Assembly (NCBI GenBank): GCA_030731845.1
Contig: JANQTF010000379.1
Span: 4,686-47,767 of the forward strand
DNA from: Bacteroidia bacterium
GTDB taxonomy: Bacteria; Bacteroidota; Bacteroidia; J057
Length of the DNA stretch: 43,082 nucleotides
Direction of reading: 5' to 3'
Within the stretch, counting starts at the first letter, position 1. Each line of letters starts with the position of its first letter. Below the pieces are notes generated by a model. It did not search any database. It was not told the origin of the DNA and saw only the letters and a list, made by a program, of their open reading frames with translations. The position numbers and the translations under genes are program-made. Shown here piece by piece: positions 1 through 43,082 of this stretch.

Positions 1-696
1 CAAAAACAAGTGAGGCCGCTATATGGCGTTGTGTTCACGCCTCAAGGTGCCTTCGAAGGGTTTATCCAATGGGATGATCAGGAGAGGCTTACCACCGATT
101 TGCTGGATGGAAAAGGGCATCAAGGGACGCTCTCGCTACCTTTTGGAGAGATTCAGGAAATCAGGGCACAGGGCGATAGCGCCATGGTGACCACCTTTTC
201 TGGAAAAGCCTACCTCTTGGGGGGAGGGGAAGACGTCAGCTCCGATATTCATGACATCATTGTTAAGAGCCTGAATTTGGGACATGTTCGCATTCCCTGG
301 TCACAGTTCAAGTTTGCCAGGTTTTTTGAAGAATCGCCCGATTTTGGCCCTACCTACGACGATTTTGCGTTGCCTTCCACGCTTTGTGCATCTGTGGAGA
401 GAATCAATGGTCGCCCCTTATCAGGAACCTTGGTCTTCGACCTCGACGAGTCGCAGGATTATGAGACCATCGAAGGGCAAAAAGAAGGAATTTTCTATCA
501 CATTCCCCTTCGGAATATTAAGAGAATAGAGCGCCGAAATTATTCGGTATGTGCCATCATGCTCAAAAATGGAGACCAACTTTACCTGGGGGAAGAGCAT
601 GACCTCACCGATCAAAACTGGGGATTGCTATTGTGGTATGGCCCCGATCGGGTGATGTATATTCCGTGGAACGAGGTGAGCTCTGTGAATTTTTGA
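1..696 (+). CDS. Two-repeat barrel-like protein of unknown function, 5'-truncated by the window edge
   Basis: The reading frame is open from base 1 (Q-K-Q before the GTG at 10), and that GTG lies inside a well-formed strand, so the true start is probably upstream of the window. The visible 231 or so residues hold two tandem copies of a small beta-rich unit. Each begins with a 'G-hydrophobic-V-F/T-G' strand, passes through a short 'I..I' strand and ends in 'IPW' followed by an aromatic-rich strand (VRIPWSQFKFARF near residue 97, MYIPWNEVSSVNF at the C-terminus). This pattern suggests an Sm-like or PRC-barrel-like fold, but I do not recognise the family. No signal peptide is visible because the N-terminus is missing. 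The stop lies 2 nt before the ATG of the LytS-type kinase, so the three plus-strand genes are very likely one operon and this protein may work with that sensor system. Confidence 0.75.
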   Translation, partial: QKQVRPLYGVVFTPQGAFEGFIQWDDQERLTTDLLDGKGHQGTLSLPFGEIQEIRAQGDSAMVTTFSGKAYLLGGGEDVSSDIHDIIVKSLNLGHVRIPWSQFKFARFFEESPDFGPTYDDFALPSTLCASVERINGRPLSGTLVFDLDESQDYETIEGQKEGIFYHIPLRNIKRIERRNYSVCAIMLKNGDQLYLGEEHDLTDQNWGLLLWYGPDRVMYIPWNEVSSVNF

Positions 697-698
697 AT

Positions 699-1733
699 AT
701 GACAGGGATCTTGGCTAAAGAAAAGCATCATTGGATCGCATGGATGTGGGTACTCCCATTGTTTCCGGGCATTCTGCTCGGCCTGTTGATTTTGCCATCT
801 CCCACAGAACATTTTCATTGGGTGGGGTGGGCCTGGCTCATGGTCGTCTTGTCTCTGCTTATTCTATCCAATCAGCTTCTTCACAGGTGGTTCAATCGGC
901 TGCTGCCCTGGGGAGATGCCCCGCAAAGACGGTTTTTTACCCAATTGATTGCGAGCCTCGCCATGAGCTTGGTATTGATGAACCTGAGCTATCTGCTCTT
1001 CCAAAAAATAGGCATGCAAACTACGCCCGATGCCGATCAGGTGTATGTGCTCAATGTATATGGCCTCATTTTTTTGCTTCCGCTCATCTCGGCTCAAGTC
1101 GTGAGCTATATCTTCGCCCTCTGGAAAAAAAGCGCGTTGTTGTCTGAAAAACTTCAGCAAGAGAATATTCAAACACGACTCGAGTCGCTCCGAAGCCATC
1201 TGGACCCCCATTTTTTGTTCAATAGCCTCAATATTCTCAGTTCCCTCATCGATAAATCCCAGGACGATGCGCAGGAGTTTCTTGGCTCCTTTTCGGATGT
1301 GTATCGCTATGTGCTGAAAAACAAGCAAGAGTCAGTTGTACCCCTCCGCACAGAATGGGCCTTTCTGGAGTCATACCTGCACCTCATTCAGATGCGCTTT
1401 AGTGAGCAAATGGTCATCGAGCTCAGCGCCCCCGATGACATGAATGCCTGGGCTTTGCCACCTCTTGCCCTGCAAATGCTGGTCGAAAATGCCATCAAAC
1501 ACAATAAAGCCTCCGAAAGGCAACCGCTTCACCTTGAAATTTTTGCCGAAAAGGATGTTCTTGTCGTGAAAAATAATCGGCGACCCAACCCAAAGAAAGA
1601 AAATAGTCACGGTTCTGGTCTGGCAAATTTAAAAAGCAGATATGCCTACCTTACCGAAAGGCCACTGGAAGTGATCGAGACAGAGGAACATTTTGTCGTG
1701 CGTTTGCCCATGCTTCAAAAGACTGACAAATGA
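699..1733 (+). CDS. LytS/YehU-type membrane sensor histidine kinase
   Basis: A 344-aa sensor kinase of the His_kinase (PF06580) family that would autophosphorylate and pass phosphate to the adjacent LytTR regulator. Four membrane segments are visible at about residues 12-33, 41-62, 80-101 and 117-141, followed by a short coiled coil and the catalytic part. The phosphoacceptor motif LDPHFLFNSLNILSSLI carries His171, the N-box is LPPLALQMLVENAIKHN (Asn264) and the glycine-rich ATP lid is GSGLANLKSRY near 305. An in-frame ATG exists at 633, but it would put 22 residues inside the preceding gene, so I chose 699, which begins 2 nt after the upstream stop. The stop overlaps the start of the next gene as ATGA, typical of translational coupling. 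There is no extracellular domain; the input is probably sensed in the membrane or through a partner. Confidence 0.9.
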   Translation: MTGILAKEKHHWIAWMWVLPLFPGILLGLLILPSPTEHFHWVGWAWLMVVLSLLILSNQLLHRWFNRLLPWGDAPQRRFFTQLIASLAMSLVLMNLSYLLFQKIGMQTTPDADQVYVLNVYGLIFLLPLISAQVVSYIFALWKKSALLSEKLQQENIQTRLESLRSHLDPHFLFNSLNILSSLIDKSQDDAQEFLGSFSDVYRYVLKNKQESVVPLRTEWAFLESYLHLIQMRFSEQMVIELSAPDDMNAWALPPLALQMLVENAIKHNKASERQPLHLEIFAEKDVLVVKNNRRPNPKKENSHGSGLANLKSRYAYLTERPLEVIETEEHFVVRLPMLQKTDK

Positions 1734-2500
1734 AGGTAATCATCATCGAAGACGAGGCACTAGCCATTGAGCGCCTCGAACATCTGATCCAGCGATACGA
1801 TCACAGCATCGAGGTGCTCGCCAGACTCAAATCTGTGGAGGAAGCCATAGACTGGCTCCAGAATCATCAGCCACCCGATCTCGGTTTTTTCGATATCGAG
1901 CTGTCAGATGGGACATGTTTTGATATAGCGGATCAGGTCGAGCTGAAATTCCCTGTCATTTTTACCACCTCCTATGACCAATACGCGTTGGAGGCATTTT
2001 CTCTCAAAAGCATAGATTACCTTCTCAAGCCGATTAGGTTTGAAAGAATGACCCGGGCTCTTGATAAGTTTTGCGATTGGAAGCAGCAGTTTGCTCCCAG
2101 CCAGGTACAGACAGACCTGAAGGAAATTCTGGAAAAAATTTCTCCCACAGCCGCCACCGAATACAAAACCCGGTGGTTGGTAAAAAACGGCAACCTCATC
2201 CAGGCAATCCCCACGAGTGATATCGCCTATTTCTATTCAGATCAGAAAATGAGCCTCCTCGTGACCAGGGAGGGCAAGCGCTTTCCGATAGATCAATCGC
2301 TGGATCGGATCATGGAGATGATGGACCCTGAGCAGTATTTCCGGCTCAATCGGAAGTACATCATCCATGTGGATGCTGCCCACAAAATGCACCCTTACTT
2401 CAAGGGCCGCATCAAGGTGGAACTCATCCCGCCTATCGACGACGACATCGTGGTGAGCAGCGACCGCACCCCTGAGTTTAAGGCTTGGCTGGATCGATAA
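1730..2500 (+). CDS. LytTR-family response regulator
   Basis: A 256-aa DNA-binding response regulator, the cognate partner of the kinase just upstream (4-nt ATGA overlap). Residues 1-118 form a receiver: acidic pocket Glu7-Asp8, phosphoacceptor Asp55 in FFDIELSDG, Thr79/Thr80 and the conserved Lys100 in LLKPI. Residues 150-255 form a LytTR domain (WLVKNGNLIQAI through the YFRLNRKYIIHV segment and a C-terminal SSDRTPEFKAWL), which in this family binds direct-repeat promoter sites as a dimer. The protein matches the usual LytR/AlgR length. Its last 23 nt overlap the 3' end of the convergent glycosyltransferase gene and no terminator is visible between them. Targets cannot be identified from this window. 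Confidence 0.93.
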   Translation: MKVIIIEDEALAIERLEHLIQRYDHSIEVLARLKSVEEAIDWLQNHQPPDLGFFDIELSDGTCFDIADQVELKFPVIFTTSYDQYALEAFSLKSIDYLLKPIRFERMTRALDKFCDWKQQFAPSQVQTDLKEILEKISPTAATEYKTRWLVKNGNLIQAIPTSDIAYFYSDQKMSLLVTREGKRFPIDQSLDRIMEMMDPEQYFRLNRKYIIHVDAAHKMHPYFKGRIKVELIPPIDDDIVVSSDRTPEFKAWLDR

Positions 2501-3689
2501 AGGCCATCATCTGTGCCCACATTTGCACAGACAGGTCATTTCTGTCGAAATGCTTCTCGGCATACTGGCGGGCATTTTTGCCCATTTCTTGTCTCAGATG
2601 GGAGTCTTTGATCAGGCGGGCAATGTTGCTCGCGAGGGCCACATAGTCTCCTTGTGGGGTGCTGAGCCCTGCATTGGCGTCTTGAAGCACTTGTGCTTGC
2701 CAGCCTTGATAGTTGATAACCACTGGCAAGCCGGCGGCCATGTAATCAAAGAATTTGGTGGCGCTGTTGGTAGCCAGAATGGGGTAGGGGGCAAAGCTCA
2801 CGAGGCCAATATCGGCAGCCTGGAAAAGCTCTGGAAGCTCTTCTCGGTTTACCCGCTGAAGGAAGCGTACTTTTTTTAACTGCAATCTTTTGCCTTCGTC
2901 CCGAACCATGGTGAGATCATTGCCTACTCCCAAAATGGTAAGTCTGTAAGCAGGGAGGTCCTCCATTTTTTCGAGAATATCCATGGCATGCAGGAGCTGA
3001 CTGAGATCATTAGCGAGCCCAATGGTTCCGGCATAGAGAAGTTCTACTGGCTGGCTCTCGGGCCGATTTCTGTCTATCTCCGGCCAATTGTCCATGAGTG
3101 TGCCGTTGTAGGAAACTTCTACTTTGGTGGAGGGGACGCCCTGAGCCAGGATCAGGTCTTTCATCCCGGGCGAAAAAGTGATGATGCCATTGGCAGAATC
3201 ATAGGCATTGCGCGTGCGGACCCGCAGGAATGGCCGCCATGGACCATGCGGGATTAGCCCCATTTCGATGGGTACATCGGGCCATACGTCGGCAATTTCA
3301 AGGATCCAAGGCACATCAAACCTACTTGCCAGACGCTGACCGAGCCAGGCTACGAAGAGTGGGGCAGTATATGCCAGGATAAAATCTGGTTTTTCGAGCT
3401 TGGTAAAAGCGTAGGCAAGCCCTTTGGCATAAAACCGAAAGAAGGCACGTGCCCTTTTAAAAAAAGAAAAGTGATGATCGTATGACACATCGAGTGCGTG
3501 GATTTCCACTCCTTCCTGTTCATACACAATCGGCTCTTTTTGCCGCTGCTCTTCTGGAAAATAGGCTTGGGAGCACAAGAGGGTCACTTTGTGGCCTTGG
3601 CTCGCCCAAAGGCGCGCCATATCCCAACTACGCGAATTGCCGGGCGAGCCCGGCAATATCAATAACTGTTGCAAATAAAGTAATCGCAT
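2478..3689 (-). CDS. Glycosyltransferase family 4, WbuB-like
   Basis: A 403-aa GT-B fold glycosyltransferase. The N-terminal domain has the MRLLYLQQ strand and a GNSRSWDMARLWASQGH segment characteristic of WbuB-like GT4 enzymes, followed by EIADVWPDVPIEMG. The C-terminal nucleotide-sugar domain has LLYAGTIGLANDLSQLL near residue 220 and the donor-binding run TNSATKFFDYMAAGLPVV near 310. In this family the enzyme transfers GlcNAc/FucNAc-like sugars onto a lipid-linked oligosaccharide at the cytoplasmic face during O-antigen or capsule synthesis; the exact sugar is not inferable. It starts 6 nt after the stop of the phosphoglycosyltransferase gene, so the two form an operon and may act in successive steps. 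Confidence 0.9.
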   Translation of the reverse strand: MRLLYLQQLLILPGSPGNSRSWDMARLWASQGHKVTLLCSQAYFPEEQRQKEPIVYEQEGVEIHALDVSYDHHFSFFKRARAFFRFYAKGLAYAFTKLEKPDFILAYTAPLFVAWLGQRLASRFDVPWILEIADVWPDVPIEMGLIPHGPWRPFLRVRTRNAYDSANGIITFSPGMKDLILAQGVPSTKVEVSYNGTLMDNWPEIDRNRPESQPVELLYAGTIGLANDLSQLLHAMDILEKMEDLPAYRLTILGVGNDLTMVRDEGKRLQLKKVRFLQRVNREELPELFQAADIGLVSFAPYPILATNSATKFFDYMAAGLPVVINYQGWQAQVLQDANAGLSTPQGDYVALASNIARLIKDSHLRQEMGKNARQYAEKHFDRNDLSVQMWAQMMAFIDPAKP

Positions 3690-3695
3690 GCGGCT

Positions 3696-4847
3696 TTAAC
3701 GGGCTAACACTTCACTTTCGACGGTGATTTTTTCCTGCTTCAAAGGAGCATCTTCAGGACGGGCGATTTTTTCTTTCATCTCCGCGATCTTTGCTCCTTT
3801 TCTGTAAAGCAAGGTAAATAATAAAAAAACCGCAATAGGGTAGGCCGTAAAGAGTGCCGAATGTAGCGTGGACCACTCTGGGATAAGCCGATAGGCAAAA
3901 AACGCCAGAAATCCCGAGATCAGGGATACCACCCCCAGTGTCACGGGTACCATTTGCTCTGCAACCCCGATTCTCACCAGTTGATGCGTCAGGTGGTCTT
4001 TGCCCCCTACGAAGGGCGAACTACCTCGGGCCAGTCGCGCAAATGTCACGAAAGTAGTGTCCATGATCGGCACGATGAATACCATCAAAGGAATGGTGAG
4101 CTTACGGATATGAGACACGTTGTCAGGACTTGCGGGGATGTTCCAAAAGTAAATAATTCCCAAAAATGCTACCACAAGACCAATAAACATGCTGCCTGTG
4201 TCTCCCATGTAAATCTTAGCCGGACGCCAGTTCCACATCAGGAAGCCCATAAAGCCACCCACTATCACAACCAGGATATAAAACATTTCGCTGAGGCCTT
4301 CACGAGAGATCAGCATGATCATCGAAGACATCACCAGCGTGGTAGCAATGGTGGTGGTCACTGCATCCATGTTGTCGAGCATGTTGAGCGAATTCATGAG
4401 TCCTACCACCCAGAAGATTGTGAGGACATAGTCCAGAATGACCAGATTGGGATTGGTTAGTCCAAAAAAATCGATATGAATGCCAAATGAAACCAAGATA
4501 ACGCCACAGAGCACCTGTCCCATAAATTTCAGACCCGGATGGGTGCCGTAGGCATCGTCTGCAAATCCTACCATGAAGGCCATGGTGCCGCTCAGGATCA
4601 GGGCCAGCATTCTGGAAGAAGAACCCAGCTCCACGGGCATGAGCACCAAGAGGACCAAAGCACCAATCAGAAACGTAATGTAGAAGGAAATGCCACCCGT
4701 GGTGGGCTTAATTGTGCTGCTCCATCTCACCAGATTGTCTTGGTTTTGGCGGGATTCAACCCCAAAGTTATGAGAATAACGAAGGAGAATTTGATTGAGC
4801 ATCCAGGAAAATCCGAAGGCACCTAGAAGAAGAAGGACACTTTGCAT
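3696..4847 (-). CDS. WecA/MraY-type undecaprenyl-phosphate sugar-1-phosphate transferase
   Basis: A 383-aa polytopic membrane enzyme of the glycosyltransferase 4 / MraY-WecA superfamily (PF00953), about ten hydrophobic segments. It would transfer a HexNAc-1-phosphate from a UDP-sugar to undecaprenyl phosphate, starting a surface glycan. Visible motifs are the Asp-Asp pair D97-D98 in GFADDAYG, the NSLNMLDNMDAV motif (Asn155, Asp158, Asp161), MGDTGSMFIG, and a cytoplasmic GGKDHLTHQLVRIG loop corresponding to the HxxH-like region of the family. A C-terminal charged tail of about 30 residues is predicted cytosolic. MraY is less likely because the gene sits beside a WbuB-like glycosyltransferase and not in a murein cluster. 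A possible -7 box lies upstream at 4955-4962. Confidence 0.88.
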   Translation of the reverse strand: MQSVLLLLGAFGFSWMLNQILLRYSHNFGVESRQNQDNLVRWSSTIKPTTGGISFYITFLIGALVLLVLMPVELGSSSRMLALILSGTMAFMVGFADDAYGTHPGLKFMGQVLCGVILVSFGIHIDFFGLTNPNLVILDYVLTIFWVVGLMNSLNMLDNMDAVTTTIATTLVMSSMIMLISREGLSEMFYILVVIVGGFMGFLMWNWRPAKIYMGDTGSMFIGLVVAFLGIIYFWNIPASPDNVSHIRKLTIPLMVFIVPIMDTTFVTFARLARGSSPFVGGKDHLTHQLVRIGVAEQMVPVTLGVVSLISGFLAFFAYRLIPEWSTLHSALFTAYPIAVFLLFTLLYRKGAKIAEMKEKIARPEDAPLKQEKITVESEVLAR

Positions 4848-5177
4848 AAACTGTATTTTGATTGGGCTGCTGTAAAGATGGCGTGCCTGCGTAATCTTCG
4901 CAAATGACCCGATTGGGTAGGGGTGTTAGAATTACAATTCAATTGCAGTCACGGCAAATCTACGAAGCCAATATCAACTTAACGTAAGCAGATGGTGAAA
5001 TATCATAAATCTTGATTCTGACCGCAGGAGAAAGTTTTGTCACATGTTTATTCTCATAAAAAATTTCAAAGTTGTAAAAATACCAGAATGGATGGGCCTT
5101 GTTAGTCTGAGAACAAAAAGGTGGGCTTGAACCAATTATTCTTAACAACAATCATCTCTGGGGTTTCCCTTCTTTGC
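4848..5177. other. Intergenic region, AT-rich, with a possible minus-strand promoter
   Basis: This 330-nt gap separates the barrel gene (stop at 5178) from the WecA-like gene (start at 4847); both read leftward. The minus strand at 4955-4962 reads TAGATTTG, an exact match to the Bacteroidota -7 consensus TAnnTTTG, about 108 nt from the start codon. No TTG box is seen at the usual 17-23 nt spacing, so it is weak evidence. No credible small ORF or RNA gene was recognised. Confidence 0.4.
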
Positions 5178-5188
5178 TCAAAAGAAGG
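5168..5188 (-). terminator. Stem-loop straddling the stop codon of the 1165-aa barrel gene, possible terminator
   Basis: CCTTCTTT and AAAGAAGG form an 8-bp stem around a 5-nt loop that contains the stop codon (5178-5180). No U-tract follows on the minus strand, so it may be an mRNA 3' stabiliser and not a true intrinsic terminator. Confidence 0.35.
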
Positions 5189-8100
5189 CCCGAACCTGAA
5201 TTCTCCCTGTGTGGATAATGGATTGACCTGCCGCAGCCCGACCATCGTAGGTCACGCTAAATTCCACGTTCTGAAGCAGATACCACGTGAAAAAGCCTTG
5301 CCAGAGGCCATTCCATCCTGGCTCAAGCCCTTCTTTCATTTCAAAAGCTGCCGCTACCGGTGGCTCTCCCACCTGATTGAGCCTCACCAACTCGGCCTTT
5401 ACAAAAATATTGTTTCGCTCTCCCAGATTAAAGCGGCTGTCCAACCCAATCCGGTGCTGCTGCACCCGTGAATCTCCCTGCCCATCTGAGCTTTCGTTGG
5501 TGCTATTCTTAAATGTGTATCCACCGGTCACCCTGATCTTTCGGTTCCATTGCACATTCACCTTCGGATTCCACTCGATGTAAGGGATCAGGTAATTCCG
5601 TTCTGGAAAATTCTCGGCCATCAAGGCCCTGCGCCCGATGCGAATGTCGTTTTCCAGGCTCCGGCTTTCATTGAGGTTGAGCCGCTGCCCCAAGCCCAAA
5701 TAGCGCGATACCCGCTGCTCCTGACCCGTAGTTAAAAACAACACGCTCTGGTTATCCAACCAGGAAAACCGTATGTCTCCCCGAGGTGAATTCTGGAAAA
5801 AAGTGAGATCCTGCCGCAAAGAATAATTGGCGTTGAGAATACTGCTGTCGTTTTCCCAGTTGCCTAGATTCACAAAATAGGCAGCAACATCTGATCCTCT
5901 CGACTTGTTTTGGGTGATGCGAACTGTGGTATTGAGCCTGGTCTGGCGAATGGTCTCTTTCCACCAAGGCCCCGAAGCTGCGATGACTTGTCGAAAATCC
6001 CAGCGCACATTGCCTGAGAGACTAAGCCTTGTTGTGGGAGAGAGGTCGCGCGAGGGTACTACCACCCTGATAAAATTGGCCACCAATGGATTGGTGGCCA
6101 GCTGAAACTCGCCGATATCCTGGATTCCATCATTGTTGAAAAGGCTGTCGAGCCACACATATTGTCCTTGTCCGGGGTTCACCTCCAGATATCTGATCTC
6201 TTGTTTTGCCAGTTGCTCGGCTGTGACCTCATACACGAAGTTGGCATATACCCAGCGTTTGGCCGGATTGAGGGTCATTTGCCAGTTGGTATTAAGGGTG
6301 CGGCTATCCTTGAGCCCCTGGCTTTGAAAGAGGCTGTCCTGCACGTCGAGCCGGCGGTAGGCCGTCACCTGCTGCAACTCAAAGGCTGTTGTGGGTCGAA
6401 AGCTGGCTTTCAAAAAACTGGTCGAGGCGATGCTCTTGAGCCGGAGCGAATCAAGCAGGAATTCCCGATCACGCCGATAATTAAAAGAAGCTTCCAGGCT
6501 GAAGTTTTTTCCTGTGCGCCTGAGGTAGGGTTTAAGATCGGTAAAAGAAAAGCTTCCCAACGCAGACCCCATTTTTTCGATGTTCCTGTCTTCTATCCAC
6601 AGCACTACACCGGGCTGCCAGGCACCAATCTGGAAAAACAAATCACCTTCTTGCCGGAGCCAGAGGCTTTGCCGCACCAGGCTATCTTGCCTGGCAATGC
6701 GGGTAAGCATGTAGCGGCCCTGCACAAAGTGCTTCTGCCTGCTTTCCAGGGTGATCACCTGCCTGTCGCTCAGGCGGCCCGGCCCTACCGACCTGATTCC
6801 GCCTTCCACCTCTATGGATCCTTTGCCAGGATAGGTGAGTTGTGCTTTTGCTTCTACGATAGACTCGTCGCGCCGGGCTTCGCCTGCGTCGAGGTCCCAC
6901 ACCCGGCCATATTCTGCCTGATATACCCGGTCAAGATTTTCGTAGCGTTGGGCAATGTATTGCTGCACCAGCTGGGCGCTGAGCTTCATGGTGTCGCCCA
7001 GGTTGATGTTGTCGAGGCTGAGTACTGTTCGCTGTGCCAGGCCGATGTTGTCTTCGTCGTTGATGGGGGAAAGTCTGTTTTTGTCTTCGGCGCTGATGGC
7101 TGTTTCGCTGGAAATTCGTAGATGTTTGTTGAAATGGAAATCTACCCGGGTGTCTGTTACCTGAAGAAGCCGTGGGAGAACCCAGCTGCGGATGGGCGCA
7201 TAGCTACCCTGCGATGCGCCAGATGGCCCAGGCGCCACCCACACAAACACATTGGCATTAATGCCTGATCTGTCGGGTTCATAATCGCCATTTCCTTCTC
7301 CTACAAAGCTGAAAAACATGCTATAAACGGCCTGCGTGCTATCGCGGCTGTATTTGTAGTATCGATAAGGAACAGCATTGATCAGGGTGTCGGCGACCTG
7401 GTAGCGCACCGCGTCTTTGTCCCAACCCACATTGAAAATGCCTGGCGTAGTCACTTGCCCGCTCACATCCCCTACCTGGCTCAGGGTGTCGCGCACCAGG
7501 GCATAGGCGCGGTCGTTGGTGAAGGGGGCATTGGGATTGTCTGCATCTCTGGCATAGGAAAATCGGACCCGAAGCTTGTCATTCAGCAGCTTTTGATCCA
7601 TGGTCGTCACCACGAGTGATCGGTTATAAAACTGGTCGTTGTACTCAAAATCTACCACGATGCGCGTGATGTTGGTGATCACATGGGTAGAGGTAAACGT
7701 GACCTCAGCGGTATTGTAGTTGATGATGTAGTCGAGATTTTCGCCCCGTTTCATCAGGTTGCCGTTGAGATAGACGCGTTCGCTGCCTGCCAGTACGATA
7801 AAGAAGCGCTCCCCATTTCTGCCAGTGAGCCGATACGGCCCAGATACGCCATCAATTCCCTGAAACGAATTGGTGTGAAATTTTCCCTTGGCCACCGCGC
7901 CAGCCACGCTGATGTTGGTCTGCTTATCTTGCCAGCCAAATTTGATTCCCTGCACATTTCGATACAAGTCTGCAAAGCGGCTTCCTTTCTGCTCAATCTC
8001 GAAATCGCCGAGGGTGGTGGAGTATTCGTTTTTCGCGAGACGAATGAAGATCCTGTCAAAGTCTGACAGTTGTTGGGTGGTGCCATCGGGCTGAATCGGA

Positions 8101-8675
8101 ATATTTTCGTCGCTGATGGCGCCTACGATGGTGAGCCCATCGCCAAGATCGCCCTCCAACTGTAGCCGCAGGCCACTATTGAGCGAGAGACTCCGATTAT
8201 TTCCTACGGTGATGCCACGGGAGAGGGAACCACTTTTTTTGATTTTATCGGTCTCCCAGAATATGCCATCGTTGGCTGAACGGGGCTCGTCCACATAGTA
8301 GATTTTGCCGGGCCCGTAGGAAAAGGTGTCGCTTGGCAAAGGCCGCAAGGTGATTTTGGGGCTGGGCCCACGCTGAAAAGCGCGATACCGAATGTGATAT
8401 TCGCCTGGAGCCCATGTGCCCACAGGGCGCAAAATCCCTCCGATTTCCTGGAGAGCGTAGGTGTCTGGTGCTAGCTTCATTCCCGAGCTATCGGTGACCG
8501 ATAGTGAGCCAGGCACTACCCAGGGTTGCTGCAGCAACAGGCTATCAGGGCCAGGCATCCTGAGGGTATCTGTGAGGATCACACTCCCCTGAGCCATGAT
8601 CCCACCGGACATCAGCCACCACCCCAGCAGACCGAGGGACACCCTATATTTGTGCCAGGCCCGGAGTTTTGTCAT
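5178..8675 (-). CDS. Large outer-membrane beta-barrel protein of unknown function
   Basis: A 1165-aa exported protein. Residues 1-29 form a signal peptide (a basic start, a hydrophobic LGLLGWWLMSGGIMA core and a cleavage site near AQG). From about residue 150 the sequence resembles a segment I associate with SprA-like and other large Bacteroidota envelope proteins: SGSLSRGITVGNNRSLS, LQLEGDLGDGL, a 'SDENIPIQPDGTTQQLSDFD' stretch and TLGDFEIEQ. The rest is dominated by alternating hydrophobic/polar strands with many aromatic residues at strand ends (NIFVKAELVRLNQ, WNGLWQGFFTWYLLQN), and the chain ends in RAFF with a terminal aromatic residue, as outer-membrane barrels do. I do not recognise a named function; SprA itself is about twice as long, so this is not SprA. 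It lies 95 nt downstream of the NtrY-like kinase in the same orientation. Confidence 0.8.
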   Translation of the reverse strand: MTKLRAWHKYRVSLGLLGWWLMSGGIMAQGSVILTDTLRMPGPDSLLLQQPWVVPGSLSVTDSSGMKLAPDTYALQEIGGILRPVGTWAPGEYHIRYRAFQRGPSPKITLRPLPSDTFSYGPGKIYYVDEPRSANDGIFWETDKIKKSGSLSRGITVGNNRSLSLNSGLRLQLEGDLGDGLTIVGAISDENIPIQPDGTTQQLSDFDRIFIRLAKNEYSTTLGDFEIEQKGSRFADLYRNVQGIKFGWQDKQTNISVAGAVAKGKFHTNSFQGIDGVSGPYRLTGRNGERFFIVLAGSERVYLNGNLMKRGENLDYIINYNTAEVTFTSTHVITNITRIVVDFEYNDQFYNRSLVVTTMDQKLLNDKLRVRFSYARDADNPNAPFTNDRAYALVRDTLSQVGDVSGQVTTPGIFNVGWDKDAVRYQVADTLINAVPYRYYKYSRDSTQAVYSMFFSFVGEGNGDYEPDRSGINANVFVWVAPGPSGASQGSYAPIRSWVLPRLLQVTDTRVDFHFNKHLRISSETAISAEDKNRLSPINDEDNIGLAQRTVLSLDNINLGDTMKLSAQLVQQYIAQRYENLDRVYQAEYGRVWDLDAGEARRDESIVEAKAQLTYPGKGSIEVEGGIRSVGPGRLSDRQVITLESRQKHFVQGRYMLTRIARQDSLVRQSLWLRQEGDLFFQIGAWQPGVVLWIEDRNIEKMGSALGSFSFTDLKPYLRRTGKNFSLEASFNYRRDREFLLDSLRLKSIASTSFLKASFRPTTAFELQQVTAYRRLDVQDSLFQSQGLKDSRTLNTNWQMTLNPAKRWVYANFVYEVTAEQLAKQEIRYLEVNPGQGQYVWLDSLFNNDGIQDIGEFQLATNPLVANFIRVVVPSRDLSPTTRLSLSGNVRWDFRQVIAASGPWWKETIRQTRLNTTVRITQNKSRGSDVAAYFVNLGNWENDSSILNANYSLRQDLTFFQNSPRGDIRFSWLDNQSVLFLTTGQEQRVSRYLGLGQRLNLNESRSLENDIRIGRRALMAENFPERNYLIPYIEWNPKVNVQWNRKIRVTGGYTFKNSTNESSDGQGDSRVQQHRIGLDSRFNLGERNNIFVKAELVRLNQVGEPPVAAAFEMKEGLEPGWNGLWQGFFTWYLLQNVEFSVTYDGRAAAGQSIIHTGRIQVRAFF

Positions 8676-8770
8676 GGGTCTCTATTGTTCTGGCGGAGCC
8701 GATACGTTGTGAAAACGAAGCCAAGATGGGAAGGGAGGCCTGAAGTGTATCGCTCTGCTTGGCCACTTTC

Positions 8771-11700
8771 TTACACCACGGGCAGTTGAATCATTTCTTC
8801 CATCCGAGGCAACTCGATAAAGAAGGTTGTGCCCTTTCCTTCTTCACTCGCAAAAGTGATTTCCCCCCCGCTGGTTTCGATGATTTTCTTTACCATCGAA
8901 AGTCCCAGTCCCATGCCGCTATTTTTGGTAGAAAAGCTGGGCTCAAAGATTCTCTGTTGAATATCAAAGGGGATTCCTGAACCCGAATCCATGATTTCGA
9001 TGCGGGTTTTGCTCTCGTAGTTGCGCATCGTTACCTCAATGACGCCACTGCTACCTTCCATGGCCTGGATGGCATTTTTGAGAATGTTGTTGAAGGAACG
9101 GGAAAGTTGGTCCCGGTCTGCAAAGGTAAAAAACTGCTCCTCGGGGATATCAATCAGCCAAATCAGGTCATCGGTTTGGGTAAATAGGTTCACGACTTCG
9201 TGCAGCACCTCATTCACCATCACTTTGGACTTGTTGGTCTCAGGCATTTTGGCAAACTCTGAAAACGAGTTGGCGATTCTTACCATGGTATCAATCTGAG
9301 ACATGAGCGTTTTCATTACTTTGGGAAACAACTCATTCAGCTTATCGGAGCGAAGGTCCCAGGATCGGCTCAGATGCTGAATGCTGAGCCGCATCGGCGT
9401 GAGGGGGTTTTTGATTTCGTGGGCTACCTGCCTCGCCATTTGACGCCATGCCAACTCACGCTGGTTTTGCTTGATTTTCTCCTCATTATCTTCGAGTTGC
9501 AGAATCATTTTGTTGTATGCAGTCACGATGGAGCCAATTTCGTCATTGGCTTCGTATTCGATCCGCTCGTTTTTACCTCCGAGGCCGGTGTTGGAGAGGC
9601 GAGCCTGAATCATTTTGAGTGGCTGGGTAATGGTGCTGGAAATGAGCACCGCCACAATATTGATCAGCAAAAACACAACGAGATAGATATTGGCGAGGTA
9701 GGCCAAAAAGTCGATTACCTGCGAGTCGAGCTCTTGTTGCTTGGTGAGATAGGGCACATTCACGAATCCCACCGGCTCCTGATTTCTACCGATGATGGCC
9801 CGGTAGCCAGAAAAGTATTCTTTGGTGCCAATTCTCTCTTTGAGAACGACATCTGATGTTTCACCACTTGTGAGCAGGCGGAGTGCCTCTGCGTTCATCA
9901 GGTTGGTGCTGATGTCTTCGGTGAAAATGGTGGGATGAGAGTTGGCAAGTGGCTTGCCCTGCTCATCAAAAATGTTGACATCGTTTTGCAGGTATTCACC
10001 CATCGACTCCACGGTGTTCTTAAACTCTTGAAGCAGGGTCATGCGGCTAAAGGCATCGTTCTTAAAGTAGAGATAATCCTGGCCAATGAGAGCTGTGATT
10101 CGTTCAGTCTCCTTGAGGAGGTCATCTACTGCCTGATTTTCATATCGGTGATAAATAAAAGGCGAAAGCAGAAGCATGATAAAGATCATCGGGAGCACAC
10201 TGATGCTCAAGAGTCCAAAGCGAATTTTCGACCTCAGCGGCATATTTTGTGTGAACCGATAGCTACGCAGGGATCGCATGGCCAACACCGGGAGGCCAAT
10301 GACCACAATGCCAGCCAGCACGAAAAAGTAGAAAATGAAGGAGAAGGTCGTGATATTGTCGAGCAGTCCTCGCATCGGATATTTCACCACCACATGGGTG
10401 ATAATGCCCTCGCCGATGGGTTGGGTAAGCACACGATAGTCGCCATCGGTGGTCCATTGTGGTGCTACGATATTTTTGTAATCTGCGAGTTTTAGCGGAA
10501 ACTCGCTGGCTCCCTGTTCATAATATAGCATCCCCTCACGGTAGGTGGCATGGTCAACAGAGTTGATGAGCTGCACATCGCGATAGACGCGTTGGTCCAT
10601 GGTGAGGCTGGGATAGAGGCCTTCGCCGCTACGGCTATTGGGCCTCAACTCCAGGTAGTAGGTGATGGGAGCTGAGTCGGAAGGGGAGAGGCGGAAAATG
10701 CCTACGAAAAAGTCCACAAACCGATCCTCTGTGTTCATCAACCTGAAGAGGCCGAGGGATGCACTATCCGCTGGGGTTCGTGGCGAAAAATTCTCCCCGA
10801 CCATGATTTGAGCGATCTGCTCTCCCCCCACCTCACCTGGCGACAGGTCGCTAAACGGGGTGTAAACGGGCTCATTTTTGGAATCATCGATCCGCACATT
10901 TGTAGAATCAAACGCGAATAGCTGCACATCGAAGTCGCGCATGCGAGAATCGAAGTAGGTGCTTTTTAGCCACGAATGAAAGGCATTGTACGTGCGCGAT
11001 TCTTCAAAGGCTTCGTTGATCTGTGGGGCTTCGTACTCCATCTTTCTCAAGGTGGAACCAAAGGCGGTAGTGGTGTTGCCCACTTGTTTTCCAATTACCC
11101 TATCGGCAATCTGCTCTGCTTTGGACTTACTTTTTGCCTCCAGACTTTTGTTGAAATGCACAGTCACCACGATGGAGAGCAAGCCCAGCATGAGCAGGTA
11201 GTTGATCATGTCATGGTGCAGAATTGGCTTAAAAGGCATTCGCTTAAGGATCACGAGCAAGAAGCCAATGGCCAGGACCATGGTTATGGCAAGGCTCCAC
11301 TCTTCCTGATAGATGGCAATGCCTGAAACCAGGGCGCCCAACACATGAATCAACCAAAAGGCTGGGGTGAATCCGTATTTCCTTCCGTAGAGAATGTTGA
11401 GTTTGAACAACATGAATCCACTCAGGATCACCACCAGAAATAGCAAGCCCATATCCAGCAGGATCAGAAAGGCGAAGAGATCTGCGGAAAAAATATTCGA
11501 AAATTCCAGTTCAACCTGGGAGCTATTGGTGATTTTTTCAAAAATACTGGAATACCCTGCGCCCATTCCCATGATCAGTGCTACCACGAGTAGCATCCCG
11601 ACCCAGGCCAGGTAGTGGTTTTTCATCACCTTGTGCCAGAGGATCAAGCTCATCCGGAAAAAATGCATGTAAGCAATCCAGATTAGGCAAACGAGCGCGA

Positions 11701-12607
11701 ATACGTTGAGGGTGAATTCTCCTAACGATGGTGCCAGAAAGTTGAACGCCAGGACATCAGCAGAAAACAAGCCTACGTTCAAATAGTCGCCCGGAATGTT
11801 GGCAAACCACAGAAATATTCGAAGCAAGATGATCCCAACAAATAGCGAGATGTTGATGAAGTACCGGTAGTCCCATCTTTCCAGGGCAAATATCCGGAGA
11901 TATACGCACAATGCCACTATGGCAAAGACAAGCAGGACCAAGACGAGAGTGCGGTCGCGTTGCCGAAAGAGGGAAATGGGGATTTGCTGATAGGCCAGTA
12001 CCTGACGGTTTTCCAGATCTTTGATTACCACAGGAGCCAACTGCTCGCTTGATCCGATGATGGCAATCGTGCTAAGAATATTGCGGGTTGCTTGTGAGTG
12101 ATAAAATAAATTATGGAACCTCCCCATGAAAAAATAGGGGAGGAGAGACTCGTTTTCTACATTATAGCCTATATGAAGTGGGATGAGAACAATATGGGTC
12201 TCATCTGTAGTTTCGTGCTGCACCACATAGTAGGCCCTCTTGTCAATACTCCAAACCGGATTGTTTTTAAAATAACTCAGGCGGTTGATATGCTGAGAAG
12301 AGGGCAAAAACTCGGTATCGCTCCATCTGAGCAGACGGCCCGCGGCATCGTAATATAAGTGGGTTGCCCGGGCTTTTTTGTCATACGTGATCTCGGGTGG
12401 AGCATTGGTTTCATAGTGCTCTAGTATGGTCCTGAAATCTTCCTGAAGAGCAGACTGAACCTCCAGATAGATTTCAGAATCTGCCCGGGAAAAATCGTAC
12501 ACATACATGATAGAACTCACGAGCAGGAGCAAGATCCCCAGAATCAACCAGGGCATTCCTTTTCGATATACCTGTTCTTCCATCGCCACTTCCAGGTTTT
12601 GTGTCAC
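8771..12607 (-). CDS. NtrY-like sensor histidine kinase with an extended membrane region
   Basis: A 1278-aa HisKA-type kinase. About a dozen hydrophobic segments are visible: one near residues 18-38, a cluster of eight or so between roughly 225 and 480, three more between about 740 and 980. The last one leads into a HAMP linker (TITQPLKMIQARLSN, around 985-1040). The catalytic core follows: QMARQVAHEIKNPLTPMRLS with His1063, an N-box NILKNAIQAMEG, a G1 box DSGSGIPFDIQQRIFEP and a G2 box STKNSGMGLGLSMVKKI. The dimerisation and ATPase domains match the NtrY/AtoS type, but classical NtrY is around 700-750 aa, so the N-terminal membrane half is a large extension. The start at 12607 is the first ATG; Met9 is an alternative. 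No NtrX-like sigma-54 activator is present in the window. Signal and partner are unknown. Confidence 0.88.
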   Translation of the reverse strand: MTQNLEVAMEEQVYRKGMPWLILGILLLLVSSIMYVYDFSRADSEIYLEVQSALQEDFRTILEHYETNAPPEITYDKKARATHLYYDAAGRLLRWSDTEFLPSSQHINRLSYFKNNPVWSIDKRAYYVVQHETTDETHIVLIPLHIGYNVENESLLPYFFMGRFHNLFYHSQATRNILSTIAIIGSSEQLAPVVIKDLENRQVLAYQQIPISLFRQRDRTLVLVLLVFAIVALCVYLRIFALERWDYRYFINISLFVGIILLRIFLWFANIPGDYLNVGLFSADVLAFNFLAPSLGEFTLNVFALVCLIWIAYMHFFRMSLILWHKVMKNHYLAWVGMLLVVALIMGMGAGYSSIFEKITNSSQVELEFSNIFSADLFAFLILLDMGLLFLVVILSGFMLFKLNILYGRKYGFTPAFWLIHVLGALVSGIAIYQEEWSLAITMVLAIGFLLVILKRMPFKPILHHDMINYLLMLGLLSIVVTVHFNKSLEAKSKSKAEQIADRVIGKQVGNTTTAFGSTLRKMEYEAPQINEAFEESRTYNAFHSWLKSTYFDSRMRDFDVQLFAFDSTNVRIDDSKNEPVYTPFSDLSPGEVGGEQIAQIMVGENFSPRTPADSASLGLFRLMNTEDRFVDFFVGIFRLSPSDSAPITYYLELRPNSRSGEGLYPSLTMDQRVYRDVQLINSVDHATYREGMLYYEQGASEFPLKLADYKNIVAPQWTTDGDYRVLTQPIGEGIITHVVVKYPMRGLLDNITTFSFIFYFFVLAGIVVIGLPVLAMRSLRSYRFTQNMPLRSKIRFGLLSISVLPMIFIMLLLSPFIYHRYENQAVDDLLKETERITALIGQDYLYFKNDAFSRMTLLQEFKNTVESMGEYLQNDVNIFDEQGKPLANSHPTIFTEDISTNLMNAEALRLLTSGETSDVVLKERIGTKEYFSGYRAIIGRNQEPVGFVNVPYLTKQQELDSQVIDFLAYLANIYLVVFLLINIVAVLISSTITQPLKMIQARLSNTGLGGKNERIEYEANDEIGSIVTAYNKMILQLEDNEEKIKQNQRELAWRQMARQVAHEIKNPLTPMRLSIQHLSRSWDLRSDKLNELFPKVMKTLMSQIDTMVRIANSFSEFAKMPETNKSKVMVNEVLHEVVNLFTQTDDLIWLIDIPEEQFFTFADRDQLSRSFNNILKNAIQAMEGSSGVIEVTMRNYESKTRIEIMDSGSGIPFDIQQRIFEPSFSTKNSGMGLGLSMVKKIIETSGGEITFASEEGKGTTFFIELPRMEEMIQLPVV

Positions 12608-12803
12608 AAGGAAATTCCTCGCTGGTATTTAAGGGGTAAGATAGGAGATTTCCTATGGACGAACAATGGGAATCCGGCGGGCTGCCGCCCCGTTTGGTGT
12701 CCGACCCTTTCGCATCCTATCAAAAACTATGCACTTTGGCAGCGTTGAAAGAACTTTTTTTGATTCAGGTGAAATAATCATGTCCTTCTCCGAAAAGCCC
12801 GCG
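12608..12803. other. Intergenic region without a recognisable gene
   Basis: A 196-nt gap between the carboxypeptidase stop and the NtrY-like kinase start. It contains a small GC-rich hairpin (GGCGG-GCTG-CCGCC near 12676-12689). I found no TAnnTTTG box on the minus strand and no convincing terminator, so the two genes could be co-transcribed. Confidence 0.3.
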
Positions 12804-14015
12804 TCACTGCATCAACTCCATCATCGCTATCGCAGCTGCTTCTGCCCGCTGCGTCACTTCTTCCCGCGGGGTCTCGTCTCCCACTTCATAGGTGATGAAT
12901 TCGGTTCGTAATTCATTGAAAAAGAAGTATTTGGCAGAAGGAGACGCCATGTCGGTTGCCTCTGTGTCTGGTTCATAGCCAGGAATAATGGCTCGAATCC
13001 TGTTTAGCCAAAGGCTCGTGAAGCCCTGCCGATGGGTCTGCATATCGTCTGTAAAGACATAGTACATATCGGAATCTGTGGAGTGAAAATCTATCGCAAC
13101 ATCTACCGAGATACCCTCGGCTACGGTGTTGATCAGATAATCGCGCACCGCTCTGGTCTCTGGCTGATGAAAGTTGGCCCAATCCCGGTTCAGATCTACC
13201 CCTCCGCCAGATTGTCGCCAATGGCCAAGGTCGATCCCGTCTGGATTGAGCATCGGAATCATCACAATGCGAAATTTTTCTCTGAACGATTTGGCCAGTT
13301 CACTCTCTCCCAGCACTGTTTCCATAAATGCCTGGGTAGCCAGATAGCCTGTCACCTCAGGCGGATGCTGACGCCCCATCACCACGATCCAGTTACTGCT
13401 TCCCAGATTGCCAAAATTGGTGAGGTTGATCGGTTTCCCCAGATGACTGTAGCCAAGGCAAAGCTTGACTCCTTCATGTTCTCGCCCGATTCTTTCTTCC
13501 CAGGCATATACTGAGTCAGAGGGAAAGCGCTCCTGAGCTGATACCCATAGCGGTTTTTCGGTGATAGATACCGGGAAGGTGAGACTGAATGTGGTCGTGT
13601 CTAGCACCAGATCGCTGGCCGCCACCGGGCTCCACTGCGACCCGTCGGTGGAGAGCTTGGGCACATAGCGATGCTTGTAGCCGGGGTAGCTCAGGGTGAG
13701 CTTGAGTTGGCGAGGTGAGGTGCCCCACACCTGAAAACCATACCAGGCACTCTTGTTAATCGGTTCATTTTCAGGCAAAATGGTGAGGGTATAGGCATCG
13801 GGCCCGGTCTGCTCCACCGCGCTGAGTCTGGCACCTGAATATTCATTGGAAAAACTCACCCTGCCTTTATCCATGCGAAAGGTTCGTTTCACTTCATAGC
13901 TAATGGGGCGGTCCTGGGTTTCTGTAGCGCCGGCAGGATCATAGTCTGTTTCTTTCAATGTTGGGCCACATGAGACAGTCAGCAGGGCAAGAAGACAAAA
14001 CAAGAACCGATTCAT
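12804..14015 (-). CDS. M14-family zinc carboxypeptidase lipoprotein
   Basis: A 403-aa predicted lipoprotein: MNRFLFCLLALLTVSC is a lipoprotein signal with lipidated Cys16. An upstream in-frame ATG at 14069 would add 18 residues before this signal and is rejected. Residues 40-160 form a beta-sandwich like the N-domain of cytosolic-carboxypeptidase-type M14 enzymes (WYGFQVWG, SYPGYKHRYVPKLSTDG). Residues 170-403 are the peptidase: zinc ligands His217 and Glu220 in GRQHPPEVTG and His311 in DFHSTD, substrate carboxylate-binding Asn276-Arg277 in VDLNRDW, and the catalytic Glu377 in ITYEVGDETP. All catalytic residues are present, so an active periplasmic or surface carboxypeptidase is expected; the substrate (peptidoglycan peptide or protein C-terminus) is not inferable. 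It lies upstream of the NtrY-like kinase gene. Confidence 0.88.
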   Translation of the reverse strand: MNRFLFCLLALLTVSCGPTLKETDYDPAGATETQDRPISYEVKRTFRMDKGRVSFSNEYSGARLSAVEQTGPDAYTLTILPENEPINKSAWYGFQVWGTSPRQLKLTLSYPGYKHRYVPKLSTDGSQWSPVAASDLVLDTTTFSLTFPVSITEKPLWVSAQERFPSDSVYAWEERIGREHEGVKLCLGYSHLGKPINLTNFGNLGSSNWIVVMGRQHPPEVTGYLATQAFMETVLGESELAKSFREKFRIVMIPMLNPDGIDLGHWRQSGGGVDLNRDWANFHQPETRAVRDYLINTVAEGISVDVAIDFHSTDSDMYYVFTDDMQTHRQGFTSLWLNRIRAIIPGYEPDTEATDMASPSAKYFFFNELRTEFITYEVGDETPREEVTQRAEAAAIAMMELMQ

Positions 14016-14134
14016 AGATGAGTTTTGAGAAAGGTAGGAAAGAGCCGATGAAGTGCCAAACAGAACCATGCATGACGATGAGCAACCTTTAGTATTTGTC
14101 TGATTGAAAATAGGATTTTCTGCAAACTTGGCAC

Positions 14135-14167
14135 AAAAAAAAGAGGCTGTCTAACCAGGACAGCCTC
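14135..14167 (-). terminator. Intrinsic terminator after the T9SS-exported protein gene
   Basis: GAGGCTGTC (14143-14151) and GACAGCCTC (14159-14167) make a perfect 9-bp stem with a 7-nt loop. On the minus strand it is followed directly by eight U residues (the A-run at 14135-14142). It lies about 40 nt past the stop codon at 14207, so it ends transcription of that gene and separates it from the carboxypeptidase gene. Confidence 0.93.
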
Positions 14168-14206
14168 AGCCTAATATTTCAGAAACCGGAAGGAAAAAAG
14201 AAATTC

Positions 14207-14848
14207 TTATCGAAAGCTCGCAACCTTGGCTTGCCAGCTTTGGACGCCATCGGTCACCCTAATGATGTACAAGCCTGAAGGAAGGAAATCGAGTGCAATT
14301 TCAGACGCTTGTCCTTGCCAATTGCGGGTGTGAACGATATTTCCACCTAAATCAGTGATGGTAAGCACCCCGTTCATGGGATGACTAAGAGTAACCAAAA
14401 ATCCTGACTGATAAGGCTGCGGGGTGACAGTGAGGGGATAGCGTGTTTTGAATCTGACCATCTTGGCAGGGGTGTACACAAAACTGCCATCGGTGAAGTA
14501 GATCTTGAGTCGATAGAGGGCATTGGATTCGCGCCCTTGCCTCATATCCTGAAACTCAAATACATTTCCGAAGATCGGAAGGCTCGTACCACCAAGACTT
14601 AGAAAGTCTGTGTTGGCATCACGCCTTTCTACCATGAAGTGAGAAATGCTTTCTTCACCAGAAGAAACCCACTGAACAAAAACCTCCCCATTTCGCTCGG
14701 AAATCGTGAGAGGGATGGAATAGTGGGCGTCGGCCTCGCGCTCAAAGGAGATCTGCTCTGGTTTTTGGACCAGATCAGGCGCCCCAAGGTTAAACGCGAG
14801 AAACCACGGGAGGAGGATGGATGATATCAAGAGCAAGCGTCGATTCAT
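14207..14848 (-). CDS. Secreted protein with a T9SS C-terminal sorting domain
   Basis: A 213-aa exported protein, counted from MNRRLLLISSILLPWFLAFNL, which gives a standard signal peptide; an upstream ATG at 14917 adds 23 residues before it and is not preferred. Residues 45-140 look like a fibronectin-like beta domain (VQWVSSGEESISHFMVERR, then YRLKIYFTDGSFVYTP). Residues 145-213 are a type A T9SS sorting domain: VTPQPYQSGFLVTLS, LTITDLGGNIV, LDFLPSGLYIIRV and a basic end WQAKVASFR. The domain marks export through the T9SS and probable attachment to the surface; the first half gives no enzymatic clue. A minus-strand -7 match (14915-14922) is 67 nt upstream and a strong terminator follows. Confidence 0.85.
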   Translation of the reverse strand: MNRRLLLISSILLPWFLAFNLGAPDLVQKPEQISFEREADAHYSIPLTISERNGEVFVQWVSSGEESISHFMVERRDANTDFLSLGGTSLPIFGNVFEFQDMRQGRESNALYRLKIYFTDGSFVYTPAKMVRFKTRYPLTVTPQPYQSGFLVTLSHPMNGVLTITDLGGNIVHTRNWQGQASEIALDFLPSGLYIIRVTDGVQSWQAKVASFR

Positions 14849-15313
14849 AACTTCCACGAACAATTTCGAAAGACTGACGAAATGGTCGTTATGTCTCGTC
14901 AAGGTTTGCAAGATCAAAAATAACGATCGATTGGCCGAAAGATCTTGTAACGTTGAGCGATATACATATGAGAAATTTCTATTCTCGGGTACAAGTTACG
15001 AGATAAAGCTAACCCGATAACCCTGATGTTAGTTTTGGTAGGAAAATGACAAAGTTTTATATGCTCTCTTCATAGAATGGCAAACAAGGGGGGCATGACC
15101 TCTCAGAGATAGAATTTTTATGAATTTCGGCCCTCGGCAAGTCAAGTTAGAATTTTTGCATACCTGTTCCATTTTTTGAGAATTTACGCAAAGCAATCCT
15201 TGTCCTTACAAGGCTCCCCCTGATAAGGTGCTTCCCTTGCTCACGAATGGATAGCAGGAGAATGCCAGAAAAGGCCTCTTTTGAAGGGAATCCATCTGTG
15301 TTCGGACAGAGGA
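14849..15313. other. Intergenic region of about 465 nt with no recognised gene
   Basis: This lies between the T9SS-exported protein and the receiver-cyclase gene. It is AT-rich near the former. It contains two weak hairpins, CCTTGT-CCTT-ACAAGG at 15198-15213 and AAAAG-GCCT-CTTTT at 15269-15282; the second is close to the cyclase stop and could help end transcription. I saw no convincing ORF or structured RNA. Confidence 0.35.
14915..14922 (-). promoter_or_regulatory. Possible -7 promoter box for the T9SS-exported protein gene
   Basis: The minus strand reads TATTTTTG, an exact TAnnTTTG match 67 nt before the start codon at 14848. No TTG is found at the expected upstream spacing, so this is a half-site only. 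Confidence 0.35.
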
Positions 15314-16450
15314 TTATGTTTTTTTTCTGCCCAATACCTCAAACACTTCGATCCTTGTTTTCTTGCCTCTCACTTCGATAGGACCCCATGATTTCACCTC
15401 TACAAGATCCGATACTTTTCTGTGTACCAGTTCACTAATCAAGATCGAATTGGGCGCTTCTCTGGTGAGTGTTTCGATTCGTTTGCCGGTATTGACGGTG
15501 TCGCCAGTCACAGAGTAGCTGATTTTGTCTTCTGAACCAAGGTTTCCAGCAACCACCAACCCTGAGTTGACGCCAATTCCAATGGTAACTTCTCGCCCCA
15601 AAGTAAGTTGATGCCGCTCATTGAGCAATTTGCGCATTTCCATCATGTCGATGGCACAAAGCACTGCATTGCGCTCGTTGTGTTGCGCAGCTATGGGGGC
15701 TCCAAAACAGGCAAATACCTCATCTCCCACAAACTGATTTACCGTTCCGTTGTGTCGCTTTACCGCCTCAGTCATGAGGGAGTAGTAGTCATTGAGAAAG
15801 GTCACTACCTCCTTGGGTTCGAGGTCTTCGCTCATGGGCGTGAAGCCCCTGATGTCGCAAAAAAGCACCGTCACTTCCTTGGTTTCTCCATCGAAAATGG
15901 AGGCAGAAGTATTGCTCAGCGCTTTCTCCACTACGGTTTCTGGCACATATTTCATGAAGAGCTTGAGGGTGCGTTCCTGTTCTTCCACTTTATGCTGAAG
16001 CTCCAGGAGAAGGCGTTTGTTATGAATTTGCAGAGCATAGAGCTGCCGCGCATTTTCGATGGTCATCCGTAGCTCCTGCTCATCCCAGGGCTTGGTGATG
16101 TATCGGAAAATTCGGGCATTGTTGATCACATCAATGATGGCTTCGGTATCCGAAAAGCCCGTGAGAATCATGCGGATGGTGTCGGGATAGTCGGCCAGGG
16201 TGCGCTCCAAAAATTGCACACCAGTCATGCCAGGCATTCGCTGATCCGTAATGATGAGATGAATGTCATGTTGCTTGAGAATTTCCAGTCCTTCTTCTCC
16301 GCCTAGTGCTGTAAATACCGTGTACTCGCGACGAAAAGTGGCTTTGAAGGAAATGAGATTCTGAGGCTCATCATCGACATAGAGAATAGCAAAGTCTTTG
16401 GTCATGGACAACGATTCAGTAGGGAGCTGTATGGCTGGAGTAACGGTCAT
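15314..16450 (-). CDS. Response regulator fused to a class III adenylate/guanylate cyclase
   Basis: A 378-aa protein with two domains. Residues 18-135 are a receiver (Asp26-Asp27, phosphoacceptor Asp69 in ITDQRMPGMTG, Thr97, Lys120 in YITKPW). A coiled-coil linker (about 140-170, KRLLLELQHKVEEQE) leads to a class III cyclase domain (190-350) with metal ligands Asp199 in FCDIRGFT and Asp243 in VGDEVFACFG, substrate Lys309 and transition-state Asn320 and Arg324 in VNTGKR. Ser313 occupies the position usually held by Asp or Thr in adenylate cyclases, so substrate choice is not certain but ATP is most likely. Phosphorylation of the receiver would control cyclic-nucleotide synthesis. The start at 16450 is 19 nt after the preceding gene; Met16 is an alternative. 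It is the last gene of a co-directional run with a receiver-kinase and a Reg_prop kinase. Confidence 0.9.
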   Translation of the reverse strand: MTVTPAIQLPTESLSMTKDFAILYVDDEPQNLISFKATFRREYTVFTALGGEEGLEILKQHDIHLIITDQRMPGMTGVQFLERTLADYPDTIRMILTGFSDTEAIIDVINNARIFRYITKPWDEQELRMTIENARQLYALQIHNKRLLLELQHKVEEQERTLKLFMKYVPETVVEKALSNTSASIFDGETKEVTVLFCDIRGFTPMSEDLEPKEVVTFLNDYYSLMTEAVKRHNGTVNQFVGDEVFACFGAPIAAQHNERNAVLCAIDMMEMRKLLNERHQLTLGREVTIGIGVNSGLVVAGNLGSEDKISYSVTGDTVNTGKRIETLTREAPNSILISELVHRKVSDLVEVKSWGPIEVRGKKTRIEVFEVLGRKKT

Positions 16451-16469
16451 GGGGAGGGATTCGTAAACA

Positions 16470-17483
16470 TCATCGATCTGAAAGTAAGGGAACTTTTGCT
16501 ACAAAGTGGGCACCTTGTCTTCCAAATTCTGGTAACCCTGTACCCAATAACTCATACCTGGCGCTAAGGTTGGCAAGTCCCACGTGTGTAGAGACAACAA
16601 CTTCGTTGCGAGGTTGGTAGGTATTCTTCACTACAAAATGCTCACCTTCTACCAGTAATTCAACCATTAGGGGCTGAGATTTGGAAACAATGTTGTGTTT
16701 TACCGCATTTTCCACCAGAAGTTGGAGGGTCATCGGGGGAAGGTGGCGCCCCAAATCCTTCTCTGGCACCTGTGTATAGACCTGTAGGGCATTGTCAAAG
16801 CGGATCTGCTGAAGAAACAAATAATGTTTTACAAACCCAAGTTCCTGCTCCAGTGGCACGGTGATCTCCTGATCCAGCTCCAGCACGTAGCGGTACACAC
16901 GGGTGAGGCGTGAGATAAATGCTTCGGCCAGGACAGGGTCTTCATGAATCAAGGTGCTCAGGGTGTTGAGCGAATTGAATAGAAAATGTGGGTTTACCTG
17001 ATTTCGTAAGGTCTCGAACCGAGACAGGATCTGCTGTTTTTCCTGCTGCTCTGTTTGAAGCTGTAGTTCTGCTTTTTCTACTTGAAGATTTCGGTTTTCA
17101 CGGCCCAACTGCCAGGATTCTACCGCACGGTCCAGGATCAGTTTTAGATCCTGATACACCCAGGGCTTGGTGAGATATTGCCATGCCTGTGCCTCATTGA
17201 TAGACTTTACGATTGCGTCCACATCACTATAGCCAGTGAGAATGATGCGCTTTGGCTCCGGAAACCGCTCTTTGACTTCCTTGAGCAGCTCCACCCCTGT
17301 CATGCCAGGCATCCGTTGATCGCTCACTACAGCAGCAATATCTGCCTCATTTTCGAGGATCGAGAGGGCCTCGCGGCCACTGTTGGCAGTGAACACCTGA
17401 TAGGATTTTCGAAAGGAGGCCTTGAACGCAGTGAGGTTATTGGGCTCGTCGTCGATAAATAATATGGCAGCTGTTGTACTCAT
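16470..17483 (-). CDS. Receiver domain fused to a LytS-type histidine kinase
   Basis: A 337-aa soluble protein. Residues 5-120 form a receiver (Asp11-Asp12, Asp55 in SDQRMPGMTG, Thr83, Lys106 in YLTKPW) closely similar in sequence to that of the next gene, so the two are paralogues. A coiled coil (125-155) joins it to a His_kinase-type core: NPHFLFNSLNTLSTLIH with His166, LPPMTLQLLVENAVKHN with Asn259, and a G-box around HVGLANLSARYEL. It has no membrane segment. This unusual order, receiver then LytS-type kinase, means its kinase could be switched by phosphorylation from another sensor. There is no LytTR regulator directly beside it; the nearest is at 1730-2500. It may act as a relay in the cluster. 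Confidence 0.88.
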   Translation of the reverse strand: MSTTAAILFIDDEPNNLTAFKASFRKSYQVFTANSGREALSILENEADIAAVVSDQRMPGMTGVELLKEVKERFPEPKRIILTGYSDVDAIVKSINEAQAWQYLTKPWVYQDLKLILDRAVESWQLGRENRNLQVEKAELQLQTEQQEKQQILSRFETLRNQVNPHFLFNSLNTLSTLIHEDPVLAEAFISRLTRVYRYVLELDQEITVPLEQELGFVKHYLFLQQIRFDNALQVYTQVPEKDLGRHLPPMTLQLLVENAVKHNIVSKSQPLMVELLVEGEHFVVKNTYQPRNEVVVSTHVGLANLSARYELLGTGLPEFGRQGAHFVAKVPLLSDR

Positions 17484-17602
17484 GAGGGATCGATCTGGCG
17501 AATGGAAATGAGTGGGAAATCAACGCAAGAGAGGCAGTTACCCGATACAACGAATCGAAAAAGTCTTCAGGGATATGAGAGGGCATCAGACCAACGGCTG
17601 TT

Positions 17603-20600
17603 TCAGGGAGTCACCTGTTGTGGGAGCACAATTCTGAACAAGGCTCCCCCCTCAGGTGGCGACAGAATGTCGATCGTGCCACCATGCTTTTCGATGATGC
17701 CAAAGGTGATAGAGAGACCGAGCCCCGTTCCTTTTCCGACATCCTTGGTAGTGAAAAACGGGTCAAATATTTTGGATTGAATGCTTTCTGGGATGCCGGG
17801 GCCGTTGTCTTGGATCTCAATCTCCACGCCGGGTTTGCCTTGATGGCTCACTTCGCGGGTGCGAATGGCAATCTCACCGATGGTGGTTTTGGTATTGGCC
17901 ATGGCTGGGCCAGCTGCGTCGTCCATGGCCTGTATCGCATTGCTGATGATGTTCATAAATACCTGATTGAGCTTGCCTGGCATGCACTCTATTTGCGGGA
18001 GCCGCGCAAAATCACGGCGGATGATGAAGCGATCCTTGATCGAGTTGGCGAGCAGGGTGAGGGTGGATTCGATCCCTTGATGCACATCAGCCATCTTGAA
18101 ACTGTCTGTATCTGAGCGGGAAAATATCTGTAGGCCATCTACAATCTGCTTGGTGCGCTGCGCGCCTTCCTCAATTCCCTGAAGCAAGAGGGCCATTTCT
18201 TCGAATAAAAACGGGGCGTCGATTTCTGCACAGTAGGCCTTGAGTTCTGCGAGCTTTTCTGCGACATCTTCTCCATGCTCCAGCTCCTGAAGGCGGGTGA
18301 AAAGCGCCCTGATCTCTTCAAAATCTCGCTTGAGCGGCCCCACATTGCCTTTGACAAAGTTGATCGGGTTGTTGATCTCATGTGCAATTCCGGCTGTGAG
18401 CTGTCCCAATGAGGCCATTTTTTCCGATTCTACCAGCTTAGACTGCGCCTTCTTGAGTTTGGAGAGGGTGGTTTCCAGCTCTTTGTTTTTATCGCCGAGC
18501 AGCTCATGCTGGTCTGCAATGGCCTCTTTCTGCCGTTTTAGCTCAGCGGTTTTTCGAATGATTTCCTTGTGCTGTGCCCAGATCTCGGAGGTTCGTTCAT
18601 ACACGATTTTCTCCAGGTGCTCATTCTGAACATGGAGCCGCCTCGTGTTGAGCTTCACGGTGCCATACACCATGCCTGCTGCCACGAAGAGATAGGCCAG
18701 CATGGCCCATGGCGTTCGATACCAGGGCGCCGAAATTCGAAAAGAATAGACAGACTCAGCACTTTCCTGTGCGTAGAGATTTCTGGCTTTCACCCGGAAG
18801 GTATAGTCGCCAGGTGGTAAGAGGGTATAGTCCTTTTTATATTCTGATTTCCAGGGAGACCAGGTTTTATCCCATCCATCGAGGAAGTAGCTATACTGCA
18901 CCTCTGATTCACTTTTGTAGTAAGGTGCGGCATATTGAAAGGTGATGGAGTTGTTTTTATAAGGCAACTCGGGTGTTTCACCATGTAGCGCCGGAAAACC
19001 ATAGAAGAGCACGGAGTCTTCTCCCGACAGCACCTTTCGAATCAGGGGTCTGAACACGGCCTCTTGCCGCCTCGGTGCCAGGGTGTTAAAGGCAAATAGC
19101 CCCTCGGGCGTGCCAATCCAGGCATTTCCATAGGGACCGGAATATACTTCTCCCCACACCTCAATGTCAGAAAGCTCGCGCAGGGCTACCGAGTCGCGGG
19201 TATAGCTGCCAGATTCGCTGGGAATGGCCAGCTCCAGCCATCGCTTATTTTCGCGATAGCGCTCAATCCAGAGTCTGTGTTCTTTGTCTTCTGCCATTCG
19301 CAGCACACCGATCTCACTTTCGGGGCCACTGATCCCGATATTTGTTTCAGGCACAAATGTTTCTGTTGTTTTGTCAAATACCCAAATGCCGTTTTCTGTG
19401 GCCAGTGCTATCTCTCCTCGCCATTGATACATACCCTGTGGCATAGGGAAGCTATCTGGAAGGCGCACCAGTGAAGATGACAAAATCTGAAGATGCTCAG
19501 GATCTAGCACGTGTCGATGAAACACCAGCGGGTTGAGCATTTCCTGAAGCCAGAGCTCACCCGATACAGTTTCCACCCCCGCAGCAAATCTCCCGGGGAT
19601 TCGCAGGTTGCTTTCTTCCTCGTATGCCCACTTCTTGCCGTCATGATGCATGACCTCTAGCCCATCCACCGTAGAAAGACAGTACAGCGACCCGGGATAA
19701 AGGGCAGAGGTGAATGTTTTGAAAAAACCTCTCGCTCCCGGGATTGGGCTGGACTCAAACCCATTAATTTCATACAAGCCCCGGATGGTGACAGCAATAA
19801 GTCTTTCCCGGTCGCCTGAGTTAACCAATTGTAGAGACCACGACTCCATTTCCAGGCCCTTCACTTGCTCGAATTGATTGCCAATCAAGCCAAATACGCC
19901 CAGCGTAGTGGTCGCGTATAAGCGTTTGTTGAAATGCTTGGCAGAAAAAACGATGCCCGATAGCCCGCTCGACTCGTTCCATTGGGTGAGCGGTGCGGAA
20001 ATATCTACCCGCGAAATGCCTTTAGATAAGGCCAGCCAGAGCGTCCCCTGACGATCTTCATAGGCATTCAACACCAGGTTGTCTTGCAGCCCGACTTCGT
20101 CGGTGAGATGTTGGAGGATGTCTCCATCTTTGGTAAGGATATAGACCCCGGATTTGACCGTGCTCACCAGAATCCGATGGTCGCGCAGGCTAAAAAGCCC
20201 GCTAAACAGGTCTTGATTGAGGGCATTGGCGAGCTCGTTTTTCCAGGGGGTGACCTTGATGGCGGTATTGCTGATTTGGATCAGCAAAAATCCTTCTTTT
20301 CGGTCAAATCCGAGCATGGTGCCATCCCTCCGTTTCACCAGATTGGCGAGCCTGTAGTCGGCCAGGGCTTCGGCACCAGCCACTGGCACAAAATGCTCAT
20401 GTTCCCAGCGAAGGAGGCCATTGGTGGCGTTTTGTACATACAGGTTTCCGTCAATCAGAAACATGCTGTTGCCGGGGCCAGATTGAGTGACGGGATAATG
20501 GAGCAGGGAGTCTCCGGTCCATCGGTAAAGTTGTCCTTCTTCCATCCCCCGAAACCAGGCACCTTTATTTGTGCCCAGCACTTCTACTGCTTCAGGCAGT

Positions 20601-20977
20601 TGATGAAACGTAGTGTCAAGTTGAGGGAGAAGAGATTGATAGGCTAGCCTGCCGAGTGAATCAGGTGCCAGAAACCCCATTTCGGCCACTCCACCCACAT
20701 ATACCGTGCCCAGGCTATCCGTAGCCAGAGACCGCACCGCCGTGCCATTTGGCAGGGGAAATAACCGCCAATGCACGCCATCATATTCCAGCACGCCCCT
20801 GAAGTTGGCAAAATACATGATCCCACGACCGTCCTGCACCACATCGTAGTTGGCCGAACTCGCCTTGTACACCCTGGGCTTGTAGTTTTGGATAAAGGGA
20901 ATCCCCGACAGTTGGGGCCAGGCCGAAGCGAGTAAGGACATCAGCCCGAAAAAAAGAAGGAGTCGTTTTCTTATCAT
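17603..20977 (-). CDS. Reg_prop/Y_Y_Y-type sensor histidine kinase
   Basis: A 1124-aa sensor kinase with a periplasmic sensor half. Residues 1-22 form a signal segment. Residues 40-660 hold two-component-regulator-propeller-like beta repeats (DVVQDGRGIMYFANFRG, AYEDRQGTLWLALSKGISR). Residues 670-745 are a Y_Y_Y domain (KNNSITFQYAAPYYKSE, YSYFLDGWDKTWSPWKS, PPGDYTFRVKARN). A transmembrane helix lies at about 750-775, followed by a coiled coil, then the HisKA site GQLTAGIAHEINNPINFVKG with His866. The ATPase domain shows NIISNAIQAMD, DNGPGIPESIQSKIFDPFF and GKGTGLGLSITFGII. It ends there with no receiver or AraC-type output domain, unlike the hybrid sensors common in the phylum. The outputs are probably the receiver proteins encoded just downstream. 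Confidence 0.9.
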   Translation of the reverse strand: MIRKRLLLFFGLMSLLASAWPQLSGIPFIQNYKPRVYKASSANYDVVQDGRGIMYFANFRGVLEYDGVHWRLFPLPNGTAVRSLATDSLGTVYVGGVAEMGFLAPDSLGRLAYQSLLPQLDTTFHQLPEAVEVLGTNKGAWFRGMEEGQLYRWTGDSLLHYPVTQSGPGNSMFLIDGNLYVQNATNGLLRWEHEHFVPVAGAEALADYRLANLVKRRDGTMLGFDRKEGFLLIQISNTAIKVTPWKNELANALNQDLFSGLFSLRDHRILVSTVKSGVYILTKDGDILQHLTDEVGLQDNLVLNAYEDRQGTLWLALSKGISRVDISAPLTQWNESSGLSGIVFSAKHFNKRLYATTTLGVFGLIGNQFEQVKGLEMESWSLQLVNSGDRERLIAVTIRGLYEINGFESSPIPGARGFFKTFTSALYPGSLYCLSTVDGLEVMHHDGKKWAYEEESNLRIPGRFAAGVETVSGELWLQEMLNPLVFHRHVLDPEHLQILSSSLVRLPDSFPMPQGMYQWRGEIALATENGIWVFDKTTETFVPETNIGISGPESEIGVLRMAEDKEHRLWIERYRENKRWLELAIPSESGSYTRDSVALRELSDIEVWGEVYSGPYGNAWIGTPEGLFAFNTLAPRRQEAVFRPLIRKVLSGEDSVLFYGFPALHGETPELPYKNNSITFQYAAPYYKSESEVQYSYFLDGWDKTWSPWKSEYKKDYTLLPPGDYTFRVKARNLYAQESAESVYSFRISAPWYRTPWAMLAYLFVAAGMVYGTVKLNTRRLHVQNEHLEKIVYERTSEIWAQHKEIIRKTAELKRQKEAIADQHELLGDKNKELETTLSKLKKAQSKLVESEKMASLGQLTAGIAHEINNPINFVKGNVGPLKRDFEEIRALFTRLQELEHGEDVAEKLAELKAYCAEIDAPFLFEEMALLLQGIEEGAQRTKQIVDGLQIFSRSDTDSFKMADVHQGIESTLTLLANSIKDRFIIRRDFARLPQIECMPGKLNQVFMNIISNAIQAMDDAAGPAMANTKTTIGEIAIRTREVSHQGKPGVEIEIQDNGPGIPESIQSKIFDPFFTTKDVGKGTGLGLSITFGIIEKHGGTIDILSPPEGGALFRIVLPQQVTP

Positions 20978-21022
20978 GCGTATTCAGAAGCTGATGAGCA
21001 CATTATACGGAAATCTGCGGCC

Positions 21023-22438
21023 TTATGGTACAAACCTCTCGGATTGGATTTGTTTCCCGATTTGTCTGGCTTCTTCTATGATCTCCTCTTGATTGCCGGT
21101 AAGGAGCTTTCCTTGCTTCCACACGGGCTTTCCATGAATAATCACCCACTCCAGATCTGTGGCCTGAAGGCTGTAAAGTAAATGAGACATGGGGCTAAAC
21201 ATGGGGGTGGCATGAGGTGCATGAAGGTCATAGATCTGGAGATCAGCCAGTTTGCCTATCTCAATGGAGCCTGTCTCTTTTTCGATTCCCAAAGCCTTGG
21301 CTCCTTCTATGGTTCCGATGCGAAACCAGTCTTGCGCCGAGAGGATGGCAGGGTCCTCATGTAGTCCTTTTTGAATTTTGCTCCCTGTATGAAGCTCTTC
21401 GAGGAGATCGAGATCATTGTTGGAGGCGGCACCATCCGTGCCAGCAGCGACTGTGATGCCTGCGGCAATCATAGCGGGAATTGCGGCAATTCCGCTGCCA
21501 AGCTTTAGGTTGCTCTCCGGGCAGTGGGCTACTGCGCTCCCTTGATTGGCCATGATTCTCATGTCGTTTTCACTTAGGTGCACACAGTGAGCCGCCAACA
21601 CATGCGGGCCGAGCACACCGAGGGACAAGAGGCGTTCCACGGGGGTTTGTCCATATTGTGCCACACTTTGCGCGACTTCCTGCCTTGTTTCAGAGACGTG
21701 AATATGAAGAAGAAGACCCAATTCCCTGGCGAGAGAATCACAGGCCTTGAGCTGGGCTGATGAAAGCGTGTAGGGCGAATGCGGCGCTACTGATATCCGC
21801 ACCAGCGCATGACCTCGCCAGGTCTCCGCTAGGTGTTTGGTGAGAATCATGGCCTCTGTCGGGGTTTGGGCCGAAGGGGTCGGAAACATCAGGATTCCTT
21901 CGCCAATCACAGCTCGCATCCCCAGTTCAGCAGCTGCCTGGGCCACTTGATCTTCAAAGAAATACATGTCGTTGAAGGTCGTGGTGCCACCTGCGATCAT
22001 TTCCAGAATGGCCAGTCTGGCTCCAATTTTTACATTTTCTGGATTGATATATGCTTTCTCCGCTGGCCAGATATGCTCTTCCAGCCATTGTTGAAGGGGG
22101 AGGTCGTCTGCCAGACCTCGGAATAAGGTCATCGGAGCATGAGAATGCGTGTTGATCCAGCCGGGGCAGATCAGCTTGCCATGGGTGTCAATGGTTTGGG
22201 TGGCCTGGTAGGCGGGCGCCATTTTTTTGCTACCAACATAGGCGATTCTTCCTTCCCTGATCAGGATTAGCCCATCTTCAATGATGCTGTTTTGTGCGTC
22301 GGCACTCAGGATGGTGCCACCATCCAATGCCCTGTCAAAAATCTCTGTATTCACTGTCTTTTGGCATTGAACCAGCGGAGCAGAAAGGAGAATTATGAAT
22401 ATGGTTTTGGAAAGCCGTCGGACTTGGTTCATTTTCAC
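21023..22438 (-). CDS. Amidohydrolase (MTA/SAH deaminase-like) predicted lipoprotein
   Basis: A 471-aa metal-dependent hydrolase of the amidohydrolase superfamily, closest in appearance to the 5'-methylthioadenosine/S-adenosylhomocysteine deaminase and chlorohydrolase (TrzN/SsnA) group. Metal and catalytic residues are intact: His98 and His100 in NTHSHAPM, His247 and Glu250 in HIHVSE, His284 in AAHCVHL and Asp335 in GTDGAASNND. The N-terminus is atypical: residues 1-25 form a hydrophobic leader with LVQC at the end, so the protein is probably a lipoprotein anchored in the envelope, whereas the family is usually cytosolic. The substrate (deamination of a nucleoside-like amine or dechlorination) cannot be told from sequence. 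Its stop is 45 nt from the Reg_prop kinase start, so they may share a transcript. Confidence 0.85.
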   Translation of the reverse strand: MKMNQVRRLSKTIFIILLSAPLVQCQKTVNTEIFDRALDGGTILSADAQNSIIEDGLILIREGRIAYVGSKKMAPAYQATQTIDTHGKLICPGWINTHSHAPMTLFRGLADDLPLQQWLEEHIWPAEKAYINPENVKIGARLAILEMIAGGTTTFNDMYFFEDQVAQAAAELGMRAVIGEGILMFPTPSAQTPTEAMILTKHLAETWRGHALVRISVAPHSPYTLSSAQLKACDSLARELGLLLHIHVSETRQEVAQSVAQYGQTPVERLLSLGVLGPHVLAAHCVHLSENDMRIMANQGSAVAHCPESNLKLGSGIAAIPAMIAAGITVAAGTDGAASNNDLDLLEELHTGSKIQKGLHEDPAILSAQDWFRIGTIEGAKALGIEKETGSIEIGKLADLQIYDLHAPHATPMFSPMSHLLYSLQATDLEWVIIHGKPVWKQGKLLTGNQEEIIEEARQIGKQIQSERFVP

Positions 22439-22453
22439 TTTTGTGTATATTTG
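22424..22453 (+). promoter_or_regulatory. Bacteroidota housekeeping promoter (TTG-N19-TAnnTTTG)
   Basis: The plus strand has TTG at 22424-22426, 19 nt of spacer, and TATATTTG at 22446-22453, an exact match to the Bacteroidota -33/-7 consensus. It is 30 nt upstream of the NTF2-like gene start at 22483. The -33 box lies inside the first codons of the divergent amidohydrolase gene, so the two starts share the same 44-nt spacer. Confidence 0.8.
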
Positions 22454-22482
22454 GTCGAGTCAAATGAATCTAACTCAACATT

Positions 22483-23310
22483 ATGAACCAACCCCTTTCT
22501 CGATTTGTCCTGATATTTTTTCTGCTTTTTGCAGGAGGGACATCTTTTGCCCAAACAGCAGTAACCACCGATGAGGCCAAGCTGAATGAGTTGCTGACTT
22601 CTTTCGTTGATTCTTACCAGTCACTGACTCAAACGAAGAATAAGCAAGCAGTTCTGCAATACTTTCATCCTGAGGCTACTTCAAACATTTATGTGTTCAA
22701 TATTTCAGGCAAATCTAGGGTGTCCAATGGGAACGTTCGTGGGTTTGAGGCATATTTGGACAACCTGCTCCGCTCTCCCAATCTGGTCAACGTATATGAA
22801 TTGGTTGGTGATCCTATGGTTAATGTAAGTGGAGAAGTGGCGACGATCACCTACAAAATTAAATATGAAATCAAGGAAGAAGATGGCATTTGGGTGAAAG
22901 GAAATGAGTTGGTGACCCTGGCACTCGAAAAAACCGGAGACAAATGGCTCATCGTTCACTATAATATTGTGCAGATCGAAGATGAGAAACTGAAAGGAAC
23001 CTGTGTCTGTGAATTATTTGTGGGAGAAGGTGACGACGCAGAAGTTGTGTCCAAAACCACCGTTCCAAACGGTCGTAGTTATTCGACCAAATTCGACAAC
23101 TTCGTATTTCGCACGGCTGAAAATGGTGATTGGGTGATCAAATCTCCAACCCAAACCTTCAAAAGGCTTTCTACAGGCAAGCTCGTCAAGGTGTCCGAAG
23201 AAGGAGATAGCATCGAGTTGGGTATTCCATCAAGCAAAAAAGAAACGGTTCTTATGATTCTTTCTGAAGGGATTTACAAAGAATCCTGCGCCAGAATCAC
23301 AGTAAGATAG
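22483..23310 (+). CDS. Secreted NTF2-like protein of unknown function
   Basis: A 275-aa exported protein: residues 1-25 are a signal peptide (RFVLIFFLLFAGGTSFAQ). Residues 30-160 resemble a SnoaL/NTF2-like fold, with an initial helix, a 'YFHPEATSNIYV' turn and the strand pairs ATITYKIKYEI and WLIVHYNIVQI. The C-terminal 110 residues (from about 165) have no assigned fold but contain several short strands (CVCELFVGEG, YSTKFDNFVFR). NTF2-like proteins are often small-molecule-binding or scaffold proteins, so no reaction can be assigned. It is alone in its transcript, with its own promoter and terminator, and diverges from the amidohydrolase. Confidence 0.78.
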   Translation: MNQPLSRFVLIFFLLFAGGTSFAQTAVTTDEAKLNELLTSFVDSYQSLTQTKNKQAVLQYFHPEATSNIYVFNISGKSRVSNGNVRGFEAYLDNLLRSPNLVNVYELVGDPMVNVSGEVATITYKIKYEIKEEDGIWVKGNELVTLALEKTGDKWLIVHYNIVQIEDEKLKGTCVCELFVGEGDDAEVVSKTTVPNGRSYSTKFDNFVFRTAENGDWVIKSPTQTFKRLSTGKLVKVSEEGDSIELGIPSSKKETVLMILSEGIYKESCARITVR

Positions 23311-23339
23311 ATATGTTGAGTCGCCTCAGTGAGGCAGAA

Positions 23340-23378
23340 GGGAGCGAAAGTCTGTTAAGATTTTCGCTCCCTTTTTTT
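23340..23378 (+). terminator. Intrinsic terminator after the NTF2-like gene
   Basis: GGGAGCGAAA (23340-23349) pairs with TTTCGCTCCC (23362-23371) in a 10-bp stem with a 12-nt loop, followed by seven U residues. A smaller CCTCA-GT-TGAGG-type hairpin lies just upstream at 23323-23335. Confidence 0.92.
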
Positions 23379-23438
23379 GTCAATAAGGTATGGTTATATT
23401 CTGTATATGATATATATTGAGAGTCGTATAGGAGTATC

Positions 23439-24473
23439 ATGAAAAAAGACATCCCCATTTCTCTTTGGGATCAATTCTACCGCCTCGCCAATGAGCTTGC
23501 TGCCCTTGCACCCTGGGATTGGATGCTTGATGTGGACTTATTTGGGGTCGTAGATCCCGATACAGGGGAGGTAAACTATTGCGGGATTCTCGGTGCGGGG
23601 GGCAGACCCAAAGGGCTTGCTATGCTCAGAGGCAGCAAAGGCCTTTTTTCCTTTGAGCGAATGCTGGACCAAGAACCTGAATATTTTCAGTTGCTGGAAT
23701 CCTATCAATTAGATGGGGTGATTCTCACCTTTCAGAACCTGAGCTCTCTCTCCTCTTTGGAGTTGAATCTGTTGACTTCCACAGGGTTTTATCCTGAGGG
23801 TATGTTAGAAGCACCGATTCTCAAAGATCACACCCCCGGCTTTGTTCCCTGGAAAATCGATGATCCAGCACTCCTTCAACGTTTTCTCGTGACCCTCGAC
23901 CAAGGACTTCAACTAGCCAAGAACTTTCGTCAAGATCCAGATTTACTGGACTACACGGGGGCACACGAAAAAAGGATCCTTGTCCGGATTCCTGAAAGAG
24001 ACGCTTCTGAAACGCTCATCTGGAAAAATGATTGGATGCCCGAACCCAGTTATCTCTCTGAAATCGAGGCACCCGAAATCAATCGAATTTTTCTCAGGAG
24101 CAACTGCTCTGATCTGCCGCGGCTCCCGGAAGAGTGGACCACAGACCTGTTTTACTTTCCTCAACCCATTCACACAGACGAAGAAAGGCCCCATCTTCCG
24201 CAGATGGCCATTCTGGCGATCAAGGAAAAAGGGGCTATCATTGGCCGAGCCAAGTTTCAGCAAGGGGAGGTTGCTCAAGGCATCGAGCAGCTATTTCTGG
24301 ACACTGCAAAGCGCGCCGGAGGGCTCCCCAAAAAGCTGATCGCCACACGGCCAGAGTCATTTGCTATCTGGCAACCTCTAGCCAACTCCCTGTCCATTGA
24401 TATTCAACTCCGGACAGATGAGTTGCTGATGGAAGAAATCAAGATCAGGTTGATCAACTCCATGCTCGGGTAG
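23439..24473 (+). CDS. DUF7309/DUF6930-like protein of unknown function
   Basis: A 344-aa cytosolic protein with no signal peptide or membrane segment. The N-terminal half has a 'PWDWMLDVDLFGVVDPDTGE' start and YCGILGAGGRPKGLAMLRG, resembling the DUF7309 domain. The C-terminal 120 residues, with the PKKLIATRPESFAIWQPLAN and SIDIQLRTDEL segments, resemble the DUF6930 domain that often follows it. I cannot verify this with a search, and no function is known to me for either. The start at 23439 is supported by AGGAG (23430-23434) 4 nt before the ATG, rare in this window. The gene is convergent with the reductase gene and ends only 3 nt from its stop. Confidence 0.7.
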   Translation: MKKDIPISLWDQFYRLANELAALAPWDWMLDVDLFGVVDPDTGEVNYCGILGAGGRPKGLAMLRGSKGLFSFERMLDQEPEYFQLLESYQLDGVILTFQNLSSLSSLELNLLTSTGFYPEGMLEAPILKDHTPGFVPWKIDDPALLQRFLVTLDQGLQLAKNFRQDPDLLDYTGAHEKRILVRIPERDASETLIWKNDWMPEPSYLSEIEAPEINRIFLRSNCSDLPRLPEEWTTDLFYFPQPIHTDEERPHLPQMAILAIKEKGAIIGRAKFQQGEVAQGIEQLFLDTAKRAGGLPKKLIATRPESFAIWQPLANSLSIDIQLRTDELLMEEIKIRLINSMLG

Positions 24474-24476
24474 GCT

Positions 24477-25394
24477 TCATTCGGTCCAGCCTTCCCGAAG
24501 CTGCTTGTCCACCAGTGCTAGTCCCTGTGTGAGGCTGTGTGGCTGATATCTTAATTCTGTTTGGGCTTTGAGGATGATGAATCCCGTCTTGGGAGGACGC
24601 TTGGCTGCCTGGTTCAGAGAACTGGATTCAATTTCAGTGATGAGGCTTTTGTCGAGTTTCCAGTGATCGGCTACCTGATGCACAAGCTCAGAGATGGACA
24701 TCATTTCTCCTCCTGACAGGTGAAAAATCCCCCTGGCATCTTTCATTACCGCAGCGAGGGTGCCGGCTGCGAGATCTTCGGCCAGAGTAGGGCAGCGCCA
24801 TTGGTCGGATACTACCTTGATCTCTTTGTTCTCTTCCAGCGATTTTTTTGCCCACAAAACAATGTTACTTCTAGACATAGCAGGCGTAACACCATAAAGC
24901 AGCATGGTGCGAAGGATGGCCCAGTCCACGCCGCTATTCTGCACGATCTCTTCTGCTTTGAGCTTGGCTCCCCCATAATAGTTGAGTGGACGAGGTTCTG
25001 CTCTCTCTGTATAGGGTCCAGCTTCTCCGTCAAAAATGAAGTCGGTGGAGATATGGATGAATCTTGTGCCGTATTCCTTGCATAGGCTAGCCAGAAAGGC
25101 TACTGCCTCTACATTGTATTTGTCGCAGGTTTCGTGATCGGTCTCGCATTGATCCACCAGGGTCATGGCAGCTGTATGAATCAGATCGGTGGGCCCAACT
25201 TCCTGGAAAATTCGCCTCCAGCCTTCGGTATCTAGCAGGTCAAGGGGCTCATAGTGATACCCACCCCTGAGCGAGTGCCGATTGATGCCCCGCGAGGTAG
25301 CAATGAGTTTTATTTGTGGACGATCAGCAAGAAGGTAAACAAGCTTTTGGCCTAGGAGGCCGTTGCTTCCAGTAAGGATAATGCGTCGTTGCAT
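24477..25394 (-). CDS. RmlD-like SDR-family reductase
   Basis: A 305-aa extended short-chain dehydrogenase/reductase, closest to RmlD/dTDP-4-dehydrorhamnose reductase-like proteins. The Rossmann motif is LTGSNGLLGQKL (Gly9, Gly12, Gly15), the catalytic Thr117 lies in ISTDFIFDG, and Tyr140 and Lys144 form the YGGAK active-site pair. RmlD makes dTDP-L-rhamnose with NAD(P)H, but many relatives use other nucleotide sugars or act in antisense enzyme roles, so the substrate is unassigned; no rmlABC genes are nearby. The ATG at 25394 fits the family start. Stops of this gene and the preceding plus-strand gene are separated by 3 nt. Confidence 0.82.
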   Translation of the reverse strand: MQRRIILTGSNGLLGQKLVYLLADRPQIKLIATSRGINRHSLRGGYHYEPLDLLDTEGWRRIFQEVGPTDLIHTAAMTLVDQCETDHETCDKYNVEAVAFLASLCKEYGTRFIHISTDFIFDGEAGPYTERAEPRPLNYYGGAKLKAEEIVQNSGVDWAILRTMLLYGVTPAMSRSNIVLWAKKSLEENKEIKVVSDQWRCPTLAEDLAAGTLAAVMKDARGIFHLSGGEMMSISELVHQVADHWKLDKSLITEIESSSLNQAAKRPPKTGFIILKAQTELRYQPHSLTQGLALVDKQLREGWTE

Positions 25395-25465
25395 GTGAGG
25401 CGGTTGCAGTTGAATGATTGTTTGTCAGTGCGAATATTTTCATTCTTCTGCAGTTTTCCGCGTCA

Positions 25466-26659
25466 TTATCCCCCGATTTGATACAATGCTTCTCCTTGTA
25501 CACTCACCATCATGAGATCTGCCTTGGGAAAATCTGCCTGAGCAGTTAACAGGGCTGATTCGGCTTTTTCTGCATTCTCAAAAAATCGGTACACCACCGC
25601 AAACTTTTTTGTGCCATCGGCAAGATTTACTTCCAGATAATGAGGTACATCCTCCCCGGCTAGCAAGTGAGTGCTTACGCGGGTTTTGGCCATTTCAGCA
25701 GTCGTAGCCCACTCCACAATCACGAGATAGAGGTGTTCGGGTTTGGGACTCATGCTGCTGGGATTGGCCATGATTTTTGACAAAGACTTCTGGAAAGCGG
25801 ACCCCTCCGTTTCGGTGATGAATGCCTCCCTCGATTGATTTTCGGTAAGATAAGGGTAGGCGTCTGTACTGATTCCATTCACAAAAAAGCTTGCCTGCCC
25901 CCTCGCCGTCGGATCGTTTACCTTGTGGACATCGCTCATATAGAGGACCGAGCTTTGAAAAGTTTCCTTGATCCTGGCCTGATAAGGATTTGCCTCAAGG
26001 CCCATCAGTTCTTCTCCTACCTGCACCATCTCTGCATAGGGAGACATGTCCAAAAACGGGTACTCCCCGTTGTAGGAGCGTGTTTTAGCGTCTTGAAACT
26101 GGCAAAACAACCGGAATGCCTTGGAGGCATAGCGATCCATTTCTGCTTGTAGAAAAGGGGCTGGCCCAATAGAGGTAAACATGCCTTCGGCAAAGGTCAT
26201 TTGCATTCCCAGCTGCTCGAGTTCGTCCTGAAGGGCATTGTAGTCGTCATTCAGGGTGTTGCCGTTATCTTTGGTTTGCAGCGCTGCCTCCACTCTTGGT
26301 ATCAGCACGCTATCGCGGGTCTCAAGGGTGGAGATAAGGCTGGCCTCAGAGTTTATTTGTCCAGATATAAGGGTTTTTCTGGCGAAGACATCGAGTTCCT
26401 TCAGGATATCATCTTCACCTTGAAGCACTCGCGTCAAAGTTGGAAATTTTGCCTGAAAAGAAAAGTCCTGGGCCAACCGGGCGTTGGCTCCATCGAGTCC
26501 TCTAGACCGTTGATCAAGTGGAGATTCTGCTCCCTGTGGCAGGGCGATGTTTCCATTGCTGCCTCCTTCGTCCTGCACATTGGCAGAGGATGAGCCTGAT
26601 TCACAGGCGGTAAAAAGGGCTAGCCCCAGGAAGACGATATACAAATGTCGAAAGTTCAT
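25466..26659 (-). CDS. Lipoprotein of unknown function
   Basis: A 397-aa predicted lipoprotein: the leader MNFRHLYIVFLGLALFTAC has a Thr-Ala-Cys lipobox (Cys19), followed by a low-complexity linker rich in Ser, Gly and Asn. An upstream ATG at 26725 would add 22 residues ahead of the leader and is not preferred. The body is mostly helical (for example ALQDELEQLGMQMTFAEG), without a recognised domain. The final 60 residues, HYLEVNLADGTKKFAVVYRFFENAEKAESALL onward in short strand-helix-strand units, vaguely resemble a SPOR-like fold, but this is a guess. No enzyme motif is seen. Confidence 0.72.
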   Translation of the reverse strand: MNFRHLYIVFLGLALFTACESGSSSANVQDEGGSNGNIALPQGAESPLDQRSRGLDGANARLAQDFSFQAKFPTLTRVLQGEDDILKELDVFARKTLISGQINSEASLISTLETRDSVLIPRVEAALQTKDNGNTLNDDYNALQDELEQLGMQMTFAEGMFTSIGPAPFLQAEMDRYASKAFRLFCQFQDAKTRSYNGEYPFLDMSPYAEMVQVGEELMGLEANPYQARIKETFQSSVLYMSDVHKVNDPTARGQASFFVNGISTDAYPYLTENQSREAFITETEGSAFQKSLSKIMANPSSMSPKPEHLYLVIVEWATTAEMAKTRVSTHLLAGEDVPHYLEVNLADGTKKFAVVYRFFENAEKAESALLTAQADFPKADLMMVSVQGEALYQIGG

Positions 26660-26958
26660 ATAGTCAAAACGTTGGTTCAATATACGGAAAAGGCTCTGCG
26701 GGGGGCAGTTTTCCTGCAAAAACATCGAATTATTCCCTCTTGGTCTCCTTTTTTCTCAATTCAGGAAATTTTGTCTTGATATGGGAGAAAGGGGAAATGC
26801 TCTTCATGCAGACCTGGTCTCATCATGTCTCAAAAGTGGGGAAATTTGTTTCTAAATACGCAAGAATTCGGGATGGGTCAGGTGTAGCCGATCATAATCT
26901 TACATAAAGGGAAAGTGTGCATGGTATTCGCAACTGATTCTGCATAAGCTGATAACCC
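26660..26958. other. Intergenic region with divergent gene starts and no recognised element
   Basis: A 299-nt spacer between the lipoprotein start and a plus-strand mini T9SS gene. It should contain both promoters. I found no exact TAnnTTTG box on either strand and no small ORF or hairpin worth naming. Confidence 0.3.
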
Positions 26959-27303
26959 ATGCGTGTGCTCGCTCTGATGTTTGTAATTTCCTGGATGGCA
27001 ATTCCTGGCCCTGGTTTTCAAAAGCCGCTCTTGAATGCCGATATTACCGAAGATGTCCCATCGTCATGCAGGATTCTCCTATCAGACCCGCTCACAATAT
27101 TTCTGCCTCATTCAGGCAAAACTAGTGTAAAGCTTTATAACGTACAGGGAGGCTTGGTCTTATCTTCCTCCTCGGATTTTGTTGATGCAGGGGTTTACCG
27201 GCCCAGCATGTTGTTTCAACACCTTCCTGATGGCGTGTATGTGCTGGACATTGTCTGTGACGGGCACCGCTGGGTTAGTAAGTTTTTGGTGCGTAGAAAG
27301 TGA
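26959..27303 (+). CDS. Mini-protein consisting of a signal peptide and a T9SS-like sorting domain
   Basis: A 114-aa protein. Residues 1-20 are a signal peptide (VLALMFVISWMAIPGPGF). The rest, from about residue 38, matches the strand pattern of a T9SS type A C-terminal domain: ILLSDPLTIFLPH, VKLYNVQGGLVLSSS, FQHLPDGVYVLDIVCDG and a basic end VSKFLVRRK. Almost no passenger precedes the sorting domain. It may be a very small surface protein, or a remnant of a longer one. A similar mini-protein is encoded at 28878-29225. Confidence 0.7.
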   Translation: MRVLALMFVISWMAIPGPGFQKPLLNADITEDVPSSCRILLSDPLTIFLPHSGKTSVKLYNVQGGLVLSSSSDFVDAGVYRPSMLFQHLPDGVYVLDIVCDGHRWVSKFLVRRK

Positions 27304-27405
27304 TGTTCTCCCGGTCTCATAGGAATAGAATCGCGTAGCCGAGAGCATAGAGACCTGCTCTCGCCATGTTTTTGATTTTCTCTCCTCAAAGTGCAGGGCG
27401 CTACC

Positions 27406-28008
27406 TCAGCCTCCAATGATATGACTTGGGCTGGCATTGCCGTGCTCCATGGCATCAATCTCCTCAAGCAGGAGCCTGAAGGCTTCATGAGACAGCCCCA
27501 TAATATCCTCACGGCCAGCTACTTGTCGGGCATTCCCCTTTATCCAAATACAGGATTTATCTTCTGCTCCCAGCAACACAAACGGTAGCTGTCTTGCCCT
27601 GATCGCTTCGATCTTGGCAGCGGTGGTCTCATTGGGCGTATCCAACAGAAGGATCCCATCGAGATGGGCATTGAGTAAAAACTGCAAAGCTACGCCCTCC
27701 TCTCCAACCTGAAGGATCAGGTGATGGTGATGCACCCTCGCCTCTGCTACGAGTTCTTCGAGGATATTGGCAAAGAAGGGAGACTGAAGATGTGGAAACA
27801 AGACCCCAATGGTGTAGGTTCGATTTTCCCGCAGGTGTCTTGCCGACACATTGGGGCGATAGCCCAGCTCCATCGCCAGTGCTTTTACGCGTTGCTGGGT
27901 TTCCTCAGAAATCCTGTGACGTCCATTCAGTGCACGAGACACTGTGGAGGCCGACAGCCCGAGGCGGGTAGCGAGTTCGAGGATGGTAACTTGTTTTTTT
28001 CTCATCAC
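27406..28008 (-). CDS. Shortened LacI-family regulator
   Basis: A 200-aa protein that begins like a normal LacI/GalR regulator: helix-turn-helix TILELATRLGLSASTVSRALNG (residues 8-29) and hinge RPNVSARHLRENRT, then the first ligand-binding strands IGVLFPHLQSPFFANILEEL. LacI members are about 330-345 aa, whereas here about 140 residues of the sensor core are absent. The C-terminal 40 residues (GLSHEAFRLLLEEIDAM) resemble the final helix of the family, so the gene looks like it has an internal deletion. It might bind DNA without sugar control, or be decaying. The start codon at 28008 has a second Met at residue 2. No carbohydrate operon is adjacent. Confidence 0.78.
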   Translation of the reverse strand: MMRKKQVTILELATRLGLSASTVSRALNGRHRISEETQQRVKALAMELGYRPNVSARHLRENRTYTIGVLFPHLQSPFFANILEELVAEARVHHHHLILQVGEEGVALQFLLNAHLDGILLLDTPNETTAAKIEAIRARQLPFVLLGAEDKSCIWIKGNARQVAGREDIMGLSHEAFRLLLEEIDAMEHGNASPSHIIGG

Positions 28009-28067
28009 GGGGGCGCGTGAACTTTCATTAAACTAGCCAAAGTCATTCCAATGGCTATCATGAACCC

Positions 28068-28790
28068 TCATGCTTGACCTGTATTTCCCAATTTGAGAAG
28101 CTCCTCATTGTCATATCGGGAATTGGGCTGTTGCATCCACGCGAGTTCGTTCATCGCTCTGGCCAATGTATCCGCATGAATGGCGCCTGCCTGGCTTATC
28201 CCAACCAAGTCCAACAGCGGATTCAAAGCCGAGAACATCTTCGTGGCAATGGATTCTCCGAGTCTGGATTCTTGGCGGTCGCCGAGCAGCAGCGAAGGCC
28301 TTACAATCACTACTTCAGGAATCCCGCTGTTATATAAGGCGGTTTCCATGGCAGCTTTTGCCCGATTGTAGAAAAACATCGAGTTGCTGCTCACGCCCCG
28401 GGCAGAGATCGCAATCATTCTGCGCACCCCAGCCTCCGCACAAGCTTTGGCCAGAATTTCTGGCAAATCCACGTCTATTCGCCAGAAAGCCTCTTTTGAT
28501 CCTGCTTTTTTCATCGTTGTGCCAAGGCAGCAAAAGGCCACTTCCGCCGACAGCTTGTCTTTGAAAGAGTCAGGCTCAAAAAGATTTACCGCCAATGAGG
28601 ATGTTTTATTATCTTGGATTAATTCAATTGGATGGCTTCTCCCTATACAGGTGATTCCGCTCCAGCGAGGATCCTTTTTCTGAATTCGCCACAGCTGACT
28701 GCCCACAAGTCCCGTTGCTCCAAAAATAATGGATTGTAGTGCATCACGTTTGTCATTGTTTTCGACACGTTCGATCATAATTTTTCCCAC
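28068..28790 (-). CDS. TIP30-like NAD(P)-binding oxidoreductase
   Basis: A 240-aa atypical SDR of the HTATIP2/TIP30-like type. The nucleotide-binding motif IIFGATGLVGSQL (residues 21-33) is intact. The CCLGTTMKKAGSKEAFWRID segment, ISARGVSSNSMFFYNRAKA (Tyr and Lys in a YxxxK-like spacing) and VVIVRPSLLLGDR are signature stretches of this group. The reaction is unknown in bacteria; such proteins are often annotated as NAD-dependent epimerases. The first ATG (28790) gives a short charged N-terminus; Met5 is also possible. It reads toward the LacI-like gene, 59 nt away. Confidence 0.8.
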   Translation of the reverse strand: MGKIMIERVENNDKRDALQSIIFGATGLVGSQLWRIQKKDPRWSGITCIGRSHPIELIQDNKTSSLAVNLFEPDSFKDKLSAEVAFCCLGTTMKKAGSKEAFWRIDVDLPEILAKACAEAGVRRMIAISARGVSSNSMFFYNRAKAAMETALYNSGIPEVVIVRPSLLLGDRQESRLGESIATKMFSALNPLLDLVGISQAGAIHADTLARAMNELAWMQQPNSRYDNEELLKLGNTGQA

Positions 28791-28877
28791 TTCGGGTACT
28801 TGTGTTGGATTTTCGTGAAACTTAATGGCACGAATTTGGGTAAAGATGGATACATTGCACCATAATATTTACCGCAG

Positions 28878-29225
28878 ATGAAGCAGCTACGTTTACTCTT
28901 TTTGTCTTTGACACTTGTTTTCGCCCTTCCCGCTATGGCTAGCGGCTTTGGAGGCCCCTCTTCAGACGGGGTAGAAACCCTTAGAATTGAAGCTTCCGTT
29001 TTTCCCAACCCTACCAACGGTGTTTTCTTCCTCAACATCGACAGCCAGTTTTCGGAATCTTTTGAAGTGAAAATCGTTAACCTCATTGGCCAACCAGTCA
29101 ATGTGCGCGAAGTTTATACAAACGAAAGAACCCAGTTTGACCTTTCTGGTCTTCCTAAAGGGGTGTATTTCGTGAAGATTAAAGTTGATCAGCAGCAAGT
29201 TGTGAAGAGAATCATCCTTCAATAG
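28878..29225 (+). CDS. Mini-protein consisting of a signal peptide and a T9SS type A sorting domain
   Basis: A 115-aa protein. A signal peptide spans residues 1-22 (LRLLFLSLTLVFALPAMA). Residues 38-115 are a type A T9SS sorting domain: ASVFPNPTNGVFFLNID, EVKIVNLIGQPV, FDLSGLPKGVYFVKIKVD and the basic end VVKRIILQ. Only about 15 residues lie between the signal and the domain, so there is no separate passenger. The gene is in its own transcript with a strong terminator directly after it. It is a second protein of the same architecture as the one at 26959-27303, at low sequence similarity. Confidence 0.83.
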   Translation: MKQLRLLFLSLTLVFALPAMASGFGGPSSDGVETLRIEASVFPNPTNGVFFLNIDSQFSESFEVKIVNLIGQPVNVREVYTNERTQFDLSGLPKGVYFVKIKVDQQQVVKRIILQ

Positions 29226-29539
29226 CTTTACTCGTCCCTTCATCTTCGGTAATAAATATGTCAGGTGGCCTTTGGCCACCTGATTTTTTTTTGTCTCAGG
29301 CCTACTACACAAATGTATATCCGCAGCAGACTTTTATATACAAGTCAAGTAATAGGTCGAAAAAGAAAGTGCTCCCGGGAGAGGGTTTCCCCTTCAACCT
29401 TTTGTGAACGCCAAATTCCTTATCTTCATGGCAGAGAACCGCATTCTACAAGTCGAAGCCTTTTCCTTCGGGATTACACGCGAAATCAGCCGGGGATTCG
29501 TTTCAACTTTGATCTTGTAGCCAATCCTGCTTCGATTCC
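29226..29539. other. Intergenic leader before the giant adhesin gene
   Basis: 314 nt holding the terminator at 29261-29292 and then about 247 nt upstream of the adhesin start. The latter contains a perfect 10-bp palindrome CTCCCGGGAG at 29372-29381. No exact TAnnTTTG box was found. No small gene is seen. Confidence 0.4.
29261..29292 (+). terminator. Intrinsic terminator after the mini T9SS gene
   Basis: TCAGGTGGCC (29261-29270) and GGCCACCTGA (29274-29283) form a perfect 10-bp stem with a 3-nt loop followed by nine U residues. It lies 36 nt after the stop codon and isolates the adhesin gene from the mini T9SS gene. Confidence 0.95.
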
Positions 29540-32500
29540 ATGAGCCAATTCCTGACTTTTCCTTCCTTTCGCCCATCCCGTCTCTTGCTCTTGTTCCTCT
29601 TTGGTCTGCTCCTGATTCCAAACAAGGCGCAGGCCACCCATGTCATGGGGGCTGACCTCACCTATACTTGTTTGGGAGGAAATCAGTACCAGTTCACCCT
29701 GACCATGTATCGGGATTGTGATGGGGTGGCCGCATTGCCAGCCTATAATATCGATATTTCCTCGGCTAGCTGTGGGCAAAATGCTGTTTTAACCCTCACG
29801 CAGAATTCTGTTATCGATATTTCTCCTATTTGTCCGGCTTTGCTGCCCAACTCCTCCTGCAATGGAGGGCCCTTGCCCGGTGTGCAGCAATATATTTACT
29901 CGGCCATTTACACCTTCCCAGCTCAGTGTACGGATTGGGTAATATCCTGGGCCGAATGTTGTCGCAACAACGCCATCACCAATGCCAACATCATTTCCAT
30001 TGCCAACGGCACAGAAACCTATATAGAGGCTACGCTCGACAATCTCACCGTGAGCTGCAATAGCTCCCCCACCTTCACCAATATTCCCACACCTTATGTT
30101 TGTGCTGGTGAATTGTTTCAGTACAACCACGGTGCCGTGGATCCCGATGGCGATTCGCTCGCTTATGAGCTTGTGAACCCGCTGGAAACGACCCTTGGCT
30201 TGCCAACCAATGTGAACTATATTCCTCCGTTTTCTGCTACCTATCCGGTTAGTACCATTCCGGCAAATAGCTTTGGGTTTGACCCCGCGACCGGACAGCT
30301 CACCTTCACACCCGATGTGCAACAGCGAGGCATCACGGCCATTTTGGTTAAGGAATATCGGAATGGCAAACTCATCGGTACCACGATGCGGGACATCCAA
30401 ATTGTGGTGCAAAACTGTACCAACTCCCTTCCTGTGTGGGGAAATCCAACTGCCGTAGCCGGTGGCACGCTCAATGGGCAGGTGTTCACAGTCTGTGCGG
30501 GCAATACGTTGAGCTTTTCTATCGGCGCCTCTGATGTCAACGCGGCCAATGTGTTGGCGCTTTCCAGCAATCTTGCGACTTCTATTCCTGCGGCTACCCT
30601 TAATTCAGTTGGGAGCAATCCCATTACGGCAGGGTTTTCCTGGGCTACCAGCCTCACAGATGTGGGCATACACTCTTTTACCCTCACCGTAAATGACGGC
30701 GCCTGCCCGATTTTGGGAAGGCAAACTGTCGGCTTTGAAGTGTATGTGCAAGGGCCGGTTCAGGTATCTGCTTCAGACCAGACCGTGTGTCCTGGCACAA
30801 CCGAAACGATCGAACTCAGAGCTCAAACTCCAGGATCTCCTGGCAATGGAACCTATACCTGGACGCCAGCCACAGGCTTGTCAGATCCCACGAGTTCCGC
30901 TCCTTCTGCTACTGTTTCGGAGGCAATTAGCTATACTGTTACCTTTTCAGAAGGAGTATGTAGCTCCACCGCAACGGTAGATATTGAGGCAGTCGGCGAA
31001 CTTGTCGTCACGCCGGATACGAGCCTTTGTTCGCCCGGGCAGGTACCATTGTCCAGTAATTTTGTGTTGAATCTGCCCCCTCCGCCTGCATTTTGTGGGA
31101 TCAGTACCAATACCTGTGGAGGTCCGGCAACCACATCCATTGTTGGCATTTCCACCCAGGCCACGGGCACGCTGGCGAATGCCGGTGGTGCCGGAAGTCC
31201 GTTTTTTGGCGCATATCAAAATGCTAGAACTCAACTTCTTTTCCGGGCCAGTGAACTAAATGCAGCTGGGGTAACCCCCGGAATTATTTCTCAAATCAGC
31301 CTGAATACCTCAAGTCTGTTTAGTGTAGGTGGATATAATGGATTCACCTTGCGAATGGGTTGCACAGGCGCTACAGAACTCACCGGATTTGAAGCAGGGC
31401 TTGCACAAGTCTTCACAGGGCTTTATACCCCTGTGTTGGGAGCCAATACCATTGTCCTCACCACGCCTTATGAATGGGATGGTTCTTCAAATCTGGTGCT
31501 CGAGTTTTGCTTCGCCAATGCAGTGGCTTCCGGATTTGACCATGTCACCTATACAAACACCAACTATAATTCGGTCTTTTTTGGGTTCAGTAATACGACT
31601 GCGGGGTGCAATCTCACCACGGGATTCTCTGCCACCCAGCGCCCCAACGTGAGCTTCACCTCTTGTCCACTTGCAGTTACACCTGTGTATAGCTGGACAC
31701 CGGGCACTGGGCTCACAAGCACCACTGCACCCAGCCCTACCGCTTCGGTCACTGGTTCAGTCAATTATGTATTGACTGTCTCTACACCGGGCTGTGCCTT
31801 TACTGATACTGCTTCCATTACCCTTTCTGCACCGCCTACACTAACCCCGTTTGCAAATTTGCCACTCTGTGTTGGCGATAGTGTGACCATTGTTCCTGCC
31901 GGAACCAATCTCACTGGTACATTTTCCTGGACCCCTGCGGCGGGCCTTAGCAACCCCAATATATTATCGCCCACTGCCGCTCCTGGAATCAGCACCCTGT
32001 ACACGCTCACGGTTTCCAATGCTTGTGGGACTGCTACCAGATCAGTGAATGTCAATGTTTTGCCTGCGCCACAAATCGTATTTCTAACCGCGACGGATGT
32101 TACTTGCTTTGGGGCGAATGATGGAACGGCTACAGTACTGCTGGCCAATCCAGCCAATGTTACCTATCAGTGGACACCATCCGCAGGGATCACTTCTACG
32201 GTAAGCAATCTGGCACCAGGGCCATACGCCGTGACCGTAACCGATGCAGGAGGCTGTTCATCGAGTGGCTCTATCTCGATTATTGAACCTCCTCTCCTGA
32301 CGCTTTCGCTTGTTTCTTCAAATAACCCCACCTGTAATGCCGGAACCGATGGGTCCATCACCGTGCTGGCAGGCGGAGGCACCGCCCCGTTTGAATATTC
32401 CTCTGATGGCATCACCTATCAACCTGGTGCTACGCTGGCCGGTCTTGGAGCTGGGGTTTACAACGTACTGGTTAGAGATGCAAACCTATGTGTGGCTTCC

Positions 32501-35500
32501 GTTCAGGTTGCTCTCACAGAACCGCTGCCCATCGGTGGGCAGGTATCCGTGACAAGTTCGGATTGTTTGCTCCCCACCGGAACATTTACCATCTCAGGAG
32601 AAGGTGGGGCAGGTGGCTACAGTTACTCGATTGGAGGTGTCATGTTTCAGGGGTCCGGAACCTTCACAGGACTGGCCGCTGGACAATATAACGTCACGAT
32701 TCAGGACTTGAACGGTTGCCTGGGTACCATTGTGGTGAGTGTCAGCGCGAATAATGCGCCTGTCGGGTCCCTTTCAGGGCTGGCCAATGTGTTGTGCTCG
32801 GGAGCTGCCACGGGCTCGGCTTCTGTTTCCGCTACGGGTGGGTTGGCTCCTTATCAGTTTTCTCTGGACGGGGTTACCTTTCAGCCTACCGGCACATTCA
32901 CCAACCTGAGCGCTGGCAATTATACTGTGCAAATCACCGATGCCAATGGTTGCCCTGGCTTTTTTGATTTTACCATCCAGGAACCCACGCCCGTTACTGG
33001 ATTTATCAGCAGCCAGATTGATGTTACCTGCCCTGGCGGGAGCGATGGAGGAATCCTGATTTTAGGCAACGGCGGAACACCAGCATATCAATACTCCATC
33101 AACGGAGTCGTCTTTAGCCCGGTCAGTACTTTCAATAACCTCGCGGCAGGGGCCTACACCATCACGATCAGAGATGCCAATTTGTGTTCGACTACGGTGC
33201 CATTTACCATGAATGAGCCCACAGCCCTGGGGGCAACAGTGGTTGCCCTCACGCCTGTCTCATGTTTTGGGGGAACAAATGGGGCATTTACGGTGTCTGG
33301 CACAGGAGGCAACGGCACATTCACCTACTCGATCAACGGGGTCAACTTTTTCCCTTCCGGTTCATTCACCAATCTAACCGGAGGAAATTATACCGTAACA
33401 GTGCGAGATATTGGCAACTGCGAAGGAACCGTTGTAGTCAATGTGCCCGAGCCAACCCTACTTGCGTTGACCGCTGTCAAAACCGATGTCTCCTGTAGTG
33501 GCCTCTCTGATGGCACAGCCACCCTGACAGCGAGTGGCGGTACGCCGCCCTACAATTACTCTCAGAATGGCATCACCTTTAGTCCCGCTACCACTTTTTC
33601 TGGCCTGGCCGCAGGAGCTTATACTTTTACCGTGGAAGATAGCAGAGGATGTCTGGCGACAGCCTCGATTACCATCGTTTCACCCCCCGCAGTCCTTGCA
33701 AATGTTCTCTCCTCTCAAGATGCCTCTTGTTTTGGAGCGAATGATGGGACCATTACGGTAGCTGGTGGAGGCGGTACGCCTGGCTATCAGTATTCGTTGT
33801 CGGGCCCGCCATTTCAGGCAAGTGGAACCTTCACAGGGCTCGCTCCAGCCAACTACACGGTAACAGTGAGTGATATCAACGGCTGCTTTACTTCGGTTGC
33901 CGTTCTTATTGCTGAGCCAGCAGCTGTGATTGGCACCGTGACGAATGTCTCAAATGTGGCCTGTGTAGGCGCGGCCAATGGCAGCATTACGGTTGCAGGA
34001 AGTGGCGGCAACGGAGCACCCTTTACCTATTCGCTCAATGGAATCAACTTTCAGACTTCTCCCACTTTTAGCGGCCTTAGCGCTGGTACCTATACCATCA
34101 CGGTGAGAGATGCTAATAATTGCGAAGGGACCACCACTGCCACTGTTGCTGATCCGGTTGCTCTGATGCTCTCCTTGGTTCAGAACACTTCGGTGCTTTG
34201 TCCAGGTGGCAATACAGGCCAATTGGAGGTCATGGGGGGTGGAGGTACAGTCGTCACGCCTGGCATATATCAGTATGCCATCAACGGAGGGGCATTTCAG
34301 GCTTCGCCGATATTCCCTGGCCTCACGGCGGGCACCTACACCATCACGGTGAGGGACGATAATTTGTGCACCACAGCTCTTCCATTTACGGTAACAGAGC
34401 CTCAGGCGCTCGGACTTTCGGTGCTTTCCAGCATAAATGTGACCTGCTTTGGCGGATCAGATGGAGGCGTGACCTTGACAGGTTCTGGTGGCACACCGGG
34501 CTACCTGTTCTCTACAGACGGCGTGACGTTTCAGGCGAATGGCACCTTTGCTGGCTTATCTGCCGGGCCATTTGCCCTCACCATCCAAGACGCCAATGGC
34601 TGTACCGGCACAGCATCTGTGACCATCAATCAGCCGACACAGGTGCAACTGCAAGTGACCAACCTGCTGAATGTAGCTTGTTTTGGCGATAGCACGGGAG
34701 CCATTTCTGTGATAGGAACGGGAGGGAATCCCGGCTATCTCTATGGCATCGTGGGATCGCCCCTCGTGCCCATCAATAGCTATGCGGGGATTCCGGCAGG
34801 AGCATATCCAATCATCGTGAGCGATATTCTGGGTTGCGCCGATACGCAGATTGTGGTGGTCACCCAGCCCGGCCCCATTGGACTGGCCATTGATTCTACC
34901 CAGAATGTATTGTGCAACAACGGCGCATCAGGGGCTATCTACCTGAGTGTGGCGGGTGGCATTGGACCGTTTACCTACATTGCCAATGGCGGCGTAGGGC
35001 AAAATTCTCCGAATATCACCGGTCTCACAGCAGGCCCCTATCAGATCCTTGTCACCGATGCCGGTGGATGTCAGGATTCGGTGAGTACAGCGCTCACAGA
35101 ACCTTCGGCCTTGGTGTTGACACCCGGAGCCATTACCAATGTCACTTGCCCTGGTGGCAATGACGGGGCGGCATCTGTTGTGGCAAGTGGTGGCACACCT
35201 GGCTACACCTACAACTGGATTCCGACCGGTGCAAATACACCTGCCGTGACGGCCTTGACTGCTGGTTCCTTCCTTGTAGATGTAACCGACCTAAATGGCT
35301 GCCTTGCTACCTTGCCTGTCAACGTTACGGAGCCAGCTCCCATTGTAGGAAATATCCAGATCACCCAGGGCATCTCCTGCTTCGGCCTCAGCGACGCTGC
35401 GGCAGTAGCCAACGCCTCCGGCGGTGCTGGTGGATATGTTTATGTATGGTCGGCAGGTACGGCCACGGGCAATTCGGTGGTGAATTTGCCAGCAGGCACG

Positions 35501-37726
35501 CATTATCTCACCATCACCGATGCTCTTGGTTGTGTGGGGCTCGATTCTGTGACCATCATTGCCCCACCCGGCATTTCGCTTTCCATTTCTCCGACCAACA
35601 TCAGCTGCTTTGGCCTATCAGATGGGGCTGCCACAGCCAATGTGAGTGGTGGGGGAGGCGGATTTTCTTTTCAGTGGAACAATGATCCGCTGTTGAATAC
35701 AGGCACAATTAGCGGTCTGGTTGCAGGTACTTACACGGTGGTCATCACCGATGCCAATGGTTGCCTGGGCTTTGATACCGTATTGCTCACCCAGCCTCCA
35801 CTCATCAGCACGGTTGCTAGCGGAGCCAATGAGACTTGTACTGCGGCAAATGGAGAACTCTATGCAGTAGCAAGTGGTGGTGCAGGAGGGTTTCAATATG
35901 TCTGGAACAGTAGCCCGGTGCAGGCTGGAGATAGCATCTCTGGCATTCCTGCCGGGACCTATCAGGTGATTGTGACAGATCAGAACGGCTGTCTGGACTC
36001 AGCAACGGTGACCATCATTGACGAAACCGCGCCTGAGATCCAGGTGGCTCAGGTGGTGAATGTGAGTTGTGCCAACGGGAGCAACGGAGGCGCACAGGTG
36101 ACCGCAACAGGCGGTACCGGGATCTATACTTTCAGCTGGAATACCCTTCCTATTCAAACAGGTGCTACGCTTAGCAATGTGCCTGCCGGAAGCTACACCG
36201 TGACGGTGGACGACGGGCAGTGCCAGACCACAGAAACGGTTGTGATCACGCAGCCGTTAGAGCTTATGGTGAGTATTTTGAATAGGGTGAATCCGAGTTG
36301 TGCTGCCTTTAGTGATGGGGCTATCACCCCTGTGGTGACTGGCGGCACGCCCGGGTATAGCTTTTTGTGGAGGAGCACGCCTGTGCAAACAGACAGCATC
36401 GCGTCCAATCTGCCTGGCGGCAACTATCGGGTAGTCGTGACCGACCGAAATGGTTGTCGAGATTCTATCTCTGCCTTGCTGGTAGCACCTGAGCCATTGG
36501 AAATGCTACTTTTTGGAGATTCGGTGAATTGCTTCGGAGAAACGACCGGTGTGGCCATCGCCACAGTCATTGGCGGCACTCGCCCTTACCAATACTCATG
36601 GTCAGGAACTACCGCCACCGGCGACACGGCCCGAAACCTCGGAATAGGCAACTATGGACTCACCGTGACAGATGCCAATGGCTGTGTGATTGGCGGAGAG
36701 GTAGCCGTGGGCGGACCTTCTGAGCTATTTGTAGAAGTGACCGGAACAGATTTGATATGTTTTGAAGGAAATGATGGAACAGCCTTGGCTGTGCCTTCGG
36801 GCGGCTCTGGTCCCTATTCTTTTTCCTGGACCTCTGGCGACAATGTAGATAATCCCCGGGCTCTGGCGGCTGGCACTTGGATCGTCACGGTCACTGACAC
36901 CCGTGGTTGCTCTGTCGATGGTGCGATCACGTTGGATCAACCTGATCCATTGGTGGTGACCTTGGGCGAATTTGAAGGCGCATTTTGCGACCTGCCCAAT
37001 GGATCCGCGACTGTGATTGCCTCGGGCGGCACGCCAGGATATGCGTTTGTATGGAACACAACCCCGGCTCAAAATGGCCCTCGGGCCACTGACCTGTATG
37101 GCGGCACGGCTGGCATTACCCCTGTGGTGACCCTCACCGATGCTAACGGATGTGTGCTGGCTGATACGGTTCGCATCCCCAATGATGCGCCTGCCATCGC
37201 CGATTTTACTACGGTGAATCTCGATCCAAGTCAGGAGATCCTCCTCAGCGAGGCCGATATTTTGTTTGATAATCTATCTCAGTTTGCTGTAGCCTACGAA
37301 TGGGATTTCGGAGACGGAGCCTTCTCGGATGACGAAAACCCGCTTCACAGATTCCCACAAGAGGGACAATATCGCGTGGTGTTAACGGCGTGGGATGCGA
37401 ATTTTTCCTGCCCGGATACTGCTTCGCTGTTGCTGCGAATCATTTATGACGGGTCCATTTTTATCCCGAATGCCTTTAGCCCAAATGGAGACGGCAGCAA
37501 CGACGTGTTCTTCTTCTTTGGCGAAGGAATCAGGGAGGTAGAGGTCTCGATCTTTGATCGCTGGGGGCGCAAAATTGCGGTACTCAACGGCCCTGCAGAT
37601 GGCTGGGACGGGACCATGATCGGCGGCGGAATCGCGCAGGAAGGGGTTTATGTCTATAAAATGGAAGGCAGATTGAACAATGGAGCCAGTCTTCGTCGCG
37701 GCGGCACGATTACGCTTGTGCGCTAG
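29540..37726 (+). CDS. Giant SprB-repeat adhesin with PKD and gliding-motility-associated (T9SS type B) C-terminus
   Basis: A 2728-aa surface protein in one uninterrupted frame. Residues 1-32 are a signal peptide. The N-terminal domain begins THVMGADLTYTC, a stretch found at the head of many Bacteroidota adhesins with the motif YRDCDG, and is followed by beta-sandwich and cadherin-like parts (to about 400) and two Ig/PKD-like parts, one apparently interrupted by an insert at about 513-708. Residues 852-2550 hold about 22 tandem SprB repeats, each with a 'C-G-x-x-D/N-G' start and a 'G-G-T-P-G-Y' turn. A PKD domain (AYEWDFGDGAFSDDENPLH, about 2582-2620) is followed by the type B sorting domain (FIPNAFSPNGDGSNDV, FDRWGRKI, GWDGT, EGVYVYKM, to the end). 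SprB is the mobile adhesin of gliding Flavobacterium and a T9SS cargo; the same role is inferred here. The 2728-aa length is well below that of SprB. Confidence 0.93.
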   Translation: MSQFLTFPSFRPSRLLLLFLFGLLLIPNKAQATHVMGADLTYTCLGGNQYQFTLTMYRDCDGVAALPAYNIDISSASCGQNAVLTLTQNSVIDISPICPALLPNSSCNGGPLPGVQQYIYSAIYTFPAQCTDWVISWAECCRNNAITNANIISIANGTETYIEATLDNLTVSCNSSPTFTNIPTPYVCAGELFQYNHGAVDPDGDSLAYELVNPLETTLGLPTNVNYIPPFSATYPVSTIPANSFGFDPATGQLTFTPDVQQRGITAILVKEYRNGKLIGTTMRDIQIVVQNCTNSLPVWGNPTAVAGGTLNGQVFTVCAGNTLSFSIGASDVNAANVLALSSNLATSIPAATLNSVGSNPITAGFSWATSLTDVGIHSFTLTVNDGACPILGRQTVGFEVYVQGPVQVSASDQTVCPGTTETIELRAQTPGSPGNGTYTWTPATGLSDPTSSAPSATVSEAISYTVTFSEGVCSSTATVDIEAVGELVVTPDTSLCSPGQVPLSSNFVLNLPPPPAFCGISTNTCGGPATTSIVGISTQATGTLANAGGAGSPFFGAYQNARTQLLFRASELNAAGVTPGIISQISLNTSSLFSVGGYNGFTLRMGCTGATELTGFEAGLAQVFTGLYTPVLGANTIVLTTPYEWDGSSNLVLEFCFANAVASGFDHVTYTNTNYNSVFFGFSNTTAGCNLTTGFSATQRPNVSFTSCPLAVTPVYSWTPGTGLTSTTAPSPTASVTGSVNYVLTVSTPGCAFTDTASITLSAPPTLTPFANLPLCVGDSVTIVPAGTNLTGTFSWTPAAGLSNPNILSPTAAPGISTLYTLTVSNACGTATRSVNVNVLPAPQIVFLTATDVTCFGANDGTATVLLANPANVTYQWTPSAGITSTVSNLAPGPYAVTVTDAGGCSSSGSISIIEPPLLTLSLVSSNNPTCNAGTDGSITVLAGGGTAPFEYSSDGITYQPGATLAGLGAGVYNVLVRDANLCVASVQVALTEPLPIGGQVSVTSSDCLLPTGTFTISGEGGAGGYSYSIGGVMFQGSGTFTGLAAGQYNVTIQDLNGCLGTIVVSVSANNAPVGSLSGLANVLCSGAATGSASVSATGGLAPYQFSLDGVTFQPTGTFTNLSAGNYTVQITDANGCPGFFDFTIQEPTPVTGFISSQIDVTCPGGSDGGILILGNGGTPAYQYSINGVVFSPVSTFNNLAAGAYTITIRDANLCSTTVPFTMNEPTALGATVVALTPVSCFGGTNGAFTVSGTGGNGTFTYSINGVNFFPSGSFTNLTGGNYTVTVRDIGNCEGTVVVNVPEPTLLALTAVKTDVSCSGLSDGTATLTASGGTPPYNYSQNGITFSPATTFSGLAAGAYTFTVEDSRGCLATASITIVSPPAVLANVLSSQDASCFGANDGTITVAGGGGTPGYQYSLSGPPFQASGTFTGLAPANYTVTVSDINGCFTSVAVLIAEPAAVIGTVTNVSNVACVGAANGSITVAGSGGNGAPFTYSLNGINFQTSPTFSGLSAGTYTITVRDANNCEGTTTATVADPVALMLSLVQNTSVLCPGGNTGQLEVMGGGGTVVTPGIYQYAINGGAFQASPIFPGLTAGTYTITVRDDNLCTTALPFTVTEPQALGLSVLSSINVTCFGGSDGGVTLTGSGGTPGYLFSTDGVTFQANGTFAGLSAGPFALTIQDANGCTGTASVTINQPTQVQLQVTNLLNVACFGDSTGAISVIGTGGNPGYLYGIVGSPLVPINSYAGIPAGAYPIIVSDILGCADTQIVVVTQPGPIGLAIDSTQNVLCNNGASGAIYLSVAGGIGPFTYIANGGVGQNSPNITGLTAGPYQILVTDAGGCQDSVSTALTEPSALVLTPGAITNVTCPGGNDGAASVVASGGTPGYTYNWIPTGANTPAVTALTAGSFLVDVTDLNGCLATLPVNVTEPAPIVGNIQITQGISCFGLSDAAAVANASGGAGGYVYVWSAGTATGNSVVNLPAGTHYLTITDALGCVGLDSVTIIAPPGISLSISPTNISCFGLSDGAATANVSGGGGGFSFQWNNDPLLNTGTISGLVAGTYTVVITDANGCLGFDTVLLTQPPLISTVASGANETCTAANGELYAVASGGAGGFQYVWNSSPVQAGDSISGIPAGTYQVIVTDQNGCLDSATVTIIDETAPEIQVAQVVNVSCANGSNGGAQVTATGGTGIYTFSWNTLPIQTGATLSNVPAGSYTVTVDDGQCQTTETVVITQPLELMVSILNRVNPSCAAFSDGAITPVVTGGTPGYSFLWRSTPVQTDSIASNLPGGNYRVVVTDRNGCRDSISALLVAPEPLEMLLFGDSVNCFGETTGVAIATVIGGTRPYQYSWSGTTATGDTARNLGIGNYGLTVTDANGCVIGGEVAVGGPSELFVEVTGTDLICFEGNDGTALAVPSGGSGPYSFSWTSGDNVDNPRALAAGTWIVTVTDTRGCSVDGAITLDQPDPLVVTLGEFEGAFCDLPNGSATVIASGGTPGYAFVWNTTPAQNGPRATDLYGGTAGITPVVTLTDANGCVLADTVRIPNDAPAIADFTTVNLDPSQEILLSEADILFDNLSQFAVAYEWDFGDGAFSDDENPLHRFPQEGQYRVVLTAWDANFSCPDTASLLLRIIYDGSIFIPNAFSPNGDGSNDVFFFFGEGIREVEVSIFDRWGRKIAVLNGPADGWDGTMIGGGIAQEGVYVYKMEGRLNNGASLRRGGTITLVR
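32093..37179 (+). repeat. Array of about 22 SprB repeats in the adhesin
   Basis: About 77 residues per unit on average, with the hallmark 'V-x-C-x-G-x-x-D/N-G' start, a 'GGTPGY' turn and a 'L-x-A-G-x-Y-x-V-x-V-x-D-x-x-x-C' end. Counting Cys-containing starts by eye gave 22 units (TDVTCFGANDG to the last EGAFCDLPNG). Some pairs share short near-identical DNA, e.g. the CGAATGATGG segment near 32116 and 33740. Repeats up to about 35100 mostly read 'YSxxGxxFQxSxTFxxL'; from about 35210 they read 'YxxxWxxxPxQxGxxxxxL', so the array has two sequence classes. Confidence 0.85.
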
Positions 37727-37805
37727 GGCGGAGCACTGGCACAAGGTTTTCGCGCACTTGCGTCTGAACGCTCTGGTTTAAGAAGGACCTTGAGGTTCTC
37801 TATAA

Positions 37806-37841
37806 AAAATCCTCCGGAGATATTGATCTCCGGGGGATTTT
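37806..37841. terminator. Strong bidirectional terminator between the adhesin and Rpn genes
   Basis: A 16-bp stem (37806-37821 with 37826-37841; one G-U pair) and a 4-nt loop lies in the 159-nt gap between the convergent stops. U-rich tracts occur on both strands (UUUU-G-UU after it on plus, U6 on minus). It should end transcription from both sides. Its core CCGGAGAT/ATCTCCGG recurs in a second hairpin at 38756-38785. Confidence 0.9.
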
Positions 37842-37885
37842 GTTGTGATCAGAACTGATTTGGTTCGATCCGGCAGCGTGTGAAA

Positions 37886-38719
37886 TTATGTTGAAGGATT
37901 ATCCATCTGAATCTCCTGATGAATGTCTTTGACTTTCTCTACGGCCAATCCAGTCACCTCGGCAATGTCTGAATAGGTGAGGGCATTTACCAGAAAGGGC
38001 TTAGATAGCAGCATCTTTTTTGCCGTTTCTAATTGAGTCTGTGTTTTTCCCACGTCAACCCCTTCGAGATAGCGGAGGTCTTGAGTGAGGTCGTAAGTAA
38101 AAGCCATGTTGCGTGATTGTAAGATGATCTCTTTGTGTAAATTACGTAAGTTGGAGAGTACTTCCAACTGTTGCATATATTTGTCGATACGAACTCCCTG
38201 GTTTGAAAGTTCTCTGAGTCTGAGGAGAATTTGTCGGATGACATCGGCGGGTTCGTGACCACGGTAATTGCATAAAATAGATAGAATGATCACTTCTGGG
38301 TGGGTAGAATTTACGAATCCATGATAATCGAAATTCTTCAGGTTCACCAGATGGTAGCGGTACCAGAGGTCGGGGTCACTGATTTCAGATGACATGGATG
38401 CTACCTCATTACCAATATACAGCACATATTGCCTGAGTTGGAGTTTGTGCTTTCTCCTCAAAATAGCGGCGTACTCCAGCATCCGGTCCACCATCTCTGA
38501 ATCGTTTTTTGACTGAAACTCAATCTGGAGGAGGAAGTTCTTATCTATCTGCTCCGTTCTGACAAGGAGCAGAAAGTCCGGCCTCCTTTCGAGGGTGACT
38601 TGTACATCGAAAGGAATCACCTCCATGTAGGTGAGTTGTAAGCCAAGGACGCGGTCAATTAGCGCTGGGAGGATCTCCTCAATGTTTTCCTTAATGATTT
38701 TGTCGTAATCCTGAGCCAT
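37886..38719 (-). CDS. Rpn/YhgA-like PD-(D/E)XK nuclease-family protein
   Basis: A 277-aa protein of the Rpn (recombination-promoting nuclease, formerly 'putative transposase YhgA-like') group. The nuclease core is recognisable: Asp48 in RRPDFLLLV and Glu67-x-Gln69 in LQIEFQSKND, an arrangement of the PD-(D/E)XK superfamily in which Gln replaces the usual Lys. The rest is helical and ends in IAEVTGLAVEKVKDIHQEI, like a helix-turn-helix segment. I took the start at Met in MAQDYDKIIKENIEEI, which matches family N-termini; an ATG at 38809 overlapping the stop of the upstream kinase as ATGA would add 30 residues and run through a hairpin. These proteins are multicopy in many genomes and stimulate recA-independent recombination in E. 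coli. The gene lies between two related hairpins. Confidence 0.82.
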   Translation of the reverse strand: MAQDYDKIIKENIEEILPALIDRVLGLQLTYMEVIPFDVQVTLERRPDFLLLVRTEQIDKNFLLQIEFQSKNDSEMVDRMLEYAAILRRKHKLQLRQYVLYIGNEVASMSSEISDPDLWYRYHLVNLKNFDYHGFVNSTHPEVIILSILCNYRGHEPADVIRQILLRLRELSNQGVRIDKYMQQLEVLSNLRNLHKEIILQSRNMAFTYDLTQDLRYLEGVDVGKTQTQLETAKKMLLSKPFLVNALTYSDIAEVTGLAVEKVKDIHQEIQMDNPST

Positions 38720-38755
38720 GGGTTGTGTGTTGGAATTTGATTCTTTTCTAGGAAG

Positions 38756-38785
38756 GATCTCCGGGACTAGTAGGCCCCGGAGATC
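38756..38785. repeat. Hairpin just upstream of the Rpn gene
   Basis: A perfect 10-bp inverted repeat, GATCTCCGGG (38756-38765) and CCCGGAGATC (38776-38785), with a 10-nt loop. It lies between the ROK kinase stop (38806) and the Rpn start (38719). No U-tract follows on the minus strand. It shares the 9-mer GATCTCCGG with the terminator hairpin on the other side of the Rpn gene (37825-37833). Confidence 0.85.
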
Positions 38786-38805
38786 AGCCTCATATTTCGC
38801 AATAA

Positions 38806-39720
38806 TCATTCAACCAGCATCGCAGCTCCAAACACGCCGGCACTATCTCCCAATTTGGGGCGAAGGATGGGCGTGTACATCTTGTGATTGAACACATATT
38901 TTTCTACCTCGGCGACGCCACGATCGTAGAGCACACCGATATTGCTCACGCCGCCACCCAGCACGATGGCATCCGGATCAAGCAGGTTGATGATAGAGGC
39001 GAGTCCTTTGCCAAAAAACTCCACGAGCCGGTCGAGGGTGGCTGCAGCGTGTGGATCTGTGCCTGCCTGTGCGCGTTCCACGATTTCCTTGAGCTTGCGC
39101 TCCTCGCCAGAAATGCTGGTGTAATAGCGCTGCAAGTTGGGGCCCGACAAGATGGTTTCCACACAGCCTGTTTTTCCGCAGTAGCAAAGCCCGCCCGATT
39201 CGTCGAGGAAATTATGTCCCCATTCTCCGGCGATGCCCTGAAGGCCATTGAGCACTTTGCCATGCACCACGATGCCACCGCCAACGCCTGTGCCCATGAT
39301 CACCCCAAATACCACCTCGGCATTCGGCACTTGGTCGGGCACGATGCCGAGCCTGGCTTCGGCAAGGGCAAAGCAGTTGGCATCATTGGCCATGAGGATG
39401 CTGAGGCCAAGGGCCTTTTCGACATCATCCTTGAGGGGCTTGCCGATGAGGCAAGTTGTGTTGGAGTTTTTGAGCGTATTGAGCTGCGGATCGAGGGCGC
39501 CGGGCGTGCCGATACCGATTTTGGTAGGCGTGAGGCCTGTCTCGTCCTTCAGCATGCCGATGAGCTTGGCAATTTGTGAGACAATGTGCTCATAGCCTTT
39601 TTCTTGCTCGGTCGGCACACGCAGGCGGGCAATGGTTTGGTAGCGGTTGTCTGCATCTACCACGACAGCTTCGATTTTGGTGCCGCCAAGGTCAATTCCC
39701 CAAATGGGTTTCATATTCAC
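38806..39720 (-). CDS. ROK-family sugar kinase
   Basis: A 304-aa ROK kinase, phosphorylating a hexose or amino-hexose with ATP. The ATP phosphate loop is GIDLGGTKIE (Asp10, Thr14), the catalytic Asp113 is in ANDANCFALAEA, GTGVGGGIV is the second phosphate motif, and GIAGEWGH (Glu166, His169) binds sugar. Zinc ligands are His169 with Cys179, Cys181 and Cys186 in CYCGKTGCVE. Glucokinase, fructokinase and N-acetylglucosamine kinase are all possible; the ROK family alone does not decide. There is no helix-turn-helix N-terminus, so it is an enzyme and not a NagC-type repressor. Met3 is an alternative start. A minus-strand -7 box TACTTTTG lies at 39838-39845. Confidence 0.9.
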   Translation of the reverse strand: MNMKPIWGIDLGGTKIEAVVVDADNRYQTIARLRVPTEQEKGYEHIVSQIAKLIGMLKDETGLTPTKIGIGTPGALDPQLNTLKNSNTTCLIGKPLKDDVEKALGLSILMANDANCFALAEARLGIVPDQVPNAEVVFGVIMGTGVGGGIVVHGKVLNGLQGIAGEWGHNFLDESGGLCYCGKTGCVETILSGPNLQRYYTSISGEERKLKEIVERAQAGTDPHAAATLDRLVEFFGKGLASIINLLDPDAIVLGGGVSNIGVLYDRGVAEVEKYVFNHKMYTPILRPKLGDSAGVFGAAMLVE

Positions 39721-39837
39721 GAGGTTGGAAGGTTAAAAAAAGGACATGGAATCCTCCCATCAATGAAGTAAGACTGTGAAGGCCCTTCGTGATTCATAAA
39801 GAAATAGGAGGGACAATCGGGTTCTACCCTTCATCGT

Positions 39838-39845
39838 CAAAAGTA
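39838..39845 (-). promoter_or_regulatory. Possible -7 promoter box for the ROK kinase gene
   Basis: The minus strand reads TACTTTTG, an exact TAnnTTTG match, 118 nt before the start at 39720. No TTG box was found at the ideal spacing. Confidence 0.3.
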
Positions 39846-39893
39846 GTGGTGCTGAAAGTTGGGAAAAATGGAGCAAAGAATTACAACTGGCCC

Positions 39894-39925
39894 AAAAAAA
39901 GCAGCGCTTCGGATGGAAGCGCTGC
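39894..39925 (-). terminator. Intrinsic terminator after the 648-aa barrel gene
   Basis: GCAGCGCTTC (39901-39910) and GAAGCGCTGC (39916-39925) make a perfect 10-bp stem with a 5-nt loop, followed on the minus strand by seven U residues. It is about 128 nt downstream of the barrel stop codon (40053). Confidence 0.92.
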
Positions 39926-40052
39926 GGCCATTCATTTCGGGGCAAAGGTAGGATGGAACTTGCCCCGAAGGGAGCGGACTTCAGCGGAGAGGAAATGTAG
40001 TAGCTGGTCGCTCCAGGCTATCATTTTCATCAATGTACAAAATAGGTTTGAA

Positions 40053-41999
40053 TTATCCACGCCCTCCTAGCAGTATTTGTGCCTGAAATTGCACAAACGG
40101 TCGAAAATTAATCACGGGCTGAAGTAGTTCCGACTCCCTGAAATTGGTGTTCAGGGTGGTGAGCTTGTCAATCTCACTGAATTTATAGGTAAGAATCTGC
40201 GCTTGCCACCAAATCGAAAAAGTGAGCGAAGCTCCGGATTTGTGCTGCCATTTTGTTCCGGTTACCGGCCCGGTCTGATGATTGCGTTGATGTAAATTGA
40301 TGGGAGTGAGCAGGTTTTCAAGACTCGTCATGGAGGTGTTGAGGTAGCGGAGCTGGGCCACGTGCTTGTATCCAGCATCGAGGGTGATGGCGTAGCTCGG
40401 CTTGTCTTTGCGAGATTTGAGGCGGTGATGCACATCGGCCCGGAGAATGAACTGGGTAGTAGTATCGAGGGTCGTTTCGGTGAATTGCTCCCAATTGAGG
40501 TAGGAAACATGGATTTGCCGACGATACATCTCTCCGTCGAAATCTGTGTAGCGATTGGCCCGGTAGGCCCAGGTGAGGCGTGTCTCGAGGTTGCGGGTGG
40601 ATCGGTTGGTGAGGTTTCGGTCGGCAAAATCTTTGATGTTGTAGGTCACATAGAGTGCCTGCTCGCCCTCGATGCGCCACCGATCACTTGGGAGCCACAG
40701 GTAGTTGAATTCCAGCCGGAGGTTGTGCTGGGTATAATTGTCCTGTGACCGTTCACTGAAGAGAAAAGCGTAGCGCCTTGTGGAGCCGAGAATCCGGTAG
40801 GTGGTCCGAAATTGTGGCGACCAATCGGCTTGCCAGGCCATGGTGAGCCCATAGTTGAGCTCGTCGTGATCGTCGAAATTATCCTCGGCAGGGGTGTCGT
40901 ATTGCAGGTAGCGATTGGTGCCGATGAGATCGAAGCGGTGGCGTTTCCAGGCCTGATACTGAAGCAAAAACTCAATGTTGGTCTGGTTGCGGAAATAATC
41001 TTTCTGCTCTTCGCGGTTTTGGATTCGCTCAAACTCCCGGTTTCCCAGCATTTGCGAATTATCCACCTGATACCTGCGGCTGAGAAACTGATATTCGTAG
41101 AGAAAATAGCCGCGCAATTTGTCCTGATTCACCGATACCCTTTGACTCGTACCCAAATCAATCTGGGCAAAGCGCAGGTCATTGAATTCAGGAATTCCCT
41201 CCGAAATGCGCTGATACTCAAAGATTCGGCGATTCTGAACCATGCGATTGTCAGATTCCCACACGATGCCGGGATACAGGGTGTAGCTCCACGCGAGCAC
41301 GGCTGCTGCGGTGTCTGAGCGAATGCGCTCGACAGATTCGGCCCGGTAATCATTCATCTCATTGGTGCCGGCAATCCCCGTAAAGGCAATCGAAGCTCCT
41401 TCCTCAAACTCCCGCGCCCAAGTGGATTGCCCACTTAGGTTGATTTGCCGACGAGGGGTCAGGTCTTTGTACCGTGCCGAAATCCTCGTGTCGGTGATCA
41501 GGCCATCTTCCCAGGCATTTTGCCAACTGATGATCATGGCGGGGGAAATCCCCTGATCCAGTCGCGAAGACCGATAGTCCCAACTATACCCGATGAGGGG
41601 CTGAATTCGAAGCTGTTCGGTGGGCTGATAGCTCGCGCCCAAGTATTGGCTGTAGCGTTGGTTTCCCGAGCTGAAAAATTGGTCCACTTCGGTCCAGCTA
41701 CTCAGTTTCCAGGATTTGCTGAGGCGGTAGTGCTGCCAGATGATGTGATGAAACTGCAATTGCACGAAGGGATTGCCTTTTCGGGTGCTGTTGAGCAGGT
41801 TTTCGTGGCGGGCCATCCAGTCGAGCTCATATTTTTCCTGCTGAATGAGATAGCGGAAATTGAGGTCTGTTCGGTAGGTGAAGTTGTTTTGCCGCTGAAA
41901 TTGTAGAGAAATGGCTGATCCGGGCGCTTGCGCCCACAGCCCCGAGGGAAGCCCCCAAAGTCCGAGTAGCAGGATCCAATGCCAAATGATTCGCCTCAC
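40053..41999 (-). CDS. Outer-membrane beta-barrel protein of unknown function
   Basis: A 648-aa exported protein. Residues 1-23 are a signal peptide (MRRIIWHWILLLGLWGLPSG with cleavage near WAQ). The remainder consists of many amphipathic strands of 9-12 residues with aromatic ends (FRYLIQQEKYELDW, HRFDLIGTNRYLQYD, YVTYNIKDFAD), separated by short charged turns, as in a large barrel. It lacks a TonB-dependent-receptor plug, a Ton box and any enzyme motif. The C-terminal strand FRPFVQFQAQILLGGRG does not end in an aromatic residue. I do not recognise the family. It is transcribed alone between a palindromic repeat element upstream and a terminator downstream. Confidence 0.78.
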   Translation of the reverse strand: MRRIIWHWILLLGLWGLPSGLWAQAPGSAISLQFQRQNNFTYRTDLNFRYLIQQEKYELDWMARHENLLNSTRKGNPFVQLQFHHIIWQHYRLSKSWKLSSWTEVDQFFSSGNQRYSQYLGASYQPTEQLRIQPLIGYSWDYRSSRLDQGISPAMIISWQNAWEDGLITDTRISARYKDLTPRRQINLSGQSTWAREFEEGASIAFTGIAGTNEMNDYRAESVERIRSDTAAAVLAWSYTLYPGIVWESDNRMVQNRRIFEYQRISEGIPEFNDLRFAQIDLGTSQRVSVNQDKLRGYFLYEYQFLSRRYQVDNSQMLGNREFERIQNREEQKDYFRNQTNIEFLLQYQAWKRHRFDLIGTNRYLQYDTPAEDNFDDHDELNYGLTMAWQADWSPQFRTTYRILGSTRRYAFLFSERSQDNYTQHNLRLEFNYLWLPSDRWRIEGEQALYVTYNIKDFADRNLTNRSTRNLETRLTWAYRANRYTDFDGEMYRRQIHVSYLNWEQFTETTLDTTTQFILRADVHHRLKSRKDKPSYAITLDAGYKHVAQLRYLNTSMTSLENLLTPINLHQRNHQTGPVTGTKWQHKSGASLTFSIWWQAQILTYKFSEIDKLTTLNTNFRESELLQPVINFRPFVQFQAQILLGGRG

Positions 42000-42112
42000 A
42001 AGGGGAAGTTACGGGAATTTCGGCAATGGACAGGCAGATGGGAAGAGACAATTCTGTGGAATCTGACGATACGAAAAATAGCAAGGGGGGCATGAAATGC
42101 TTCCTTTCTCAA

Positions 42113-42411
42113 GGGGAAATGCCTCATAGCTGTCCGGTTAAGAAAGGTGCCAGTCGCTACGCGCCTGGATAGAGAGCCTGCATTGTTTCTACCGAGGTGT
42201 CAGTCGCTACGCGCCTGGGCTGAGAGTTCGGATTTCCGGCCAAAAGTCGAAGCGCATAGCGATTCGAACCTCGGTAGAATCCCGTCTGCCCGTCAGTATT
42301 GCAGGCGCATAGCGACTGCCACCTTTCCCAGGTCCTGTAACTCAACGCTACTTACCATAACAACCGCATCTTTGACGTTTACCGGACGGCTATGGGGAAA
42401 TACCTCACAGC
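42113..42411. mobile_element. MITE-like element with flanking direct repeats and inverted termini
   Basis: Near-identical 18-bp direct repeats, GGGGAAATGCCTCATAGC at 42113-42130 and GGGGAAATACCTCACAGC at 42394-42411 (2 mismatches), flank the unit. Just inside are inverted termini TAGCTGTCCGGTTAA (42127-42141) and TTTACCGGACGGCTA (42378-42392), which pair at 13 of 15 positions. The interior is a nested palindrome of four modules (see the separate repeat entry). No transposase or long ORF is present. The order direct repeat, inverted terminus, interior, inverted terminus, direct repeat is that of a non-autonomous insertion. An 18-bp duplication with mismatches is long for a target-site duplication, so this remains an inference. 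The right repeat overlaps the last codon and stop of the adjacent barrel gene. Confidence 0.6.
42142..42327. repeat. Nested palindrome of four 26-30 bp modules (two direct, two inverted)
   Basis: Copy A is at 42142-42167 (core CAGTCGCTACGCGCCTG), copy B at 42187-42217 with the same 17-nt core exactly 50 nt later, copy C at about 42249-42279 inverted (core GCGCATAGCGATT) and copy D at 42302-42327 inverted (core CAGGCGCATAGCGACTG). A and D match as inverted repeats over 26 bp with 2 differences; B and C share TTCTACCGAGGT plus most of the rest. The whole can fold into a long two-step hairpin, in DNA or RNA. There is no U-tract at its end. Confidence 0.92.
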
Positions 42412-43043
42412 ATATATCCAATCACCAACCCAAAAGACTGTGGTTGCCAGTCGGAGCCGACGCGGTATTCGCTGATGCCACGGACCCATGATACCTCAAA
42501 AAAACCTCTTGATTCGCCGGAAAATGGATAGGAAGCGCCTAAGGCCGCTTTCCAGGAAAATGCCCAGGGCGCGAAACTGTCATCAGGAAGGGGCCCGCCA
42601 GTATTGCTCACGAACAAGAGCCGATCTGTGACGATGCCGCCGCTCGCATACACGAAGGCCGGACCCTCATTAAATGGGATTCGAAATGTGAAGGGCATGC
42701 TCAGATACCCAAAGCGATAGCGATCGGTGCGCCTTTGCTCGGGGCCACCACTGAGCGAAAATCGAACATCTTCCTGATACCCGCGATCGCTGTAGAGCAC
42801 ATCGAGTCGCAAGGTGGCATTGCCACCCAACAGCGCTTCGAGGCGAATGCCGCCTGTGCCGGTGATTTTGCGCTGTTGCAACCTGCTCACCGCCTCCGTT
42901 GGCGTGACGTAAAACGTGTCCTGAAGCACCACCGGGCCACTTTGCTCTATTCCGACCAGCCAACCGATGGTGAAAGGCCGCGTCTGTTGGGCAAATAGGG
43001 AAACAGGAATCAGGCAGAGAATGAATAGTAGGTATCGAAACAT
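42405..43043 (-). CDS. Porin-like (PorT-family-type) outer-membrane beta-barrel protein
   Basis: A 212-aa exported barrel. Residues 1-18 form a signal peptide (MFRYLLFILCLIPVSLFAQ); an upstream ATG at 43064 adds 7 residues and is not preferred. The mature part has eight or so strands, for example GGIRLEALLGG, ATLRLDVLYSDRGYQ, YLSMPFTFRI, FVYASGGIVTDR, WKAALGASYPF and FFEVSWVRG, typical of the PorT/OMP_b-brl family often annotated 'outer membrane beta-barrel protein'. The last strand SFGLVIGYML ends in Leu where an aromatic residue would be usual, possibly because the element at 42113-42411 has modified the 3' end. Function is unknown. The upstream flank leaves the window after about 40 nt. 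Confidence 0.8.
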   Translation of the reverse strand: MFRYLLFILCLIPVSLFAQQTRPFTIGWLVGIEQSGPVVLQDTFYVTPTEAVSRLQQRKITGTGGIRLEALLGGNATLRLDVLYSDRGYQEDVRFSLSGGPEQRRTDRYRFGYLSMPFTFRIPFNEGPAFVYASGGIVTDRLLFVSNTGGPLPDDSFAPWAFSWKAALGASYPFSGESRGFFEVSWVRGISEYRVGSDWQPQSFGLVIGYML

Positions 43044-43082
43044 ACCCTCAGAACGATGAAACATCCAAAATGGATGTGGAGG

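Follow-up and report, generated by a model that had tools for sequence, protein, structure and literature searches.

A MITE family with IS4-type ends and an interior array of imperfect palindromes in a Bacteroidia genome

Structure and boundaries of the element

We analyzed a 43,082-nucleotide stretch of DNA (the window) from the draft genome of a Bacteroidia bacterium. It carries, on the minus strand, a gene for a 219-aa barrel-like protein with a weak match to OMP_b-brl_2, followed downstream on the same strand by a gene for a 648-aa protein of no confident family. A 270-bp element is inserted at the TGA stop codon of the barrel-like gene (42405-42407), which is left unbroken. The element has 17-bp terminal inverted repeats (TIRs) of the form CATAGC[TC]GTCCGGT.. 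and is flanked by an 11-bp target-site duplication (TSD). Four modules, each of which is itself an imperfect palindrome, occupy the interior in the order A, B, C-inverted, and D-inverted. The parts of the locus are as follows.

42114-42124, plus strand: left TSD GGGAAATGCCT, 11 bp, matching 42395-42405 at 10 of 11 positions
42125-42141, plus strand: left TIR CATAGCTGTCCGGTTAA
42142-42167, plus strand: module A GAAAGGTGCCAGTCGCTACGCGCCTG, partner of D; mean identity of 93% across full copies
42168-42186, plus strand: linker 1, a rapidly evolving segment in which copies share about 55% identity
42187-42217, plus strand: module B TTCTACCGAGGTGTCAGTCGCTACGCGCCTG; other copies have one to four such forward modules before the first C
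42218-42243, plus strand: apical spacer between B and C, in two length classes among copies
42244-42279, minus strand: module C, inverted variant AAGTCGAAGCGCATAGCGATTCGAACCTCGGTAGAA; 97% identity across full copies
42280-42300, plus strand: linker 2, 21 nt, fixed in length and free in sequence
42301-42327, minus strand: module D, inverted GCAGGCGCATAGCGACTGCCACCTTTC
42328-42377, plus strand: right arm from D to the TIR, moderately conserved (73% identity)
42378-42394, minus strand: right TIR CATAGCCGTCCGGTAAA (as read on the minus strand)
42395-42405, plus strand: right TSD GGGAAATACCT; position 42405 doubles as the third base of the TGA stop of the barrel-like gene

A preliminary description of this locus had proposed a MITE-like element at 42113-42411 with 18-bp flanking direct repeats. 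That interval includes the element, which itself spans only 42125-42394. The repeats are real (16 of 18 positions identical), yet the true TSD is only 11 bp long, and the excess consists of part of the TIR plus chance matches. The inverted termini described there are the 17-bp TIRs, and a repeat finder recovered the four modules: A and B as direct copies 50 nt apart (42145-42176 and 42195-42226, 88% identity), and C and D in inverted orientation. A is 92% complementary to D over 26 nt, and B pairs with the C region at 77% over 35 nt. While the pairing agrees with the proposal that C and D are inverted copies of A and B, C is a distinct variant, with CGAA..TTCG where the other modules have CAG..CTG. 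These changes lie on both sides of the outer stem and may represent one old event. Three module matches fall in the window, compared with 0.07 expected. As had been noted, the element encodes no transposase; its 270 bp hold only arbitrary open reading frames and have no coding capacity.

Copy number and mobility in the host genome

The host draft genome comprises 5.26 Mb in 390 contigs. BLAST returned 66 matches to the element; the module was matched 118 times with up to two mismatches (49 for a reversed control), and the TIR 35 times with up to one mismatch (none for the reversed pattern). These matches collapse to about 40 related loci, so the unit is not single. Seventeen of these loci lack a gene call on one flank, mostly because they lie at contig ends; a single copy may therefore be represented by two such halves in some cases.

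Among 18 elements in which two such ends could be paired, whether module-bearing or module-free, 6 are flanked by TSDs of 10 to 11 bp (10/11, 11/11, or 10/10 identical), compared with 0 of 306 swapped flank pairs. A clear duplication is absent from the other 12, and the copy in contig C181 has a perfect 11/11 TSD. C118 and C181b, two copies that occupy different sites, match each other at every position of 277 bp (100%) and have TSDs of 10/11 and 11/11. This identity points to recent movement, a reading that calls for caution in a draft assembly. These data show that the element is a MITE, with defined ends, many copies, and target duplications, and the mobility suggested in the preliminary description is supported by the number of loci, by the recurrent TSDs, and by full-length insertion sequences (ISs) with similar ends in relatives.

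We did not find the element in 59 other genomes of the same family, order, or class, none of them of the same genus, nor similar DNA in plasmids and phages. In viral contigs, the module gave three isolated single matches, which we took as chance, and the C module none. Neither the module sequences nor the TIR occurred in the literature searched, and in that literature this MITE family with IS4-type ends had not previously been found.

The modules might also be read as REP units of the REP/BIME type spread by a RAYT (Y1) transposase, since each one, an imperfect palindrome, shows a constant T/C asymmetry, and they occur as arrays in both orientations. Yet the single weak Y1 match in the genome has no module in its 3.4-kb locus, and modules with zero or one mismatch lie almost exclusively in element clusters, many with recognizable TIRs. 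Long TIRs and target duplications are, moreover, IS4-like. A RAYT-associated origin was rejected on these grounds, and the REP/BIME reading as a whole is highly improbable.

IS4-type ends and a candidate transposase

The preliminary description had called for a search for a full-length IS with the same ends, and one with similar ends is present in a genome of the same class (G092). This 1,408-bp IS has TATTGCTGTCCGGTAAA at both ends, and 9-bp duplications are readable in six of its copies. Its transposase matches PF01609 (DDE_Tnp_1), PF14294 (DUF4372), and NF033592 (IS4_1) above their cutoffs. The stretch YLRRWQIESLFKQLK in this protein conforms to the IS4-family motif Y(2)R(3)E(6)K (YREK; PMC2266710). 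A second genome of the class (G251) has 17 sites with CATTGCTGTCCGGTTAA, most of which fall at the ends of contigs; its assembly retains the IS ends and lacks the interior. Next to some of these sites, a reading as ..NQLILFDF-stop is possible, which resembles the C terminus of an IS4 transposase.

The element resembles these IS4-family DUF4372 ISs in the form of its TIR (CATAGCYGTCCGGTWAA, compared with TATTGCTGTCCGGTAAA and CATTGCTGTCCGGTTAA) and in target duplications of about one helical turn. It differs in being a MITE without a transposase gene and in its outer end bases, and the 9-bp duplication of the G092 IS, the best characterized of these, against 11 bp here, counts as evidence against the assignment. 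Among published IS4 subgroups, IS231 and ISH8 have CAT ends, with duplications of 10 to 12 and 10 bp, respectively, and the IS231 end consensus is CAT-------AA--TAA (PMC2266710). Our element agrees with IS231 in CAT, TAA, and an 11-bp duplication, and differs from it at positions 11 and 12, which are CG rather than the AA of the consensus; it has no transposase of its own by which to be typed. Published IS4-family ends and duplication lengths appear to fit the element, and a cognate DUF4372 IS of about 1.4 kb would be expected to carry CATAGCYGTCCGGTTAA ends.

Searches of the 390-contig host draft found no DUF4372 or IS4_1 transposase. PF01609 gave a single weak match there, to a fragment in contig C84; judged by eye, this is different and ISAs1-like, and we rejected it as the cognate transposase. 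The host draft may have dropped a repeated IS, as the G251 assembly apparently did; the IS has either been lost or failed to assemble.

Taken together, the element is very probably a gene-free MITE mobilized in trans by an IS4-type transposase, with an interior built as an A-(B)n-C-D array of imperfect palindromes. Going by the matching ends, the enzyme was most likely an IS4-family DDE transposase of the DUF4372 type (..GCTGTCCGGTWAA ends), which would have bound both TIRs in trans and excised the element. Its target at the end of the barrel-like gene would have been an 11-bp site flanked by G/C, duplicated on insertion.

Mobile insertion cassettes of Bacillus cereus such as MIC231, which are related to IS231, are likewise non-autonomous, have IS4-family ends, and are moved in trans. 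They often carry passenger genes; the present element differs in being a gene-free palindrome array.

Sister elements with the same ends

The host genome holds at least two further MITE types with the same ends, unrelated interiors, and no modules. One is about 165 bp long (L158, C171:32844-33010; also L166, L184, L185, L177, L178, and L172), with an interior rich in CATCCCAGCCTTCTCCC / GGGAGAAGG and, in one copy, a 10/11 TSD. The other measures about 290 to 322 bp where complete (L179, C358:8803-9124; L187 in C321; L183; and the outer element of L148) and carries CCCCGGGTTTCACCCGGGG palindromes; its copy in C321 has a truncated left end and adjoins a 15-bp direct repeat. Contig C91 has one of the module-bearing elements nested in a 638-bp element whose own TSD is 10/11. 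Since the modules are absent from the sister MITEs and outlast the decay of the TIRs, they are dispensable for transposition.

In named genomes, the exact TIR turned up in 19 stretches, most of them without a credible pair or an 11-bp duplication. One 140-bp pair, from a Hyphomicrobiales bin (L130), resembles a genuine MITE whose ends are similar. Another genus of the class contributes a 244-bp element (L215, G150:C2:281874-282117) with CATAGCCGTCAGGTTAA termini and an 11-bp duplication (10/11). As these two elements show, ends of this type also occur outside the host.

Conservation and spacing of the modules

In eight full copies, the modules show 93 to 97% identity, compared with 78 to 86% for the TIRs and 55 to 66% for the linkers and the apical spacer. 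Among 24 distinct C-D units, the mean pairwise difference is 4.7% for C (omitting one variable A/G position), 7.1% for D, and 38% for the 21-nt linker between them; selecting these copies for their resemblance to C and D favors conserved ones, but most have no mismatch in C and so lie far from the cutoff. Apart from the same A/G position, the core of C is identical in most distinct copies, and C is intact in several copies whose right TIR is unrecognizable.

Spacing is also constrained. The centers of C and D lie 53 bp apart in 25 of 27 units and 54 bp apart in the other 2, and forward modules are mostly 54 bp apart; a spacing of 53 to 54 bp is about five helical turns. The B-C distance falls into two main classes, 48 to 49 and 55 to 56. 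One to four forward modules precede the first C in each copy. The C-D unit is repeated in two loci, L171 (C283) and L144 (C63), the former having its forward module repeated as well; these arrays indicate that expansion of the interior is not limited to the B module. L148 (C91) and L141 (C53) have additional sequence inserted between B and C, at the apical loop, with the palindrome GTAGAGACAAGGCATGCCTTGTCTCTAC or a variant of it.

Two scenarios may explain this pattern. First, the family could be an ordinary decaying MITE whose modules are alike through recent amplification or gene conversion, without any function. Some copies are young, as the identical pair indicates, and conversion between repeats can homogenize sequences. 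Yet linkers of the same copies differ by 38% where C differs by only 5%, the TIRs are less conserved than the modules, and modules are intact where a right TIR has decayed. We regard this scenario as possible and rather doubtful. Alternatively, the array may represent dispersed functional sites, spread by the MITE and then kept by selection, either as phased imperfect palindromes to which a host DNA-binding protein attaches or as a regulatory RNA, a proposal that we hold with comparable reserve. Less firmly than for the MITE nature of the element, the sequence comparisons suggest that the array is conserved for a purpose other than transposition, with phased sites for a DNA-binding protein likelier than an RNA structure. 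Conservation of the primary sequence together with fixed spacing would suit a DNA-bound protein somewhat better than an RNA.

Evaluation of an RNA role

The long, imperfect interior hairpin that had been noted is strongly predicted (z of -8.1 for RNA and -5.8 for DNA, with none of 200 shuffles equal), although these values mainly restate the inverted repeats. Under an RNA reading, a transcript of the flanking genes would fold into a rod that protects the 3' end of the barrel mRNA or attenuates read-through. The strong predicted fold lies on the minus strand, that of both flanking genes, and similar rods are predicted for full copies on both strands. However, covariation does not accompany them: pairing is 91.2% compared with 90.9% after shuffling, and double changes number 2 compared with 1.3, in a test of low power since few pairs vary. 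Nor are the elements enriched behind genes; by a rough open reading frame call, they lie in 12 tandem, 6 convergent, and 5 divergent gaps. The element has no terminator-like U tract and no matching Rfam family, and C-D spacing is fixed where the internal loop of a rod would tolerate changes in length. An intrinsic terminator (GC hairpin plus U tract) is absent from the element, and only a weak, chance-level site lies outside it; a promoter search restricted to the sigma-70-like type found none in the element. The proposal of a structured transcript or read-through barrier at the 3' end thus found no support in gap orientation, U tract, or covariation, and we consider an RNA role unlikely.

Comparison with other module-bearing repeats

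The BOX elements of Streptococcus pneumoniae (PMC3049150) offer an analogy, drawn from architecture and not from sequence comparison. Like the present family, they are composites in which end modules enclose tandem middle modules of varying number, and they share IS-type TIRs, a predicted fold, and many intergenic copies. They differ in phylum (inferred) and in IS type; in our family, the middle modules take the form of imperfect palindromes, and the spacing of the C-D end pair is fixed at 53 bp. BrickBuilt of Porphyromonas gingivalis (PMC4596501) is also an intergenic MITE with an internal tandem repeat and a limited host range; its repeat is a spacerless tandem minisatellite of 23 nt, unlike the modules of about 50 nt in both orientations found here.

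The link between this TIR motif and DUF4372 IS4 transposases makes similar gene-free elements recognizable in other genomes. That modules stay nearly unchanged while linkers drift poses a testable question, namely, whether the interiors of bacterial MITEs are kept for a host function. If the family is only an ordinary MITE, it adds one further species-restricted example; if the reading as functional sites were true, a parasite would have given rise to a regulatory or architectural network across the genome, with about 40 loci and well over 100 modules.

Elsewhere in the window (37886-39720, minus strand), a gene for a 307-aa protein, Rpn/YhgA-like when judged by eye, overlaps a ROK-type sugar-kinase-like gene by 4 bp.
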